From Microvirga zambiensis WSM3693 (lineage in GTDB: Bacteria > Pseudomonadota > Alphaproteobacteria > Rhizobiales > Beijerinckiaceae), in the NCBI RefSeq assembly GCF_016735695.1, contig NZ_JAERQD010000001.1, positions 248,001 to 312,000 of the forward strand: a stretch of 64,000 bases of DNA, read 5' to 3'. Below the pieces are notes generated by a model. That model saw nothing but the letters and a program-made list of their open reading frames with translations, was not told where the DNA came from and ran no database searches. The position numbers were made by a program, and so were the translations under genes. This document shows, piece by piece, positions 1-64,000 of this stretch (its first letter is position 1; the number at the start of each line of letters is the position of its first letter).

Positions 1-207
1 CCGGACCAGGTCGTCAGTGGCCAATCCGGACAGGCCTATTTTACCGTCAAGATTGCCATCGCAGCGGGAGAGCGGCGCAAGCTCGAGGGCAAGGAACTGA
101 CGCCGGGCCTTCCGGCAGAGGTTCTGATCCGCGGTGACACACGGCGTATCATCACCTATCTGACGCAGCCCCTCACCGACAAGATCGGCATTGCGTTCCG
201 TGAATAG
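1..207 (+). CDS. HlyD-family secretion adaptor, C-terminal end (partial)
   Basis: Open reading frame entering from the left edge and ending in TAG at 205-207. The 68 visible residues carry the conserved C-terminal signature of type I secretion membrane-fusion proteins (HlyD/PrsE type): the segment LTPGLPAEVLIRGDTR followed by a hydrophobic stretch with YLTQPLTDKI. These residues normally form the last beta-barrel strands and the inner-membrane-proximal end of the periplasmic adaptor that links an ABC exporter to a TolC-like channel. The partner exporter should lie to the left of the window. Confidence 0.8.
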   Translation, partial: PDQVVSGQSGQAYFTVKIAIAAGERRKLEGKELTPGLPAEVLIRGDTRRIITYLTQPLTDKIGIAFRE

Positions 208-230
208 CAGTTCGGCGCGCTGCTGAACTC

Positions 231-323
231 AGAGCCGGTTCCACTTGCGTGGAACCGGCTCTCTTCATTGCTTTGCCGCATTTTTTACGGCGAACCGGAT
301 CCACTTCGCCGAAAATGCTCTAG
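231..323. repeat. Composite intergenic palindromic repeat, copy 1 (family B)
   Basis: Begins with a perfect 14-bp inverted repeat (231-244 and 249-262, loop TTGC), which could also terminate the upstream gene. It continues into a second palindrome around GGCGAACCGGATCCACTTCG and ends in ATGCTCTAG. A ~95-bp copy with the same order of parts lies at 8135-8229. Nothing else is evident in the 208-506 interval. Confidence 0.75.
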
Positions 324-506
324 CCTCTCGGCGACGGCACGGGAACCCTGTGCCGTCGCAAGCGCGAATCGGCGTGGCTGCGGCCTATCTTCAAATCGGC
401 TTCGGTCGAGATCGCCTACCCAGTTCGCACCCTCGTCATGGCGGAGAGAAATCTTATAAGATCCGCCGGGTCAGGACGCCGATTATCCCGACATCGAGAG
501 GCGACC

Positions 507-1571
507 ATGAACAGGGCGGAGCGAAGCTTTTCGCGCCGAAGCCGTTCCGGGCGGGGACGGCAGGTTAAATCGGTCAATCTTGCGCTCCAGGGCGGGGGAG
601 CCCATGGAGCCTTCGCATGGGGCGTGCTCGATCGCCTGCTGGAAGAGGAAGCCATCGCCTTCGACGGCATCAGCGCGACCAGCGCGGGGGCCGTGAACGC
701 CGTCGTTTGCGCCTATGGGCTGATCGAGGGAGGACGCGAAGGCGCGCGCCGGGCATTGCAGGAGTTCTGGCAACGGATCTCGTGCACCGCGCGGCTGAGC
801 CCCCTTCAACCGTCCTTCCTCGATCGCTTCACAGGCAATCGCAGCCTGGATCACTCGCCTGCCTTCCTTTTCTTTCACATGCTGACGCAGGTCGTCTCGC
901 CGTACGAGCTCAATCCGTTCAACTACAACCCGCTGATCGAGGTGCTTGACCAGGTGGTCGATTTCGAGCTCTTGCGGCGCAATCCCCAGGTCGATCTGTT
1001 TCTCTCTGCCACCAATGTCCGCTCGGGCAAGATACGGGTGTTCGAGAACCACGAGATGAGCGCCGAGGTGGTTCTCGCATCGACCTGCCTGCCCTTCATA
1101 TTTCAGGCCGTCAAAATCGACGAGGAGTACTACTGGGACGGAGGGTATATGGGAAACCCCGCTCTCTTCCCCCTGATCTACCGCTGCGAGTCCTCCGACA
1201 TCGTGGTCGTTCACATCAATCCCATCAGCCGGCCGAGCGTTCCGACGACGGCCGCCGAGATTCTCAACCGGATCAATGAAATCAGCTTCAACTCGTCTCT
1301 GATGAGAGAGGTGCGGGCGGTCGAATTCCTGAACAGACTTGTCGACGAGGGGCGTGTCCTGACCCCCGATATCAGGCAGGTGCGCCTGCATGCGATCGAA
1401 GCGGATGAAGTCATGCAGCACCTCGGCGCGGCTTCGAAACTGAATGCCGATTGGGATTTCCTCACCGAACTGCATGCCATCGGCCGCGAGAAGGCGAACG
1501 CATGGCTGCAGGGCGACTTCGCGAAAGTCGGCAACCAATCATCCATCGATATCCGCGATAAATATCTGTAG
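507..1571 (+). CDS. Patatin-like phospholipase
   Basis: 354-residue patatin-family acyl hydrolase. Visible signatures: the oxyanion-hole motif LQGGGAHGAF (residues ~28-36), the nucleophile elbow SATSAGAVNA with Ser59 (family consensus GxSxG, here with Ala at the first glycine), and the catalytic Asp in WDGGYMG (Asp211). These form the Ser-Asp dyad of patatins, which release fatty acids from lipids. No signal peptide, so it is probably cytoplasmic or peripheral. I chose the ATG at 507 because GAGAGG precedes it at a suitable distance; an in-frame start at 438 would add 23 low-complexity residues. It stands alone; substrate unknown. Confidence 0.85.
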   Translation: MNRAERSFSRRSRSGRGRQVKSVNLALQGGGAHGAFAWGVLDRLLEEEAIAFDGISATSAGAVNAVVCAYGLIEGGREGARRALQEFWQRISCTARLSPLQPSFLDRFTGNRSLDHSPAFLFFHMLTQVVSPYELNPFNYNPLIEVLDQVVDFELLRRNPQVDLFLSATNVRSGKIRVFENHEMSAEVVLASTCLPFIFQAVKIDEEYYWDGGYMGNPALFPLIYRCESSDIVVVHINPISRPSVPTTAAEILNRINEISFNSSLMREVRAVEFLNRLVDEGRVLTPDIRQVRLHAIEADEVMQHLGAASKLNADWDFLTELHAIGREKANAWLQGDFAKVGNQSSIDIRDKYL

Positions 1572-1590
1572 GCGCGCGATAGCGGACTAA

Positions 1591-1639
1591 AGCATCGGAC
1601 CCAAAAGTGGACTTGCACTTTTGGGATGCTTCCGATGCT
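1591..1639. repeat. Long palindromic hairpin (family A)
   Basis: Nested inverted repeats: AGCATCGGA at 1591-1599 with TCCGATGCT at 1631-1639, and CCCAAAAGTG with CACTTTTGGG inside. It resembles the hairpin at 5421-5457 (same CCNAAAAGTGG-type core). It may act as a terminator or mRNA stabiliser for the patatin gene. Confidence 0.65.
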
Positions 1640-1798
1640 TTCTCCTTGAATGAGATCATCGATCCGGCACAAGCGGATATTTGTGACCGCGTGCACAGAA
1701 GAGGGAAACGGAAAAGGTCAGTCTGATCCCATGAGCGATCGAGCCAACGGGGATGTCCCCCCTCAACCCGATCGCACCATCTCCCGAGGGAGGCTGAA

Positions 1799-2395
1799 GT
1801 GGGAAGACGCCTTTGGATCGCTCTGGCCTCGCTCTTGCTGGCAATGAATGCGGCGGCTGCCGGCCCGCGTCTCTATCGGGACAACGAAGCGCCTCCCCTC
1901 GCGGGCTGGGTGGAGTTCTGCAGCGGCAACCCGGAGGAATGCATCGTCGATCGGCGCGAGGCCGAAATTCTGCCCTTCACGGAAACCCTTGCCGCCCTCC
2001 TCTCCTCCGTGAATCTTTCCGTGAACCGCGCCCTGATACCCGTGACCGATCAGAACCATTGGGGCATCGTCGAGCGGTGGAGCTATCCAACGGACGGAAT
2101 GGGCGATTGCGAGGATTATCAGCTTCTGAAGCGCAGGATGCTGCGCGAAGCCGGTCTGCCGCAGCGCGCCCTGAGAATGACCGTCGTGATCGATGAAAAC
2201 GGTGAAGGGCACGCGGTTCTGACTGTCCGCACCGATCGCGGCGACCTCATCCTCGACAACAAGACCGACGAGGTTCTGGAGTGGTTCAAGACGAACTACC
2301 GCTACATCAAGCGGGAAAGCTCCGAGGCGACAGGTTGGGTCTATCTCACACTCGAACCTGCCGGGACCGCCCTTACATCGTCTAACGAGAAATAG
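1799..2395 (+). CDS. Periplasmic transglutaminase-like cysteine peptidase (BTLCP / peptidase C93)
   Basis: 198 residues with an N-terminal signal peptide (hydrophobic residues ~5-20, AAAAG cleavage region). The family of bacterial transglutaminase-like cysteine proteinases is recognisable from the triad context: GDCEDY (Cys104), GEGHAVLTV (His138) and LILDN (Asp153). Members are exported; in some bacteria (LapG-like) they process surface proteins, but no LapD partner is seen here. The start is GTG at 1799, supported by GGGAGG at 1787-1792. Substrate not predictable. Confidence 0.8.
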   Translation: MGRRLWIALASLLLAMNAAAAGPRLYRDNEAPPLAGWVEFCSGNPEECIVDRREAEILPFTETLAALLSSVNLSVNRALIPVTDQNHWGIVERWSYPTDGMGDCEDYQLLKRRMLREAGLPQRALRMTVVIDENGEGHAVLTVRTDRGDLILDNKTDEVLEWFKTNYRYIKRESSEATGWVYLTLEPAGTALTSSNEK

Positions 2396-2480
2396 CCTTT
2401 CACCCCCTTGTTCAATCGCTTCGAGGTCTGATGCTGTCGGCCACCGACAGCATCGCCCTATCGACGATCATCCCGATGAG

Positions 2481-3191
2481 TCAGTTTGCGTCTGGGTCGC
2501 GCTCGGCGGCCTCTTCCTGCAGCCGCGGCGTATCGACGATCCTCACGCGGGCTCGGCCCAGCTCCACGACCCCGAGCTTCCGCCACTTCTGCAGCTGCCG
2601 GTTGACCGTTTCGCGGCCCGCACCGACAAGAACGCTGAGTTCTTCCTGAGTGATGTCGATCTCTTCCCCAAAATCCTCGACGAGCTTCAACAGGCGTCGC
2701 GCCAGCCGGGACTTGAGCGACAGAAGGGAGGCCTCCTCAAGTCGCTCGCTCGAGAAGCGGAGGCGCTCGCAGAGCAGCTCGATGATCCTTGTCGTGATCT
2801 CCGGCTGCCGCTTGAGGAGCTCCTGAAAATCGCTTCGCCGGATCACGAAAAGCTCGGTTTGGCCCGAGGCCACGGCATCCGCGCTTCTGGGATGCCCGTC
2901 AAGCAACGCTATCTCGCCGAACACGTCGCCGGGGCCAAGAATGTTGAGCGTGAACTGCCGGCCGGTATCGGTCGTCGTCGTGATCACGATCTGCCCCCGC
3001 CTGACGCCGTAGAGAGCATCTCCGGGGTCGCCTTTCAGAAACAATGTTTCTCCATCGAGCACCTTCCGAGGCGTGCATAGACTCGCGATCTGTGCGATCG
3101 CGTCGGACCCGAGAGCAGAGAAAAACGAACTAACGGAGAGAGCCGAGAAAAACGGCGAATCCTTTTGGACCTGTTCTCCACCGAGACGCAT
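2481..3191 (-). CDS. Crp/Fnr-family regulator with CRP-type cAMP and DNA contacts
   Basis: 236-residue transcription factor. The N-terminal cyclic-nucleotide-binding domain (~12-125) has the phosphate-binding cassette FGEIALLDGHPRSADAVA (Glu93, Arg102, Ser103), matching the cAMP-contacting Glu/Arg/Ser of E. coli CRP. The C-terminal winged helix (~160-225) has the recognition helix GRETVNRQ (Arg193, Glu194, Arg198), equivalent to CRP RETVxR, which reads TGTGA half-sites. No FNR-type N-terminal cysteine cluster. The start at 3191 is preceded by GGGAGGCGCAAGG. Downstream of its promoter side lies an array of TGTGA-N6-TCACA palindromes in front of small genes (3.5-6.8 kb), which are its likely targets (inference). 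Confidence 0.88.
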   Translation of the reverse strand: MRLGGEQVQKDSPFFSALSVSSFFSALGSDAIAQIASLCTPRKVLDGETLFLKGDPGDALYGVRRGQIVITTTTDTGRQFTLNILGPGDVFGEIALLDGHPRSADAVASGQTELFVIRRSDFQELLKRQPEITTRIIELLCERLRFSSERLEEASLLSLKSRLARRLLKLVEDFGEEIDITQEELSVLVGAGRETVNRQLQKWRKLGVVELGRARVRIVDTPRLQEEAAERDPDAN

Positions 3192-3456
3192 CCTTGCGCC
3201 TCCCTCGAATGACTTCGCGAAGGGAACTCGCAATCCGAGCCGAAAGCCAGGCAATTATATATGAATAAGGGATTCTCTCAACCGGCGAGGACAAAGTTCA
3301 GCCTCGGGAGTCGACGAAGGATGGGCGCCGCCTGAGGGATTCTCGCGCTAAGAGGCTACCGACAGGATTTCGCATGATGAGACCAGCTGGAATTCAATCC
3401 TCTCCAGCACGCAAGCTTGACGGATCCGAGCGTCCTTGCACCGATCCGCTCCATTG

Positions 3457-3534
3457 TTACTGCTTCGCCGCGGTCAGTTCCTGCAGGACCCAGCGTCGTG
3501 CGCGCCGCATGGCGGAGAGTTTCGAGCGCTTCAT
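3457..3534 (-). CDS. Arg-rich microprotein, second gene of a pair
   Basis: 25-residue basic ORF whose ATG overlaps the stop of the preceding gene (TGATGA at 3531-3536), implying translational coupling. It contains AMRRARRWVLQEL, loosely resembling ELRSMARRWRHLAEQ in the second gene of the paired unit at 4498-4823. The matching gene order suggests a duplicated two-gene cassette. Function unknown; reality rests on the overlap and on the pair-to-pair similarity. Confidence 0.45.
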   Translation of the reverse strand: MKRSKLSAMRRARRWVLQELTAAKQ

Positions 3535-3662
3535 CACGACCGCCTGGCGAACTGACGGAGATGGATGACGATTGCCGGCTCGGCCCTGTGGATGGCAGGC
3601 CGGATCGGAACGGAGACGATGAGCGGCTCGTCGGTCAGTCGATCCAAGACGATGAGAACCAT
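3534..3662 (-). CDS. Small conserved-type protein, paralogue of the gene at 4713-4823
   Basis: 42 residues, start ATG at 3662 behind a perfect AGGAGG. The N-terminus MVLIVLDRLTDEPLIVSVP parallels MTLTILDPRTGQQVTISVP of the ORF at 4713-4823, so the two are paralogues. A perfect CRP-type palindrome sits 51 nt upstream of the start codon. No signal peptide or membrane segment; function unknown. Confidence 0.6.
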   Translation of the reverse strand: MVLIVLDRLTDEPLIVSVPIRPAIHRAEPAIVIHLRQFARRS

Positions 3663-3712
3663 GATTTCCTCCTGAGTTCCTCGCGATCTTCGCCTAACCC
3701 GGCATCTGCTTC

Positions 3713-3728
3713 TGTGACCGCGGTCACA
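3713..3728. promoter_or_regulatory. CRP-type palindrome (site 1)
   Basis: TGTGACCGCGGTCACA, a perfect 16-bp palindrome of the form TGTGA-N6-TCACA. Its near edge is 51 nt upstream of the start codon at 3662 (minus strand). Predicted target of the regulator at 2481-3191. Confidence 0.7.
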
Positions 3729-3741
3729 GAGAGGGAATGGC

Positions 3742-3894
3742 TTAGGCAGCCAGCGAAACCTGCATACGGGTGAGCCTCGTCACATCCAGCACTTCCTTGC
3801 CCGACAGCACGACCGGTCGCGGCCCGCGGCCGTTCACGGCAATGGCGTCGGCAACGAACAGAAGAGCGAGGATGCAGAGGATGCGACGGGACAT
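3742..3894 (-). CDS. Small secreted protein
   Basis: 50 residues. ATG at 3894 follows AAGGAG with normal spacing. The N-terminus MSRRILCILALLFVADAIA is a typical signal peptide or signal anchor, leaving about 30 mature residues with no recognisable domain. A CRP-type palindrome (3944-3959) lies 50 nt upstream and is shared with the divergent DUF6894 gene. Function unknown. Confidence 0.6.
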   Translation of the reverse strand: MSRRILCILALLFVADAIAVNGRGPRPVVLSGKEVLDVTRLTRMQVSLAA

Positions 3895-3943
3895 GATCGG
3901 GCTCCTTGTGAGTCCGACCATGCCACCAGGTGCTCCAGGCAAC

Positions 3944-3959
3944 CGTGATCGCGGTCACA
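3944..3959. promoter_or_regulatory. CRP-type palindrome (site 2), divergent promoter
   Basis: CGTGATCGCGGTCACA. It lies 50 nt from the minus-strand start at 3894 and 52 nt from the plus-strand start at 4011, so one site may control both small genes. Confidence 0.7.
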
Positions 3960-4010
3960 GAAGCCGGGAAGAGCATGTGCGAGAGTGTATCCATCGAAAT
4001 GGAGGCACAC

Positions 4011-4247
4011 ATGTTCTATCTGTACTTTCACTGTGCAGGCCCCGGCGAAATCCTCATCGATCGCGAAGGCGCCGAAGTTCTGGACCTGATCGAGGCCCGC
4101 GACCGGGCTCGCGACCTGGCCCGTGTCTTCGTGGAAAAAGCCTATGGCACACGGGATTTCTCGGATTGGCATGTCTATGTCAGCGATGAGGACGACGAGG
4201 AAATGCTGCTGATCCCCTTCTCCGAGATCATGCCGACCATTCACTAG
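4011..4247 (+). CDS. DUF6894 family protein
   Basis: 78 residues. The pattern MFYLYFH...D.EGAEVLDLIEARDRARDLAR fits the DUF6894 family (PRFYFHV...D.EG.ELPDLEAAR), common in Bradyrhizobium and Methylobacteriaceae and of unknown function. ATG at 4011 is preceded by GGAGG; the longer in-frame ORF from 3930 lacks this. The CRP-type site 2 is 52 nt upstream. Confidence 0.75.
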   Translation: MFYLYFHCAGPGEILIDREGAEVLDLIEARDRARDLARVFVEKAYGTRDFSDWHVYVSDEDDEEMLLIPFSEIMPTIH

Positions 4248-4497
4248 CGAGGGGCTCGGAGGACAGGAACCTCAGCCGCTCCATGGTGTGCTTGAACACG
4301 TCGGCTTTCGAGGCCTATGAATGAAGCCATCTCCTCCCGCGCATCGGCCGGCAGGAACTAAAACGGACCTGGGATTTCTCAGCTTCACACCGTCCAGCTT
4401 CGCGCTTGGCGTCTGAAACGCCCTCCGCAGACGCAACGCTTAATGCAAAGCTTCCATCGTTCGGAAATGAGCCTTCACGCTCGTTGAAAGAGCTCGG

Positions 4498-4680
4498 CTA
4501 GATTGAGCGCCTCGGAAGACGAGACCGGCGGGCGAGCCAGTCCGCCTGCTCTGCCAAGTGGCGCCATCGGCGTGCCATTGATCGCAATTCCGCACGCATC
4601 TGCGCACGCGAATACGGATCCTCCGCCGGACGATCCGCCTTGGCAGCTTTCTCGCTGTAGCGCCGACTGAGATTCATGCT
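4498..4680 (-). CDS. Small basic protein, second gene of a pair
   Basis: 60 residues, strongly basic (repeated RRxR, ending RRSRLPRRSI), with a predicted helix MRAELRSMARRWRHLAEQ. ATG at 4680 is preceded by GGAG. It lies 32 nt downstream of the 36-residue gene at 4713-4823 and is probably co-transcribed. The arrangement mirrors the pair at 3457-3662. No known domain recognised. Confidence 0.5.
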   Translation of the reverse strand, partial: SMNLSRRYSEKAAKADRPAEDPYSRAQMRAELRSMARRWRHLAEQADWLARRSRLPRRSI

Positions 4681-4712
4681 CCGTCCGCCGTCCCGAAGCT
4701 CCAGGCGCGTGG

Positions 4713-4823
4713 TCAAACTCGTTCGAAGCGTGTGCGTTCGGTCCTGACGGGAGCCTTCGGGTTGTCGGGAACAGAAATGGTCACCTGCTGACCGGTCCGA
4801 GGATCGAGAATGGTGAGTGTCAT
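4713..4823 (-). CDS. Small protein, paralogue of the gene at 3534-3662
   Basis: 36 residues beginning MTLTILDPRTGQQVTISVP. ATG at 4823 is preceded by AAGGAG. It shares the pattern M-x-L-x-x-LD-x-x-T...SVP-x-x-P with the 42-residue paralogue. CRP-type site 3 lies 51 nt upstream, exactly the spacing seen at the paralogue. Function unknown. Confidence 0.6.
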   Translation of the reverse strand: MTLTILDPRTGQQVTISVPDNPKAPVRTERTRFERV

Positions 4824-4873
4824 CACAAGCTCCTTCAATTGAACCCATGATGATCTGGAACGTGTCCTCCTTC

Positions 4874-4889
4874 AGTGACGAAGGTCACA
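4874..4889. promoter_or_regulatory. CRP-type palindrome (site 3)
   Basis: AGTGACGAAGGTCACA, near edge 51 nt upstream of the minus-strand start at 4823. Confidence 0.65.
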
Positions 4890-4900
4890 CAATTTCGTCG

Positions 4901-4916
4901 TGTGATGCAGCACACA
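4901..4916. promoter_or_regulatory. Imperfect CRP-type site (site 3b) for a plus-strand promoter
   Basis: TGTGATGCAGCACACA has one perfect half-site and one with the shifted order ACACA. A -10-like GCTAAA at 4936-4941 would place +1 near 4950, with this site centred near -41.5, the class II activator position. Confidence 0.4.
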
Positions 4917-4949
4917 GTCAATCGGAAGAGACTGGGCTAAAGTCGATCC

Positions 4950-5004
4950 TGTTCCTCCCCTGTCAACTCAGCGCCCCGGTCCAACCTGGGCGCTTTTTCT
5001 TTTG
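4950..5004 (+). ncRNA. Candidate small regulatory RNA
   Basis: A short interval between a possible activator-dependent promoter (site 3b, -10 at 4936-4941) and a strong intrinsic terminator (4970-5003), with no ORF. The predicted ~55-nt transcript carries an unpaired TTCCTCCCC segment, an anti-Shine-Dalgarno motif common in alphaproteobacterial sRNAs that block translation. The transcript start is inferred, not seen. Confidence 0.4.
4970..5003 (+). terminator. Rho-independent terminator
   Basis: AGCGCCC at 4970-4976 pairs with GGGCGCT at 4988-4994 and is followed by TTTTCTTTT. It has no plus-strand protein gene upstream to serve, which points to the sRNA candidate. Confidence 0.75.
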
Positions 5005-5052
5005 CGGTCGTCATGCGATCGAGGCACCGCAGAACCAATCTCCCCCCATCTC

Positions 5053-5068
5053 TGTGACGAGCCTCACG
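5053..5068. promoter_or_regulatory. CRP-type palindrome (site 4)
   Basis: TGTGACGAGCCTCACG, 64 nt upstream of the start at 5132. Confidence 0.6.
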
Positions 5069-5131
5069 GTGGCAAATCCTCTCTCTGAGTAAGGTCGGAA
5101 GGTGCAAAGGCCATTTCAGAGGAGTTGAAAA

Positions 5132-5389
5132 ATGACGAAGTCTCACCGCGTTCGATTGCGTGCAGTGCTGCCCCTGCTTTTACTGGGTGGCATCACGGCC
5201 GCGGAGGCGTGCGATCCTCGGGTTACGACACGTCCCGGGGATCTCTGGGGCAGACCGGATTATGTGGTGCGGGATCACCGGCGACCGGTTGAGTCCTATC
5301 CCGGAGGCGTGGTCGTCACCACCACGTCCCGCGGCCCGATCGTGCGGGATCACCGCTCGCCCCCGATCATCCGCGATCATCGCCGGTAA
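5132..5389 (+). CDS. Small secreted protein with VRDHR repeats
   Basis: 85 residues: signal peptide (VLPLLLLGGITAAEA, cleavage near residue 26), then a mature part rich in Arg, Pro and Thr with three repeats of the form (V/I)RDHR-(R/S)-P. ATG at 5132 is preceded by GAGGAG. CRP-type site 4 lies upstream. Probably a periplasmic or surface protein; function unknown. Confidence 0.65.
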   Translation: MTKSHRVRLRAVLPLLLLGGITAAEACDPRVTTRPGDLWGRPDYVVRDHRRPVESYPGGVVVTTTSRGPIVRDHRSPPIIRDHRR

Positions 5390-5420
5390 CGCTGCCCACA
5401 GGCAGCCCAGGCGCTCAAGC

Positions 5421-5457
5421 ATCGAACCCGAAAGTGGATTCCACTTTCGGGTTCGAT
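5421..5457. repeat. Perfect 17-bp hairpin (family A)
   Basis: Arms at 5421-5437 and 5441-5457 with a 3-nt loop; the core is GAACCCGAAAGTGG. It resembles the element at 1591-1639 and lies just after the secreted-protein gene. The rest of the 5390-5691 interval shows no further gene. Confidence 0.7.
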
Positions 5458-5691
5458 CCGATTCTCACTCCGTTAGGCAACGTGTCGTTCGGAGAAGCCC
5501 CAGATGGCCCGGCGGTCGCAACCTTCGACTGCCGGGCTTTTCCATTTGGCAGATATCTTCTGATAAGCGGTTCGGGAGCCGAACAGGAATCCGTATTGCT
5601 TCGCTTGGCTGGAAGCCCGATAGTCACATCCGATTGGCGGACGGCCGCATGCCGAGAGCTTGCAAGATCGGCTTCCGTCGATCGAGATCGA

Positions 5692-5871
5692 TCATCGTTG
5701 CGCCAGCGGGACGCGCCGCCGCGCGAGCTCCCGCTCTTCCGCATCGAAATATCGCTGAAGCCAGATATAGGCCTCACGCACCAAGGCCCTTCGCTTCGCA
5801 GGATCTGTCGCCTTACGAGACAGTACCATCGTGTTCATGTAACGGGCCCAGTATCGCGTGCACTTGTCCAT
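5692..5871 (-). CDS. Small helical protein of unknown function
   Basis: 59 residues, probably two helices (KCTRYWARYMNTMVLSRKA and a second rich in Arg and Glu). ATG at 5871 has GGAG eight bases upstream; a GTG three codons earlier (5880) is possible. CRP-type site 5 lies 66 nt upstream, as for its neighbours. No known family recognised. Confidence 0.5.
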   Translation of the reverse strand: MDKCTRYWARYMNTMVLSRKATDPAKRRALVREAYIWLQRYFDAEERELARRRVPLAQR

Positions 5872-5936
5872 GGCATCCACTCCAGCGCGCCGAAAATCCG
5901 CATTGCACTTTCATGCCTCAAAGCGGGAGCGGCATC

Positions 5937-5952
5937 TGTAACCGGCATCACA
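5937..5952. promoter_or_regulatory. CRP-type palindrome (site 5)
   Basis: TGTAACCGGCATCACA, 66 nt upstream of the minus-strand start at 5871. Confidence 0.55.
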
Positions 5953-6003
5953 GAGCCGGATGCTTCAGCAACTTATTTCGACCGGAACGGGCCTAATTCC
6001 GTG

Positions 6004-6019
6004 TGTGACGACGGGCACA
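6004..6019. promoter_or_regulatory. CRP-type site (site 6)
   Basis: TGTGACGACGGGCACA, 54 nt upstream of the plus-strand start at 6073; one half-site differs by one base from TCACA. Confidence 0.55.
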
Positions 6020-6072
6020 GTACCAGGCCGATATTTCGTCAGTATGGATCTGTCCTTGAACGGGAGCACATC

Positions 6073-6222
6073 ATGAAGCTCAATCGAAAGTCATTCGTTT
6101 CCATCCGCAAAAGCGACTGCAAGTCGGTCTTCGACTCGATCTATCTTCGCGAAGCCGTGTTCCGCAAAGCCGTGACGGCGGCGGAAGTCAAAGCCGGGAT
6201 TCTGCCGCGAAAAAGCGATTGA
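6073..6222 (+). CDS. Small basic protein of unknown function
   Basis: 49 residues, Lys/Arg-rich with SIRKSDCKSVFDSIYLREA. ATG at 6073 is preceded by GGGAG. It is read in frame with a longer ORF from 5434, but the ribosome binding site and the CRP-type site 6 at -54 support this short start. The 6223-6529 interval that follows shows no gene I can support. Confidence 0.5.
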   Translation: MKLNRKSFVSIRKSDCKSVFDSIYLREAVFRKAVTAAEVKAGILPRKSD

Positions 6223-6529
6223 AATGCTGCTGGCGATTGCGAACATGAGCAGGATCTGGATCATCAGGTCCTTCAGCCGAGAAGCCTCAACACCCGTCAA
6301 TGAAGTCATCTGCGTGGCATTTACAAGCGGCAATGCGAATGCCGATCGTGACGGACCGGTTCCCAATCAAGCACATGCCCGGAAGATGATGCGGAAGTTC
6401 TGAAATTCCTGGCTCCTGCCAGGAGATTTCGGCTCAGGCGGAATATCCACGATAGCGTTTGGAATTACGCTTTGGGAGGCGCAACATCCATCATCTGGCT
6501 GTTGCCCGATCAGCCGCACTTGACGCCAA

Positions 6530-6685
6530 TCAACTCACGCGCCGCCAGTAACCTTCGATCGGGATCAAAATTCCCTGACGCTCTTCGGTCGAGAAATGCG
6601 GATAATCGTTGCCCCGCGTCCAACCGCCGTTACCGCCGGGAACGAAGTGCAGATACGCGAACACGATATGAGAGATGACCCACAT
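6530..6685 (-). CDS. Small protein of unknown function
   Basis: 51 residues: an N-terminal hydrophobic stretch (MWVISHIVFAYLHFVPGG) then a polar tail with GGWTRGNDYPHFSTEE. Start ATG at 6685 is behind AGGAGG. A CRP-type half-palindrome lies 50 nt upstream. Unknown function; possibly membrane-associated. Confidence 0.55.
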   Translation of the reverse strand: MWVISHIVFAYLHFVPGGNGGWTRGNDYPHFSTEERQGILIPIEGYWRRVS

Positions 6686-6734
6686 GCCGACCTCCTGATC
6701 TTCATCTATGGTATCGAGAGAGAGCGGCATGCTC

Positions 6735-6750
6735 TGAGGTGAAAGTCACA
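6735..6750. promoter_or_regulatory. Degenerate CRP-type site (site 7)
   Basis: TGAGGTGAAAGTCACA: one perfect TCACA half-site and one degenerate. It is 50 nt upstream of the start at 6685, the same spacing as sites 1-3. Confidence 0.4.
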
Positions 6751-6888
6751 CAAAGGGGCGCAAACGGTGCCTCGAGCCAGGAGGGATATTCGGCCGACTT
6801 GATTGCCACCTTTCCATTATTCTCGTTGTTGCCAATCCTAAGCTCATGATACGACGCTGGCGAACCTTTCGGGCGAATGGAGATCATC

Positions 6889-7242
6889 GTGACAGATATC
6901 CGGCGCATCGGCGTTGCCGCGCGGTACAGCGACCTCGTCATTCTCGGCGATACCGCACATTTTTCCGGCTATGTCCCGGAGAGCAGCGTAGGTCTCTCCG
7001 TTGCCGAGCAGACGCAAGATATCCTTGCGCAGATCGAACAGTCGCTCGTGGAGATCGGCAGCGACAAATCCAGGCTTCTGCGCGCGACGATCTGGCTGGC
7101 GGACATCGCCTCCTACGACGAGATGAACACGGTCTGGGACGCCTGGGTGCTGCCGGGGCAGGCTCCGGCGCGGGTCTGCGTCGAATCCCGGCTGGCCGAT
7201 CCTGATTACGCGCTCGAGATCCAGGTCACCGCCGCGATCTGA
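6889..7242 (+). CDS. RidA-family (YjgF/UK114) protein
   Basis: 117-residue RidA-family protein. These trimers deaminate reactive enamine/imine intermediates released by PLP enzymes; some subgroups have other roles. Family features: AEQTQDILAQIEQSL, SRLLRATIWLADI and APARVCVESRLADPDYALEIQVTAAI, with the Arg that contacts the substrate carboxylate in PARVCVE. I chose GTG at 6889 because GGAG lies six bases before it and homologues begin M-x-DIRRIGV; an ATG at 6877 would overlap that ribosome binding site. Confidence 0.8.
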   Translation: MTDIRRIGVAARYSDLVILGDTAHFSGYVPESSVGLSVAEQTQDILAQIEQSLVEIGSDKSRLLRATIWLADIASYDEMNTVWDAWVLPGQAPARVCVESRLADPDYALEIQVTAAI

Positions 7243-7245
7243 TTC

Positions 7246-8061
7246 TTAGCTTCCGATCGTTTCCTTGCGCTTGACCGCTCCGGAATCCGCCTTTGCGAGA
7301 GCGCTCAAGCGCTTGCGCTCGTAATGCTTGGCGAGGCGCAGGTGGCGCCAGGTGGCGTAGTTCATGGCGATCAGGAACCCATAGGTGCCGCGCAGAAAGT
7401 GCAGCCGCCCGAAATAGGCCTTCAGGAAGTTTGCCGGGAACTCGAAATAGACCCGCCATGTGGGGATCGAGACCCCCCTCACCTCGAGATCGACGGCCTG
7501 CTGGTCCGTATAGCTGTTGAGCTTCGCCAGCTGGTCGCCGAGGGAGCGCACGGAGCGATGGTGCACGAGGCCCTTCAGCTTGCCGGTCTTCGTTCCCGGC
7601 TTCAGGTCGACCCGGTCATGCACGAGGGAGGAGGAATACCGGCCGGCATCCCGGCGATACAGCCGGATGGGCGCGATCCTGTAGGCGAGAGGATGCGGCT
7701 CGCTCTCCCCGGGGAACGTCTCGGCGATGCGGATCCCATAGGCTTGGCGGGGCGGCTCCCCCTGGGCGAACAGGGCCTTGATCTCGGCGAGCAGCGTCGG
7801 GGACACCTCCTCGTCGGCGTCGAGGTTCAGGAGCCATTCGTGCCGGCACTGATCCTCGGCGAAGCGCTTCTGCAGGCCGTAGCCCGGCCAGGGATTGTAG
7901 ATGACGCGGGCGCCGAGCTCTTCGGCCACCGCTTGTGTCCCGTCGGTCGAGCCGGAATCGACCACCACCAGATCGTCCGTCAGGCCGCGGACGGCGCGGA
8001 TCGTCGCGCCGATCCGGTCGGCCTCGTTCTTGGCGATGATGAAGACGGAAACAGGAAGCAT
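7246..8061 (-). CDS. Family 2 glycosyltransferase, WaaE/LPS-core type
   Basis: 271 residues, GT-A fold. The N-terminal SVFIIAKNEADRI and VVVDSGSTDGT are the nucleotide-binding signatures, and NLDADEEV is the DxD-like metal motif. The C-terminal half, with WRVYFEFPANFLKAY and a lysine-rich end, matches the WaaE/KdtX beta-glucosyltransferase group that adds sugars to the LPS inner core. It is probably associated with the inner face of the inner membrane. No LPS gene cluster surrounds it, so the acceptor is uncertain. Confidence 0.8.
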   Translation of the reverse strand: MLPVSVFIIAKNEADRIGATIRAVRGLTDDLVVVDSGSTDGTQAVAEELGARVIYNPWPGYGLQKRFAEDQCRHEWLLNLDADEEVSPTLLAEIKALFAQGEPPRQAYGIRIAETFPGESEPHPLAYRIAPIRLYRRDAGRYSSSLVHDRVDLKPGTKTGKLKGLVHHRSVRSLGDQLAKLNSYTDQQAVDLEVRGVSIPTWRVYFEFPANFLKAYFGRLHFLRGTYGFLIAMNYATWRHLRLAKHYERKRLSALAKADSGAVKRKETIGS

Positions 8062-8134
8062 GGCAACGGGTGCCTAGCCGCCTTGCCGTTTCCTGGCAAG
8101 GGCTTTGGGGCTCCAGGTCGGCCTCTGCGCGCCC

Positions 8135-8229
8135 AGCGCCGTTTCCACTTGCGTGGAATCAGCGCTCTTCTTTGCTTGGCCGCATTTTTGGACGGCGAAC
8201 CGGATCCACTTCGCCGAGAAATGCTCTAG
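8135..8229. repeat. Composite intergenic repeat, copy 2 (family B)
   Basis: Same order of parts as 231-323: TTCCACTTGCGTGGAA palindrome, CTT-rich spacer, GGCGAACCGGATCCACTTCG palindrome, ATGCTCTAG end. Its last bases (CTA at 8226-8228) supply the TAG stop of the minus-strand GST gene. Confidence 0.75.
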
Positions 8230-8840
8230 GCCCGAGCGAGAAGCCCTTCCGCCGCCAGGGCCTGCTTCACCATCGGCCGAGCGGAGATACGGGCCATGTA
8301 GTCGACGATGGCCGAATGGGCCGAAAGGTCGACCCTGTGGAAGCGGGCCCAACTCAGCACCGTGAAACAATAGGCATCGGCAACGGTAAAATGCTGGCCT
8401 GCCAGAAAGGTGCGCCCTCGAAGGCTCTGGTTCAAATAGGTGAAACGCCGCTGGAGATGGTTGACGGCGAGTTGCCGCGCCTTGGCCGGCATGGGAGCGA
8501 CCCAGAGGGGATCGAACCCCTTGTGAAGTTCGGCGCCGGTGAAATCGACCCATTCCTTGACCCTGTAGCGTTCGAGCGTTCCGAGCTTCGGCAGCAATCG
8601 GGCGCCGGGCGCCTGATCGGCGAGATATTCGAGGATGACGGGCACTTCGGCGAGGATGTCCCCGTTGTGAAGCGCAAGGGCGGGCACGTATCCTTTGGGA
8701 TTGATCCTGATGTAGTCGCAGCCCGAGGCGGTCGTCTGCGTCTTGAGATTGACCTTGTCGTATTCGATCTCGAGGCCGGCCTCGCAGGCGATGATGCGGG
8801 GCGCGAGCGAACAGGCTCCAGGGGTATAATACAGCTTCAT
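8226..8840 (-). CDS. Glutathione S-transferase (beta-class-like)
   Basis: 204 residues with an N-terminal thioredoxin-like domain (1-80: MKLYYTPGACSLAPRI, including the Tyr-x-PGACS motif of beta/GstA-type enzymes; GYVPALAL with the cis-Pro; ILAEVPVILEYLAD as the gamma-glutamyl site) and an all-helical C-terminal domain. It probably conjugates glutathione to electrophiles or acts as a thiol reductase in the cytoplasm. The ATG at 8840 has AAGGAGC upstream; a GTG one codon earlier is possible. The stop codon lies inside repeat family B. Confidence 0.85.
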   Translation of the reverse strand: MKLYYTPGACSLAPRIIACEAGLEIEYDKVNLKTQTTASGCDYIRINPKGYVPALALHNGDILAEVPVILEYLADQAPGARLLPKLGTLERYRVKEWVDFTGAELHKGFDPLWVAPMPAKARQLAVNHLQRRFTYLNQSLRGRTFLAGQHFTVADAYCFTVLSWARFHRVDLSAHSAIVDYMARISARPMVKQALAAEGLLARA

Positions 8841-8975
8841 CACGCTCCTTCCTCCCGCGCCCCGGGATCTGAAATTTATAACGTAACATAGAGGCTGATT
8901 TCTACGTCACAGCGTGGCGGTTTCAAGGCGCCTTAGACTATTTGATACTTTGTTTCATTGGAGAGTTCGAAAGGC

Positions 8976-9785
8976 TTAGAGCAGCACACCCTCTTTCGCC
9001 TTGCCGCCCGCAGCGACGGCCGGCCTCTTCCGAACGCGCAGTTCAGCAAGGAGGGGAAAGTGGTCCGATGCCACCCGGGTCAGCGGGTTCCGCACCGGCC
9101 CGGCATCGACCACCTCGATCGATTTGGTGACGAAGACATGGTCGAGGCGCAAGACCGGCGCCCGTGTGTGGAAGGTCGGCTGCGGCTCGCCGAAGGAATT
9201 CGACAATTGCGCATCCTGCATGCGGTTGGCGATCATCCGGTAGGAGCGCGAATAAGGCGGCGCATTGAAATCGCCCAGCAGCACTGCCGGCTCGGCGCAA
9301 TCCGGATGACCGATCCATTCTGGACCGATCAGGGCCGCGGCCTGCGTCCGCCGCTCGCCCGAGCGCAGGGAGAGGTGTGCGTTGACAACCTGGATCCTCT
9401 GGCCGTCGACCTCGACCTCGACCCAAAGGGCACTGCGTTTCTCGAAGGAGGGTCGCGTCGACTGGGTCGGCAGGCGCCCGCACCTGACGATCTTGGAGGA
9501 GTGGCGGGTGAGAACTGCGATCCCGTATTGCTCGCCGAGAATGCGGATCGTGGGCTGGAAATGCAGATCCATGCCGAGAGCAGACGCCACCGCGGCCGCC
9601 TGATCGATCTCGCCCGGATGGACGCGTCCGACGCGGACCTCCTGCAGGGCCACGATGTCGGGATTGCACGAGGCGATGACATCCGTAATCCGGTTCGGTG
9701 AGATCTGCCTGTCCGTGCCAAGCCAGCGATGGACGTTATAGGTCAGGATTCGAAGGGTTCGCCCCTGTTTGTCGCTATGCTTCAA
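8976..9785 (-). CDS. Endonuclease/exonuclease/phosphatase-family protein
   Basis: 269 residues of the EEP (DNase I-like) superfamily. Motifs in order: LTYNVHRW, VALQEVR (metal-binding Glu), VVNAHLSL, LLGDFNAPP, LRLDHVFVT and the terminal SDHFPLLAEL (catalytic Asp-His). Substrates in this family range from DNA to phospholipids and phosphoinositides and cannot be told from sequence. No signal peptide is obvious. Single gene with an arginine/glycine-rich tail. Confidence 0.85.
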   Translation of the reverse strand: MKHSDKQGRTLRILTYNVHRWLGTDRQISPNRITDVIASCNPDIVALQEVRVGRVHPGEIDQAAAVASALGMDLHFQPTIRILGEQYGIAVLTRHSSKIVRCGRLPTQSTRPSFEKRSALWVEVEVDGQRIQVVNAHLSLRSGERRTQAAALIGPEWIGHPDCAEPAVLLGDFNAPPYSRSYRMIANRMQDAQLSNSFGEPQPTFHTRAPVLRLDHVFVTKSIEVVDAGPVRNPLTRVASDHFPLLAELRVRKRPAVAAGGKAKEGVLL

Positions 9786-10011
9786 AGGTCAGCACCGGCT
9801 CGATCATTCATGAAAGCTAAAAGCACCGAAGCATCCGGCACAAGCGGGAAATCGCCCCGCCCGCCTAATCGCCGAACGTGTCGGATCAATGACCTAGCCG
9901 TGAGACTGGTTCCTGCCAGGCGATGCAGGGGCCTGTTCACCTGCAAGACGGAGATGGCATTTGTACGGACCAGCCCGGTTGGATCCCGCCCCGTCATCAC
10001 ATCCTCCCTCG

Positions 10012-10100
10012 TCATCCCCGGGCTTGTCCCGGGGACCCACGTCTTATGCAGCGTGGCGGTTCTCGAAGGCGTGGGTGGCCGCACCGAGTGCGGCCATGAC
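10012..10100. repeat. Intergenic palindromic repeat, family C copy 1
   Basis: GTCATccCCGGGCTTGTCCC with a variable centre holding ACCCACGTCTT and GGCGTGGGTGGCC, closing in GGCCATGAC. About 88 bp, an imperfect inverted repeat. One of six near-full copies in the window; several unit ends carry alternative CCGGGCTTGTCCCGG or CCGCACxxxxTGCGG arms. Confidence 0.8.
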
Positions 10101-10219
10101 GCGAGGGTGTCATACCAGGCGGCCGCAGGCCGGGAATGACACGACCCCTCATGGCACCCTCTCCGTCAAGCGACCCTCTGCTGTCACCCATCCTCTCCCG
10201 TCATCCCCATCCCCTCGGC

Positions 10220-10308
10220 GTCATGCCCGGGCTTGTCCCGGGCACCCACGTCTTTGCAACGGGGTGGTTCTCGAAGACGTGGGTGGCCGCACCAAGTGCG
10301 GCCATGAC
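10220..10308. repeat. Family C repeat copy 2
   Basis: GTCATGCCCGGGCTTGTCCC at the left end and GCCATGAC at the right, with the AAGACGTGGGTGG core. Confidence 0.8.
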
Positions 10309-10363
10309 GTGAGAGGGGTGGGGATGGGCAGTGAGAGCGTGATGTTATGTTCTCACTTTGTTC

Positions 10364-10392
10364 TTGACATCATTCCCAATCTTGGCTATATC
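10364..10392 (+). promoter_or_regulatory. Housekeeping sigma-type promoter
   Basis: TTGACA at 10364-10369, exactly 17 bp, TATATC at 10387-10392. No ORF with a convincing ribosome binding site follows before copA (start 11019), so it may drive the structured RNA described next. A 7-bp inverted repeat (AGTGAGA...TCTCACT) lies just upstream. Confidence 0.55.
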
Positions 10393-10620
10393 GTTGCCTC
10401 AAGACCTGCCTCTGACGAGGGGCGCGCTCGCGAGGCGTCGCAGTGTGGAGGCAGGCACGGTCCCATGGCAGGCCTCGCACGCCTGTCGATGGGAGGCCCA
10501 GGATGCGGGCCGGTGGTCGGAATCGGTTCAAGGCCCCCGTCGAGCAGACGGATCCCGCCTTAAACGGTCACCGGGCCGGCCTCTCCTGTCCGCCTGAAGA
10601 AGCCGTGCGCGAAGAGGCAT
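10393..10620 (+). ncRNA. Possible structured RNA, identity unknown
   Basis: Starts after a near-consensus promoter and contains paired segments such as CAGGCACG with CACGCCTG and GTCCCAT with ATGGGAG, in a unique (non-repeat) 230-bp stretch without a supported ORF. It could be an sRNA, a displaced ribosomal-protein-type leader or a leader for copA. The 9786-11018 interval otherwise holds only family C repeats and the copA promoter. Confidence 0.3.
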
Positions 10621-10773
10621 CTCGGCTCATCGCATTTCCATCCATCATCGAGCCGGGCTGCCATTCGCGCCACCCTCGATCCACCCAAAAGGCTCGCAGC
10701 TCACGCTGCGGGCCCCACGGTGCTGGCTCTTTGACATCGCCTTATCGATCCACCCGCCCCTCATCCCCTCGCC

Positions 10774-10863
10774 GTCATGGCCGGGCTTGTCCCGGCCACC
10801 CACGTCTTGAGGATCCGCCACGCTGCAGAAGACGTGGGTCCCCGGATCAAGTCCGGGGATGAC
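10774..10863. repeat. Family C repeat copy 3
   Basis: GTCATGGCCGGGCTTGTCCC at the left end and GTCCGGGGATGAC at the right, with the GACGTGGGTCC core. Confidence 0.8.
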
Positions 10864-10956
10864 GGCAGAGGATGGGGATGACGGCAGAGGGAACGGGATG
10901 ACGGCGTGCAGGGCCGATGAGGCTCAAGCGGATCCGCCGCCCCTTCACGACCGCGC

Positions 10957-10987
10957 TTGACCTTCCCATCATTGGAAGGATTACACC
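10957..10987 (+). promoter_or_regulatory. CueR operator/promoter of copA
   Basis: TTGACC (-35) followed by the dyad CCTTCC-N7-GGAAGG and a TACACC -10 after a 19-bp spacer. This is the over-long spacer of MerR-family promoters, nearly identical in layout to the E. coli copA operator. The cueR gene lies at the end of the same operon. Confidence 0.85.
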
Positions 10988-11018
10988 TTGCTCCCATATG
11001 AGGATCAGGAGATTCACC

Positions 11019-13517
11019 ATGGCCGCCGGCAAGCTTGCCCCAATCGATTCCATCGACATTCCGATCCAGGGGATGAGTTGTGCTTCCTGCGTCGGTCGCG
11101 TGGAGAAGGCGATCCGGTCCGTTGCGGGCGTGACCGCCGCCAATGTCAACCTGGCGACCGAAAGGGCGCATGTGGAGTTCGCCCCCGCCACGGCAGACCC
11201 GGCCGCGGTCGCCGAGGCGATCCGGGCGGCGGGCTATGAGCCCTCCGCCCAGTCGCTCGACCTGACGATCGAGGGCATGACCTGTGCCTCTTGCGTCAAC
11301 AGGGTCGAGACCGCGCTCAAGCGGGTTCCGGGCGTGCTCGAGGCGAATGTCAATCTCGCCACGGAGCGGGCCACGATCCGCTATCTCGGCGGCTCGGACA
11401 TGGTCGGGCGGCTGATCGCTGCCGTCGAGCAGACGGGCTACCGGGCCTCGGCACGCGGGGATGACGCCGTCCCAGACAGGGAGCGGGCAGCCCGGGAGGC
11501 CGAGATTGCCGGCCTCCGGCGCGCCCTGCTCTTCGCGGCGATTCTCACTCTCCCCGTCTTCGTGCTCGAAATGGGCTCGCACTTCATCCCGGCGATTCAC
11601 GACTGGGTGATGGGCACGCTCGGGCACCGCACGAGCTGGTATCTGCAATTCGCCCTGACCACCCTGGTCCTGTTCGGGCCCGGCCTGCGCTTTTTCCAGA
11701 AGGGCGTTCCCGCGCTCCTGCGGCGCTCGCCCGAAATGAACTCGCTCGTCGCGCTCGGCACGAGCGCGGCTTATGCCTATTCGGTGGTGGCCACCTTCCT
11801 GCCGGGCGCCCTCCCCGCCGGGATGGACAACGTCTATTACGAAGCCGCCGCGGTGATCGTGACTCTCATCCTGCTCGGGCGCTATCTCGAAGCCAAGGCG
11901 AAGGGCCGGACTTCGGAAGCGATCAAGCGCCTGATGGGCCTGCAGGCGAAGACCGCCCGCGTCCTGCGCGACGGCGTTGCCCGCGAGATTTCCCTCGACC
12001 AGGTGCTCGCCGGCGACCTCGTCCAGGTCCGTCCGGGAGAGAAGATCCCGGTCGATGGCGAAGTCGTGGAAGGTTCTTCCTTCGTCGATGAATCCATGAT
12101 CACGGGCGAGCCGGTTCCAGTGCAGAAATCCGAAGGCAAGGAAGTGGTAGGCGGCACCATCAACAAGACCGGCAGCTTCACCTTCCGTGCCACCCGCATC
12201 GGTGCCGATACGGTTCTGTCCCAGATCGTCCGGATGGTCGAGCAGGCGCAGGGCTCGAAGCTGCCGATCCAGGCCCTGGTCGACCGGGTGACCGCCTGGT
12301 TCGTCCCGGCCGTGATGGCGGCGGCCGCCCTCACCTTCCTCGTCTGGCTGATCTTCGGACCCGAGCCGGCCATGACCTTCGCGCTGGTGAACGCGGTCGC
12401 CGTCCTGATCATCGCCTGCCCCTGCGCCATGGGGCTTGCTACACCGACCTCGATCATGGTCGGCACCGGCCGCGCCGCGGAACTCGGCGTGCTTTTCCGC
12501 CAGGGCGAGGCCCTCCAGAGCCTGAAGGAAACCGCAATCGTCGCTCTCGACAAGACCGGCACTCTGACGTTGGGGCGTCCGGAACTGACGGATTTCGTCA
12601 CCGCCGAGGGTTTTGCGGAAGCCGATGCCCTGCGGCTTGTCGCGGCCGTGGAGAGTCGCTCCGAGCACCCGATCGCGCAGGCCATCGCTGCGGCGGCCGG
12701 GAAGCGCAGCTTGTTGCTCCCTTCGACGAAGGACTTCGAGGCCATACCCGGCTTCGGCGTCTCGGCCCGGGTGGAAGGCCGCAAGGTCGATGTGGGGGCG
12801 GACCGCTTCATGACGAAGCTCGGGGTCGACGTCTTCGCCTTGTCGGAGACGGCGTCCCGTCTCGGGGCCGAGGGCAAGAGCCCGCTCTATGCCGCCATCG
12901 ACGGCAGGCTTGCGGCCATCATTGCAGTCGCCGATCCGATCAAGCCCTCGACGCCGGAGGCGATTGCCTCGCTCCATGCGCTCGGTCTCAAGGTTGCGAT
13001 GATCACCGGCGACAACCGCCGGACCGCGGAGGCGATCGCAAAGCGCCTCGGGATCGACGACGTGATCGCAGAGGTTCTGCCCGACGGCAAGGTTGGCGCC
13101 GTGAAGCGGCTGCGACAGGCCCACGGACACATCGCCTTCGTCGGCGACGGCATCAACGATGCGCCTGCGCTTGCCGAAGCCGATATCGGCATCGCCATCG
13201 GCACCGGGACCGACATCGCCATCGAAAGCGCCGATGTGGTGCTCATGTCGGGCGACGTGCGCGGCGTGGTGAACGCCATCGCCCTGTCGAAGGCGACGAT
13301 CCGCAACATCCGGCAGAACCTGTTCTGGGCCTTTGCCTATAACGTGCTGCTGATCCCGGTCGCCGCCGGCGTGCTCTACCCGCTCGATGGAACGCTCCTC
13401 TCGCCGATCTTCGCGGCCGGCGCGATGGCGCTCTCCAGCGTCTTCGTTCTCGGCAACGCCCTGCGCCTGCGCCGCTTCACGGCGCCGGTCACCCAAACCG
13501 CCGGAGGAATTGAATGA
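11019..13517 (+). CDS. copA: Copper-exporting P1B-type ATPase
   Basis: 832 residues. Two N-terminal heavy-metal-associated domains (GMSCASC, Cys21/Cys24; GMTCASC, Cys89/Cys92), then eight membrane helices with the CPC motif IIACPCAMG in the transport site, the actuator [10 protein letters not shown], the phosphorylation site DKTGTLTLG, the SEHPIAQA loop of P1B pumps, and the hinge [20 protein letters not shown]. Together these define a Cu(I)-exporting ATPase pumping copper from cytoplasm to periplasm. ATG at 11019 follows AGGAG; an upstream in-frame extension to 10917 would run through the CueR operator. Overlaps cueR by ATGA. Confidence 0.93.
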
Positions 13518-13960
13518 ACATCGGACAGGCAGCGAACGCTTCAGGCGTCTCGGCCAAGATGATCCGCTATTACGAATCCATTGGGCTCATCCCGAAGATC
13601 GTACGCACGGAATCGGGCTATCGGGTCTATGGGGATCACGACGTGCACACTCTGCGCTTCATCCGCCGCGCGCGCGATCTCGGCTTCTCGGTCGAGCAGA
13701 TCGCGGACCTCGTCTCGCTCTGGCAGGACCGGGAGCGTGCGAGCAAGGATGTGAAGGCGATCGCGCTCGAACATGTGGGTGTGCTCGAACGCAAGATCAA
13801 AGAGCTGCAGGAAATGTCATCGACCCTGAAGCACCTCGCCAGAACCTGTCACGGCGACGGGCGTCCGCAATGCCCGATCATCGAGGAACTGGCGAACGAC
13901 GATGCGGTGCTTGCCTCCGCAAAGCCCGATGCGAAATTCGGAGCGTTGGGCAAGCCGTGA
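13514..13960 (+). CDS. cueR: Copper-responsive MerR-family activator
   Basis: 148 residues: N-terminal MerR winged helix ([20 protein letters not shown]), a long dimerisation helix, and the metal loop CHGDGRPQC with Cys112 and Cys120 at the same positions as in E. coli CueR, which bind one Cu(I). It overlaps the copA stop (ATGA), so it is co-expressed with the pump it activates through the operator at 10957-10987. Start supported by GGAGGAATTG. Confidence 0.92.
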
Positions 13961-14003
13961 GCGCCACGCTGGTCCATTTTAGCGCCGATGTTGCCGCAGA
14001 CAT

Positions 14004-14124
14004 CACCTCTCCCCGGTGGGGAGAGGTCGAGCGCAGCGAGGGTGAGGGGGTACAGGTCCATCCGGACAGGGCGTAACCCCTCACCCGGACCTGAAGGTCC
14101 GACCTCTCCCTCTGGGAGAGGTGA
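14004..14124. repeat. Intergenic repeat family D copy 1
   Basis: ACCTCTCC...GGAGAGGT palindrome, GAGCGCAGCGAGGGTGAGGG, then TAACCCCTCACCC and GACCTCTCCC...GGGAGAGGT. A diverged copy is at 17427-17556. It separates convergent cueR and phosphatase genes. Confidence 0.75.
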
Positions 14125-14239
14125 ACAGCGCATTACCTTTATAGGCTACCGCTCACTCCCACTCTTAATCCCTCCCCACAAGGGGGCGGGAGAATGCCGT
14201 CACAGCTTTATGAATCAGCACAGCATGGAAGTCGGCCGC

Positions 14240-14812
14240 TCACGCCGCCATATCCACCTCGCGGCCGCGGCCGAGATCGCGCATCACCTGCGTGTAATTG
14301 GGCAGGCGCTCGAGCTGACGGCCATAATGGCGGCGCAGGGCGGCGGTCAGGCGGCCGTTGCGCGACAGAAGCTCGTCGGCGAACCCGATCATCAGCGAGT
14401 TGGGCCAGGCCTGCGGCCTGATCTCGGCCAGACGCTCGAAGAGGCGGTCTTCGCTTTCCTCCGGGTTGGACTGGGCGAGCAGCGTCAGCATCGCCGCGGT
14501 CGAACGGGAGATGCCCATATGGCAATGGACGAGCAGGTGGCCTTCCGCTCCATGCCCTTCCGCCACTTCGTCGCCGAAGCGCAGAATAGCCTCCACGTGA
14601 TCCGGTGCAGGCAGGATCATGCCGGGGAGCGGGGTGATGATGTCGTGGAAGCGCAGGATCGTCCTGTGGTGACGCTCGTAAGCGCCGAAAGCCTCCGGAT
14701 CGGGATGATCGGGATCGAGGATCGAGAGAACGTGGGTCACGGACCGCTCGCGCGGGTCCGACAGTTCCGAGATGCCGCAGATCGTGAGCATCTGAATGGG
14801 AGGGGATTGCAT
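14240..14812 (-). CDS. Dual-specificity/tyrosine phosphatase-like protein
   Basis: 190 residues. The P-loop HCHMGISRS (Cys97, Arg103) is the CX5R(S/T) active site of protein tyrosine phosphatases, with an upstream acidic segment (ILDPDHPDPEAF) as possible source of the general acid. Function in signalling or phosphoinositide turnover is open. I chose ATG at 14812, where the conserved domain begins; no strong ribosome binding site is present and in-frame extensions up to 15022 are unlikely. Confidence 0.75.
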   Translation of the reverse strand: MQSPPIQMLTICGISELSDPRERSVTHVLSILDPDHPDPEAFGAYERHHRTILRFHDIITPLPGMILPAPDHVEAILRFGDEVAEGHGAEGHLLVHCHMGISRSTAAMLTLLAQSNPEESEDRLFERLAEIRPQAWPNSLMIGFADELLSRNGRLTAALRRHYGRQLERLPNYTQVMRDLGRGREVDMAA

Positions 14813-15051
14813 CAATTCTCTCGCTCGAAGGCTGTCATGGGGCCGGAACCTTACCGAATCTTGCCGGGAAGTTAACTCCCCGTATGCAGGTTGGATCGGG
14901 CCGTTCAAAATACTGTGTCTTGCAAACCACAGCGTGGCCTTGCCACATTTCCGCCACGCGAGATCCACCTTGTCGTCACCGCCGAGGCTATGTCTCTTCA
15001 GGAGTAATGCCGCGCCTTCCAAGGGGCCGCGGATGAAGCAAAAACCAGAAA

Positions 15052-15801
15052 ATGCAGGTTACCCAACTGATGTTTGCCTTGCCGGTCCCAAGCCCGTCTT
15101 CGTTACGGACGATCCTTCGCTTCGCCACACTTCTGCTTCCGATGGCGCTCGCCGCCTGCGTCTCCACCCAGCAGGTTCCGCAACAGGCCATGCGCCGCAT
15201 CGACCCCGCCTACATGGCGATGTACGGAGCGCGCCCCGACGAGCCGCATCCGCTGCCGGCGACCGACATCACCGAGGTCGACCCGCGCTTCCTGCGCCGC
15301 GAAGTCGCCTATTACGGCCGCGAGGAGCCCGGCACCATCGTCGTCGACACCGCCTCCCGCTATCTCTACCTCGTGCGCGAGGGCGGCCGTGCGATCCGCT
15401 ACGGCATCGGCGTCGGCAAGGAAGGGCTCGCCTGGGCCGGCCGCGCCCGGATCGGCCGCAAGGCCGCCTGGCCGCGCTGGACGCCGACCGCCGCCATGAT
15501 CAAACGCGAGCCCGAGCGCAATGCGCGCTGGGCCGGCGGCATGGAGGGCGGCCTGAGCAACCCGCTCGGCGCACGCGCGCTCTATCTCTATGACAACGGC
15601 GGCGACACGATGTACCGGCTCCACGGCACGACCGAGCCCTGGTCCATCGGCCAATCCGTATCGAGCGGCTGCATTCGCCTGTTCAACCAGGACATCATCG
15701 ATCTCTACAGCCGCGTGCCCGTCGGCTCGCCGGTGGTCGTGCTGAACGGACAGCGCCTGTTCGACGTGGAGGACGAGACGCGGGTCTCCGCGATCCGCTG
15801 A
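15052..15801 (+). CDS. L,D-transpeptidase (YkuD domain) lipoprotein
   Basis: 249 residues. A hydrophobic N-terminus ending in a lipobox (PMALAAC) suggests a lipoprotein anchored in the envelope. The YkuD catalytic motif HGTTEPWSIGQSVSSGCIRL (His...Ser-x-Gly-Cys-x-Arg) is complete. Such enzymes make 3-3 peptidoglycan crosslinks or attach proteins to peptidoglycan. The start could also be ATG at 15070. Followed by a strong terminator. Confidence 0.88.
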   Translation: MQVTQLMFALPVPSPSSLRTILRFATLLLPMALAACVSTQQVPQQAMRRIDPAYMAMYGARPDEPHPLPATDITEVDPRFLRREVAYYGREEPGTIVVDTASRYLYLVREGGRAIRYGIGVGKEGLAWAGRARIGRKAAWPRWTPTAAMIKREPERNARWAGGMEGGLSNPLGARALYLYDNGGDTMYRLHGTTEPWSIGQSVSSGCIRLFNQDIIDLYSRVPVGSPVVVLNGQRLFDVEDETRVSAIR

Positions 15802-15822
15802 CAGCATCACGATAGATTTGCA

Positions 15823-15849
15823 AGGGCCGGCCCTCTCGCCGGCCCTTTT
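15823..15849 (+). terminator. Rho-independent terminator of the L,D-transpeptidase gene
   Basis: GGGCCGGC (15824-15831), loop CCTCTC, GCCGGCCC (15838-15845), then TTTT. Confidence 0.85.
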
Positions 15850-15931
15850 GCTTTGGCGCCGGAAGCGTGAATCCACTTTTCCGTTTGGCGCCCTAAGAAT
15901 CTATGTCCATGATGCATGCGAAGGATCGCTC

Positions 15932-16318
15932 ATGGACGATTGGTTTCTTCCGGCGCTGAAACTGATGACGCGCGCAATCGAGGTCGGCGGGATTGCCGTC
16001 ATCGTCCTCGGGATTCTCGGCGCGAGCCTTGCCGTCCTCTGGCAGGTTCTGCACGGCCACCCCGGATCGGACGCCTTCACGCTCTATCGCGCGAATGTGG
16101 GGCGCGCCATCCTGCTCGGGCTCGAATTCCTGGTGGCGGCCGACATCATCAACACCGTAGCGATCGAGCCGACGCTCGAAAGCCTTCTCATTCTCGGCGG
16201 CATCGTCCTCATCCGGACTTTCCTCAGCTTCTCCCTCGAAATCGAGATCGAAGGGCGCTGGCCTTGGGCGCGGAATCGGGACGATACCGGGCAGCAGCCG
16301 TCACGCGGCCCAGCCTGA
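15932..16318 (+). CDS. DUF1622 membrane protein
   Basis: 128 residues with three predicted membrane helices (~18-40, ~58-77 and ~84-101). The LGLEFLVAADIINTV segment and the following ILGGIVLIRTFLSFSLEIEIEG match the DUF1622 family of small inner-membrane proteins of unknown function. ATG at 15932 follows AAGGA. Converges with, and overlaps by 18 bp, the end of the homocysteine methyltransferase gene. Confidence 0.75.
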   Translation: MDDWFLPALKLMTRAIEVGGIAVIVLGILGASLAVLWQVLHGHPGSDAFTLYRANVGRAILLGLEFLVAADIINTVAIEPTLESLLILGGIVLIRTFLSFSLEIEIEGRWPWARNRDDTGQQPSRGPA

Positions 16319-17260
16319 CGTCGGAAGGCAGGCCTCGCAGATCGCATCGATGTGCCGGTGGTCCGTGCCGCAGCAACCGCCGAGCACGGAAAGCTGTTTC
16401 ATCTGCTGACGCAGGCTCCTGTAGCGCTGGGCAAGATCGGCCGGATCGCCGGGATCGAGCTCGGTCGATTCATCGAGCTCCGCATGGCTCTTCGCAGAAG
16501 CGTTGGCGCGCAGGCCGCGGATGCGCCGCGTCCATTCCTCTTTCGCCGAAAGAATACCGTCGAAATGCGTCGGATGGGCGCAGTTGATCATGTAGTACAC
16601 CGGGATGTGGCCTGTTTCCTGATCGGTGCGTTCAATGGCGGATTGGAGCGTTTCGCCGGAAGCGAGCTTTCCGTCAGTCTCGACGGTGAAGGAGATCACC
16701 ACCGGCATGCCGAGTGCCTCGGCCGCACGAGCGATGCCAATGGCCTCCTCCGCGTAGTTCATGGTGACGGCGCTCACCATATCGGCATCCGCCTCACGGA
16801 AGGCTTCGATCTGCGGCGCGTGATACGCTTGCGCCTCTTCCGACGACATCTGCGCATCGGCGCGGTAGCCGTCTCCGCGTGGTCCGATCGCACCATTGAT
16901 CAGGATGCGCTCGCTCTGGTCGGCAAGCCTTTCGCGGAGCGAGGCCGCCCAGCGCACGGCATCCTGATTCACATCCGCCAGCGCCTCGGGCGTAACGTTC
17001 AGCTTCGCGGCCCAATCGGGATTGGCGCGCCACGTGGGCGTATCGAGGATGAAGCCGACATCGCGCTCGATGGCTGTGCGGATATAGGGCCTGAAGTAGT
17101 TTTCGAGCCGTATGCGCCCCTCCTCGCTTTGCAGCAGAGGAAAGGCGGCGAAGCATGGCAGATCGACGCCATCGAGGAAGACGAGCGTGGTCTCGAGGCC
17201 GCCATCGGTGAGAAAGATCGCATCGCGGGATGGTGGAAAGGCAAATCGATTGCCGGACAT
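16301..17260 (-). CDS. Homocysteine S-methyltransferase family protein
   Basis: 319 residues, TIM-barrel of the homocysteine/selenocysteine methyltransferase family. It starts ILTDGGLETTLVF-like and contains the zinc ligands in INCAHPTHF and GGCCGTDHRHI. It would transfer a methyl group (from S-methylmethionine, betaine or a similar donor) to homocysteine to make methionine. The donor is not predictable. ATG at 17260 is behind GGGAGGCGCTCTC; the in-frame upstream extension falls into repeat D and is not credible. Confidence 0.85.
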   Translation of the reverse strand: MSGNRFAFPPSRDAIFLTDGGLETTLVFLDGVDLPCFAAFPLLQSEEGRIRLENYFRPYIRTAIERDVGFILDTPTWRANPDWAAKLNVTPEALADVNQDAVRWAASLRERLADQSERILINGAIGPRGDGYRADAQMSSEEAQAYHAPQIEAFREADADMVSAVTMNYAEEAIGIARAAEALGMPVVISFTVETDGKLASGETLQSAIERTDQETGHIPVYYMINCAHPTHFDGILSAKEEWTRRIRGLRANASAKSHAELDESTELDPGDPADLAQRYRSLRQQMKQLSVLGGCCGTDHRHIDAICEACLPTSGWAA

Positions 17261-17426
17261 GAGAGCGCCTCCCGCATCGTGCGGAGCCTCGCCCCCTGAG
17301 GTCCTTCTACGCCATTTCGGCACCGGTGACCGTGTCCCGGCACACATCGGGAACAGATGAATCCATCGGCGGGAGGTGAGCGCTGCGCTGACTGTGTTCA
17401 ACGCAGAGGCTGCCGCAGGCGCCACC

Positions 17427-17556
17427 GCTCCCCGGTGGGGAGAGGTCGAGCGAAAGCGAGGGTGAGGGGGTACCGCCCTTTCCGGATAAACCTGTAACCC
17501 CTCACCCGCGCCTCCGGCGCGACCTCTCCCTCACCTCTACCTCAAGGAGACGTGAA
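17427..17556. repeat. Intergenic repeat family D copy 2
   Basis: CTCCCCGGTGGGGAGAGGTC, GAGCGAAAGCGAGGGTGAGG, then CCTCACCC and GACCTCTCCCTC; diverged from 14004-14124 at the right end. Confidence 0.7.
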
Positions 17557-17570
17557 CCCTCGCCACACCT

Positions 17571-18830
17571 TCACAGGCTATCACTCACATGAACGAGCAC
17601 GTGCCGCTTCTTGCCCGCCGTCAGCTTCAAGGATCCGTCGGCGAGATCCGCGATTCCGACCTGCACGTCTGCGTCCTGCACGAGCGATCCGTTGAGCCTC
17701 GCCCCGTTGTTGAGAACGAGACGGCGCGCTTCGCTCTTCGACGACGAAAGGCCTGCGCGAACGAGAAGCTGCGCGACCGTGACGCCGGTCGCGAGCTCGG
17801 CCTGGGACAGCGCGACGCTGGGAAGGCCAGAGGCATTCTCGCCATCCTCGAAGGCGCGCCGCGCGGTATCGGCGGCATCACGCGCGGCCTCCTCGCCATG
17901 GGCAAGCCTCGTCGCCTCCGTCGCGAGAACGCGCTTCGCCTCGTTGATCTCCGCCCCTTTCAACTCTCCGAGGCGATGCACCTCGTCGAGCGGCAGCTCG
18001 GTGAAGAGGCGCAGGAAGCGTGCCACGTCATCGTCCTCGGTGTTGCGCCAGAACTGCCAGAACTCGTAGGGGCTGAGCTTCTCCGCATTGAGCCACACCG
18101 CACCGCTCGCCGTCTTGCCCATCTTAGCTCCAGCGGTGGTGGTCAGCAGCGGCGTCGTCAGCCCGAAGAGCTGGCGCTGATCGATGCGGCGCGCAAGCTC
18201 GATGCCGTTGACGATGTTGCCCCACTGGTCCGAGCCGCCCATCTGCAGCACGCAGGAATGGTGGCGCGACAGTTCCAGGAAGTCGAAGGCTTGGAGCACC
18301 ATGTAGTTGAACTCGAGCAGGGTGAGCGGCTGCTCGCGTTCGAGCCGCTGGCGCACGCTGTCGAAGCTCAGCATCCGGTTGATGGTGAAATGGGTGCCGA
18401 AATCGCGCAGGAAAGGGAGGTAGCGCAGGGGATCGAGCCAGACGGCGTTGTCCACCATCACCGCATCTGTCGGCCCGTCGCCGAAGGTGAGGTAGCGGGA
18501 GAAGACCTGCTTCAGGCCTTCGGCATTCCTGGCGATCTGCTCGTCGTCGAGCAGCGGCCTGCTCGCATCGCGAAAACTCGGATCGCCGATCTGCGTGGTG
18601 CCGCCGCCGATGAGCACGACCGGCTTGTGGCCGCATTTTTGGAGCCAGCGCAGGGTCATGATCTGAACGAGGCTGCCCACATGCAGGCTGTCCGCGGTCG
18701 CATCGAAGCCGATGTAAGCGGCCACAGGCCCGGCCGAGAGCTGCTCGTCGAGCGCCTCGAGATCGGTGCATTGATGAATGAAGCCGCGTTCGATAAGCGT
18801 CTTCAGGAAGTCTGATTTCGGAATAGTCAT
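17571..18830 (-). CDS. tyrS: Tyrosyl-tRNA synthetase
   Basis: 419 residues, class I synthetase. The HIGH equivalent is HVGS (in [11 protein letters not shown]), the KMSKS equivalent is KMGKT, and the tyrosine-binding segments [12 protein letters not shown] and [14 protein letters not shown] are present. The C-terminal ~65 residues form an S4 RNA-binding domain ([20 protein letters not shown]). Charges tRNA-Tyr in the cytoplasm. ATG at 18830 has AGGAGACATGAG upstream. Confidence 0.96.
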
Positions 18831-19053
18831 CTCATGTCTCCTGGGGATTGGCGGGAGCCGCTGCCCGGAGACCTGATCACCACATGAAGATGCCGCCGGA
18901 GAGCGGCGGCATCGAACGTCTGGTCGCAACCGAACGGAGCCGCCCTATGGGGACGGCGTAAAATAGTTCGTGAAAGTGGTGCGGCCGGTGATCATGGGGC
19001 GCAAAATACGGAGGCGGGGCGGAAACGTCAACAGGGTTCTGTCATCACCTCGC

Positions 19054-19141
19054 GTCATAGCCGCACTCGTTGCGGCCACCCACGCCTTTGAACTACTCCG
19101 CTGCAGAAGACGTGGATACCCGGGACAAGCCCGGGCATGAC
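19054..19141. repeat. Family C repeat copy 4
   Basis: GTCATAGCCGCAC left end, CCGGGACAAGCCCGGGCATGAC-type right end. One of two adjacent copies filling the 18831-19292 interval between tyrS and purC, which holds no gene. Confidence 0.8.
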
Positions 19142-19163
19142 GTGTGGGTGGGATGACACCGCC

Positions 19164-19251
19164 GTCATGGCCGCACCTGTTGCGGCCACCCACGTCTTGG
19201 GAACCGCAACGTTGCAAAGACGTGGGTCCCCGGGACAAGCCCGGGGATGAC
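19164..19251. repeat. Family C repeat copy 5
   Basis: GTCATGGCCGCACCTGTTGC left end, GGGACAAGCCCGGGGATGAC right end, 22 bp from copy 4. Confidence 0.8.
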
Positions 19252-19292
19252 GGTGGAGGGTGGGATGCCTGAAAAACCAAACCGAGCGCTGC

Positions 19293-20267
19293 CTAGAAAT
19301 ACCTCTTCAAATTCCCCCGCACCCGCTCCAGCACCGGCACATTCGGATCCGGAAATGCGAAGCTCTGGCCGGTGATGCGCTCGAAGGCGTCGATATAGAC
19401 CCGCGAGGTTTCCAGCACCACATCCTGCGGGATTTCTGGGATCTCGTCCTTGTAGGGATCGCAGCGGGCGACGACCCAGGTGCGGACGAAATCCTTGTCG
19501 AAGCTCTCGGGCCGCTCGCCGGCCTCGAAAAGCTGCTGGTAGCTCTCCGCGAACCAGTAGCGGCTCGAGTCCGGCGTGTGGATCTCGTCGGCGATCATGA
19601 TCGTGCCGCTCTCGTCGATGCCGAATTCGTATTTCGTGTCGACGAGGATGAGGCCGCGCTCGCGGGCCATCTCCCTCCCCTTCGCGAAGAGCGCGAGGGC
19701 ATAGTCGGACACCGTCTTCCACTGCTCCGCACTGAGCAGGCTCTGCTCGACGATCTCGGCGGGCGTCAGCGGCTCGTCATGGCCGCCGTGGAAGGCCTTG
19801 CTCGTCGGCGTGATGATGGTCTCGGGCAGCTTCTCGTTGTCGCGCATGCCGTCGGCGAGGCGGATGCCGTACATCTCGCGCTGGCCCGCCTTGTAGAGGG
19901 AGAGGATCGAGGTGCCGGTGGTGCCGGCGAGGTAATCGCGCACCACGATCTCCACCGGCAGGATGGTGAGCCTGCGGCCGACCAGCACGTTCGGATCTGG
20001 GTATTCGATCACGTGGTTGGGGCAGATATCGGCCGTGGCCTCGAACCAGAATTTTGCCGTCTGCGTGAGCACCTGACCTTTGAGCGGAATGGCCGCAAGG
20101 TTGCGGTCGAAGGCGCTCAGACGATCCGAGGCGATGATGATGCGGCGTCCGTCGGGCAGGTCGTAGTTGTCGCGCACCTTGCCGCGATAATGGTTCGGCA
20201 GCTCCGGGATGGTCGCGTCATCGAGAACGTAACCGGCATAGGCTCCAAGGGCTGCTTTATCGACCAT
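19293..20267 (-). CDS. purC: SAICAR synthetase
   Basis: 324 residues. Phosphoribosylaminoimidazole-succinocarboxamide synthase, purine step joining CAIR and aspartate. Signatures: [57 protein letters not shown] and [12 protein letters not shown]. It is the longer form found in many alphaproteobacteria and yeasts rather than the ~240-residue E. coli type. ATG at 20267 has AGGTGAGC upstream; GTG two codons earlier is possible. Confidence 0.93.
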
Positions 20268-20406
20268 GCTCACCTGCCAAGGATTTCGGGCGCCGCACGT
20301 CAGGCGGCTGGCGGTGTTCTAGACCGAATTCCGCGGCATGCCAGCCCATTTCGGGAAAAAAGCGGCCCGAGGGCTTCGGCCGGTGAGCGCCGAGTCCCAC
20401 CGCTAC

Positions 20407-20494
20407 GTCATCCGTGGGCTTGTCCCGGGGACCCACGTCTATCCACGATTGCGGATCCCAAGACGTGGGTGGCCGGGACAAGCCCGGCCATGAC
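20407..20494. repeat. Family C repeat copy 6
   Basis: GTCATCCGTGGGCTTGTCCC left end, GGGACAAGCCCGGCCATGAC right end, with an AAGACGTGGGTGGCC core. Confidence 0.8.
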
Positions 20495-20515
20495 GAGAAT
20501 GGAGAGCGGCGCCCC

Positions 20516-21613
20516 CTACTGCGTTGCCTTGGCGTCCCGGCGGTAGGTGGCATTGAGGCCCGACAGGGTGACGGTGGTCTCGTAGCCCTGGGCGTCGATG
20601 ATGGTCCATTGCTTGAGCGCATTGGCCCGGCTGTCGAAGCGCAGGGTGATCTTGGAGGTGCCGCCGAGCGTCGCGCTGTCGTCGAAGCGGACGGTGACGA
20701 TCCCGTCGCGGCCCACCTGGACGTCGCGCACCTTGGTGTCGCGCGACAGGTCGATATTGTCCTGCACCAGGAATTTCAGCGGTGTCTGGCCGACCGGGTA
20801 GACATCGTTGGTGCCGAGCTTCTTGTCGCGGATCGCCACGTTGCGCCCGTCGGAGATCACTTCAAGCGTGCTCGGCGGGGCATAGGCGAAATGGAACTGG
20901 CCCGGTCGGCGCATGGAGAGCGTGCCCTCCGCCTGCTGGCCGTTCGGATTCTTCTGCACGAAATAGGCCGACATCACGTCGAGGCTGTTGAAATAGGCAT
21001 TGACGCGGTCGAGCGCCTCCTCGGGCGATTTCGGCCCGGGCGGCGAGGTCGGCGTCGGGGGGGAAGCGGGGGCAGCGACGGCGGTCGGTGCCGGAACCGG
21101 AGCGGCGGGAGTCGCCCGTGCGGGCTTCGGCGGCTCGGCTACCTTGGCCGGGGGCGGAGCGACGGGCTTTTGCTGCTCAGCCGTCTCGGCCGGCGGCGGG
21201 GTCGCAGGTTTCTGGGGCTCGGGCGCGGCCGGCTTCACCTCGACCTTCTGAGCCGGGGCGGGAGTCTGAGGCTCGGGCTTCGCGGCGGTCTGGGGTGTCG
21301 ATTGGGGCTGCGGTTGCGGCTTGGGTTGCGCCGCCCGCTGCTGGGGTGGAGTCTGCGGCTTCTGCGCGGCCGCAGCCGGTGCAGCCGGTTTCGGGGCTGC
21401 TGCCGGGCGAGCCTGAGGAGCCGGCGCGGCGGGCGCGGCGGGCTGTGCCGGTGGTGTCGCTTGGGGAGCGGCAGCAGGGGCCGCAGGCTTCTTGAAGATG
21501 CCGTCGAGGAACCGCGTCAGCGGGTCGGATTGCTGCTGCTGGGCGGCAACGGGAGAAATGCACGCAAGGGCGGCAGCCAGACCGAGAATGCAACGCGAAG
21601 ACGAATTGAGCAT
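20516..21613 (-). CDS. LolA-like outer-membrane lipoprotein carrier with a long Pro/Ala linker
   Basis: 365 residues: signal peptide (1-24), then ~155 residues extremely rich in Pro, Ala, Gln and Lys, then a LolA domain (~200-365; AYFNSLDVMSAYFVQKNPNG, GTLSMRRPGQFHFAYAPP, DKKLGTNDVYPVGQTPLKFL). LolA carries lipoproteins through the periplasm to LolB. The disordered insertion is not part of the usual ~200-residue LolA and might span peptidoglycan or tether the domain. I used ATG at 21613; 21640 is an in-frame alternative. Confidence 0.82.
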   Translation of the reverse strand: MLNSSSRCILGLAAALACISPVAAQQQQSDPLTRFLDGIFKKPAAPAAAPQATPPAQPAAPAAPAPQARPAAAPKPAAPAAAAQKPQTPPQQRAAQPKPQPQPQSTPQTAAKPEPQTPAPAQKVEVKPAAPEPQKPATPPPAETAEQQKPVAPPPAKVAEPPKPARATPAAPVPAPTAVAAPASPPTPTSPPGPKSPEEALDRVNAYFNSLDVMSAYFVQKNPNGQQAEGTLSMRRPGQFHFAYAPPSTLEVISDGRNVAIRDKKLGTNDVYPVGQTPLKFLVQDNIDLSRDTKVRDVQVGRDGIVTVRFDDSATLGGTSKITLRFDSRANALKQWTIIDAQGYETTVTLSGLNATYRRDAKATQ

Positions 21614-21723
21614 GACGCCAGAACTAACCTGAAAAATCATCCATGCCGGTGCGCAAAAGCACGGCCCTGCAAGGCTTTATGGCCGGGATAAGCGGCTGAA
21701 TGAAGGCGGCGCCGGACCATGGA

Positions 21724-22272
21724 TCAGGCCGCATCCGCCATCTCGTCCTCATCCTCCACCGGCGGCCGGGCCGGCGCGGGTCGCGGACGGGGCGCCGCAC
21801 GGGGACGGCTCGGCTGCTTCCGCTTGCCCTTCGCGGGCTTGGCCTTTCCGGTGCCGAGTCCACGCCACCAGGCCTGCCAGCTCCAGGCGCCGGGGCCGGT
21901 GATGGCATAGAAGAGGAGCCCCGCGAGAACGCCGAGATGGGACAGGAAGAGCGCCTGCTCGGCCTGCCGGTTCAGCCCGCCATAATCCCAGAAGCGATGC
22001 AGGGTGCCCGTCGTGATCACCAGCGCCCCGATGAGAACGGAGGCGCTCAGCCGCGGCGCGAGGCCGAAGATCAGGGCCAGGGGACCGAAGATTTCGGCCA
22101 GCACGATCAGGGTTGCCACCACGTCGCCATAGGGAATGCCCTTCATGGTCAGCGTGGCGGCGAAGCCGGAAATGTTCGTGACCCGCCCGATCGCCGCCGG
22201 CAGGAAGCAGCCCGCGAGCAGCAGCCGGTTCAAGAGCAGAATTCCGTTGATGCCTGCCCTGCCCTCAAACAT
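21724..22272 (-). CDS. DoxX-family membrane protein
   Basis: 182 residues, four membrane helices (ILLLNRLLLAGCFLPAAIG; VVATLIVLAEIFGPLALIFG; LSASVLIGALVITTG; AGLLFYAITGPG) and a Lys/Arg/Pro-rich cytoplasmic tail ending in acidic residues. DoxX proteins are inner-membrane components linked to redox or sulfur chemistry, mostly unassigned. ATG at 22272 follows GGTGGAGG; the 20 upstream in-frame residues are unlikely. Confidence 0.78.
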   Translation of the reverse strand: MFEGRAGINGILLLNRLLLAGCFLPAAIGRVTNISGFAATLTMKGIPYGDVVATLIVLAEIFGPLALIFGLAPRLSASVLIGALVITTGTLHRFWDYGGLNRQAEQALFLSHLGVLAGLLFYAITGPGAWSWQAWWRGLGTGKAKPAKGKRKQPSRPRAAPRPRPAPARPPVEDEDEMADAA

Positions 22273-22385
22273 GCTCGAACCTCCACCTTGCCAATCCCGG
22301 GCGGCCGGAATCGCCGGTCGCACGAGAAGCATTTGAGGCAGAGGTTCTTAACCCGGCCTTACGGTCGCGAGCGGATTCACCGCAA

Positions 22386-23378
22386 TCAGAGCTTGAGATT
22401 CCGCTCCCGGAGCATGGTCTCCCAGCGCAGGGAATGCTCGACGATGGTGGAAAGATCGTCGAGGCGCGGCTCCCAGCCCAGGCGCGTGCGGATCTTGGTC
22501 GAATCCGCCACGATGGTGACCGGATCGCCGGCCCGCCGCGGGCCGATCTTGGCCTCCACCGGCTTGCCCGAGACCTGCCGCACGGTCTCGATCACCTCGG
22601 ACACGGTATAGCCGTGGCCGTAGCCGCAATTCATCACCAGGCTCTCCCCACCCCGGCCGAGATGGTCGAGCGCCTGCACGTGAGCCGCGATCAGGTCGCT
22701 CACATGGATGTAGTCGCGGATGCAGGTGCCGTCCTTCGTCGGATAATCCGTGCCGAAGATCTCCATATGCGAGCGCATACCGAGCGCGGTCTGGATCGCG
22801 ACCTTGATCAGGTGGGTGGCGTTGGCCGTCGACTGCCCGTGGCGCATGGCCGGGTCGCAGCCGGCGACGTTGAAGTAGCGTAGCACCACGTAGCGCATAT
22901 TGTGGGCGGCAGCCACGTCGCGCAGCATCACCTCGGTCAGCTGCTTCGAGCTGCCATAGGGCGAGAGAGGTGCGAGCGGCGTATCCTCGTCGATCGGCTT
23001 GTCGGAGGTGTTGCCGTAGACCGCGGCCGTCGAGGAGAAGACGAACTTGTCGATTCCGGCAGCAACCGCAGCCGCCATGAGCGAGCGGCTCTTCACCGTG
23101 TTGTTGAGATAATAGCCGAGCGGATCGGAAACCGATTCCGGCACGACCAGCTTGGCGGCGAAATGGGCGATGGCGTCGATGCGGTGGGTCTGCAGGGTGC
23201 GCAGCACCAGCTCGTAGTCGCCGACATCGCCGACGACGAGCGGGACGCCCTCCGGCACCGACCACCGGAAGCCGGTCGAAAGGTTGTCGAAAACGACAGG
23301 GCGATGGCCCGCATCGAGCAGGGCCAGAACCATATGGCCCCCGATATATCCCGCACCGCCGGTCACTAAAACGTTCAT
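22386..23378 (-). CDS. galE: UDP-glucose 4-epimerase
   Basis: 330 residues, short-chain dehydrogenase fold. NAD-binding motif TGGAGYIGGHMV, catalytic pair SSTAAVYG and YGSSKQLTE (Tyr-x-x-x-Lys), and substrate loop YFNVAGCDP. Interconverts UDP-glucose and UDP-galactose for polysaccharide synthesis. Single gene; the larger overlapping minus-strand frame through this region is a shadow. Confidence 0.93.
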   Translation of the reverse strand: MNVLVTGGAGYIGGHMVLALLDAGHRPVVFDNLSTGFRWSVPEGVPLVVGDVGDYELVLRTLQTHRIDAIAHFAAKLVVPESVSDPLGYYLNNTVKSRSLMAAAVAAGIDKFVFSSTAAVYGNTSDKPIDEDTPLAPLSPYGSSKQLTEVMLRDVAAAHNMRYVVLRYFNVAGCDPAMRHGQSTANATHLIKVAIQTALGMRSHMEIFGTDYPTKDGTCIRDYIHVSDLIAAHVQALDHLGRGGESLVMNCGYGHGYTVSEVIETVRQVSGKPVEAKIGPRRAGDPVTIVADSTKIRTRLGWEPRLDDLSTIVEHSLRWETMLRERNLKL

Positions 23379-23499
23379 GAAATCCCCTGAAAGGCCTGCA
23401 AAAAACTTCTGTCACCCTGACCGAATTGGCTCTGGATTTCCAGACCAAGATGCCCCCAATACCCGTGAGAGTTGCCTCCGATTTTTGGAAGAGTGCCGG

Positions 23500-23808
23500 A
23501 TGGACGATCGCAAGGAATACTGGTGGGTTAGCTACAATGCCACGGTTCAGCCGGCCGAAGTCGGCTTCGTGGGCGGGATTCCCGTGCGCTTCAGGTTCAT
23601 TGGAATGGAGGGCAGCATCCCGGCCGAGACGGCGGAGCTGATCGAGCGTCTGCCGGCTCCCCCGGCGCCGATCATCCGGCCCCCGACAAGGGACTTTGCG
23701 GGTCCCCAGCCCAGGCGGCGCAGCGGATCCTGGCTGTGGTTCTTCGGCATCATTCTCCTGATCATCGTCGCCCAGTGCTCGGGCGGGCTTTACGACATGA
23801 TCAAGTGA
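23500..23808 (+). CDS. Small C-terminally anchored protein of unknown function
   Basis: 102 residues. A soluble N-terminal part (EYWWVSYNATVQPAEVGFV, with later Pro-rich linker IERLPAPPAPIIRPP) is followed by one membrane helix (WLWFFGIILLIIVAQCSGG). ATG at 23500 is preceded by GGAAGAG. No family recognised. Confidence 0.6.
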   Translation: MDDRKEYWWVSYNATVQPAEVGFVGGIPVRFRFIGMEGSIPAETAELIERLPAPPAPIIRPPTRDFAGPQPRRRSGSWLWFFGIILLIIVAQCSGGLYDMIK

Positions 23809-23860
23809 AGAGTGGTAGTTCCCCGGTGGTCTCCTCGGAGGCCGGCTCACCAATCTCTGT

Positions 23861-23966
23861 CCTCATCCTGAGGAGCCACGAAGTGGCGTCTCGAAGGAGG
23901 ATCCAGAGAGCACTGGAAACGCCCTCGTCCTTCTAGACGGCCTGACGGCCTCCTCAGGATGAGGGC
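23861..23966. repeat. 106-bp intergenic repeat, family E copy 1
   Basis: Ends are mutually inverted (CCTCATCCTGAGGA / TCCTCAGGATGAGG) around GCCACGAAGTGGCGTCTCGA and GACGGCCTGACGGCCTC. A same-length, nearly identical copy lies at 37432-37537. The interval 23809-24065 holds nothing else. Confidence 0.85.
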
Positions 23967-24065
23967 TGGGGGCGGAAGCCCTTTTCGAGCCAGACTTTAA
24001 GGGCATCGATAGCGGCTTGGAGTGACTTCAACTCATTCGAGGTATCTGCACTCTCTCACGCTCCG

Positions 24066-25478
24066 TCACTCGGCGGCCGGCGCGATATCCTGCAGGCCGT
24101 TCGAACGCGTTTGGCCGAGCGACCGGTACGAGGCCGCAGGATGGCTTTTCGCGAGTCGCGCCCGGCCGGAACCGAACAGCTTTTCGCGCAGGGTGCCGTC
24201 TTCGTAGTCGCGCTTGTAGACGCCACGCTCCTGCAGAATCGGCACGACGAGGTCGACGAAATCCTCGAGACCTTCGGGCGTGACGACGCGGCTGAGATTG
24301 AACCCGTCGATATCCGTATCCTCGACCCAGCTCTGCAATTCGTCCGCGATCTCCTCCGCCGAGCCCACGAGAGGCGCGTTGCGGCTGCCGAGGCCCTTGC
24401 GGCCGAAGATCTTGCGCAGGGTCCATGTCTCGCTGCTGTCGATCGTGAAGTCACGCAGCACCGAGTTCATCGCGTCGTTTTCCTCGTAGCGCAGCGGTTC
24501 GTCGGGGTCGTAGCGGGAGAAATCGATGCCGGTCGAACTCGAGAAGTGCGCCAGCGCGCCCTCGATGCTCGCATAGCGGTGATATTCCTCGTATTTCTCC
24601 TCGGCCTCCTTGCGGGTTCGCCCGACGACGGCCGCGCGCCCGAGGAACACCACGATATCGGAAGGATCACGTCCCTGCTCCGCCGCGCGCCGGCGGAGAT
24701 CGGCCACGGTGGCGCGGGTGCTCTCCTTGTTCGGCCCGGCGAGGAAGATGCATTCGGCATGCTTTGCGCCGAAATCCTTGCCGCGGGCGGAGGCGCCGGC
24801 CTGGTAGAGCACCGGCGTACGCTGCGGCGAGGGCTCCGCGAGGTGCAGAGCATCCACGCGATAATGCTTTCCCTCGTGCCGGACCCGATGCACCTTGCTC
24901 GGATCGGCATAGAGGCCGCGCGCGCGGTCGCGCAGAACGGCGTCGTCCTCCCAGCTGCCTTCCCAGAGCTTGTACACGACCTCCATGTATTCTTCCGCCG
25001 CGTCGTAGCGCTCGTCATGCTTGATCTGCTTCGTCAAACCCATCCCGCGCGCCGCGCTGTCGAGATAGCCGGTGACGATGTTCCAGCCGATGCGTCCGCG
25101 GGTGAGATGGTCGAGCGTCGACATGCGGCGGGCGAAGAGATACGGCGGCTCGTAGGTGAGGTTGGAGGTCACGCCGAAGCCGATATGCTTCGTCACCGCC
25201 GCCATCGCCGGGATCAGGAGCAGCGGATCGTTCACCGGCACCTGGACAGCATGGGCGACGGACGGATCGGGGCTGTCCTTGTAGACGTCGTAGACGCCGA
25301 CGATATCGGCGAGGAAGATGCCGTCGAACTTTCCCCGCTCCGCAATGCGCGCCAGATCCTGCCAGTATTCCAGCGTGTTGTAGGCCATCGAGCGGTCGCG
25401 GGGATGCGCCCACATGCCGTGCTGGATATGGCCGACGCAATTCATGTCGAAGGCGTTGAGCCGGATCTGCTTCGTCAT
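24066..25478 (-). CDS. LLM-class flavin-dependent monooxygenase (NtaA/SnaA/DszA type)
   Basis: 470 residues. Luciferase-like TIM barrel of the nitrilotriacetate/dibenzothiophene/dimethyl-sulfide monooxygenase group: RLNAFDMNCVGHIQHGMWAHP, FLADIVGVYD, TSNLTYEPPYLFARR, GRIGWNIVTGYLDSAARG and TPVLYQAGASARGKDFGAKHAECIFL. These use reduced FMN from a separate reductase. A gene for such a reductase lies immediately upstream (38 nt gap), so the two form a two-component oxygenase. Substrate unknown; sulfur- or nitrogen-containing organics are typical. Confidence 0.85.
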   Translation of the reverse strand: MTKQIRLNAFDMNCVGHIQHGMWAHPRDRSMAYNTLEYWQDLARIAERGKFDGIFLADIVGVYDVYKDSPDPSVAHAVQVPVNDPLLLIPAMAAVTKHIGFGVTSNLTYEPPYLFARRMSTLDHLTRGRIGWNIVTGYLDSAARGMGLTKQIKHDERYDAAEEYMEVVYKLWEGSWEDDAVLRDRARGLYADPSKVHRVRHEGKHYRVDALHLAEPSPQRTPVLYQAGASARGKDFGAKHAECIFLAGPNKESTRATVADLRRRAAEQGRDPSDIVVFLGRAAVVGRTRKEAEEKYEEYHRYASIEGALAHFSSSTGIDFSRYDPDEPLRYEENDAMNSVLRDFTIDSSETWTLRKIFGRKGLGSRNAPLVGSAEEIADELQSWVEDTDIDGFNLSRVVTPEGLEDFVDLVVPILQERGVYKRDYEDGTLREKLFGSGRARLAKSHPAASYRSLGQTRSNGLQDIAPAAE

Positions 25479-25516
25479 GATGTCTCTGATCTCTCGATGA
25501 ATGCTGTGTCTGATCT

Positions 25517-26101
25517 TCAGCGGGCCGCGGCGAGGCGGACAGGTGCCGTGCTCGGCGCCCGTTCGGCGCGCTGGCCGAGCACGGACGCAAGCTGTGCTGC
25601 GGCTGCCGAAGCGCGTGCACGGACGGCTGAATCGACCAGCGTGCCGTCGATGAAGTTGCTCTCGCTGGCATAAACCGCGGTTGGAATCGTGAAGGCCTCG
25701 AAGAAGCCGAAGAGCGGGCGCAGATGATGCTCGACGACGAGGGCATGGCGTAAGCCCCCGCCGGTGGCGGTCAGCAGCACCGGCACGTCGCGCAGGGCAT
25801 CGGGGTCGACGAGATCGAAGAGATGCTTGAACAGGCCGGTATAGGAGCCCTTGAAGACGGGCGTTCCGACGATCAGCGCATCGGCGGTCTCGATGTCGCG
25901 CAGAACGCGCGCGGCATCGGGCGTCAGCTGCGTGCGGGAAAAGGCCCCGCCGAGCCCCTGCCCGATCTCCACCAGGTCATGAACGACGAAATCGATGGGC
26001 GTCGCCCGCCCGACCTCCGCTCCGATGGATTCGACCAGGGAGCGGGTCTTGGAGGGACGGCGAAAGCTGCCGGCGATGCCGACGATGCGGGGGTATGTCA
26101 T
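25517..26101 (-). CDS. NAD(P)H-dependent FMN reductase (MsuE/SsuE-like)
   Basis: 194 residues, flavodoxin-like. GIAGSFRRPSKTRSLVESI is the FMN phosphate loop; TPVFKGSYTGLFKHLFDLVD is characteristic of SsuE/MsuE reductases. It would supply FMNH2 to the downstream LLM monooxygenase, its operon partner. ATG at 26101; a GTG four codons earlier is an alternative and neither has a strong ribosome binding site. Confidence 0.82.
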   Translation of the reverse strand: MTYPRIVGIAGSFRRPSKTRSLVESIGAEVGRATPIDFVVHDLVEIGQGLGGAFSRTQLTPDAARVLRDIETADALIVGTPVFKGSYTGLFKHLFDLVDPDALRDVPVLLTATGGGLRHALVVEHHLRPLFGFFEAFTIPTAVYASESNFIDGTLVDSAVRARASAAAAQLASVLGQRAERAPSTAPVRLAAAR

Positions 26102-26286
26102 GAAGAAATCCACCGGCCGACCGGCCGTTCCTCTCTCGAACCACGAGGCGGAGGACGCTTCGCGGCATCTTAGCGTTTGATTACGCGGCGCAAGTTGCTC
26201 ACCAAATCACCGCGGCATCGACAGGCCCGGGAAGCCCGCGTGCGAAGGCAGGGTTGTCCCCGCGATCCGGCCTGTCAATACAATTG

Positions 26287-26309
26287 TTCTTTTTGACGAA
26301 CAAAAAGAA
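26287..26309. promoter_or_regulatory. Inverted repeat in the divergent FMN-reductase/CBS interval
   Basis: TTCTTTTTG (26287-26295), 5 nt, CAAAAAGAA (26301-26309): a perfect 9-bp dyad in an AT-rich patch inside an otherwise GC-rich 420-bp intergenic region (26102-26523). It could be an operator for the divergent sulfur genes. Nothing else was recognised there. Confidence 0.4.
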
Positions 26310-26523
26310 GATTTTTCTCTTTTCCGGATTTTTGAGGGAACGCCTCTCGGTGGGCGTCCATTCGCCTTGAGACGCGGCGGAAATCGGCGATCCGCAGGCG
26401 GAGCGAAGCCGTTGGATCGAATTTTAGTGATCGATGCGGCAGGTGACAATTCACATTCATAAGTGTACTGACGGCCACGTTTCACATAGAAAAGAAACAA
26501 ATAAACTATTTAACATCTGAAAG

Positions 26524-27909
26524 ATGCAAAATATGCCGGCCCATGGTGCCCTGGATCTGATCGGGCGAACTCCTCTCGTCGAGGTGACAGGTCTCGATAC
26601 CGGTCCCTGCAGCCTTTTCCTTAAACTGGAAAGCGCCAATCCCAGCGGGTCGATCAAGGATCGGCCGGCCCGCGCCATGATCGAGGCGGCGGAGGCCGAC
26701 GGCCGGCTGAAGCCCGGCGGCACCATCGTCGAGGCGACGGCAGGCAACACGGGCGTCGGACTCGCGCTGGTCGGCGCCAGCAAGGGCTATCGCACCCTGC
26801 TCGTGGTGCCGGACAAGATGTCCCGCGAGAAGGTGCTTCATGCCAAGGCCCTAGGCGCCGAGGTCGTCATCACCCGCTCCGACGTGGGCAAGGGCCATCC
26901 GGATTATTACCAGGACCTCGCCCAGGCCATCACCGCCAGGACTCCCGGCGCCGTCTACATCAACCAGTTCGAGAACCCCGCAAACCCCGCCGCCCACGAG
27001 GCGAGCACCGGCCCCGAGATCCTGGAGGGAATGGATGGCGACGTGGATGCGGTCGTGGTCGGCGTCGGCTCCGGCGGCACGCTCTCCGGCGTCGGGCGCT
27101 ATCTCAAGAAGGCCTCGCCGAAGACCGTGATGGTGCTGGCCGATCCCGAAGGCTCGATCCTCGCGCCTCTCGTCGAGACGGGGAAGATGACGGAAGCCGG
27201 GTCCTGGGCCGTCGAAGGCATCGGCGAGGATTTCGTGCCGCCGAACTGCGATCTCTCGCTGGTGAAGAAGGCCTATTCCATCGGCGACAAGGAGAGCTTT
27301 TCCACCGCGCGCGAATTGCTGCGCAAGGAGGGCATCCTGGCCGGCTCCTCGACCGGCACGCTGCTTGCCGCGGCTTTGCGCTACTGTCGCGAACAGACCG
27401 AGCCGAAGCGGGTCGTCACTCTCGTTTGCGACACTGGCGCCAAATATCTGTCGAAGGTGTTCAACGATGCCTTCATCGCGCAGGAAGGCTGGCTCGACCG
27501 CAAGGCGACGGGCACCGCGCGCGACGTGGTCATCAACCCCTTCGGCGAAGGCGCCACCATCTTCGTGTCGCCGAGCGAGACCCTGCGCTCGGCGTTTGCC
27601 CGCATGCGCTCCTCCGACATCTCGCAGCTGCCGGTGATCGAGGACGGCGGCGTCATCGGCCTGATCGACGAGAGCGACATCCTCGACGCGCTGGTCGCCA
27701 ACGAGCACGCGCCGCAGAGCGTGTTCGACAAGTCCGTGCGCGACGTGATGGTGACGCGCCTCAAGACCATTTCCGCCGACGCTCCCGTCAAGGAGCTTCT
27801 GCCGCTCTTCGCCGCCGGCCTCGTGCCGGTGATCATGGACGGCGACGCCTTCGTGGGCCTCGCCACCCGCATCGACCTCATCAACTACTTCCGGATCCAG
27901 GCCCAATGA
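26524..27909 (+). CDS. Cystathionine beta-synthase with CBS domains
   Basis: 461 residues. PLP-dependent fold-type II enzyme: SGSIKDRPA holds the PLP lysine, EATAGNTGVG the substrate loop, GVGSGGTLSG the phosphate loop. The C-terminal ~125 residues form a CBS-domain pair (ISQLPVIEDGGVIGLIDESD and DVMVTRLKTISADAPVKELL), as in the mammalian-type enzyme regulated by adenosyl ligands. Condenses homocysteine and serine to cystathionine. No haem domain. Stop overlaps the next start (ATGA), coupling it to the lyase. Confidence 0.88.
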   Translation: MQNMPAHGALDLIGRTPLVEVTGLDTGPCSLFLKLESANPSGSIKDRPARAMIEAAEADGRLKPGGTIVEATAGNTGVGLALVGASKGYRTLLVVPDKMSREKVLHAKALGAEVVITRSDVGKGHPDYYQDLAQAITARTPGAVYINQFENPANPAAHEASTGPEILEGMDGDVDAVVVGVGSGGTLSGVGRYLKKASPKTVMVLADPEGSILAPLVETGKMTEAGSWAVEGIGEDFVPPNCDLSLVKKAYSIGDKESFSTARELLRKEGILAGSSTGTLLAAALRYCREQTEPKRVVTLVCDTGAKYLSKVFNDAFIAQEGWLDRKATGTARDVVINPFGEGATIFVSPSETLRSAFARMRSSDISQLPVIEDGGVIGLIDESDILDALVANEHAPQSVFDKSVRDVMVTRLKTISADAPVKELLPLFAAGLVPVIMDGDAFVGLATRIDLINYFRIQAQ

Positions 27910-29066
27910 CCGCCCGCAACCAGCTCGATTTCGCCACCCGCTGCATCCATGCAGGCCAGTCGCCGGATCCCACCACGGGTGCGGTGATGATGCCGATCTA
28001 CGCCACCTCGACCTATGCGCAGGAGAGCCCCGGCGTCCACAAGGGCTACGACTACGCCCGCTCGCAGAACCCGACCCGCATGGCTTTCGAGCGCTGCATC
28101 GCCGATCTCGAGGGCGGCACGGCGGGCTTCGCCTTCTCGTCCGGTCTCGCCGCGAGCGCGACCGTGCTCGACATGCTCGAGCAGGGATCGCACATGATCG
28201 CCTCGGACGATCTCTATGGCGGCACGCGCCGTCTCTTCGAGCGCGTGCGCAAGAAGTCGGCCGGTCTCGAGATCACTTACGTCAATCTCGGCGACGTCGA
28301 TGCGGTGAAGGCGGCGCTTCGTCCCAACACCAAGCTCGTCTGGGTCGAGACGCCGACGAACCCGCTTCTGAAGCTCGCCGATCTCGAAGCCATCGCCGCC
28401 GCCACGCGCGGGCACGGCACATGGCTCGTCGCCGACAACACCTTCGCCAGTCCTTACGTGCAGCGGCCGCTCGAATTCGGCTTCGACATCGTGGTGCATT
28501 CGACCACGAAGTATCTCAACGGCCATTCCGACATGGTCGGCGGTACGGTGGTGGTCGGGAGCAATGACGAGGTGCGCGAAAAAATCGCGTTCCTGCAGAA
28601 CGCCGTCGGCTCGGTCTCCAGCCCCTTCGACAGCTTCCTCGCTCTGCGCGGCCTCAAGACCCTGTCGCTGCGCATGGAGCGGCATTGCACCTCGGCGCTC
28701 AGGATCGCCCAGTTCCTCGAAAGCCATCCGGGCGTCGACGGCGTGATCTATCCCGGCCTCGCCTCGCATCCCCAGCACGAGCTCGCCAAGCGCCAGATGC
28801 GCGGCTTCGGCGGCATCGTCACCGCCCGCATCAAGGGTGGGTTAGAGGGCGCGACGCGCTTCCTGGAGCGCTGCCAGCTCTTCACGCTGGCCGAGAGCTT
28901 AGGCGGCGTCGAAAGCCTGATCGAGCATCCGGGCATTATGACTCATGCCTCGGTGCCGGGAGACATTCGGGCCGAACTCGGCATCGACGACGGCCTCGTG
29001 CGCCTGTCGGTCGGCATCGAGGACGCGGACGATCTGATCCAGGACCTGCGCTCGGCTTTGGCTTAA
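27906..29066 (+). CDS. Cystathionine gamma-lyase (Cys/Met metabolism PLP enzyme)
   Basis: 386 residues, fold-type I. TRCIHAGQSPDPTTGAV start, YDYARSQNPTR substrate contact, VHSTTKYLNGHSDMVGG with the PLP lysine, and SLGGVESLIEHPGIMTHA near the end. Overlap with the cystathionine beta-synthase gene makes gamma-lyase (cystathionine to cysteine, 2-oxobutyrate and ammonia) the best assignment, giving a complete reverse-transsulfuration pair; gamma-synthase or homocysteine-forming activity cannot be excluded from sequence alone. Confidence 0.85.
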   Translation: MTARNQLDFATRCIHAGQSPDPTTGAVMMPIYATSTYAQESPGVHKGYDYARSQNPTRMAFERCIADLEGGTAGFAFSSGLAASATVLDMLEQGSHMIASDDLYGGTRRLFERVRKKSAGLEITYVNLGDVDAVKAALRPNTKLVWVETPTNPLLKLADLEAIAAATRGHGTWLVADNTFASPYVQRPLEFGFDIVVHSTTKYLNGHSDMVGGTVVVGSNDEVREKIAFLQNAVGSVSSPFDSFLALRGLKTLSLRMERHCTSALRIAQFLESHPGVDGVIYPGLASHPQHELAKRQMRGFGGIVTARIKGGLEGATRFLERCQLFTLAESLGGVESLIEHPGIMTHASVPGDIRAELGIDDGLVRLSVGIEDADDLIQDLRSALA

Positions 29067-29156
29067 TTGTCCCACGTCATCACCTCCCCGGACTTGATCC
29101 GGTGATCGGTGCCGGTGATTTCGATTAATTGAAGCGCGTCGCTATTCCTTATCGAG

Positions 29157-29182
29157 ATGGCCGGGACAAGCCCGGCCATGAC
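29157..29182. repeat. Half copy of family C
   Basis: ATGGCCGGGACAAGCCCGGC closing in CATGAC: only the right arm of the family C element, next to a degenerate left arm around 29078-29105. Confidence 0.5.
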
Positions 29183-29202
29183 GGGAAGAGACACACACCA
29201 CT

Positions 29203-29339
29203 GTCATTCCGGGGCCGCGCAGCGGAGCCCGGAATCCATAGCCACGACATTGCAGGAAGTGGCGAGCGGCTCTGCGCTTTGTTCTGCATCGTTAGCGGTT
29301 ATGGATTCCGGGCTCGGCCTTTGGCCGCCCCGGAATGAC
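29203..29339. repeat. 137-bp inverted repeat (family F)
   Basis: GTCATTCCGGGGCCGC and GGAGCCCGGAATCCATA at the left, TATGGATTCCGGGCTC and CGCCCCGGAATGAC at the right: a long imperfect palindrome between the lyase gene and hutC. Only one copy in the window. Confidence 0.75.
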
Positions 29340-29346
29340 GGCTTAC

Positions 29347-30069
29347 TCAAGCTACCGGCGAGAACCGTCCCACGAGCTGATGCCGATCGCCCGGATAAGT
29401 AATCCGCGCCTCCGTGACGAAGGCGCCGGCCTGCCAGGTGCGCCGCTCGAGCACGAGGCATGCCGTTCCTGTTTGAATCTGCAGCCGCTTCGCCATCACG
29501 CCGTCGGCACTGACGGCGCGAACGATATGCTCCGCATCAGTCCACGGCACGCGCCGCAGCAGCCATGTGCCTGGCGGATCGTCATCGAAAGGTTCATCCT
29601 TCGCTTCGGGTACCGTGGCGAGGTTGATCAGGCGCTGCTCGAAGGCCTGCGGTACGTCGTCCATCACGTGAAGCGTGGACACGCAGAGCATCTTCATGCC
29701 CGCCGGCTGCCCCGTACGCTGCGCGGCCGCCGCGTCGATCGGCTCGACGGCGCGGTGCAGGATCTTGAAGCGGTACTCGATGCCGGCGCGCGCCGCCTCC
29801 AGCGCGAAATCCTGGATCTGCAGCACGGCCTGCTGGCTGCTCGGCTCCGCCACCACGGAGCCCGCCCGGCGCCGGCGCGTGATGAGGCCGTTGGCGGCAA
29901 GCGTCGAGAGCACCTTGTTCACCGTCATGCGCGAGCAGCCGTATTCGGCCATCAGCTCGTGCTCGAACGGAATGCGATAGCCTGGCGCCCATTCGCCGGA
30001 CATGATCCGGGCTTCGATATCGTCGCGGATGCGCTGGTGCAGATGTTTCATGCTGCCTTCAGCCTTCAT
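29347..30069 (-). CDS. hutC: Histidine-utilisation repressor (GntR/UTRA)
   Basis: 240 residues. N-terminal GntR winged helix (~8-72: LHQRIRDDIEARIMSGEWAPG, CSRMTVNKVLSTLAANGLI) and C-terminal UTRA ligand domain (~90-235). The subfamily is HutC by sequence and by location: its start overlaps the stop of hutF (ATGA). HutC represses hut genes and is released by urocanate in studied Pseudomonas and Klebsiella. Probable operators are at 31510-31552 and 37617-37628. Confidence 0.9.
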   Translation of the reverse strand: MKAEGSMKHLHQRIRDDIEARIMSGEWAPGYRIPFEHELMAEYGCSRMTVNKVLSTLAANGLITRRRRAGSVVAEPSSQQAVLQIQDFALEAARAGIEYRFKILHRAVEPIDAAAAQRTGQPAGMKMLCVSTLHVMDDVPQAFEQRLINLATVPEAKDEPFDDDPPGTWLLRRVPWTDAEHIVRAVSADGVMAKRLQIQTGTACLVLERRTWQAGAFVTEARITYPGDRHQLVGRFSPVA

Positions 30070-31424
30070 GCCAGGATGCGCGCCATGGCGCGTTCATAGC
30101 GGGCGCGGATCGCCTCGCGATGGACATGCCGGCCGCTCCTTACCACAGGCTTGCCCGCCACGAACACCGTGTCGATGGCGGCCTTGCCGGATACGAACAC
30201 GTAAGAATCGATCCAACGGTCGCTGGAGACGGCGCAAAGATCCGGGTGGCTGGCGTCGAGCACCACGAGATCGGCGCGCTGCCCCACGTCGATCCCACCG
30301 ACCTTGCGTCCGAGCGCCTTTGCCCCGCCGGACAGCGCCTTCTCGTAGAGGCTGCGCCCGGTCGACTGACCCTCGTGTTCGGCGAGCACGTTGCGGGCAC
30401 GATGCTTGAGGCGCTGGCTGTACTCGAAAAGCTTGAGCTCTCCGGGCGCCGAAATCTCGATGTTGGAATCGGACCCGACGCCGAAGCGGCCGCCGGCACG
30501 GAGATAGTCGACGCCATCAAAAATGCCGTCGCCGAGATTGGCCTCGGTGATCGGGCACAGGCCCGCCACCGCATTGCTATCGGCGATGCCTCTGACCTCG
30601 CGCCCGTCGAGATGGGTCGCGTGGATCAGGCACCAGCGCCGATCGACGGGCGCGTGGTCGAGCAGCCAGGTGACGGGACGCTGGCCCGACCAGGCGAGGC
30701 AATCCTCGACCTCCTTCACCTGCTCCGCGATGTGAATGTGGATCGGCCCTTCGCCCGCCATCGCGACGACGTCGCGAAACGACTCGGGCGTCACCGCGCG
30801 CAGGCTGTGCGGCGCGATGCCGACCACCGCATCGTCGAGACCCGCGACGGCCTTGCGAGCGCCTTCGACCAAGCGCGCGTAGCTTTCCACATCGTTGATG
30901 AACCGCCGCTGTCCCTCCGTCGGCGCAACACCGCCGAAACCGCCCTGGGCATAGAAGACCGGCAGCAGCGTCAGGCCCATGCCTGTCTCCTGCGCCGCGG
31001 CCGCAATGCGATGGGAGAGCTCCGCGATGTCGGCATAGGGACGGCCGTCGGCATCGTGGTGCAAGTAGTGGAACTCGGCGAGCGACGTGAAGCCGCCCTC
31101 CAGCATTTCCATCATGGTGAATGCGGCGATAGCCTCCACATCGTCCGGTGTGAGGGAGCCGAGGAAGCGGTACATCACCTGCCGCCAGGTCCAGAAGCTG
31201 TCGCCTTCCGGCCCGCGCGTCTCGGCAAGCCCCGCCATGCCGCGCTGGAAGGTGTGGCTGTGCAGGTTCGGCAGGCCCGGCAACGCAATGCCGACAACGC
31301 GCTCGCGTCCCTCGGCAGCGGCCTCAGGACGCACCGCGACAATCGTGCCGTCCTCAACGTCGAGACCGACATTCCGGGCCCATCCGTGGGCAAGGAGGGC
31401 GTGATCGAGAATGAGCCTGCGCAT
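30066..31424 (-). CDS. hutF: Formimidoylglutamate deiminase
   Basis: 452 residues of the amidohydrolase superfamily. Metal ligands in NLHSHTFQR, HIHIAEQ, HATHLD and GSDSNIEI. Converts N-formimino-L-glutamate to N-formyl-L-glutamate and ammonia, the fourth step of the five-step histidine pathway completed by HutG. ATG at 31424 is preceded by AAAGGTGA. Divergent from hutI across 154 bp containing two HutC-like boxes. Confidence 0.93.
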   Translation of the reverse strand: MRRLILDHALLAHGWARNVGLDVEDGTIVAVRPEAAAEGRERVVGIALPGLPNLHSHTFQRGMAGLAETRGPEGDSFWTWRQVMYRFLGSLTPDDVEAIAAFTMMEMLEGGFTSLAEFHYLHHDADGRPYADIAELSHRIAAAAQETGMGLTLLPVFYAQGGFGGVAPTEGQRRFINDVESYARLVEGARKAVAGLDDAVVGIAPHSLRAVTPESFRDVVAMAGEGPIHIHIAEQVKEVEDCLAWSGQRPVTWLLDHAPVDRRWCLIHATHLDGREVRGIADSNAVAGLCPITEANLGDGIFDGVDYLRAGGRFGVGSDSNIEISAPGELKLFEYSQRLKHRARNVLAEHEGQSTGRSLYEKALSGGAKALGRKVGGIDVGQRADLVVLDASHPDLCAVSSDRWIDSYVFVSGKAAIDTVFVAGKPVVRSGRHVHREAIRARYERAMARILA

Positions 31425-31509
31425 CGCTGTCACCTTTGCTGCGGATCGGCCCGGGTCCCGGAAGCCGCCAAAAAGCCATTCCGACGCCCGATCATCAAAA
31501 CCGATCGAA

Positions 31510-31552
31510 TAAGTATAGACAATACCGATCTTTTGCGATTATGTATAGACAT
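31510..31552. promoter_or_regulatory. Two HutC-like operator boxes between hutF and hutI
   Basis: AAGTATAGACAA (31511-31522) and ATGTATAGACAT (31541-31552) in an AT-rich pocket, direct repeats of GTATAGACA 30 bp apart. The second is near-palindromic. It reappears in inverted orientation upstream of the ABC transporter operon (37617-37628). Confidence 0.65.
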
Positions 31553-31578
31553 TATCGCGGATGCACCGGAGCAGAAAC

Positions 31579-32781
31579 ATGCGCTTCGATCGGGTCTGGC
31601 TCAACGCTCGCCTTGCTACGCTTGCCGGCGACGGTCTCGGGATCGTCGAAAGCGGGATTGTTGCCTCAAAGGATGGCCGAATCGCCTTTGCAGGGCAGGC
31701 CAGGGACCTGCCCACGGGTTGGGATGCGGGTGAACGAATCGACTGCGAGGGTCGCTGGGTCACCCCCGGGCTCGTGGATTGCCACACCCATCTGGTCTAT
31801 GGCGGCGACCGTGCGCACGAGTTCGAGCTTCGCCTGAAAGGCGCAAGCTACGAGGAGATCGCCCGCGCCGGCGGCGGCATCGTCTCCACCGTGAAGGCGA
31901 CCCGGGCGGCAAGCGAAGACGCGCTCGTGGCGAGCGCCCTGCCCCGTCTCGACCATCTCATCGCCGAGGGCTGCACCACCATCGAGATCAAGTCGGGCTA
32001 CGGCCTCGACCTGGAAACGGAAGCCCGGTCCTTGCGCGCCGCACGCCGTCTCGCCGATGAGCGCTCTGTTTCCGTTATCACCACCTTCCTTGGCGCTCAT
32101 GCCCTGCCGCCGGAGGCGAATGGCGACAAGGATGCCTTCATCGACAAAATCTGCACCGAGATGCTCCCCGCGCTCGCCCGCGAAGGATTGGCCGATGCGG
32201 TCGACGCCTTCTGCGAAGGCATTGCGTTCTCTCCCGAGCAGACCGCCCGCGTGTTCGATGCAGCCAAGGCGCATGGCCTGCAAATCAAGCTTCATGCGGA
32301 TCAGCTTTCGAACCTGCACGGCGCGAAGCTTGCCGCCGACTACGGCGCGCTTTCAGCCGATCATCTCGAATATACGGATGAAGACGGCGCCGCCGCCATG
32401 GCGAAGGCCGGCACCGTCGCCGTGCTGCTGCCGGGCGCCTTCTACATGCTGCGCGAAACGAAGCTGCCGCCGATTGCAGCCTTCCGCAAGGCCGGCACGC
32501 ATATGGCGCTCGCGACCGACAGCAATCCCGGCACCTCGCCTATGACCTCGCTGCTGCTGACCATGAACATGGGGGCGACCCTGTTCCGCATGACTGTCGA
32601 GGAATGCATCGCCGGCGTCACCCGCGAGGCTGCGCGCGCCCTCGGAAAGCTTGGTGAGATCGGCACGCTGGAGGCCGGCAAATCCTGCGATCTCGCGATC
32701 TGGAATATCGAGCGCCCGGCGGAGCTCGTCTACCGCATTGGTTTCAACCCGCTTCACGCCCGCATCTGGAGGGGACAGTGA
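31579..32781 (+). CDS. hutI: Imidazolonepropionase
   Basis: 400 residues, amidohydrolase. Metal motif [50 protein letters not shown] and [10 protein letters not shown]. Hydrolyses 4-imidazolone-5-propanoate to formiminoglutamate. ATG at 31579 follows GGAG; an in-frame ATG at 31561 is less well placed. First gene of hutI-H-G-U-D, overlapping hutH by GTGA. Confidence 0.95.
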
Positions 32782-34328
32782 CACAAAAAGTAACGCTTCA
32801 TCCCGGTTCCGTTGCGCTGGCCGACTGGGCCCGTGTCTATCGCGGCGCAGAGGTCTTCCTCGATCAGGATTGCCGGTCTGCCATCGAGGCCGGCGCCCGG
32901 ACCATCGAGGCCATCGTCGCCAAGGGCGAGCCGGTCTACGGCATCAACACGGGCTTTGGAAAGCTCGCCAGCGTGCGCATCGGCACCGCGGATCTCGCGA
33001 CGCTCCAGCGCAACATCGTGCTCTCGCATGCGGCCGGCGTCGGCGAGCCACTGCCGCCGGCCGTCGTGCGGCTCGTGATGGCCCTCAAGCTCGCGAGCCT
33101 CGCGCAAGGCGCCTCGGGCGTGCGCTGGTCCACCATTGAGCATCTCAGCGCCTGCCTGAAAGCGAACCTGATCCCTGTCATTCCCGGTCAGGGCTCGGTC
33201 GGCGCGTCCGGCGATCTCGCTCCCCTCTCCCATATGACGGCAGCCCTGATGGGCGTCGGCGAGTTTTTCGTCGACGGCGCGCGCGTGCCGGCGGAAGCCG
33301 CACTCGCAGAAGCCGGCCTCACGCCGCTCGTTCTCGGTCCCAAGGAAGGCCTGGCCCTTCTCAACGGCACTCAAGTGTCGACGGCGCTGGCGCTGGCAGG
33401 ATTGTTCGAGGCCGAGCGCGTCTTCCAGGCGGCCCTCGTCACCGGAGCGCTCGCGACCGATGCCGCCAAGGGCTCCGACGGCCCCTTCGACGCGCGCATC
33501 CAGAAGCTCAGGCGGCATCGCGGGCAGATCGAGGTAGCCGCGTCCTTACGCACCCTGATGCAGGGCAGCGCCATCCGCGCATCGCACCTCACCAACGACG
33601 ACCGCGTGCAGGATCCCTATTGCCTGCGCTGCCAACCGCAGGTGATGGGCGCCGTGCTCGACCTGCTGCGGCAGGCTGGCGAGACCCTCGGCACGGAGGC
33701 GAACGGCGTCTCCGACAACCCGCTCGTGTTCTCGGACACCGGCGAGGTCATCTCAGGCGGCAACTTCCATGCCGAGCCCGTGGCTTTCGCCGCCGACATG
33801 ATCGCCATGGCCCTGTGCGAGATCGGCTCGCTCGCCGAGCGCCGCATCGCCATGCTGGTCGATCCCGCTCTCTCAGGTCTTCCCGCCTTCCTCACGCCGA
33901 AGGCGGGCCTCAATTCCGGCTTCATGATTCCGCAGGTGACAGCAGCGGCTCTCGTCTCCGAGAACAAGCAGCGCGCCTATCCGGCGAGCGTCGACTCGAT
34001 CCCGACTTCCGCCAACCAGGAGGACCACGTCTCCATGGCGACCCATGGCGCGCGCAGGCTCATCCCGATGGCCGCGAACACCGCCAACGTGATCGGCATC
34101 GAGCTTTTGGCCGCCGTACAGGGCTGCGACTTCCACGCGCCGATGCAGTCGAGCGAGCGCCTGGAACGCGCCCGCGCTCAGCTGCGTGCAAAGGTGGCGC
34201 ATCTCGACGACGACCGGCACATGGCGCCCGACATGGAGCAATCGACCGGGCTCGTTGCATCGGGCGCTTTGGCGGATGCCGCCGGTGGCGACGTGTTGCC
34301 GCGCGTGATGGATGAGGTGTCCGCATGA
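32778..34328 (+). CDS. hutH: Histidine ammonia-lyase
   Basis: 516 residues. The MIO cofactor tripeptide Ala143-Ser144-Gly145 lies in [15 protein letters not shown], and the catalytic Tyr in [13 protein letters not shown]. Deaminates histidine to urocanate. GTG start at 32778 with GGAGGGG upstream, overlapping the hutI stop; stop overlaps the hutG start. Confidence 0.96.
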
Positions 34329-35158
34329 GCAGCGAGCATCCCGACTGGCTCACCATCGTCCGCGGCGGCGCACCCCTCATCGTGAGCCTGCCGCATACGG
34401 GTACGGACATCCCGGCCGAATACGAGAATGGCCTCGTCTCGCCGTGGCTCGCGCGCAAGGATGCGGATTGGTGGATCGAGCGGCTTTACGACTTCGCCGT
34501 CGGTCTCGGCGCGACTGTGATCCGCACGACGATTTCCCGCACGGTGATCGACGTGAACCGCGATCCGTCCGGGATCTCGCTCTATCCGGGCCAGGCGACG
34601 ACTGAACTGTGCCCCACCACCACCTTCGACGGCGAGCCGCTCTATGTGCCGGGCGCAGAGCCGGATGCCGGGAACATCGCCGGGCGTCGCAGGCGCTACT
34701 TCGATCCCTATCACGCGGCGCTCGGAACGGAGATCGAGCGTCTGCGTGCTCAGCACGCCAACATCGTGGTCTACGACTGCCACTCGATCCGCTCGGTCAT
34801 CCCGCGCCTGTTCGAGGGCAACCTGCCGCATTTCAACATCGGCACCAATGGCGGCACCAGCTGCGCCCCCGTGCTGAGCGATGCCATCGAGGAGATCTGC
34901 ATCGGCAGCGGCTTCAGCCATGTGGTCAACGGCCGCTTCAAGGGCGGCTACATCACGCGCAGCCTTGGGCATCCCGTAGCCGGCGTCCACGCCGTCCAGA
35001 TGGAGCTTGCCTGTCGCGGCTACATGAAGGAGCCGCTCGGCCCGGTCGCGGAAGACGAGTGGCCGACACGCTACGACGAGGATTATGCGGCGCCCATGCG
35101 CGCAGCTCTCACCCTCATTCTCCAGACCTGTCTTACCTTCGCCAATTCCAAAGCTTGA
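34325..35158 (+). CDS. hutG: N-formylglutamate deformylase
   Basis: 277 residues of the FGase family: [10 protein letters not shown] and DVNRDPSG near the N-terminus, [10 protein letters not shown] and [14 protein letters not shown] as metal and substrate motifs. Releases formate and glutamate, the last step of the HutF branch. Its use instead of the arginase-like HutG agrees with the presence of HutF. ATGA overlap with hutH. Confidence 0.93.
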
Positions 35159-35169
35159 GGATCCGTCCC

Positions 35170-36833
<1,664 letters not shown>

Positions 36834-36834
<1 letters not shown>

Positions 36835-37442
36835 TGGTGCGGATCATCCGCAACGCGGATCTCATCCGCGTTCCCTGGAAGAACGGCGGCGGCACCACTG
36901 CGGAACTCGCCGCCTTTCCGAAGGACTCGAGCTTCGAGTCCTTCGGCTGGCGCATCAGCATGGCGGATGTGGCCTCCGACGGGCCGTTCTCGATCTTTCA
37001 GGGCATCGACCGCACCTTGATCGTGGTCGAGGGCGACGGCATCGAGCTCGATGTGGAGGGCATTGCCTATCCGCTCGACGAGGCCTCGCCCAAGCTCTCG
37101 TTCTCGGGTGATGACATCACGACCGGGCGCCTGCTCTCGGGCCCGATCCGCGATCTTAACGTCATGACGCGGCGGGGGCGGTTCCGGCACCGGACGCGGT
37201 TCGTGGAATCGGGTGTCGCTCTGCTGTCGGAGGACACGAGTGTTGCGTTCATCGTCGCCCTCGACGGCTCCTTCGACGTCACCCTCGATTCGACGATCCA
37301 TTCGCTCGGTGTGCTCGACACGCTGATGCTGGAGGCGACGCAGGAGCTGATCCTGCTCTCCGGTACCGGGCGGGCGATTCTCGTCGAGATCGCCCATGAC
37401 GATCCCGAAAGCCTGAATCGTGAATCTCCCGCCTCATCCTGA
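36834..37442 (+). CDS. hutD: HutD family cupin
   Basis: 202 residues. VPWKNGGGTTAELAAFP and FGWRISMADVASDGPFS are HutD hallmarks; the fold is a bicupin. HutD is proposed to limit hut expression, possibly by binding formylglutamate. The final residues and the TGA stop lie within the repeat element starting at 37432, so the natural C-terminus was probably altered by that insertion. Confidence 0.9.
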
Positions 37443-37537
37443 GGAGCCACGAAGTGGCGTCTCGAAGGAGGGTCCAGAAAGCACTGGAGACGCCCTCGTC
37501 CTTCGAGACGGCCTGACGGCCTCCTCAGGATGAGGGC
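37432..37537. repeat. 106-bp intergenic repeat, family E copy 2
   Basis: Nearly identical to 23861-23966. Its left end overlaps the last 11 bases of hutD and provides the stop codon. Confidence 0.85.
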
Positions 37538-37616
37538 TCAGAAGAGCATTGCTCATGGCCAGACGTTAAGGAGCGCAATTTTCGGCGCGAAATGCTCAAA
37601 ACAACGGCAGAGATAA

Positions 37617-37628
37617 ATGTCTATACAT
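37617..37628. promoter_or_regulatory. HutC-like operator of the ABC transporter operon
   Basis: ATGTCTATACAT is the exact reverse complement of the box at 31541-31552. It abuts TTGACA (37629-37634), a possible -35, so a bound repressor would block the transporter promoter. Start codon 131 nt downstream. Confidence 0.6.
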
Positions 37629-37758
37629 TTGACATTGCCGCTGCGTCATGGTGCCATTCGCCCGCTCGAAAACGCTGCCGGACGCAGAACCTGCAAAACC
37701 TTCCAGAGGGTGCGGTCGGCGGTGCGAGACAGAGATTCGAAGAGAACGGAGGCTTGAG

Positions 37759-38700
37759 ATGAAGGCGTTATTGGGTGGTTTGGCCGTGTTGGCCCTGGCG
37801 GTCGGGTCCGCCTCGGCGCAGGAGACGAAGGTGACAGTCGGCATCTCGGGCTGGACGGGCTTTGCGCCCCTCACGCTCGCGAAGGAAGCCGGCATCTTCA
37901 AGAAGAACGGCCTCGACGTGACGATCAAGAAGGTGCCGCAGGCGAGCCGCCACCTCGCGATCCAGTCCGGCGACATCCAATGCGCCGCCACCACGGTGGA
38001 GACTTGGGTCGTATGGAATGCCAACGGCGTTCCCACCAAGCAGATCTTCCAGCTCGACAAGAGCTACGGCGCCGACGGCATGGTGGTGAGGAACGACGTC
38101 GCTTCGATCAAGGACATCAAGGGCAAGCAGGTGGCGGCCTCCGCGCCAGGCACCTCGCCCTATTTCGCCCTCGCCTGGATGCTGAAGAAGAACGGCCTTT
38201 CCGTGAAGGACGTGACCGTGGTCAACATGGAGCCAGGCCCCGCCGCCCAGGCCTTCATCGCCGGCCAGAACGACGTCGCCATGACCTACGAGCCGTATCT
38301 CTCTTCCGTGCGCGCGGCGCCGCAATCCGGCAAGATCATCGCCACGACTCTCGATTACCCGATGGTGATGGACACCTTCGGCTGCACGCCGAAATTCCTC
38401 GCCGACAATCCGAAGGCAGCGAAAGCGCTCGCCGACAGCTATTTCGAAGCCCTCGAGATGATCGCCAAGGATCAGGCCAAGGCCTACGAGATCATGGGCG
38501 CCGACGTGAAGCAGACTGGCGAGGCCTTCGGCAAGTCGGCGCAGTTCCTGCGCTGGCAGGACCGCGAGGCGAACAAGAAATTCTTCGCCGGCGAGTTCAA
38601 GACCTTCTCGGCGGAAGCGGCCGACCTGCTGCTCGAGGCGGGCATCATCAAGCAGAAGCCGGACATGGACGCGCTGGCGGATACCAGCTTCATCCAGTAA
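37759..38700 (+). CDS. ABC transporter substrate-binding protein (NitT/TauT type)
   Basis: 313 residues with a clear signal peptide (MKALLGGLAVLALAVGSASA). Periplasmic binding fold of the nitrate/taurine/thiamine-precursor class (SGWTGFAPLTLAKEAGIFKK; AATTVETWVVW; SAPGTSPYFALAWML). The HutC-like box upstream and the position after hutD point to histidine, urocanate or a related compound as ligand (inference). ATG at 37759 is behind GGAGG. Confidence 0.88.
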   Translation: MKALLGGLAVLALAVGSASAQETKVTVGISGWTGFAPLTLAKEAGIFKKNGLDVTIKKVPQASRHLAIQSGDIQCAATTVETWVVWNANGVPTKQIFQLDKSYGADGMVVRNDVASIKDIKGKQVAASAPGTSPYFALAWMLKKNGLSVKDVTVVNMEPGPAAQAFIAGQNDVAMTYEPYLSSVRAAPQSGKIIATTLDYPMVMDTFGCTPKFLADNPKAAKALADSYFEALEMIAKDQAKAYEIMGADVKQTGEAFGKSAQFLRWQDREANKKFFAGEFKTFSAEAADLLLEAGIIKQKPDMDALADTSFIQ

Positions 38701-38712
38701 CGATCTTGCCGC

Positions 38713-38791
38713 GGCAATGGCCTGCCTCCACGCAGGCCATTGCCGTATCCTTTCCTCATCGAGGCCGTTCGGACGAGCAGGTCCGAACGGC
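38713..38791 (+). other. Two strong intercistronic hairpins between binding protein and permease genes
   Basis: Hairpin 1: 13-bp arms 38713-38725 and 38732-38744, loop CTCCAC. Hairpin 2: 11-bp arms 38764-38774 and 38781-38791, loop GAGCAG. No poly-T follows either. They probably protect or process the mRNA so that the binding protein is made in excess. Confidence 0.6.
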
Positions 38792-38805
38792 AGAGCAGAT
38801 CCTTC

Positions 38806-39582
38806 ATGCCTCGTCCTCTCGAACCCGTCAGCCAGGGCACGCGCGTCACGCTCGGCATCTCATTCTTCATCCTGTTCTTCGCGGCATGGGCCTTCGCGAC
38901 GCTGGGCGGCTTCGTCTCGCGCACCTTCCTCGCCGATCCGATCACCATGGTGCAGGACGGCTGGCTGCTGCTCACCCGCTTCGGCTTCATGGGCGATATC
39001 GGCATCACGGTCTGGCGCGTCGTCGGCGGCTTCATCATAGCGGCGCTTATTGCCGTGCCGCTCGGCATCATGATGGGGGCGTATAAATCCTTCGAGGCCT
39101 TCCTCGAGCCCTTCGTATCGTTTGCGCGCTACCTGCCCGCCTCCGCCTTCGTGCCGCTGCTCATCCTATGGGCCGGCATCGGAGAGATGCAGAAGCTCCT
39201 CGTGATCTTCATCGGATCGGTTTTCCAGATCATCCTGATGGTGGCGGTGGCTGTGGGCAACACGCGCCGCGACCTGGTCGAGGCCGCCTACACGCTCGGC
39301 TCGAGCGATCGAGGCGTGGTGCAGCGCGTGCTCATCCCCGCGAACGCGCCGGAGATCGCGGAAATCCTGCGGCTCGTGCTCGGCTGGGCCTGGACCTACG
39401 TGATCGTCGCCGAACTCATCGGCTCGTCTTCCGGTATCGGCCACATGATCATCGACAGCCAGGCGCTGCTCGCGACGGGACAAATGATCTTCGGCATCAT
39501 CGTGATCGGCATCATCGGCCTGATTTCCGATTTCCTGTTCAAGGCCCTCAACCGCAAGCTCTTTGCCTGGAGGCTCGCATGA
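38806..39582 (+). CDS. ABC transporter permease (NitT/TauT type)
   Basis: 258 residues, about six membrane helices. The EAA loop that contacts the ATPase is seen as VEAAYTLGSSDRGVVQRVLIP. Start ATG at 38806 lies just after the second hairpin; an ATG at 38740 would place the hairpin in coding sequence. Overlaps the ATPase gene by ATGA. Confidence 0.88.
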   Translation: MPRPLEPVSQGTRVTLGISFFILFFAAWAFATLGGFVSRTFLADPITMVQDGWLLLTRFGFMGDIGITVWRVVGGFIIAALIAVPLGIMMGAYKSFEAFLEPFVSFARYLPASAFVPLLILWAGIGEMQKLLVIFIGSVFQIILMVAVAVGNTRRDLVEAAYTLGSSDRGVVQRVLIPANAPEIAEILRLVLGWAWTYVIVAELIGSSSGIGHMIIDSQALLATGQMIFGIIVIGIIGLISDFLFKALNRKLFAWRLA

Positions 39583-40370
39583 CCGGCACGATCCTCCAGA
39601 TCGACAACGTCTCCCGCGTGTTTCCGGGCGTGCGCGGCGGCGCGCCCGTGCGTGCGCTCGAGCCCACGAACCTGCAGGTGGCGCAGAACGATTTCATCAC
39701 CATCCTCGGCCCGTCCGGCTGCGGAAAGTCTACGCTCCTGCGCATCGTCGCCGGCCTCGACCGCCCAAGCGGCGGGCGCGTACTGCTCAACAATCGCGAG
39801 ATCAAGGGACCGGGTGCCGATCGCGGCATGGTGTTCCAGTCCTACACGCTGTTTCCCTGGCTCACGATTGGCGAGAACATCGCCTACGGCCTGCGCGAGA
39901 AGGGCGTGCCGAAGGCGCAGCGCCAGGACATCGTCGCCTCCTATACGGAGAAGGTGGGCCTGCGCGGCTTCGAGAACCATTATCCGAAGCAGCTTTCCGG
40001 CGGCATGCAGCAGCGCACGGCCATTGCCCGCGCGCTCGCCAATGATCCCGAGATCCTGCTTCTCGACGAGCCCTTCGGCGCCCTCGACAACCAGACCCGC
40101 GGCCTGATGCAGGAGCTGCTGCTCGGCATCTGGGAGCGCGAGCAGAAGACCGTGCTCTTCGTCACCCATGACATCGAGGAAGCGATCTTCCTCGCCTCCC
40201 GCGTCATCGTCATGTCCGCCCGCCCCGGCCGCATCAAGGCCGACATCCCCGTCGACCTGCCGCATCCGCGCCACTACACCATGAAGACGACGCCGGAATT
40301 CTCCGCCCTGAAGGCGCAGCTGACGGAAGAGATTCGCGTCGAGGCGATGCAGGCGGAAGGCGTGCATTGA
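39579..40370 (+). CDS. ABC transporter ATPase (NitT/TauT type)
   Basis: 263 residues. Walker A GPSGCGKST, Q-loop VFQSYTLFPW, signature LSGGMQQRTAIARAL, Walker B ILLLDEPFGALD, H-loop VTHDIEEA. Energises the permease encoded upstream. Start overlaps the permease stop. Confidence 0.93.
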   Translation: MTGTILQIDNVSRVFPGVRGGAPVRALEPTNLQVAQNDFITILGPSGCGKSTLLRIVAGLDRPSGGRVLLNNREIKGPGADRGMVFQSYTLFPWLTIGENIAYGLREKGVPKAQRQDIVASYTEKVGLRGFENHYPKQLSGGMQQRTAIARALANDPEILLLDEPFGALDNQTRGLMQELLLGIWEREQKTVLFVTHDIEEAIFLASRVIVMSARPGRIKADIPVDLPHPRHYTMKTTPEFSALKAQLTEEIRVEAMQAEGVH

Positions 40371-40601
40371 GCTGATCAGCGGTCGCAGCAAGGCCTGAGC
40401 ACCGCGTGATGCTTCGCGTCCTGTCGCCGTCCAAGCCAACCGGCAGATCAGCCTGACCGCGCAAACATCATCCCGAGCGGCGCGCGAGCGCTGCCGGTGT
40501 CCGTCTTGACCTGCACCTGGACCCCACCCAGACCTCTCGTTGCGGAAACACAGACAAAGCCGATACCTCGAATTTTCTAACGAGATAACGTTATTTTTGT
40601 C

Positions 40602-40630
40602 TTGAAGTGACTAAGTTGGTCACTTATACA
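40602..40630 (+). promoter_or_regulatory. Promoter of the TnpB-like/PspA operon with internal dyad
   Basis: TTGAAG (40602-40607), 17-bp spacer, TATACA (40625-40630). The -10 ends 7 nt before the ATG at 40638, so the transcript would be leaderless. A 7-bp inverted repeat AAGTGAC (40605-40611) / GTCACTT (40619-40625) spans the spacer and could bind a regulator. The rest of 40371-40601 holds nothing I can name. Confidence 0.6.
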
Positions 40631-40637
40631 TTGTTAC

Positions 40638-41795
40638 ATGAAATTCAGGGCATCAGCTCCGTCGTCCAGTCTCCGCTACGTCCTCTACCTCCGACCGGCG
40701 GATCAGGAGGCCATTGCCGATACCCTGGTGCAATACGCCTCCATGATGGTCCTGTTGGAGGAGGTTGCGTCCCGGGAGGGCATCAAATCCGACATCGTTC
40801 GGCTGCAGAGGCTTTCCTACGAGCGCATCCGGTCGGAGACGCAGCTTCCCGCACAGATGGTTCTCTTGGGGATCCGCGATTTCGCCGCCCAGCGCAGCTG
40901 GGGAGAAGACCTGCCCGGCATCCCGCTCGATGAGAAGCTCTATGCCATCAAGGGGCCGATGACGCTGACGCTATCGACCGTTCAGGGACGCGTCACCGTG
41001 CATTACGACGTCGCCGGCTACCTGGAGGGCTGGCGCGGGTCGGCCCCCGCCCGCCTCGTTCGCAGCGATGCAGGCTTCGAGATCGTCATCGGGGTCAAAC
41101 CATTCATTCGTCCACAAGAGGAGAAGTCGATGGCTTACGAAGGCATTCTATCCCGTGTCGGCCGTCTGGTCGCGGGTTTCGCACATGCAGCGGTCGACAT
41201 GGCCGAGCAGAAGGATCCCGCCGCCCTCGTCGAGCAGGCGATCCGGGAGATCGACCGTGAAGCCGAAGAGGCCCGCGCCGCGCTCGGCAAGCATACGGCC
41301 GAACAGCACAGGCTCGAGAACCGTGCCCGCGAGCTGGATACGGAACAGCTTTCCCTTTCCGGCAAGATCGCAACCGCGCTGCAGCAGGGGCGTGAGGATC
41401 TCGCAAAGGCGGGGATCGGGCGGCAGATCGATATCGAGGCGCAGATAGCGGCCCTGCAGGTTGCCGTTGCCGACGTCAACGAGCGCATCGAAGAGGCTCA
41501 AGGAGCCGTTCAGGCCGTCATCGCCGCGCGCCGCGAGGGCGAGGCGCGGCTTGCGGAACTGAAGCGGTCTCTGGCCAGCGAGCAGGCAGCGACATCGTCA
41601 CATGCCGGCGCTGCTCGCACGGCATCGCCTGCGGACAAGAGCCTCCGCTCCCTGGAAGCGATATCCCGCGTGACCGGCGTCCCATCCTCGGACGGCCATC
41701 CCCACGCTTCGCAGATGAACGAACTGGAACGGCTGCACAGGGACCGGACCGTCGAGGAGCGTCTTGCCGCATTCAAGGCCAAGACCCGGGAATAA
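40638..41795 (+). CDS. TnpB-like N-terminal domain fused to PspA/IM30
   Basis: 385 residues. Residues ~12-155 follow the order of a TnpB/OrfB N-terminal half: RYVLYLRPADQEAIADTL, VRLQRLSYERIRSETQLPAQ, then the beta-rich part IPLDEKLYAIKG, GRVTVHYDVAGYLEGW and ARLVRSDAGFEIVIGVKP. The TnpB RuvC nuclease that should come next is absent; instead, residues 165-385 are a PspA/IM30 coiled-coil (GILSRVGRLVAGFAHAAVD, long Glu/Arg/Ala helices). PspA (ESCRT-III-like) protects stressed inner membranes. ATG at 40638 seems leaderless. An internal ATG at 41130 follows AGAGGAG and could yield PspA alone. First gene of an operon with YqiJ-like and flotillin genes. The TnpB reading is by eye and needs a profile search. 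Confidence 0.75.
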   Translation: MKFRASAPSSSLRYVLYLRPADQEAIADTLVQYASMMVLLEEVASREGIKSDIVRLQRLSYERIRSETQLPAQMVLLGIRDFAAQRSWGEDLPGIPLDEKLYAIKGPMTLTLSTVQGRVTVHYDVAGYLEGWRGSAPARLVRSDAGFEIVIGVKPFIRPQEEKSMAYEGILSRVGRLVAGFAHAAVDMAEQKDPAALVEQAIREIDREAEEARAALGKHTAEQHRLENRARELDTEQLSLSGKIATALQQGREDLAKAGIGRQIDIEAQIAALQVAVADVNERIEEAQGAVQAVIAARREGEARLAELKRSLASEQAATSSHAGAARTASPADKSLRSLEAISRVTGVPSSDGHPHASQMNELERLHRDRTVEERLAAFKAKTRE

Positions 41796-41807
41796 ACGGA
41801 GCGTTCC

Positions 41808-42464
41808 ATGGACGTCCTGCTGTCAGGAAGCTACCAGCCCTTCATCGTTGCCGGTCTCGTCATGACGTGTCTTGTCGCGATCGAGACGATATCGCTGGTC
41901 GCCGGCTTTTCCTTGAGCCACTTCATCGATCAGAGTTTCGAGTCCGAAACCTTCGGCGGGTACCACGCCGACACGGGCGAGACCGGATTCATCGGCGGCC
42001 TGATGGGCTGGATCAATGCGGGCCGGGTTCCACTGCTGATCGTCATCATCACGTGGCTTGCGGCTTTTGCCGCCGCGGGCTTCATGCTTCAAACGCTTGC
42101 CGCAAGCCTCTTGGCTCCCCTGCCCGTCGCGGTGGCCGGCTTTATCGCATTCGGCCTCGCCGCTCCCGCGACGCGATTCACGACACGCCTGGTGTCCCGC
42201 ATCGTTCCGCGCGATGAAACCTATGTGGTGTCCGATGCCGACCTGATCGGCCGTGTTGCGGAGGTCACCCTGGGACCGCTCGACCGAGGCCCTGCAGGCC
42301 GCGTGAAGGTTCGTGACACCCATGGGAACTGGCACTTTCCCATGGCCAAACTGGCCGACGGGCACGATCCCATCCCGGTCGGAGCCCAGGCTCTTCTCGT
42401 CGAGAGAAACGGAACGACGTTCCTGGTCATCCCAGCGCCCGACGACCTCAAGACAATCACCTAG
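41808..42464 (+). CDS. YqiJ/NfeD-like membrane protein
   Basis: 218 residues: three or four membrane helices in the first ~125 residues, then a C-terminal OB-fold (~135-212: DADLIGRVAEVTLGPLDRGPAGRVKVRD...GAQALLVERNGTTFLVIPAP), the layout of YqiJ/DUF1449 and NfeD proteins that pair with flotillins. ATG at 41808 is behind GGAG, 12 nt after the PspA gene. Confidence 0.8.
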   Translation: MDVLLSGSYQPFIVAGLVMTCLVAIETISLVAGFSLSHFIDQSFESETFGGYHADTGETGFIGGLMGWINAGRVPLLIVIITWLAAFAAAGFMLQTLAASLLAPLPVAVAGFIAFGLAAPATRFTTRLVSRIVPRDETYVVSDADLIGRVAEVTLGPLDRGPAGRVKVRDTHGNWHFPMAKLADGHDPIPVGAQALLVERNGTTFLVIPAPDDLKTIT

Positions 42465-42488
42465 AACAGATCTTCCGGAGAACCCACC

Positions 42489-44195
42489 ATGCTCAATGGC
42501 ATCATCATCCCGGTCGCCCTCAGCCTCCTTGCCATCCTCGGCATCGGCGTGGTGGTCGGCATCCTCTACAAGCGCTCGACCCGCGACCAAGCCTATGTTC
42601 GCACCGGCCTCGGCGGCAAGAAAGTGGTGCTCGACGGCGGCTCCGTCGTTCTCCCCGTCTTTCACTCCAGCGCCTGGGTCAATCTCAACACCCTGCGGCT
42701 CGAGGTTCGCCGCGGCGAAGGCGATGCGCTGATCACGCGGGATCGCATGCGGGTCGATATCGGAGCCGAGTTCTATGTGAGAGTGCGCCCGGAAGCCGAT
42801 TCCATCGCGCTTGCGGCCCAGACCCTCGGCGACCGCACGAACAATGCCGATGCTCTGCGTCAGCTGATCGAAGCGAAATTCGTCGACGCGCTCAGGTCGG
42901 TGGCAGCAACCATGTCGCTGAACGATCTCCAGGAGAAGCGCACGGAGTTCGTGAAAGCCGTGCAGGAGACGGTTGCAGCCGATCTCACCTCCAACGGCCT
43001 CGAGCTCGAAAGCGTCTCGCTGACGCGGCTCGACCAGACCGACATCAAGCATTTCAACCCGAACAACAGCTTCGATGCGGAAGGTCTGGCGACCCTTACG
43101 AAGATCACCGAGCAGCGCAAGAAGGAGCGCAACGAGGTCGTCCGCGATACGGAAGTCGCCATCGCAGAGAAGGATCGCGAGGCGCTTCAGCGCAAGCTCG
43201 AGATCGATCGAGCCTCGAAGGAAGCGGAACTCGCCCAGCAGCGCGATATCGCCAATGCCACGTCCAAGACCCGCGCCGAGCAGGCTGAAAAGGAAGCAGC
43301 GGCGCGCCAGGCGGAGGAAACCGCAAGGATCGCCTCCGAGCTCGCCATTGCCGAGCGCGAGGCGGAAGCCAAGCGCATCAAGGAGAGCGCCAACATCGTG
43401 GCAAGCCGCGCCGTTCAGCAATCCGAGCTGGAGGCGAGACGCGACGTGCAGATCGTCGCGCAGGAGAGCGCCATCGCCGTTGCCAACAAGAGCCGCGAGG
43501 AATCGGAGGCGAAGGCCGCCGCCAAGGAGGCAGAAGCGCTCGCTGTCGCAGCCGACGAAAAGGTTGCAACGGCACGAGAGGTCGAGATTGCGGAGCGCCA
43601 GAAGCGCATCGCCGTCATCGCCGCGCAGCAGGATGCCGAGACCGAGGCGACGAATGTGACCGTCGCGGCTCAGGCGGACAAGGACGCAGCCGAGGACAGG
43701 GCGCATGCCATCAAGACGATCGCGCTCGCGAACGCAGAAGCCGCCAAGATCGAAGCCGCAGGCATTCGCGAGAAAGGTGCCGCCCAGGCCGAGGCCGAGG
43801 CTGCGATGACGGAGGCCCGCAACAAGCTCTCTGCGGCCATCATCGAGTTTGAGCTCACCCGCGAGCGGATCCGCATCATTCCGGAGGCTCTGGCGGAGGC
43901 CGTGAAGCCCATCGAGAAGATCAAGGACATCCGTATTTTCGATACCGGCGGATTGGTCAACGGCAAGGCGAACTCCGAACGCGGAATTGGTCTTGGGGAT
44001 GGCTTGGCAGGGCAGCTCCTGTCGCTTCAGGCGAACAAGCCCATCCTGAACAGCATTCTCGCCGAAGCCGGATTTTCCGGCGGAAGCAACGCCCTCGACA
44101 CGCTCCTCGGATCCGTCACCGCAAAAGGGCAGATCAAGGTCGAAGATGTTACGGGGGCTCCCAATACCCTTGCTGCCTCCGGCAAGGCCCCTTGA
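42489..44195 (+). CDS. Flotillin (YqiK-like SPFH protein)
   Basis: 568 residues: N-terminal membrane helix (IIPVALSLLAILGIGVVVGI), SPFH/band 7 domain (~30-200, with ALRQLIEAKFVDALRSVAA), then a long Ala/Glu/Lys coiled-coil flotillin region (~215-460) and a Gly-rich tail. Flotillins build membrane microdomains; with the preceding YqiJ-like protein they make the standard bacterial pair, here in one operon with PspA, all acting at the inner membrane. Confidence 0.9.
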   Translation: MLNGIIIPVALSLLAILGIGVVVGILYKRSTRDQAYVRTGLGGKKVVLDGGSVVLPVFHSSAWVNLNTLRLEVRRGEGDALITRDRMRVDIGAEFYVRVRPEADSIALAAQTLGDRTNNADALRQLIEAKFVDALRSVAATMSLNDLQEKRTEFVKAVQETVAADLTSNGLELESVSLTRLDQTDIKHFNPNNSFDAEGLATLTKITEQRKKERNEVVRDTEVAIAEKDREALQRKLEIDRASKEAELAQQRDIANATSKTRAEQAEKEAAARQAEETARIASELAIAEREAEAKRIKESANIVASRAVQQSELEARRDVQIVAQESAIAVANKSREESEAKAAAKEAEALAVAADEKVATAREVEIAERQKRIAVIAAQQDAETEATNVTVAAQADKDAAEDRAHAIKTIALANAEAAKIEAAGIREKGAAQAEAEAAMTEARNKLSAAIIEFELTRERIRIIPEALAEAVKPIEKIKDIRIFDTGGLVNGKANSERGIGLGDGLAGQLLSLQANKPILNSILAEAGFSGGSNALDTLLGSVTAKGQIKVEDVTGAPNTLAASGKAP

Positions 44196-44204
44196 TTGAA
44201 TCGT

Positions 44205-44273
44205 CCCGGATCGTCCGTCACGGTACGGCGATCCGGGAATAACTTCTGCACCACCCGGATATCCTTCCGGGTG
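44205..44273 (+). terminator. Tandem hairpins after the flotillin operon
   Basis: CCCGGATCG (44205-44213) pairs with CGATCCGGG (44229-44237); then CACCCGGA (44252-44259) pairs with TCCGGGTG (44266-44273). No clear T-run, so termination is probable but not certain. Confidence 0.5.
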
Positions 44274-44334
44274 AATTGACCCGCTGCCCCGCTCGGGTGA
44301 CGCTTTTTGCCGTCTTTGTTGCGGGGTGGGCCCG

Positions 44335-45474
44335 ATGCTGAAGTACATGTTTGCCGGCGCCATGGTGCTTGCCGGCAGCCTCCCCGTTCGGGCTGAGATC
44401 GTCATCGATCAGGCCATGATCGCCGGCGGCGAATTGCGCGTTCTCGGGCGGTTGAGCAGGCCCCGTCAGGCGCCGGTATCCCTCGACGAGCAGTATCAGA
44501 CGAAATCGGAAGCCAATGGACGCTTCGCCTTTCGCATCATGTATCACCCCGCCACCTGCATCGTGACGATCCAGGCGGAGGAGGAGCAGCGGCAGGTCGT
44601 GATCGGATTTTGCGGGCAGCAGGGCCCGGCCGCTTCGGGCGATGCCCTGAAGGCCGCTGCGACGTCGCTCCCGCCCGGGCCGGCCGGCCCGCAGGGCCCT
44701 GCCGGGCCGAAAGGCGAGCCGGGTCCGCAGGGGATCGCTGGGCCTTCAGGCCTCCAGGGTGAGCGCGGCAGCGACGGGCCGCAGGGTCCGGCCGGTCCCA
44801 TGGGCCCGCAGGGGCCTGCAGGCCCTCCTGGACCTCCCGGCCTGACTGGGACCGCAGAAGCGCGCCTCGCATCCGATGGTCAGCCGGGTCCCGTCGGGCC
44901 GGCCGGTCCGACGGGTTCCGAAGGACCTCCCGGGCCTGCAGGGCCGCAGGGACCGCAAGGGTTGGCAGGACATCAGGGACCGCAAGGGCCGCAAGGACTT
45001 CCCGGGCCGCGCGGCGAACCGGGCCCGGCCGGACCTCCCGGCTCCATCGGACCGGCAGGCCCCGTGGGACTCGCCGGCACCATTGGCCCTATGGGCCCTC
45101 CCGGACCGCAGGGCGGTGCCGGTGATATCGGTCCGATCGGACCTCCGGGACCGATAGGGCCCATCGGCCCTGTCGGCCTCACTGGTCCCATCGGCCCGCA
45201 GGGCCCGGCTGGGCCTGAAGGAAAGGCGGGACCGGAAGGCAAGTCGGGACCGGAAGGAAAGTCGGGACTGGCCGGAACGATCCTGCGGGTCCTGGTGCAG
45301 GAATGTGCCGCGCAGGCGCGATGCATGGCCCGCTGCGACGAGGATGAATATCCCGTCAACGGCACATGCAACCGCGGCGACCGCTTCGACATGGACGAGG
45401 CGGGTGTCTACTGCTTCTCCACCAGCGAGAGCCCGACCGGCATGAAGGCACGGGCAATCTGCGCGAAGAAATAA
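44335..45474 (+). CDS. Secreted collagen-like protein
   Basis: 379 residues. Signal peptide (1-20), an N-terminal globular part with two Cys (~21-112), then ~65 Gly-x-y triplets (115-314) with one interruption at 173-181, very rich in GPxGPx, and a C-terminal domain of ~60 residues with six Cys (ECAAQARC...ARC...GTC...YC...IC). Bacterial collagen-like proteins form triple helices, stabilised without hydroxyproline, usually as surface or spore fibres. The terminal Cys-rich domain may trimerise or bind. ATG at 44335; GTG at 44326 is the in-frame alternative. Confidence 0.85.
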
Positions 45475-45488
45475 CCGGAAGTGCCACT

Positions 45489-45516
45489 CCGCATTCTGCT
45501 GAACGGCAGGATGCGG
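45489..45516. terminator. Hairpin between convergent genes
   Basis: CCGCATTCTGC / GCAGGATGCGG (11 bp, one G-T pair, loop TGAACG) between the collagen-like gene and the convergent 121-residue gene. A T-run is missing on both strands, so its terminator role is tentative. Confidence 0.45.
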
Positions 45517-45541
45517 TGACGGTTGCGAAACCCGCCGGGTC

Positions 45542-45907
45542 TCAGCTTTCGGTTGACGGCTTGCTTGTTTCCGCAGCGGGAGCAGCGGCCTCAGTTGCCT
45601 TCTCGGCGATCGCTTTCGGCTTGCGGACTGTCTTGCGCGATGATGATGTCCGTGGCGCCTTGCGAGGCGCCGGCTCCGCCTTTTCGACCGAAGCCTTCTT
45701 CTCCGCGCTTTCGCGATTGGCGGGGACATCCTCCTTGCGAAGCTGCGCCAGTCCCCTCTGCACGGCCTTCAGGAAGGCCTCTGCAGGCGATCCCGCCTCC
45801 TGGACAATGGTGAGCTTGGTCAGCGTGCGCTCCAGCTTCTCGCCACGCCGGATCGCTTTTGCAGTGAGAACGAGTTCATCGCCGACGACACGGGACTTCT
45901 TTGCCAT
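45542..45907 (-). CDS. Small Lys/Ala-rich protein of unknown function
   Basis: 121 residues: an ordered N-terminal half (MAKKSRVVGDELVLTAKAI; LTKLTIVQEAGSPAEAFLKA) and a low-complexity basic tail rich in Lys, Ala, Pro and Ser, resembling nucleic-acid-binding tails. ATG at 45907 is preceded by GAGAGAGCCC. No family recognised. Confidence 0.6.
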   Translation of the reverse strand: MAKKSRVVGDELVLTAKAIRRGEKLERTLTKLTIVQEAGSPAEAFLKAVQRGLAQLRKEDVPANRESAEKKASVEKAEPAPRKAPRTSSSRKTVRKPKAIAEKATEAAAPAAETSKPSTES

Positions 45908-46066
45908 AGGGCTCTCTCTTCGGTAAGGGCGCTCCCGGTTAGCAGCCTTGGCGCACCGAAAACAGTGAAGTTTCTATGACAGTTTGATGACACTCCGTCG
46001 GGGCGCAGGAATGCTGCCGTCAGGTCCGCGATCGCGCCGTCGCCTCGAGAGCAATCAATCCGCCGG

Positions 46067-47188
46067 CTATCCTGAACGTCCCCTTCGGCCCGCAAGGTGA
46101 ATGTCGACGAACATCTCTTCGTACTGAGCAATGACGGATTGAAGCTCGAAAGCGCTGACGGCATCGGGTGAGACGTGCCTCCGCCCTGCCTGAACGAATT
46201 CGTCGATCGCTTCGGCAAGAGCCACCGCGGTGAAACCCTTGGCCAACCGGCATTGAGGAAGCTGCTCGAACAGGCTTTCAAGACCGGGAACAGGTGTTGC
46301 GACGACCGGCGTGCCACAGGCGAGCGCCTCTATCACGACGTTCGGGAAGCCCTCAAAACGCGAAGACAACAGGAACCCGTCGGCACGCGAGAAAAACCGG
46401 TAGACGTTCGATCTATGCCCGGCGAAATGCACCTGATGCTGCACCTGCATCCGGCAGGCATACTGCTCCAATTCCTCGCGGAGCTGACCTGCTCCCAGGA
46501 TGGTGAGGTCGATATCCCGATGCTTCGCAAGTTTGATCGCCTCGATGGCGACATCGAAACCCTTTTGTGCCTCCAATCGCCCCGCCGCGACGAGATTGAA
46601 TGTCGAGGGTGCTAATTCAACCTCATCGGAAGTTTCGATCGCGCACTTTCGCAGATGCGCAAGATCGATCGGATTGCGGATCACGATTCCGGATTTCTTT
46701 TTCCAGTTGAGATGGGTCGCATAATCATCCCGCATCTCCGGAGACTGGAACACGATTTGGTCGGCAGTCGACAAGGCAGCTTTGGTGAGACCGCGCCAGA
46801 TGTGAGGGATGCGGCGCCCTGCCAACGACGCGCTCAGCAAGATCGTTGGACGGGCAACGAACTTCGTATGGCGTGGCCAGAAGCGTCGTGTCGCGGCCAA
46901 GGCTACGCTGAAGTAGTCCAATGTCGAGAAAACGATATCGGGATTATGATCGCGAATAAGCCGCGTGATGCTTGGCAAGGATGATCTGACACGCATCTGC
47001 TTCAGGTCGATCAGATTTATGTCGGGAGGAAGATCCTGGGAGAGCACATCGCCGTGGCGATTGAGAACGGCAAGTGAAATGTCGAATTTTTCTTTCGAGA
47101 GATTTCGGATGATCGTCAGCACGACACGTTCAGCGCCGCCGGCGACCAAGGTTGGCAGAAAGAACAAGATTCGTGTGCGCTCACCCAT
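46067..47188 (-). CDS. Family 4 glycosyltransferase
   Basis: 373 residues, GT-B fold. N-terminal acceptor side FFLPTLVAGGAERVV; C-terminal donor side with NLVAAGRLEAQKGFDVAIEA and the E-x7-E-type motif in SSRFEGFPNVVIEALACGTPVVATPVPG. It builds polysaccharide or glycolipid at the cytoplasmic membrane. ATG at 47188, GTG one codon earlier. Follows an asparagine synthetase of the type often found in polysaccharide clusters, 156 bp upstream on the same strand. Confidence 0.88.
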   Translation of the reverse strand: MGERTRILFFLPTLVAGGAERVVLTIIRNLSKEKFDISLAVLNRHGDVLSQDLPPDINLIDLKQMRVRSSLPSITRLIRDHNPDIVFSTLDYFSVALAATRRFWPRHTKFVARPTILLSASLAGRRIPHIWRGLTKAALSTADQIVFQSPEMRDDYATHLNWKKKSGIVIRNPIDLAHLRKCAIETSDEVELAPSTFNLVAAGRLEAQKGFDVAIEAIKLAKHRDIDLTILGAGQLREELEQYACRMQVQHQVHFAGHRSNVYRFFSRADGFLLSSRFEGFPNVVIEALACGTPVVATPVPGLESLFEQLPQCRLAKGFTAVALAEAIDEFVQAGRRHVSPDAVSAFELQSVIAQYEEMFVDIHLAGRRGRSG

Positions 47189-47344
47189 CACTTGGGCTTA
47201 CCTGACATTTGAGCGAACCATATCGATTCACATATTGTCATCAGCGATCTCGAAGCACTCTAGAGTTCTATCGCAACGCTGATGTCCTCTGGGTTTGTGA
47301 GCCGTCATGCGAACGTGCCGCATCAGCCCGGGACCGTTCCAGCC

Positions 47345-49288
47345 TCATGCTCTCACGGCTACTCGACTGGTGTTGGGTCGAAGCGCACTACCCTTGAGTT
47401 GATGTTGGTAGGAGTTCTCGTCCAAATGCTGCCGCTTCCATGAATCGAGGACAAGAAGCCGCCAGAGATACTCGGAAAAGTCACGGCGACCGCGGTTATG
47501 CAGATCCAGCAGACGGCTTGCTCCAGCCGCGTCCCAAAGGTCGCACCCACGGGATGCGTCACCCATCAGACGGTCAGTGATCATGGACCTCCATTGAGGT
47601 TGCCGCATCCAGGCGCCGATCGGAACCCCAAATCCACTCTTCCTCGCGTGTGCCGTCTTGGCAGGCAGCCTGAGGCGAGCAAGTTGGCGGAGAGGCAGCT
47701 TTCCCTCTTCGCCATTCGCGAGAGCCGCGGGAGACAGCGTCGCAGCCCATTCGACCACCCGATAATCCAGGAGCGGCGACCTGACCTCGATGGAGCTCGC
47801 CATCGAAGCCCGATCGACTTTGACCAGGACATCGTCCGGCAGATACAATCGGTAATCCAAAGCTCTCTGACGTGAGAGCGAATCGAGCCTCGACCCGTTC
47901 TCCCAATTCACATGCACGGAGTCGAGCACATCGCCGGCCTGAGCGAGCAGATCCCGCGGCAGGATGGAGCGAAGCGCGGGGTCGCGTGTCATGCCCTGCC
48001 CATCGAAAACCGCAGCCATCTGGTCATGAGGAAGGGTCGCTTTGGCCAGGCGATAGCGCAAGCCGGAATGGAGCGGCATCACACGCGACAGCGCGTATCC
48101 AACCATTTTGGCGGCGCTCGGAACTTTACTGATCCAGCAATGCCGGGCTGCTTCGAGGTAGCGTCGATATCCACCGAAAGCCTCGTCTCCCCCGTCCCCC
48201 GACAGAAAGACCGTTGCGTGCTCGGACGCGGCGGAACACAGAAGCATGGTCGGCAGAGCCGAGGCATCGCCGAAGGGCTCGTCGAAGGTCCATGAAAGCC
48301 GGTCTATGTCGTCGATGCTTGCCGCGCGTTGCTGCAGAACCTTCAGCTTCAAGCCAAGATGCGCCGCCGTCTCCTTGGCGATCGACGTTTCGTCAAACGA
48401 CTCTTCCGCAAATCCGACCGTCAGTGCGAGAGGTGGTGCGGCGGACTCGGCCGCGAACGATGCCACGAGGCCGCTATCGATTCCACCGGACAGAAATATG
48501 CCGACGGGCACATCGCTTCGAAGGCGAATTTTGACGGCATCGGCCAGAAGATCCTGAAACTCCGACAGCCGTTCCGTCGTGACCGGACCGGAACCGGAAT
48601 CCGGAGAGATATCGACGGACCAGTAGCGGGTGGTATTGAGGGCCGGCCTGTCCAGGGAGCCTTCAGCATACGTGCCGGCCTCCAGCTTCCCATAACCTTC
48701 CAGGATGCATGAATTGGCTGGAATATAGCCTAGTGAGAGGAATTCCAGAACAGCCTTCCGGTTGATCGTTCGCGGGGCGTCGGGCCAAGCAAGAAGCCCT
48801 TTCAACTCGGAAGCGAAGCGCAATTTTCCTCTCTGATTGTACCAGTAGAGAGGCTTCACCCCGAGACGATCGCGCGCGAGAAGAAATGTCCTTTTCGTCA
48901 AGTCGACAAAGGCAAAGGCAAACATGCCGTTCAAGCGCTGCAATGCAGCGGGGCCATGGCGCACGAGAAGCTGCAGAAGCACTTCCGTGTCGGATCCGCT
49001 CCGAAACGTCACACCGTCCTGTTCAAGGCTGCGGCGAAGCTCCAGATAGTTGTAGATCTCGCCGTTGAAAACCAGCCAATGACGCCCGTCGGGCGTGGAC
49101 ATGGGCTGATGGCCTGCCGGGCTTAAATCGATGATCGCAAGCCGCCGAAAGCCGAGCATCCAGTTATTGCCGCTTTCAAGTCCGTAATCGTCCGGGCCTC
49201 GATGCTCCAGGACATTCAGCAGCCCGGCGTATGTATCGGAATTTGTCGAGGATTGGGGAGATCCAAACTCGCCGAATATGCCGCACAT
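47345..49288 (-). CDS. asnB: Asparagine synthase (glutamine-hydrolysing)
   Basis: 647 residues. Cys2 of MCGIFGEFG is the glutaminase nucleophile; HRGPDDYG and FNGEIYNYLELR complete the class II glutaminase domain. The synthetase domain has the PPi loop FLSGGIDSGLVA and the SGDGGDEAFGGYRRY segment. Makes asparagine from aspartate, ATP and glutamine. Variants next to glycosyltransferases, as here, often amidate sugar or amino-acid substituents of surface polysaccharides (inference). Confidence 0.9.
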   Translation of the reverse strand: MCGIFGEFGSPQSSTNSDTYAGLLNVLEHRGPDDYGLESGNNWMLGFRRLAIIDLSPAGHQPMSTPDGRHWLVFNGEIYNYLELRRSLEQDGVTFRSGSDTEVLLQLLVRHGPAALQRLNGMFAFAFVDLTKRTFLLARDRLGVKPLYWYNQRGKLRFASELKGLLAWPDAPRTINRKAVLEFLSLGYIPANSCILEGYGKLEAGTYAEGSLDRPALNTTRYWSVDISPDSGSGPVTTERLSEFQDLLADAVKIRLRSDVPVGIFLSGGIDSGLVASFAAESAAPPLALTVGFAEESFDETSIAKETAAHLGLKLKVLQQRAASIDDIDRLSWTFDEPFGDASALPTMLLCSAASEHATVFLSGDGGDEAFGGYRRYLEAARHCWISKVPSAAKMVGYALSRVMPLHSGLRYRLAKATLPHDQMAAVFDGQGMTRDPALRSILPRDLLAQAGDVLDSVHVNWENGSRLDSLSRQRALDYRLYLPDDVLVKVDRASMASSIEVRSPLLDYRVVEWAATLSPAALANGEEGKLPLRQLARLRLPAKTAHARKSGFGVPIGAWMRQPQWRSMITDRLMGDASRGCDLWDAAGASRLLDLHNRGRRDFSEYLWRLLVLDSWKRQHLDENSYQHQLKGSALRPNTSRVAVRA

Positions 49289-50270
49289 TCTGCCTGTCTC
49301 CTCACCCGGTATCGTTTTTTATTTGGCTGCAGTACGGAACCTGCGCTTCCTTGAATCTAACTTAGCAAGTGGCGACATGCGGAAGACCCGGAAGGAGTGA
49401 ATCATCGCGTGCGTCTGGGATTGGAGGGTAGGTAGCTATTCAGATCGATCCAATTCAGACACACGAACCTCGGTCACGAGCGTTGTCGACAGGGACCGCT
49501 TGCGCTGCGGGCTCATGGCCTCCTCTTCATCGAATCTCACGCGAGGCGAATATGAGATCAAGTTGCGTCTGCTGATCTACTCCGACCCAGTTGTACCCGG
49601 TTAATCCGTTCGTTTGATTGATAAGCAATCACTCCCATAGGCAAAGATTACGCATGTCGGCACGCCGCAGCTAGATTCTATTTGGGTTACGAACGACGGC
49701 ACAAGGCTACCAATTGAAGTACATCTTAAGGGCGCGCGCCGCGGTGGATCTTCTCTCCAGATCTCCAGAAATTGGACCATCGAACGTGCGAGGTGCCCGG
49801 CAAACGTGATCGCGACAAAGGCGATGGACTCACGGAGATGTCCCCGGAGCGGGCCGATCACTGCCGTGCTCTGACGGGTTGGCAGCGGCAGGATGGATCC
49901 ATCCTGAGGCTATGGAGGCCGTCGGCGATGCCCCGCTTGTTCCCTGCTCTTCGTTCGAAGGCTCTGGAGCCGGCGGAGAGGAAACAGGAGTGCGCGAACC
50001 TCCGAAGCGGGCTCGAAAAGGATTCTTACTTCAAGGAGATAAATGGTGCCCAGGGGCGGAACACACTAAGCCTTATCCCCCAAAGACTTAGGCCGAAGTG
50101 GGACCCAAAGTCATTCGCTGGAATCATTAGGCTTTTTCCGCCTTGAGTCCCACCGATTTTGTTATCATCGGCATAGCGGCTTGGCGGGAGGCTGATTATG
50201 CTTTCCCGAGGACGAATGTAATAAGGACGGAGGGCACAAAAGCCCTCTCTCTACAAGAAAGGGAGGTGAC
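49289..50270. other. Gene-poor boundary region
   Basis: About 980 bp without a supportable protein gene, at the change from housekeeping to accessory/phage DNA. It contains a small hairpin GATTG-ATAAG-CAATC (49616-49630), inverted GTGGGAC (50099-50105) / GTCCCAC (50147-50153), and GAGGGC/GCCCTC (50230-50247) in the leader of the next ORF. A left attachment site might lie here, but I see no tRNA and no duplicated core. Confidence 0.4.
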
Positions 50271-50450
50271 GTGACCGAGGAGGAAGCCGCCTATTATGAG
50301 GCCAACCGGCAGGTCAGGGCTTACAAAGGGCACACCCGAAGCCCTGAATGGCGCCGGCTGCTCGACGCTGCTCAACAGGCCGAGTGGCGATGGCTCGCCA
50401 AGAAACGGCAAATGGAGTCTCCTCCTCCTGCTTCTCTTCCAGAGGAGTGA
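50271..50450 (+). CDS. Small charged protein of unknown function
   Basis: 59 residues, GTG start with an excellent GGGAGGTGAC. Sequence features: MTEEEAAYYEANRQVRAYKG, then RSPEWRRLLDAAQQAEWRWL, a proline-rich tail and acidic end. Its TGA (50448-50450) abuts the stop of the convergent fic gene, the two stops forming TGATCA. Possibly a phage or accessory gene. Confidence 0.55.
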   Translation: MTEEEAAYYEANRQVRAYKGHTRSPEWRRLLDAAQQAEWRWLAKKRQMESPPPASLPEE

Positions 50451-51080
50451 TCAGGGCTGAAGTGGGGCAGCCGCCTGCGCAGATTGGATTTGCTCGTTCA
50501 TCAGGCGCTCGACGATTGAAAAAAGGTGGGCGAGGTCCGGACTGCCAGTCGCAGAGAATGAATCATGAGCCTTCTGGAGCGCATCACAGTACTCATTTCG
50601 CTCACGTCTGATAAGTTCGGGCAGGATCGGAGCGCCATCAGGCCATCCGCCAAGCTTGAGGCAGAGCACGAAATAGCAGGCTGCTCGCGCAGTACGGCCA
50701 TTGCCATTAATAAATGGATGAATGTTATTGAGCCGCCAGAGGACGTAGGTTGCGAGGAAAATCGGATCCGCAGACTCCCAGTTGCGGTTCACTTGGTTGA
50801 TGAAGTCATCCATCGCCGCAGAAACGCGATAGTATGGCGGCGGAATATGAGGGCCAACCTGCACGTCGCAAGGCCTATACTCGCCTGCAGCGATATGCAG
50901 ACAAGTAATCGCTTGGAAATTCAAGGCCTTAATAACGTGCTGAGAGAGAAAGGGCCGCCCCATATCTAATGAAGCGGCCACGATAGATCTCAAAAAATCG
51001 TACTGACGATTACCATTAGCGACTTCAAGGGCCTTGTATACAGGGTGAGCTTCGCTGTTGGTCAGCTCGTGGATAATCAT
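50451..51080 (-). CDS. Fic-domain protein (putative AMP-transferase toxin)
   Basis: 209 residues. The Fic motif HPFINGNGRTAR (HPFx[D/N]GNGRxxR; His121) is complete, with an upstream beta-flap region (DVQVGPHIPPP). Most Fic proteins transfer AMP to target proteins. No inhibitory S/TxxxE(G/N) helix is visible at either end of this protein, which suits a toxin with a separate partner. The start is one base after the stop of the small upstream gene, so the two are co-translated. Confidence 0.82.
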   Translation of the reverse strand: MIIHELTNSEAHPVYKALEVANGNRQYDFLRSIVAASLDMGRPFLSQHVIKALNFQAITCLHIAAGEYRPCDVQVGPHIPPPYYRVSAAMDDFINQVNRNWESADPIFLATYVLWRLNNIHPFINGNGRTARAACYFVLCLKLGGWPDGAPILPELIRRERNEYCDALQKAHDSFSATGSPDLAHLFSIVERLMNEQIQSAQAAAPLQP

Positions 51081-51081
51081 T

Positions 51082-51273
51082 TTAGCCCTGCTTCTTGCCT
51101 TCCTGCTGCTCCAGCACGTCTTGGATCTGCTCACGGGTCATATCGCTCTCCTCGGGGAGCGAACCCATGATGAACGATATCCGCTGCCGCTCGACTTGAG
51201 CGCGCGACGGGTTTCTTGAGGTGGCCCTCTTCAGGCGTGCCAAGAGCGACTCATCGGTCCTAAGATCGGTCAT
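51082..51273 (-). CDS. Putative Fic partner (antitoxin-like) protein
   Basis: 63 residues, upstream of and coupled to fic (TAA-A-ATG). It contains RQRISFIMGSLPEESDMTRE: a Ser followed by a helix, in the place where class I Fic antitoxins (VbhA/FicA) carry S/TxxxE(G/N), but here the Glu position is Gly. So either a divergent antitoxin or a different partner. Start at 51273 behind AAAGGAGG. Confidence 0.55.
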   Translation of the reverse strand: MTDLRTDESLLARLKRATSRNPSRAQVERQRISFIMGSLPEESDMTREQIQDVLEQQEGKKQG

Positions 51274-51528
51274 AGCGCCTCCTTTATTACCTTCGATCAA
51301 TGGCTTACCTCCCAGATTGCAAAGTCATATGCACGGGTGGAGCGTTGATTCCGGTTTAAAATGTATGGTTAATACGCCTTATAGGCTAGCCCAGTTCCTG
51401 CCAAGTCATGTTTTCTGCCTCGGCAATTCGGAGATAAGGCTCACGCAAGCCTCCCTTCACCCCTCCCCCATGACCTACTCCCGCGAAACCACCGCCCTCC
51501 CCGAGCTCACCGGCCAGCCAGAGGCAGC

Positions 51529-51792
51529 CTAAGCCCCTGGCGGCTTGCTCGACGGCCCATAAGGGTAAGGCGATGGACCGGCCTTCAGGTGGAAGTGCGT
51601 TCGGTCGCCCGTCAGCAGCTCGGCCAGGTCATCGATCCTGGCGATAATCTCTCCGGCGGCCCGATACTCCGCAGTGTTGAGCGGGATGCTGGCCCCGCAT
51701 AGCTGCCGCCGCGTCTCGCCCAGCATCTTGAGCAAATCCGGCCCATGGAATTTCCGGTAGTTTTCGATCGACATCCCTCTGCGGCGACTCAT
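51529..51792 (-). CDS. Small protein of unknown function
   Basis: 87 residues: basic N-terminus, helix with YRKFHGPDLLKMLGETRRQL, a second helix (IIARIDDLAELLTGDRTHFH) and a proline-rich tail. ATG at 51792 follows GAGGGGC. Lies between the phage lysis module and the fic unit; probably phage-encoded. Confidence 0.5.
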   Translation of the reverse strand: MSRRRGMSIENYRKFHGPDLLKMLGETRRQLCGASIPLNTAEYRAAGEIIARIDDLAELLTGDRTHFHLKAGPSPYPYGPSSKPPGA

Positions 51793-51895
51793 GCATAGCC
51801 CCTCAACGTGAACAGAATGAGAACATATGCCGGGCAGGACGATCAAACCATGCAGTGCGCCCTGTGAACTGCGGGAATAGCGGTGAAAACAAAAA

Positions 51896-51925
51896 GGCCC
51901 TCCAAAGCCGAAGCTCGGGAGGGCC
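51896..51925 (-). terminator. Rho-independent terminator of the phage lysis operon
   Basis: GGCCCTCC (51896-51903) and GGAGGGCC (51918-51925) with five A's to the left, i.e. a T-run on the minus strand. It lies 64 bp after the last gene of the minus-strand phage block. Confidence 0.75.
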
Positions 51926-51988
51926 AAGTTTAGGGAGGAAACGCCCCTTCCGGGGCCTCCCCCGCCGACGCCAGCCGACGGGGAAGCT

Positions 51989-52456
51989 CTAGATAGGTGG
52001 GACCTTGAGGACGGGCAGCTCCTGCCAGACGGTCCAGAGACCGTGCCGAAGCGCGTAATTGGCCGATCCTCGAAGGGTCAGGTTCGGAACGTTATCCAAC
52101 TCGAGGGGGATCTTCGCGCAGAACTCATTGGATCCAGGACCGAGGGTGGCTGTCTTGATATCCCGGATCAACTCTCCGTCCCTCTTTCGGGACACGACAG
52201 CCGGGTATTCAACCGCCGTCCCATCGACCACCAGCGACCAGGCGATGACTGTCGGCTGGGCATAGCGCTCCTTGTGCCAGGAGTAGCGCCAGCAGACCTT
52301 CGTCGGCTCACGCTCTATCACCTCAACCCGCTGCTCGGTCAGGACCGGGGCGAAGCGCGCCTCTAAGATCGGGCTGACGTAATAGAACAGCACCATGCCG
52401 AGGAGACCCATGACGAGCCACACCACGGCGCCGGCCAGGAGTTTGCGCTTGGTCAT
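51989..52456 (-). CDS. Phage membrane-anchored protein of unknown function
   Basis: 155 residues. One N-terminal membrane helix (LLAGAVVWLVMGLLGMVLFYYV) and a soluble periplasmic part of ~120 residues with two Cys (VCWRYSW, FCAKIPL). Overlaps the stop of the preceding gene (ATGA). Position at the end of the lysis block suggests a role in lysis or exclusion, but no spanin signature is seen. Confidence 0.6.
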   Translation of the reverse strand: MTKRKLLAGAVVWLVMGLLGMVLFYYVSPILEARFAPVLTEQRVEVIEREPTKVCWRYSWHKERYAQPTVIAWSLVVDGTAVEYPAVVSRKRDGELIRDIKTATLGPGSNEFCAKIPLELDNVPNLTLRGSANYALRHGLWTVWQELPVLKVPPI

Positions 52457-52836
52457 TTGCCACCTGACATTTTGAACCAGATGAGGGTGCAGACACCCAT
52501 GACGAAGAGACCGACCATCGACAGGAAGCCCTGCTTGACCATGGCCTCCTTGATCTCGCGCCATGAGCGCAGAGCGTCGAGGTCCTTGCGAAGCCGTCCG
52601 ATTTCGTCAGGTTCGACGCCGATCCGCTCGAGGAAGCGGTCAATGGCTTTGTCCACCGCCGCCTCCGCTGCGTTGATGGCCGCCGTCTCCGCGATCTGCT
52701 TCACCTCTTCCTTTGAAGGTGCCTTTGCCAGGGCTTGAGCAACGGCATGATCCGCCGCCAATCTAGCCAGGTTCTCAAGTTCTCTAATGGGAATGATGGC
52801 GGGCGGGCTCGTGCCGAGATCGGGGATGTCCGTCAT
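52453..52836 (-). CDS. Phage tail-anchored coiled-coil protein
   Basis: 127 residues: a long Ala/Glu/Lys helix (~15-95, with IDRFLERIGVEPDEIGRLRKD) and a single C-terminal membrane segment (GFLSMVGLFVMGVCTLIWF). Between the holin-like gene and the previous entry; possibly a lysis accessory protein. Follows the holin-like gene by 4 nt. Confidence 0.55.
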   Translation of the reverse strand: MTDIPDLGTSPPAIIPIRELENLARLAADHAVAQALAKAPSKEEVKQIAETAAINAAEAAVDKAIDRFLERIGVEPDEIGRLRKDLDALRSWREIKEAMVKQGFLSMVGLFVMGVCTLIWFKMSGGK

Positions 52837-52840
52837 TCAA

Positions 52841-53326
52841 TCAGACCCCGGCAGGCTTCTCAGGCGAGCCCGCCGCGTTGCCAGCCGGTGCCTCTGCAAG
52901 AAGCGTAATCTTGCTGGCCGCCAGTTCAGCTAGCGCCGACGGGCTTGCACCCAAAGCGTTGAGGGCATCCGGAACAGACCTTTGAGCCCATTCGACAGCC
53001 TCTTTGATGATCACGCTTTTGGCGTCGATCGACACCTCTGACGCCTTCAGGCGCCCTTTGGCGAGGGCAGCTGCGACACCGGTCATCATGGCGCTGTGCA
53101 GGGCCTCGCGGTGCTTCGCCTCGATCTGGATCCCAGTCCATTGCTTCACGATGTTCGTGAGCCAAGTCAGGATGCCGACGACGGCCGCACTGGCGAGCAT
53201 GAAGACGTACGGTGAGATTATGTCGTAGATACCCTCGGCACCGAGGCGGGTATCGAAGACCTGAGCCCAGGCAATGGAGGGAATAAAGACGAGCATCAGC
53301 ACGCCGGGAAAACGAACTAGGTTCAT
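52841..53326 (-). CDS. Holin-like phage membrane protein
   Basis: 161 residues. N-terminal signal-like helix (FPGVLMLVFIPSIAWAQ), a second membrane helix (VFMLASAAVVGILTWLTNIV) and an amphipathic Ala-rich tail, similar in layout to LLH-type holins. Directly downstream of the endolysin gene. Start ATG at 53326 is behind GGAGATACCC. Function inferred from topology and context. Confidence 0.6.
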   Translation of the reverse strand: MNLVRFPGVLMLVFIPSIAWAQVFDTRLGAEGIYDIISPYVFMLASAAVVGILTWLTNIVKQWTGIQIEAKHREALHSAMMTGVAAALAKGRLKASEVSIDAKSVIIKEAVEWAQRSVPDALNALGASPSALAELAASKITLLAEAPAGNAAGSPEKPAGV

Positions 53327-53385
53327 GGGTATCTCCATTTCGGGAAGTAGCCGCGGGATATGCGCGCGACCGAGCGCAGGAGGCG

Positions 53386-54090
53386 TCAGGCCTCGTTCGT
53401 GGACAGCTTGCCGGAGCTCGTCAGATGCACGCGGCCAGTGGCTGGCGCGGCCGCAGTTGTAGGCCAGCGGTAGCCTTGCAGGCGGTCCTTGCCGACGCGC
53501 GTGACGTTGACCGTGTTCGATTGGTTGCCGCCGAGCACATGCACCGCTGTCGCGTCCTCACCGACATAGAGACCGACGTGTCCGCCGCCGGGACGCTTGA
53601 AGACCGCAATGGCGCCGACGGTCGGCACGGTGAGCGCTCGGCCGAATGTGAGCCAGTTCAGCGCGCCCAGTGGGTTCGACGGCAGAACCTCCCCCGGCAG
53701 CGTCTTGCCTATCACGTGGCCGATGAACAGTCCGCACCAGGGCGTGTCGTCATTCTTGTAGAAGGATGCGACCCAGCCGCCGAGCGCCTTGGCCCATCCG
53801 AGTATTGTCGGGTTTGACTTCGCGCCCGCGATCTCCTTGACGCCCTTCAGCCGTTCCGCCTCGATATGCCAGACTGGGAGAACCGGACCCGCCTTGCGCA
53901 GTCCGAGCGCCACGATGGTCGTCTCGTCGGGCTGACCGGTGACCTTCAGGCCCATTTTAGCCTGGAAGTCCTTGGCGGCAGCGGTGGAGAGCCGTCCCCA
54001 ATCGCCGTCGACGCCGTTCTTGGTAGGGCCGCTGTTGCCCAAGGCGTAGCCGCGCGCCAAGAGAGCGCGCTGGATCTCAGCAACGTTCAT
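53386..54090 (-). CDS. Endolysin: peptidoglycan-binding plus CHAP/NlpC-like amidase
   Basis: 234 residues. N-terminal PG_binding_1 domain (~3-65: IQRALLARGYALG, DGDWGRLSTAAAKDFQAKMG) and a cysteine peptidase domain of the TIGR02594 type (~75-205) with Cys119 in DDTPWCGLF and His171 in GGGHVGLYVG. Degrades peptidoglycan to release virions. ATG at 54090 follows GAGGACATC. Confidence 0.82.
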   Translation of the reverse strand: MNVAEIQRALLARGYALGNSGPTKNGVDGDWGRLSTAAAKDFQAKMGLKVTGQPDETTIVALGLRKAGPVLPVWHIEAERLKGVKEIAGAKSNPTILGWAKALGGWVASFYKNDDTPWCGLFIGHVIGKTLPGEVLPSNPLGALNWLTFGRALTVPTVGAIAVFKRPGGGHVGLYVGEDATAVHVLGGNQSNTVNVTRVGKDRLQGYRWPTTAAAPATGRVHLTSSGKLSTNEA

Positions 54091-54843
54091 GATGTCCTCG
54101 TGATATGGATGATGCAGAAAAGTCTCAGTTCAATGCCGAATAGATCCAGCTACGGAATCAGGCTTGATCAACCGCTTGTTGTCTGCGCCTCGTCGCCATT
54201 CTTTCAGCGGTTGCCTATCCAATGCTGTCCGTGTGCATTGCCCTTGCTGTCGCCACCCTCACTGCAGGCTTCGCGGTGACGTTCATTCTTTGCTTAGACA
54301 GAGCTGCGCCACAGGTTCGACAGATAAGCAAGGAGGTCTATTCCCGCCTCAGAGGGCGGCGTTGACAGTTCAGAGATCGAGGCCTAGTTCATGCCCCGCG
54401 ACTTATGCTCATGAGCCGCACACGCCCTGGCCGGAGGTACTCACATACACCCCTCGGTCGGGGCGTTTCTATCTCGGAACTACTCCAGAATGCGATGACG
54501 CATATTCAGGGACCACAGGCCCCACCTTCTGGGACATTGAGAGACAGCCCGAAGAGATTATCCTGTTACTGGTGGATTGCTTGTATCCCCCCTGGAAAAG
54601 CAACCACCAGCGCCCTGGCCAAGATCAAAGCGAAACTCACTTGGCTAGGGCGCCCCAATCAAACACCTGTTGTTTACCTTGCTCGGTCAGGATGATTGCA
54701 CCGGGCGGGTAGCTCAGTACTCACCCGAACAAATGCGGAGGCTCTACCCCTCCGCTGGGCGCCCTGGCTGAGGTTTTCGACAATGGCCTCAGCTGGGGCG
54801 TTTCTCTCCCAATGTCGATTGGGGGTCTCACCCCCTTCCCTCA

Positions 54844-54877
54844 GCCTATGGCTGGACGTGGGGATGGGAGGGGTTAG
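54844..54877. repeat. 34-bp direct repeat, copy 1
   Basis: GCCTATGGCTGGACGTGGGG followed by ATGGGAGGGGTTAG; matched with one substitution and one extra G at 55172-55206. Confidence 0.75.
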
Positions 54878-55026
54878 ATCATCAGTGCCTTGGCGACGAG
54901 TTGAACGCCCCGCCATCGCGGTAGGCCCGAGCGACATTCAGGACATCATTTCAGCGACCACAGAAGTCTGGACGGGACACCCGTTGGAACCGCGTGTGCT
55001 GAATAGCACCAAGAAGTAATGCTTCT

Positions 55027-55117
55027 GCCCGCCGCGTCTTCCGGTTGGATTTGAACCAACGCCACACCTACCGAAGTAGGTAGCTCGACCACTGGCTTAC
55101 GTAATGACGCGGCGGGC
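55027..55117 (-). ncRNA. tRNA-like structured RNA
   Basis: On the minus strand a 12-bp outer stem (55106-55117 with 55027-55038) encloses an ACCTAC-TTCG-GTAGGT hairpin and a perfect T-arm-like hairpin GTTGG-TTCAAAT-CCAAC (55060-55044). It also has a D-loop-like CAGTGGTCGA. Length is tRNA-like, but no normal 7-nt anticodon loop or acceptor geometry is found, so I do not call it a functional tRNA. Confidence 0.4.
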
Positions 55118-55171
55118 ATTCTCAGTATAGCTGATATCATCCTCTCCGCAATCAAGGCCCGCCTTATGCGA

Positions 55172-55206
55172 GCCTATGGCTGGACGTGGGAATGGGAGGG
55201 GGTTAG
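55172..55206. repeat. Direct repeat, copy 2, overlapping the end of the spike gene
   Basis: GCCTATGGCTGGACGTGGGA followed by ATGGGAGGGGGTTAG. Its last bases contain the TAA stop (55203-55205) of the minus-strand SGNH gene. Confidence 0.75.
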
Positions 55207-56642
55207 TTGGCCTTCCGCACCGATGCGGATGCAAAGGTCACATCGCCCGAGACGGCCAGCGATGACGCGGGGGACATGAAGCGCACATACAAGAACAGGT
55301 ACATGGCGCTCGGATTGGCTATCAGTTTGCGGCGCGGGGTCAGCATAACCCCCGCGTCGGCTGCTGTTGGGAACGGTACTGTTGCCACCCGCTCGAAATC
55401 GCGGACCCAGTAGTTCGTTCCGTTTTCAACGGTCCAAAGCTCTGTTGTCACAGACAAGGCGCCTACAAGATTGTTGAGGATTACCTCGACGCTCGCCTCC
55501 AACTCATCGCCAGCCTGAAAGCTTCCCGTCGTTAGGTTCGCCTGAAGATGCGGGCCGAGGTTTGATCCTGTAGCCGCGCCGCTGAGAGCAATCTTCTGTC
55601 CTGGACGCCCATCAGCCAACGTTACCTTGGATGCCGTAGCTACGCCACCACCCATCGAGGAGGTATTAAACGTCCAACTTGTGGCCACTGTCGTGCCACC
55701 GTTGAACATCCCGTTAGGGACAAGATTGCCCCTTGGGTTTTCGCCTGGATCGTACAGATCAGATTGGTTCGTGACGCTGTAGAACCAATCGGGGAAGACC
55801 TTATCCGCTATGTCTGCGGCGCGTCTGCCAATGGCGCGGGCTCCAATGTTGGCTGGATGAAGTCCGTCTGTCGTGTAGCCGGTACGGTCAGTCCATGTCG
55901 GCGCGGCCGGATCATCAAAGACCGTGCCGCAATCCACAACATAGAAGTTGCGGCGGATACGCCCCTGTGCCTTGATCCATGAGTTGATGGCATTTGCCTT
56001 CTTTAACTGTAGAGCGGAGAAGGCGTTAGCACCGGAACGGCCTAAGATCAGATAAGCAAAAACAACGGTTCCATTCTTATAGAGCGCATCATAAATCTCA
56101 GTCAGGTTATCAATAGTGTCTTGAACCTCAACACCGGAATTAACATCGTTAGTGGCAGCGGGGATATGACAGAGGCCCGGAGCTGCCGCTATAACGGCAG
56201 GGAGGCGTTGCACCATGTCGTAAGTTTTATCACCGGGCACACCGAAGTTGTTGCTGGCGGGGAAATGGAACCGCTGACGGGTGTAGAACCGGAACCAAGT
56301 TAGAAACCCGCGCGGTGAAAAGCTTACAGAATTAGTACCAATGATCGTGCTTTGGTCGGTGATACTGTCCCCGAGGGCAGCCATCGTCGGTAGGATTGGC
56401 TGACTGGCAGCCAGAATATTCCCCAGCGTGTCAGAGACTGGGGAGCCGGTGGGGGTGATGGGGACAGAGCCAAGGCCTTCCATCGCCTCAGCCACTTTCG
56501 TCTCAGCCGCACCGGCTGCCTCTGTGGCCGCCGTCTGCGCAGCCTGCACCGCCTGCTGACGGGTCGTGGCGTCGTCCACCACCGCAGCCGTCATGTTGTC
56601 GACAGCAGTCGTGAGAGCAGCGATATCCTGTTGAATCGTCAT
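55203..56642 (-). CDS. Phage tail spike/appendage with SGNH esterase domain
   Basis: 479 residues. N-terminal ~60 residues form an Ala/Thr-rich coiled coil (trimeric stalk), residues ~85-290 an SGNH hydrolase: block I ALGDSITD (Ser), block II FGVPGD (Gly), block III PAATNDV (Asn), block V DGLHPANIG (Asp/His). The C-terminal ~180 residues look like a carbohydrate-binding beta domain. It probably deacetylates host surface polysaccharide during adsorption. Confidence 0.78.
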   Translation of the reverse strand: MTIQQDIAALTTAVDNMTAAVVDDATTRQQAVQAAQTAATEAAGAAETKVAEAMEGLGSVPITPTGSPVSDTLGNILAASQPILPTMAALGDSITDQSTIIGTNSVSFSPRGFLTWFRFYTRQRFHFPASNNFGVPGDKTYDMVQRLPAVIAAAPGLCHIPAATNDVNSGVEVQDTIDNLTEIYDALYKNGTVVFAYLILGRSGANAFSALQLKKANAINSWIKAQGRIRRNFYVVDCGTVFDDPAAPTWTDRTGYTTDGLHPANIGARAIGRRAADIADKVFPDWFYSVTNQSDLYDPGENPRGNLVPNGMFNGGTTVATSWTFNTSSMGGGVATASKVTLADGRPGQKIALSGAATGSNLGPHLQANLTTGSFQAGDELEASVEVILNNLVGALSVTTELWTVENGTNYWVRDFERVATVPFPTAADAGVMLTPRRKLIANPSAMYLFLYVRFMSPASSLAVSGDVTFASASVRKAN

Positions 56643-56644
56643 GG

Positions 56645-56887
56645 TCAGATCTGCCCGGTAATAAGCTGAATGATGCGGGTGGACTGGTTGGCATAGGCGG
56701 TCGCCATCTGGACGAGCGGCGCTGCGATCTCTTCGGTCTGGTCGAACTCGACCCAGTCGCCCCAGGTGCTGTCCTGCTGCCTGAAGCGGATGCGGGCTCC
56801 GTCGACCTCGTGCTCAGGCAGAGGCCCCTGAACGCCGCGCGTGAAAGCGGTGACCAGCTTTGTGCCGGTCGGCTGTGGAACGGCCAT
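56645..56887 (-). CDS. Small phage tail-region protein
   Basis: 80 residues with IRFRQQDSTWGDWVEFDQTEE. ATG at 56887 is behind GGAGCCTGAGC, two bases after the next gene upstream ends. No known domain; position suggests a tail appendage component or chaperone. Confidence 0.55.
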   Translation of the reverse strand: MAVPQPTGTKLVTAFTRGVQGPLPEHEVDGARIRFRQQDSTWGDWVEFDQTEEIAAPLVQMATAYANQSTRIIQLITGQI

Positions 56888-56889
56888 GC

Positions 56890-57270
56890 TCAGGCTCCGG
56901 GATAGAGGGTGATGGGAATTCGGCAGACCCACTCGGAGGGCTCAGAGCCGTCTGTGGAGCGGTAGAGGTCAGCCATGACGCTGATGGGCTGGGATGGGCT
57001 CCGCACGAAGCCTGGGCGGTCATCCACGGCTAGCGTGATCTCAAGGTTCGGCTCGGGCTGGTTCGATGCGGTCGGAGCGGGATCCACGATGACGATTGAG
57101 CCGTCGTCAGTGGTGGCCTCCCCCACCAGGGCACCGGCAGCATCCATGCAGGACAGCTTCAGCCGGGAGCCCGTCAGGATCACCGGCACCCCATAGGTCG
57201 TCCCGTCGGCGTCGGCCACGCGCACGGGCGCGCTCCACACCGCCTTGGTGTTGAAGTTGAGGGTCTTCAT
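56890..57270 (-). CDS. Phage tail-region beta-rich protein of unknown function
   Basis: 126 residues, beginning MKTLNFNTKAVWSAPVRV, rich in beta-forming segments and ending in a probable tail-module fold. Its N-terminus resembles the 24-residue ORF at 57301-57375. Unknown function. Confidence 0.6.
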   Translation of the reverse strand: MKTLNFNTKAVWSAPVRVADADGTTYGVPVILTGSRLKLSCMDAAGALVGEATTDDGSIVIVDPAPTASNQPEPNLEITLAVDDRPGFVRSPSQPISVMADLYRSTDGSEPSEWVCRIPITLYPGA

Positions 57271-57300
57271 CGATGTCTCGGGCTAGGGGATTACAGGCCG

Positions 57301-57375
57301 CTAAAGCGGATCCGTCCGCAGGAACTGGGCATTGAAGCGCCAGTCCGCCTTGGAATTGAACGTCGGGGCCTTCAT
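57301..57375 (-). CDS. 24-residue ORF, remnant paralogue of the next gene
   Basis: Starts MKAPTFNSKADWRFN, parallel to MKTLNFNTKAVWSAP of the following gene, and stops at TAG 57301-57303. GGAG precedes the ATG. It may be a truncated duplicate of the neighbouring gene rather than a functional peptide. Confidence 0.4.
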   Translation of the reverse strand: MKAPTFNSKADWRFNAQFLRTDPL

Positions 57376-57438
57376 GGGGACTCCGGGCATGAAAAAGCCC
57401 GCTCGGAAGCGGGCGCAATCGACAGAATGCGAAGCGAG

Positions 57439-57867
57439 TTATTCTGGCCCCCGCCCTGCCATGACAGCCGCCTTGCGCTCCGAAGAGATCAACCCAGCGT
57501 TCACGAGAGCCTGGAGACCCGGCTCGGTCCGAGGATCATCGAGGTCGATGAACTGCGCACCGAGGGCCTTGTCGTACCAGAGCTTGATTGCCGGTATGGA
57601 CATCGACGCCTCGACGAGTGTCAGTTGTTCTTGGTCCGTGAACAGGTCCATGAACTCGAGGAACGTGAACTGTCTCTGCACCACCGGTGCCGGACCAGGC
57701 GGAGGCGAGAACGTGCCATCCTCGTTGACCGTGTAATAGTTTTCCACGACCGTGTTCCCGTGGACGCGACGCCAGAGCGCCGCTTCCTCTTCGGTGCCCC
57801 ATGTCGGTTCGTGATCTAACTCAATGACGTTCGTGACGAGGTCTCCGACAATGCGGACATATTTCAT
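57439..57867 (-). CDS. Phage protein, probable tail-fibre accessory
   Basis: 142 residues: N-terminal MKYVRIVGDLVTNVIEL, middle PPPGPAPVVQRQFTFLEFMDLF and a helical C-terminus (FIDLDDPRTEPGLQALVNAG). Located right after the tail fibre gene, where fibre assembly proteins are usual. ATG at 57867 is preceded by AAGGGTAGG. No firm family. Confidence 0.6.
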   Translation of the reverse strand: MKYVRIVGDLVTNVIELDHEPTWGTEEEAALWRRVHGNTVVENYYTVNEDGTFSPPPGPAPVVQRQFTFLEFMDLFTDQEQLTLVEASMSIPAIKLWYDKALGAQFIDLDDPRTEPGLQALVNAGLISSERKAAVMAGRGPE

Positions 57868-57878
57868 GATGCCTACCC

Positions 57879-59021
57879 TTAGTAACGAATGATGACAGCG
57901 CCCACGCCGCCCTTGCCGCCGGCATAAGCGTTTGAGCCGCTTTGGCACCAGCCGCCACCACCGCCCGATCCAAAGGACGGTCCTGGCGATCCAGCCGACC
58001 CAGAATTGGACGACCCGCCCCCGCCGAAGAAGCTCGACGCGCCGAGCCCGCCGAAGACCCAGGTCACGCCGGCCGAAAGGAGCCCGGCCTGTCCAGATCC
58101 GCCGGCGATGCCGAGGCTGTTAGACGCACCGCCGGTGCCGGCACCGCCGTTGCCCGGAGCGCAAGGGCCGCCGACGTTGCCGCCTCCGCCGCCCGCCGCA
58201 GTAATAGTGAATGACCCACCTAGTGAAATGACGCTGGACTGCCCGGCCGCGCCCTGCCCGCCAACTGTCGTTCCCGCGCCGCCCGCGCCGCCATCGCCGA
58301 CCGTAATGGAAACGCTGTCGCCGGGATTGACGGACTGGCCGGACACGACATAGCCACCGGCGCCGCCGCCACCTCCTGAGAATCCGCCAGCGCCCTGGTT
58401 GCCGCCGCCTCCGCCTCCGCCGCCGCCGACCTGTTCCATATAAAGACGCCGGATTCCCGCCGGAACAACGAAGGTATAGGAGCCCGGCACGGTATAAGCT
58501 TGGATGGTCGTGAAGCTGTTTGTGATGTCAGCCGTTCCAGGGTTCAGGACTTCAAAGCTTGTCCCGTTGTAGAAGAGTTCCACAACAGACCCCGCAGGAA
58601 GGTCGCCTTTCTTGGCGTTCGCCAAGGCTCCGGCAACTCGGCGAGTGATTTGTTTGGCGCCGAGTCCGTTGACATTGATTGTAGGCGCGTCTGCCGTGTT
58701 GGTCGTCGCAACCAACCCGCGCAGCGGCACGCCGAGCAGGTCGGCATATGACGCCGGCGCCGGATCCAGCGTCATGGTTAAAGCGTTCGCGGTGCCGCCG
58801 ATCGTACGCCAGTTCAGGGCCTGCGAACGAACCGACTTTAAAAGCTGCAAAAGGTCCGTTGCGCTCGGCGTAAGCCCACTTTTCTCGATGAGCGAGTGCA
58901 ATTCGCGCAGATGATGCTCAATGGCCTCGGCGGGCACGCGGGACCCCTGCGTGCCGGTCCCGAGGTTCCGGTTGACATAAGGGTCATTGGCGGCCCCGCC
59001 GACGGGAGGCTGGTACTTCAT
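57879..59021 (-). CDS. Phage tail fibre with glycine-rich tip
   Basis: 380 residues. The N-terminal ~150 residues are tail-fibre-like (VPAEAIEHHLRELHSLIEKS; LLQLLKSVRSQALNW). The C-terminal ~190 residues form a glycine-rich domain with runs of up to nine Gly, as in receptor-binding tips built of polyglycine-II helices. Starts at ATG 59021, overlapping the stop of the gp48-like gene (TAATG); an upstream in-frame extension is a shadow. Confidence 0.75.
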   Translation of the reverse strand: MKYQPPVGGAANDPYVNRNLGTGTQGSRVPAEAIEHHLRELHSLIEKSGLTPSATDLLQLLKSVRSQALNWRTIGGTANALTMTLDPAPASYADLLGVPLRGLVATTNTADAPTINVNGLGAKQITRRVAGALANAKKGDLPAGSVVELFYNGTSFEVLNPGTADITNSFTTIQAYTVPGSYTFVVPAGIRRLYMEQVGGGGGGGGGNQGAGGFSGGGGGAGGYVVSGQSVNPGDSVSITVGDGGAGGAGTTVGGQGAAGQSSVISLGGSFTITAAGGGGGNVGGPCAPGNGGAGTGGASNSLGIAGGSGQAGLLSAGVTWVFGGLGASSFFGGGGSSNSGSAGSPGPSFGSGGGGGWCQSGSNAYAGGKGGVGAVIIRY

Positions 59022-59719
59022 TAGGCGACTCCGCTGTAGTCGAATATGAGGGTGGTATGAAGGGGCGCTACGCGCCGCAGAATGCATTCCAGGTCAGTTG
59101 CAACGACGAAGCCGCCGAGCGGCGTTTCGCCCACGATTCCCTCACCCGCGTAGAACCAGATGTCTCCGAGATTGATCAGGTGGACGATCCACTCGTGATG
59201 CATGTTCGCCGCGACTACGGTGTCATCTCCGCCGCACTCAGAGACGCCGCAGATGAAGTCGCTTGGCTCTGTGATGGTGATGTCGAAGCCAACCGATGCG
59301 GCAAGGCAGATGAAGTAGGCTGGACTTGCCCCGCCCTGCGCACCGTAGCGAGCCCGCACAGCGTTAATGCGGCCCGTGTCGCCGGAGGCCGGCGAAGTGC
59401 AAGGATCCGGCAGTCCGTATTCAGCCTCCCAATCGTCGAGCGAATAGGTGATGGCTGAGGGAAACGTCTGGATCGCCGCCTCGAACGCTGCCTTGTAGTA
59501 ATCAGACAGCCAGCCGGCCAATGCTGTCCAGACTTTGCGCATCACCGGGGAAGCGCCAGAGCCGTCGCTGACCTCGTCCGTTCCCCAGATCGGACCGCGA
59601 GGCGCGACCGCGATCACTTGAGGCAGGAGATCGCTGGCAGCCGGCCCGCCTTCCCGGTCAGCCACAGAGGGTGGTTGCGCTGGGAGCAGTGCGCACGGCC
59701 AGCCGTCAGGAATCGCCAT
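59021..59719 (-). CDS. Mu gp48-like baseplate protein (DUF2313/YmfQ)
   Basis: 232 residues. DLLPQVIAVAPRGPIWGTDE, a central DWEAEYGLPDPC (typical of the family) and C-terminal CILRRVAPLHTTLIFDYSG. Connects baseplate and tail fibre in Mu-like phages. Follows the gp47-like gene by 10 nt. Confidence 0.82.
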   Translation of the reverse strand: MAIPDGWPCALLPAQPPSVADREGGPAASDLLPQVIAVAPRGPIWGTDEVSDGSGASPVMRKVWTALAGWLSDYYKAAFEAAIQTFPSAITYSLDDWEAEYGLPDPCTSPASGDTGRINAVRARYGAQGGASPAYFICLAASVGFDITITEPSDFICGVSECGGDDTVVAANMHHEWIVHLINLGDIWFYAGEGIVGETPLGGFVVATDLECILRRVAPLHTTLIFDYSGVA

Positions 59720-59729
59720 TGAGATCTCG

Positions 59730-60821
59730 TCAGGAAGGGTAAGTGACGACGCCGCGCACCGGCATCTGGCCGGCCGTCGAGTACGTCAGGTCGGATGCCG
59801 GAACCGTCAGCGTGTGCTTATTCTCGCCTGTCGCCCGGGAAATCGCCTCTGAGATCCAAGCCCGCCAGAGGATGAAGTTCGTTGAAGGCGTCGCTGGGGC
59901 GACCTTGTCCGCGAACATGGCGTCGAGCTCAGCCTCGACCGCTGCTCGTATGGCCGGAGTGTCAGGGGATAGGCCTGTGATGGTGATGTCTACTGGCTGG
60001 GGATCCGGCGCCACAACCGAGACACGTGCCGTTACCGGGCGCCGGATCGGATCTTCGACATAGGCCTGTACCGCGGCTACGTCAGATGGCGTCGGGATTC
60101 CATTGGTGCGATCAGATCGAAGGAAGCTGATCCAGACCTCACGGCTGTCGTTGATGAAACTGTCGACGAAGACACGAGTGATTGCGCCGGAGCTTTCCTT
60201 GGTCCACCTAATCCAGTCTGTTGCAGATCCGCCCTGAGGCGGGTTGCGCTTTCGATCTAGAATGCGCTGCCGGAGCGTTTCGATGGGCTCTACATCTGCG
60301 CCGCCGCCAAGTCCGCCCGCCGAGACGGTCGCTGTATCGCCGAGCCCCGTGACGACGCCGGTGTCTACCAGCGTCAAGGTCTGAGCTGCATCGGTATTGC
60401 CGAGCGTGCCGGCGTCGATGGCCTCGAACTCCAGACTGGTGCCTGCCCCTGCCCCGATCGCGCTCGTGCGGGTCCTAAATAGCGCCCCGTCGGCGCGCCT
60501 AAAGGTGATGCCGTACGGCACGACCGTCGAGACAGGGACATCGACCGTGACATAGCCCGTGGCGACCTTCGCCGGAATCCGAGTGATGCCGAGCTCGAAG
60601 CCGTGGCGCACCAGCCAGACCTCATCGGCGGTGGACGCGAACAACTGCCGATAAAGGAACTTCAGCCGGAGGTGCCACTCCTTGCCGAGAAGGGCGAGGA
60701 TCTTGGCCAGGATGGGAAAGAGATTCGGCCACAGATCGATCGTGGCGCCTTCGGTCGCCTCTGAAATGATCAGCCGCGCCCGCTGCGACAGATCAGACAG
60801 CTTCGGAACAACAAACGTCAT
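59730..60821 (-). CDS. Mu gp47-like baseplate J protein
   Basis: 363 residues. Baseplate_J family: ASTADEVWLVRHGFELGITR, GYVTVDVPVSTVVPYGITFR, and GSATDWIRWTKESSGAITRVFVD. Forms the baseplate wedge. Start overlaps the stop of the gp46-like gene (ATGA). Confidence 0.88.
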   Translation of the reverse strand: MTFVVPKLSDLSQRARLIISEATEGATIDLWPNLFPILAKILALLGKEWHLRLKFLYRQLFASTADEVWLVRHGFELGITRIPAKVATGYVTVDVPVSTVVPYGITFRRADGALFRTRTSAIGAGAGTSLEFEAIDAGTLGNTDAAQTLTLVDTGVVTGLGDTATVSAGGLGGGADVEPIETLRQRILDRKRNPPQGGSATDWIRWTKESSGAITRVFVDSFINDSREVWISFLRSDRTNGIPTPSDVAAVQAYVEDPIRRPVTARVSVVAPDPQPVDITITGLSPDTPAIRAAVEAELDAMFADKVAPATPSTNFILWRAWISEAISRATGENKHTLTVPASDLTYSTAGQMPVRGVVTYPS

Positions 60822-61327
60822 TGAATGAGCTTCCAGAGTGGATCGAAGCGGACATTGGCGGTGTTGCGGCCATCGCGACCGATAACGGCCACCTCGAGAA
60901 GAATGCGGCCCTCAGCCTTCTGCACCGTCGCCCTGACGTCGATGCGGGTAGCGAGGCCCTGACGGATGAGAGTCTGTAAAGCGCGCCGGGCTTCGTCCTC
61001 GACCGCCCTGCCCGTCTCATCGATCAGCTCATGCCGCCGGTAGAGCCAGAGCTTGGAGCCGAGTTCGGTCTCTCCGCGTGAGGTATCGATGTCGAATCCG
61101 TCGCCCGGCCAGCCGCGGGCATCGCCAGCATGCTCGTGGCGGAGCTCGTCCTGAGAGGCGCGGGCATCGGTCAGCAGGCAGAGCGCAATCGCCGTGGCGA
61201 TCGGGTTCTGAGCCCTCAGGCCGGTGCGCTCGTCCAGAACGAAGTCGCCCGTCGTACCGTCGATGATCACGACATCGGGCGGCAGGACCGTGCGGTCCGC
61301 CGTCGACAGCGGTTTAATTGTGAGCAT
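60818..61327 (-). CDS. Mu gp46-like baseplate protein
   Basis: 169 residues, GP46 family (DUF1320-adjacent class of wedge proteins): ALCLLTDARASQDELRH, then GWPGDGFD and ELGSKLWLYRRHELIDE. Equivalent to gp25/W wedge components. AAAGGGCG precedes the start. Confidence 0.85.
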   Translation of the reverse strand: MLTIKPLSTADRTVLPPDVVIIDGTTGDFVLDERTGLRAQNPIATAIALCLLTDARASQDELRHEHAGDARGWPGDGFDIDTSRGETELGSKLWLYRRHELIDETGRAVEDEARRALQTLIRQGLATRIDVRATVQKAEGRILLEVAVIGRDGRNTANVRFDPLWKLIQ

Positions 61328-61337
61328 GGGCGCCCTT

Positions 61338-61601
61338 TCAGGAGCACTCGAAATTCGGCGAGCCGTCGGAGATCACGGCACCGCACCCGCAGACAGATCC
61401 AACACGGGCAGCAGGCTTGCCCTCGACCTCAAGATTCGGAGATCCGGTGAGGATCGGGGTCACCCCATGGCCTGGGATTGGGCAGGAATGGAGATCGTCC
61501 ACGCGGGCGATCAGGATGCCGTCGGCTTCCGTCCGGGATGCCGACGAGATGATGACCCCACCATGACTGGAAGGATCGCCTAGTCTGGCCACTCTCGGCA
61601 T
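61338..61601 (-). CDS. PAAR-domain tip protein
   Basis: 87 residues. PAAR repeats: MPRVARLGDPSSHGGVI, then VTPILTGSPNLEVEGKPAAR and CGAVISDGSPN, with His and Cys metal ligands (HGG, HSCPIPGHG, CGCG). PAAR proteins sharpen the spike of contractile injection systems. Start overlaps the gp45-like stop (ATGA). Confidence 0.85.
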   Translation of the reverse strand: MPRVARLGDPSSHGGVIISSASRTEADGILIARVDDLHSCPIPGHGVTPILTGSPNLEVEGKPAARVGSVCGCGAVISDGSPNFECS

Positions 61602-61990
61602 CAGGCGTTGATCTTCACTTTGCCGCCTTCCATGACGATGGTGGCGCCGTCGCAGACCATCTCAACCTTCTGAGCGTGTACAAACCGCATGTTCTGTTGG
61701 ACGAGAGAAATCATCGATCCGAACGCATCGTAGATGATGTGCTCGCCTGGGTTCTGCAGGCGCGGCCGGTGTTGTGGATGCTCAAGCCCAAAGGCAAGAA
61801 CCAAGTCCCTACGCCCTCGCAGCGGAATGCCGATACCATGTGAACCCACAGGAGGGATCGCGGAGCGTCCGAACTGCTGGACACGATGGACCTTCGTATA
61901 CTCATCCCCATTGACGCCGATCACGCTGACGGTCTGCTGACCGTCACTATCCTGGGTCTCAATCAACTGCATGCGGAATGGATCGAACAT
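61601..61990 (-). CDS. Mu gp45-like baseplate spike protein
   Basis: 129 residues. DGQQTVSVIGVNGDEYTKVHR, RGRRDLVLAFGLEHPQHRPR and the terminal beta-repeat VEMVCDGATIVMEGGKVKIN are typical of the Mu gp45 family (central spike that pierces the membrane). Shorter than Mu gp45 (~197 residues). Its tip function may be shared with the following PAAR protein. Confidence 0.82.
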   Translation of the reverse strand: MFDPFRMQLIETQDSDGQQTVSVIGVNGDEYTKVHRVQQFGRSAIPPVGSHGIGIPLRGRRDLVLAFGLEHPQHRPRLQNPGEHIIYDAFGSMISLVQQNMRFVHAQKVEMVCDGATIVMEGGKVKINA

Positions 61991-63051
61991 TACTCGAATG
62001 TCCCTGCCTTGGTGCCGTAAGCCTTGTCAGATTTCCCCTTCGGATCCTTGCCGCCGTGGCTGCGCGGGTCGACGAAGGTCAGTTCTGCGGTTGTTCCCCC
62101 GGTCACACTTTGCCGAAATGTGACGCTGGAAAGCGTCATGTCCTGATCGACCCGCTCCGACGGCAGTTTGATCGCCATCAACCGTCCGGGGTCCCAGAGG
62201 AGGCCAGATTCATCGCGCCAGGTGCTTGCGGTGATGGTGATTGAGGTACCCTCGCCCTGCCGACGCAGGCGCTCCCATTGGGCACGGTTCTTCAATTCCT
62301 TCTCGGTGCCGTCGCCTTCCAGGAAGATGATGAGCGGTCGATAGCGCCCGACTTCCGGGTCGTATTCCTTGACCTCCTGCCGGAGATCCTTGGGACTCGT
62401 GCCAAGGGCCCTCTGACCTTTGACGATGATATCGCTGTGCTTCCCCTCGGACGAGAACTTCACGCCATATCGCTTGATCGGAGAGTAGCCCTCGACCAGC
62501 GCGCCGGTATGACGCTTCGTCCCGGCTCGCGTAATGAGGACCGACCCGTCCGGCTGGCCCACCAACAGGAGGCCCTGCTTGTAGGCCTCCCGTGCCAGCG
62601 TCTGATGCAGGGGTTCCAGCGGATGCCTCTGCACCTTCGGAATGGGCTTCAGTTCGACGTCCGCCTTATAGCCGACATCGAATTCGTCAAATTCCCGCGC
62701 GACTTCCTCAAGGTTCTTGCCCTCGACGCGCCCCGTCTTGTGCTTCGCCGGCGGACAGTCGATGGCATCGGCCGCCTTTGAGCGTCCGGAAACCCGAACC
62801 TCATGTGTGGCGCCCTCGCCATGATCAGCCTCGTAGCTGTCGATGTAGCCACTGCATAGAAGGTCGCCGTTGGAATAGAGCTCGACTTTCGCGCCCAGTC
62901 GCAACGCCCAGGCGTCTTGATGCCAAGCTGGATTGGTCGCCTTCAGTCCGAAGGTAATCGCTGCCTGGTCGATGGACCTCGTGACGTTGACTTCCTCGAA
63001 ACCGGACAGCCTCTGGCCTCCAACGACCAGTGTGACGATCTCGTCGATCAT
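61990..63051 (-). CDS. Mu gp44-like baseplate hub protein
   Basis: 353 residues, gpD/gp27-type hub: LVVGGQRLSGFEEVNVTRSI at the start, EVRVSGRSKAADAIDC in the middle and a helical/beta C-terminus (GLLWDPGRLMAIKLPSERVD). Forms the trimeric hub on which the gp45 spike sits. Overlaps its neighbours on both sides by 1-4 nt. Confidence 0.85.
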   Translation of the reverse strand: MIDEIVTLVVGGQRLSGFEEVNVTRSIDQAAITFGLKATNPAWHQDAWALRLGAKVELYSNGDLLCSGYIDSYEADHGEGATHEVRVSGRSKAADAIDCPPAKHKTGRVEGKNLEEVAREFDEFDVGYKADVELKPIPKVQRHPLEPLHQTLAREAYKQGLLLVGQPDGSVLITRAGTKRHTGALVEGYSPIKRYGVKFSSEGKHSDIIVKGQRALGTSPKDLRQEVKEYDPEVGRYRPLIIFLEGDGTEKELKNRAQWERLRRQGEGTSITITASTWRDESGLLWDPGRLMAIKLPSERVDQDMTLSSVTFRQSVTGGTTAELTFVDPRSHGGKDPKGKSDKAYGTKAGTFE

Positions 63052-63767
63052 TCTGCCAAGGCTTCCAGTGACGTGGGCATGAAGAGCGGGGTGGTGCAGC
63101 TATTCCGCTCTACCAGCTCCTCAGCGCGCTCTGGGTCGCCATAGAGGCGCCAGGCGAGCACCGTGGCCGGGAAAGAGCGCATCGCCTCGACGAGCACGAC
63201 TGGCTTCAGATCCAGGGCGCCACGGCCGAGATAGTCGATAGCCTGCCGCACAGCGTCGGACGCTGCCCGCCAGACATCCTCGCCGCCGTTCTCAGCGATG
63301 CGTTCAAGCGAGGCATCTGCAAGATTGGCGAGACGACCGGACGCCGCCTGCGCCGATGGCCTATCCATGTAGGAGCGCTCGGCCACCGCCACAGCGACCT
63401 CAGCCATGACCGCAGCCTCAACACAGGCAACCGCTGCACGAGCGAAGTCCGAGGCCAGGGTCACCGCCGGCGAAGACGTCGCCGGGATGGCATTGGTCAG
63501 GAGCGGTATGGCCGCCGCGCCTAGGCCTTCGACTTCAGCAGGGTCGGCCTCGCTGCCCATATCCCTGATGATGTCGCATAGGTCACCGACAGCATTGGCG
63601 ATGGTAGAGACCAGCACGGCGCCAACGAGCCCCGCCCGGGTGCGGGCGATGCGCGTCGCGATATCAGCTGCCACATCGGCGTCGAGCGTCAGACCGGTGC
63701 GAAGGCTCTCCACTTGATCGCAGAGACCCTGCACCACGCCGGCGGCGATCGTTACGCGCTCCGTCAT
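63048..63767 (-). CDS. Mu gp43-like DNA circularisation protein, C-terminal half
   Basis: 239 residues, Ala-rich helical. The end (PVVLVEAMRSFPATVLAWRL, ERAEELVERN, TPLFMPTSLEALAE) matches the C-terminus of DNA circularisation (gpN/gp43) proteins. The N-terminal domain is encoded by the separate upstream frame (63764-64000), joined by an ATGA overlap. Either the gene is naturally split or the original single gene has frameshifted. Confidence 0.7.
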   Translation of the reverse strand: MTERVTIAAGVVQGLCDQVESLRTGLTLDADVAADIATRIARTRAGLVGAVLVSTIANAVGDLCDIIRDMGSEADPAEVEGLGAAAIPLLTNAIPATSSPAVTLASDFARAAVACVEAAVMAEVAVAVAERSYMDRPSAQAASGRLANLADASLERIAENGGEDVWRAASDAVRQAIDYLGRGALDLKPVVLVEAMRSFPATVLAWRLYGDPERAEELVERNSCTTPLFMPTSLEALAE

Positions 63768-64000
63768 GGTCTGAAGCCTCCGAGATAGGTTCGGGCTGCC
63801 CCGGCGATGGTGCCGGCAGCCGTGGCTGCCAAACGATTACCAAGCGGCAGGCTTGGGAAGAGTGAGGCACCACCAGCCTCCACCGCCTCGAACTGGATCC
63901 CAAAGTAACCCAGCTTCGAACGCTCGTGATTGGTCCCGATGTCCCCTGAGATCATCACTGAGACCGGACCAGCCATCGGCAACACAAGCATGCCGGCGCC
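63764..64000 (-). CDS. DNA circularisation protein N-terminal domain (partial, runs off the right edge)
   Basis: The visible 78 residues include LPMAGPVSVMISGDIGTNHE and LGYFGIQFEAVEAGG, the end of the DNA_circ_N domain found at the start of Mu gp43-like proteins, then an Ala-rich stretch ending YLGGFRP. The start is outside the window. The stop overlaps the ATG of the C-terminal half in the neighbouring frame. Confidence 0.6.
   Translation of the reverse strand, partial: GAGMLVLPMAGPVSVMISGDIGTNHERSKLGYFGIQFEAVEAGGASLFPSLPLGNRLAATAAGTIAGAARTYLGGFRP

What the first reader, a model, noticed from the sequence alone, without database searches (positions are those of the whole stretch)
40638..41795. 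PspA/IM30 protein with a TnpB-like N-terminal domain replacing the RuvC nuclease
Residues ~12-155 read like the N-terminal half of an IS200/IS605 TnpB protein: a R-x-x-LYLRP...Q...L start, an LQRLSYERIR...LPAQM helix, and a beta-rich WED-like part with LYAIKG, GRVTVHY and ARLVRSDAGFEIVIGV. TnpB normally continues into the RuvC nuclease at this point; here it continues in frame into a complete PspA coiled coil (165-385), in an operon with YqiJ-like and flotillin genes. The retained 155-codon frame suggests selection. It could be an exapted RNA-binding or RNA-sensing module that positions a membrane-remodelling ESCRT-III-like protein, or a structural domain reused with no RNA role. I know of no described fusion of this kind.
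Basis: partly seen in the sequence, partly recalled or inferred. Interest (0 to 1): 0.88.

Follow-up and report, generated by a model that had tools for sequence, protein, structure and literature searches.

The report
TnpB lobe rewired as PspA switch
A family of bacterial membrane-stress proteins carries at its front a domain related to the DNA- and RNA-gripping half of the gene-cutting enzyme TnpB, without the cutting half, and this domain is predicted to read a mirror-image DNA site lying across the promoter of its own genes, so that membrane damage would likely switch those genes on.

Summary
Residues ~10-153 are a TnpB-type REC-WED lobe: profile match 98.7% (E 2.8e-16) to one TnpB subfamily, AlphaFold pLDDT 87, and the 45 best solved-structure rows are all TnpB, Fanzor, TranC or Cas12. 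It runs in frame into PspA without RuvC, is conserved patchily in Alphaproteobacteria ahead of YqiJ and flotillin genes, and is under purifying selection (dN/dS 0.07-0.19, 11 pairs). An RNA role is not supported: TnpB's basic charge is mostly gone, and no TnpB was found in this genome.

New: 62 of 63 fusion loci carry a clear 7-7-7 bp inverted repeat upstream of the gene (the 63rd is doubtful), across the -35/-10 spacer of the predicted promoter. Its exact form is unique in this genome. Eight unfused relatives lack it and have another gene in the lobe's place. One repeat base pair tracks lobe residue 73 (R with C 50/50, Q with G 12/13), which aligns through an intermediate family with TAM-contacting F77 of ISDra2 TnpB. 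The tree allows only one or two independent co-changes. The long form looks leaderless; PspA keeps an internal ribosome site. Best reading: an RNA-free, TAM-reader-derived autorepressor tied to a membrane-stress protein. Binding and repression are untested.

The parts
40602..40607 (+). predicted -35 element TTGAAG
   Evidence: best -35/-10 pair with spacing 17; over 40 loci 35 score >=8 of 12 against 18 of 800 control stretches. Transcription not measured.
40605..40625 (.). predicted operator: inverted repeat AAGTGAC-TAAGTTG-GTCACTT (7-7-7)
   Evidence: Found; only exact copy in the 7.36-Mb genome; same place in 62 of 63 fusion loci at score <=2, the 63rd at 3. Binding not tested.
40625..40630 (+). 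predicted -10 element TATACA
   Evidence: its end lies 7 nt before the ATG at 40638, which would put the transcription start at about the A of the ATG (leaderless mRNA, inferred).
40638..41795 (+). fusion gene, long form, 385 aa: TnpB-type lobe + PspA
40638..41096 (+). TnpB-type REC-WED lobe, residues 1-153 (strand 10-17, helices 20-47, 53-68, 72-88, WED strands 95-153)
40851..40901 (+). helix 72-88, which aligns through an intermediate family with the TAM-reading helix of ISDra2 TnpB
40854..40856 (+). codon of Q73, the residue that tracks the operator base pair
41119..41123 (+). internal Shine-Dalgarno AGGAG, 6 nt before ATG 41130
   Evidence: SD core in 36 of 39 loci against 10.2% of background codons
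41130..41795 (+). PspA/IM30 part, and probable short form (221 aa) from the internal ATG
41808..42464 (+). YqiJ-family membrane protein (YqiJ_N, YqiJ_OB)
   Evidence: same order in the fusion loci
42489..44195 (+). flotillin (Band_7 + Flot)
   Evidence: same order in the fusion loci

Best explanation
The gene encodes a conserved in-frame fusion of a TnpB-type REC-WED lobe, without the RuvC nuclease, to a PspA membrane protein, and the lobe is predicted to act as an RNA-free DNA-binding domain that likely represses its own operon from the 21-bp inverted repeat across the promoter until PspA is drawn to stressed membrane. Shown by sequence or computation: the lobe's relation to TnpB, the missing RuvC, the conservation of the fusion and of the three-gene order, the repeat at the same place in nearly every fusion locus, its absence from unfused relatives, and the match between residue 73 and one base pair of the repeat. 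Inferred: that two lobes, brought together by PspA's coiled coil, bind the two arms; that binding blocks RNA polymerase, because the repeat overlaps both promoter boxes; that the long form is made from a leaderless mRNA and a short PspA from the internal start; and that membrane stress pulls the long form off the DNA and so raises the amounts of PspA, YqiJ and flotillin. The lobe would be a TAM reader turned operator reader.
Against: No binding, repression or stress experiment. The residue-73/operator match needs only 2 changes on the best tree and 1 on well-supported branches, so it is not statistically independent evidence; column 94 separates nearly as well (0.99). The lobe's net charge is near neutral (-1 to +5), unlike most DNA-binding domains. 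The lobe does not match ISDra2-like TnpBs directly (1.9%), only through the TIGR01765-type TnpBs, and no sequence search of PDB finds TnpB; Foldseek's best E is 0.011. L132 has a poor repeat, and Q73 locus L131 has T/T instead of G/G. With up to 2 mismatches the genome has 7 sites against 4 for the backwards control pattern, so a wider regulon is neither shown nor excluded. The lobe's orientation to PspA is unknown (full model pTM 0.42). That the displaced gene is a ribbon-helix-helix regulator rests on recalled motif resemblance; Pfam and PDB gave no support.
Confidence: 0.66

Rival explanations
1. The lobe is a structural or protein-binding module of PspA (for example steering polymer assembly or holding YqiJ or flotillin), and the inverted repeat is the operator of some other host regulator.
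For: Near-neutral charge; PspA partners in related operons vary, for example CesT/Tir-like proteins (PMC11237479, passages); the lobe is fused to a protein that works at the membrane.
Against: The repeat goes with the lobe: 62 of 63 fusion loci and 0 of 8 unfused loci of the same operon type, across different families, on chromosomes and plasmids. Its central base pair tracks one lobe residue.
Confidence: 0.2
2. The lobe still binds RNA: a guide-like or other RNA is held by the WED part and directs or senses something for PspA.
For: WED and REC of TnpB contact guide RNA, heteroduplex and DNA (PMC10097598, passages).
Against: RuvC, which in that paper contacts much of the RNA scaffold, is missing; charge lost; no Rfam match nearby (one sub-threshold hit to an unrelated family elsewhere); no TnpB found in the genome with PF01385 or TIGR01765.
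Confidence: 0.06
3. The inverted repeat acts as an RNA hairpin in the 5' end of the mRNA, and the lobe controls translation by binding it.
For: A 7-bp stem with a 7-nt loop lies 10-12 nt before the start in most loci, and a changed arm is matched by the other arm, as it would be in RNA.
Against: The predicted -35 and -10 boxes lie at the two ends of the repeat and the -10 ends 6-8 nt before the ATG in the 39 of 40 loci measured, so the repeat should lie upstream of the transcript; there is no SD there to hide (0 of 39).
Confidence: 0.05
4. The lobe does bind the repeat, but activates the promoter or only organises DNA, so that membrane binding by PspA lowers rather than raises expression.
For: A repeat inside a promoter spacer can also serve activators of the MerR kind (recalled).
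Against: The spacer is already 17 bp in 35 of 40 loci, not the overlong spacer of MerR promoters (recalled).
Confidence: 0.1

Closest known systems
TnpB of IS200/IS605 elements, TIGR01765-type subfamily (P0054, Mariprofundus), and ISDra2 TnpB
   Different: No RuvC and no zinc ribbon; near-neutral charge; fused to PspA; no TnpB found in the genome
TldR, TnpB-like nuclease-dead repressors (PMC13418256, passages read)
   Same: A TnpB descendant that (here predicted) works as a transcription factor
   Different: TldRs keep a mutated RuvC and a guide RNA; here RuvC is missing and the target appears to be a palindromic operator read without RNA
PspA/IM30 phage-shock proteins
   Same: PspA_IM30 domain above the Pfam cut-off
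   Different: N-terminal TnpB-type lobe; in the survey PMC11237479 (passages) over 98% of PspA homologues show little variation and the fusions it names are tandem PspA repeats, NlpC/P60 and PspAA; under the cut-off of the PspA equivalog TIGR02977 (46.5 of 242.95 bits)
CesT/Tir-PspA-flotillin-YqiJ operons (PMC11237479, passages)
   Same: PspA with YqiJ-like and flotillin genes
   Different: The lobe replaces the upstream partner; in the 8 unfused relatives seen here it is a 166-176 aa gene without Pfam match

Membership tests
TnpB (IS200/IS605 RNA-guided nuclease) | REC-WED lobe | tested here: met
TnpB (IS200/IS605 RNA-guided nuclease) | RuvC nuclease domain and zinc ribbon (PF01385, PF07282) | tested here: not met
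   no match in the 385 aa; residues 169-335 are PspA_IM30
TnpB (IS200/IS605 RNA-guided nuclease) | guide (omega/re) RNA beside the gene | tested here: inconclusive
   no Rfam match of note in 38000-46000; an undescribed RNA would be missed
TnpB (IS200/IS605 RNA-guided nuclease) | lies in a transposon (TnpA, element ends) | not tested
   a conserved three-gene order without transposase was seen, but element ends were not searched for
TldR (nuclease-dead TnpB repressor) | inactivated but retained RuvC, with guide RNA | tested here: not met
   RuvC is absent, not mutated
PspA/IM30 | PspA_IM30 domain above cut-off | tested here: met
   60 bits, cut-off 33.9
PspA/IM30 | phage-shock PspA equivalog TIGR02977 | tested here: not met
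   46.5 bits, cut-off 242.95
PspA-YqiJ-flotillin operon | YqiJ and flotillin genes next to PspA | tested here: met
DNA-binding autorepressor | conserved inverted repeat over its own promoter | tested here: met
DNA-binding autorepressor | binds the repeat and represses | not testable with these tools
   needs purified protein and reporters

The most novel reading that the evidence does not exclude
A new class of transcription regulator: the TAM-reading REC-WED lobe of a TnpB nuclease, freed from RuvC and guide RNA, has become a sequence-specific operator-binding domain, and joined to PspA it makes a one-protein membrane-stress switch that represses its own PspA-YqiJ-flotillin operon; residue 73 on the old TAM-reading helix sets the operator sequence.
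Probability: 0.62. Interest if true: 0.95.

Novelty: categorically new. Interest (0 to 1): 0.9.

Why it matters
If true, TnpB and Cas12 enzymes have given rise not only to RNA-guided systems but also to an RNA-free DNA-binding domain that reads a fixed operator, which would make the TAM-reading step a module that evolution can use alone. It would also give PspA a direct route from membrane to promoter in one protein, where the classical system needs the separate activator PspF (recalled), and so make the question of how PspA reports membrane damage to genes testable with one protein and one promoter. The residue-73/base-pair rule is a ready-made specificity test.

Tried and rejected
Direct sequence routes to TnpB failed: Pfam, PDB by sequence with one protein or 15 lobes, and the lobe profile against ISDra2-like TnpBs (1.9%); the link came from TIGR01765-type TnpBs. 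A search for TIGR01765 in 150 genomes of the phylum gave 0. Viral contigs gave one short match to the lobe (29 residues, L097), not followed.

A remnant of a transposon fused by chance was rejected: dN/dS 0.07-0.19 and conservation to 40% identity or less. A fold search against the viral library was not made. Ribbon-helix-helix identity of the gene that stands in the lobe's place in unfused relatives: looked for with Pfam, NCBIfam and PDB, not supported; it stays a recalled resemblance.

Stand-alone lobes: the profile search for short proteins gave 97 hits, many of them without contig data; I read 12 of the 97: six run on into PspA (P0181, P0189, P0199, P0229, P0241, P0260) and six end otherwise (P0208, P0220, P0226, P0259, P0267, P0269), so no clear stand-alone relative was found. 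One independent RuvC-less TnpB lobe was met by chance (L098).

A statistical claim from the residue-73 match was dropped: 2 changes on the tree, 1 on supported branches. In one search a looser repeat scan picked other repeats in 10 of 37 loci (L013, L085, L107, L116, L118-L122 and, for L017, a second copy); one search repeated it with fixed outer letters, and one search gives controls under that same rule. Rows left out of counts: L102 was missed by the scan pattern and added by hand; L036 is cut and was left out of the internal-start count; the internal Met with an SD was preferred where several stood close together, which favours the SD count slightly; L017 has two repeat copies, so its start distance is missing and misplaced. 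Of the 23 later loci several start with GTG rather than ATG at the same distance, and L132 has no clear start.

Full report
What is there. ORF 40638-41795 (+) codes for 385 aa. Residues 169-335 match PspA_IM30 (60 bits, cut-off 33.9); residues 1-164 match nothing in Pfam, and NCBIfam shows only a weak TIGR01765 hint. YqiJ and flotillin genes follow at 41808 and 42489. The genome is a Microvirga by its nearest relatives (inference, where named Microvirga contigs have the same lengths as contigs of genomes of the window's genus).

The fusion is real and old. All 53 proteins found with residues 1-164 at E<=1 carry PF04012 (lengths limited to about 212-674 aa). The lobe was found in 10 of 101 relatives (E<=0.01, one of them marginal), 14 of 200 (E<=0.1, two of them marginal), 24 of 397 genomes of the order, 6 of 385 of the class and 30 of 397 of the family; these sets overlap, and the distribution is patchy. 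It also lies on plasmids of Rhizobium, Agrobacterium, Shinella and Bosea (11 of 12 plasmid records matched; the twelfth is Thermobacillus). In all of the five plasmid regions of this kind that I opened, the order is fusion, OB-fold protein, flotillin. Of 14 loci, 12 show lobe, PspA, YqiJ, flotillin in that order; L079 is cut by a contig end before the lobe would come; L080 is unfused. The lobe evolves under purifying selection: dN/dS 0.07-0.19 in 11 pairs, PspA part 0.04-0.11.

RNA role. In ISDra2 TnpB the guide RNA scaffold lies on WED and RuvC, and the heteroduplex in a positively charged channel of REC and RuvC (PMC10097598, passages). Here RuvC is gone and net charge is -1 to +5 (median +1, 15 lobes) against +4 to +20 (median +11, 118 TnpB N-termini). 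No TnpB was found in the genome with PF01385 or TIGR01765. Rfam shows nothing of note within 38000-46000.

The promoter repeat. Directly before the start lies TTGAAG-17-TATACA, with an inverted repeat AAGTGAC-N7-GTCACTT at 40605-40625 between and over the two boxes. The exact repeat occurs once in 7.36 Mb; with two mismatches 7 sites against 4 for the backwards pattern. The repeat was found in the first 40 fusion loci (39, L102) and, with the rule fixed, in 23 loci fetched later (L132 doubtful). Scores: 42 loci 0, 7 at 1, 13 at 2, one at 3; random stretches: 2 of 949 at <=2 and 30 more at 3; shuffled: 2 of 630 at <=2; the eight unfused loci score 4-6. Many later loci are kin of earlier ones, so the counts are not independent. 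In 25 of the first 40 all seven arm pairs match, and at positions 3, 4 and 5 changes come in matched pairs. Promoter boxes score 8 or more of 12 in 35 of 40 against 18 of 800 control stretches, with the -10 ending 6-8 nt before the ATG in the 39 measured. No SD precedes the long start (0 of 39). From this I infer a leaderless mRNA and a DNA operator that competes with RNA polymerase.

Residue 73 and the operator. R73 goes with C at arm position 5 (46 of 50 on both arms, 4 of 50 with T on one arm); Q73 goes with G (11 of 13 on both arms, one G/T, one T/T). R never meets G and Q never meets C. Of 142 well-filled columns only 73 separates the G and C loci fully; column 94 comes next at 0.99. The tree needs two changes for each trait, one on well-supported branches, so this is a strong hint and no statistical proof. 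Q73 aligns with Q65 of the TnpB subfamily, and Q65 with F77 of ISDra2 (97.0%, E 8.2e-11); F77, with K76 and Q80, touches the TAM duplex, and F77A cuts activity (PMC10097598, passages). The helix 72-88 starts at this point in the model.

What stands there in relatives without the lobe. In eight of eight unfused loci (L018-L024; L080) another gene of 166-176 aa precedes PspA, YqiJ and flotillin, with other promoter repeats. Its start resembles ribbon-helix-helix proteins (recalled), without support from Pfam or PDB. The lobe and this gene were never seen together.

Two products. The PspA ATG is kept in 39 of 39 loci, with an SD core in 36 against 10.2% of background codons (1454 of 14322), although the amino acids coded there vary. 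I infer a long DNA-binding form and a short PspA form from one gene.

Model. Long-form molecules bind the repeat and hold the operon down; stressed membrane recruits PspA, the lobe leaves the DNA, and PspA, YqiJ and flotillin rise. Shown: lobe, fusion, repeat, coupling of residue and base. Inferred: binding, repression, release by membrane.

Literature. Searches listed no paper on a TnpB-PspA fusion; they cover only the held open-access library. I read passages of three papers, none whole. TldRs are the nearest idea, but they keep a mutated RuvC and a guide RNA (PMC13418256, passages).

Noticed in passing
L098:2504-3034 (+), Thermobacillus composti plasmid pTHECO01: A 176-aa hypothetical protein that is a TnpB N-terminal lobe alone (TIGR01765, 37.1 bits, E 2.3e-9, under the cut-off 47.25), followed by an S-layer-homology gene: perhaps a second, independent RuvC-less lobe.
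   Followed up: partly
L018:4514-5014, L019:4502-5020, L022:4501-4998, L024:2083-2610 and kin: A 166-176 aa gene without a Pfam family stands before unfused PspA-YqiJ-flotillin operons in several phyla, with its own promoter repeats; it may be a regulator of the ribbon-helix-helix kind (recalled resemblance, not supported).
   Followed up: partly
L017:4806-4826 and 4948-4968: The promoter with its operator is partly duplicated upstream of the fusion gene in Rhizobium sp. Root1203.
   Followed up: no
L099-L103 and hits H1-H11: The fusion operon sits on large plasmids of Rhizobium, Agrobacterium, Shinella and Bosea in unrelated surroundings, as a three-gene cassette.
   Followed up: partly
P0220, P0226, P0259 and others: Some short lobe proteins lose the frame before PspA; these may be decaying or misassembled copies.
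   Followed up: no
window 44326-45474 (+): A collagen-like protein with many Gly-Pro-X repeats lies behind the flotillin gene.
   Followed up: no
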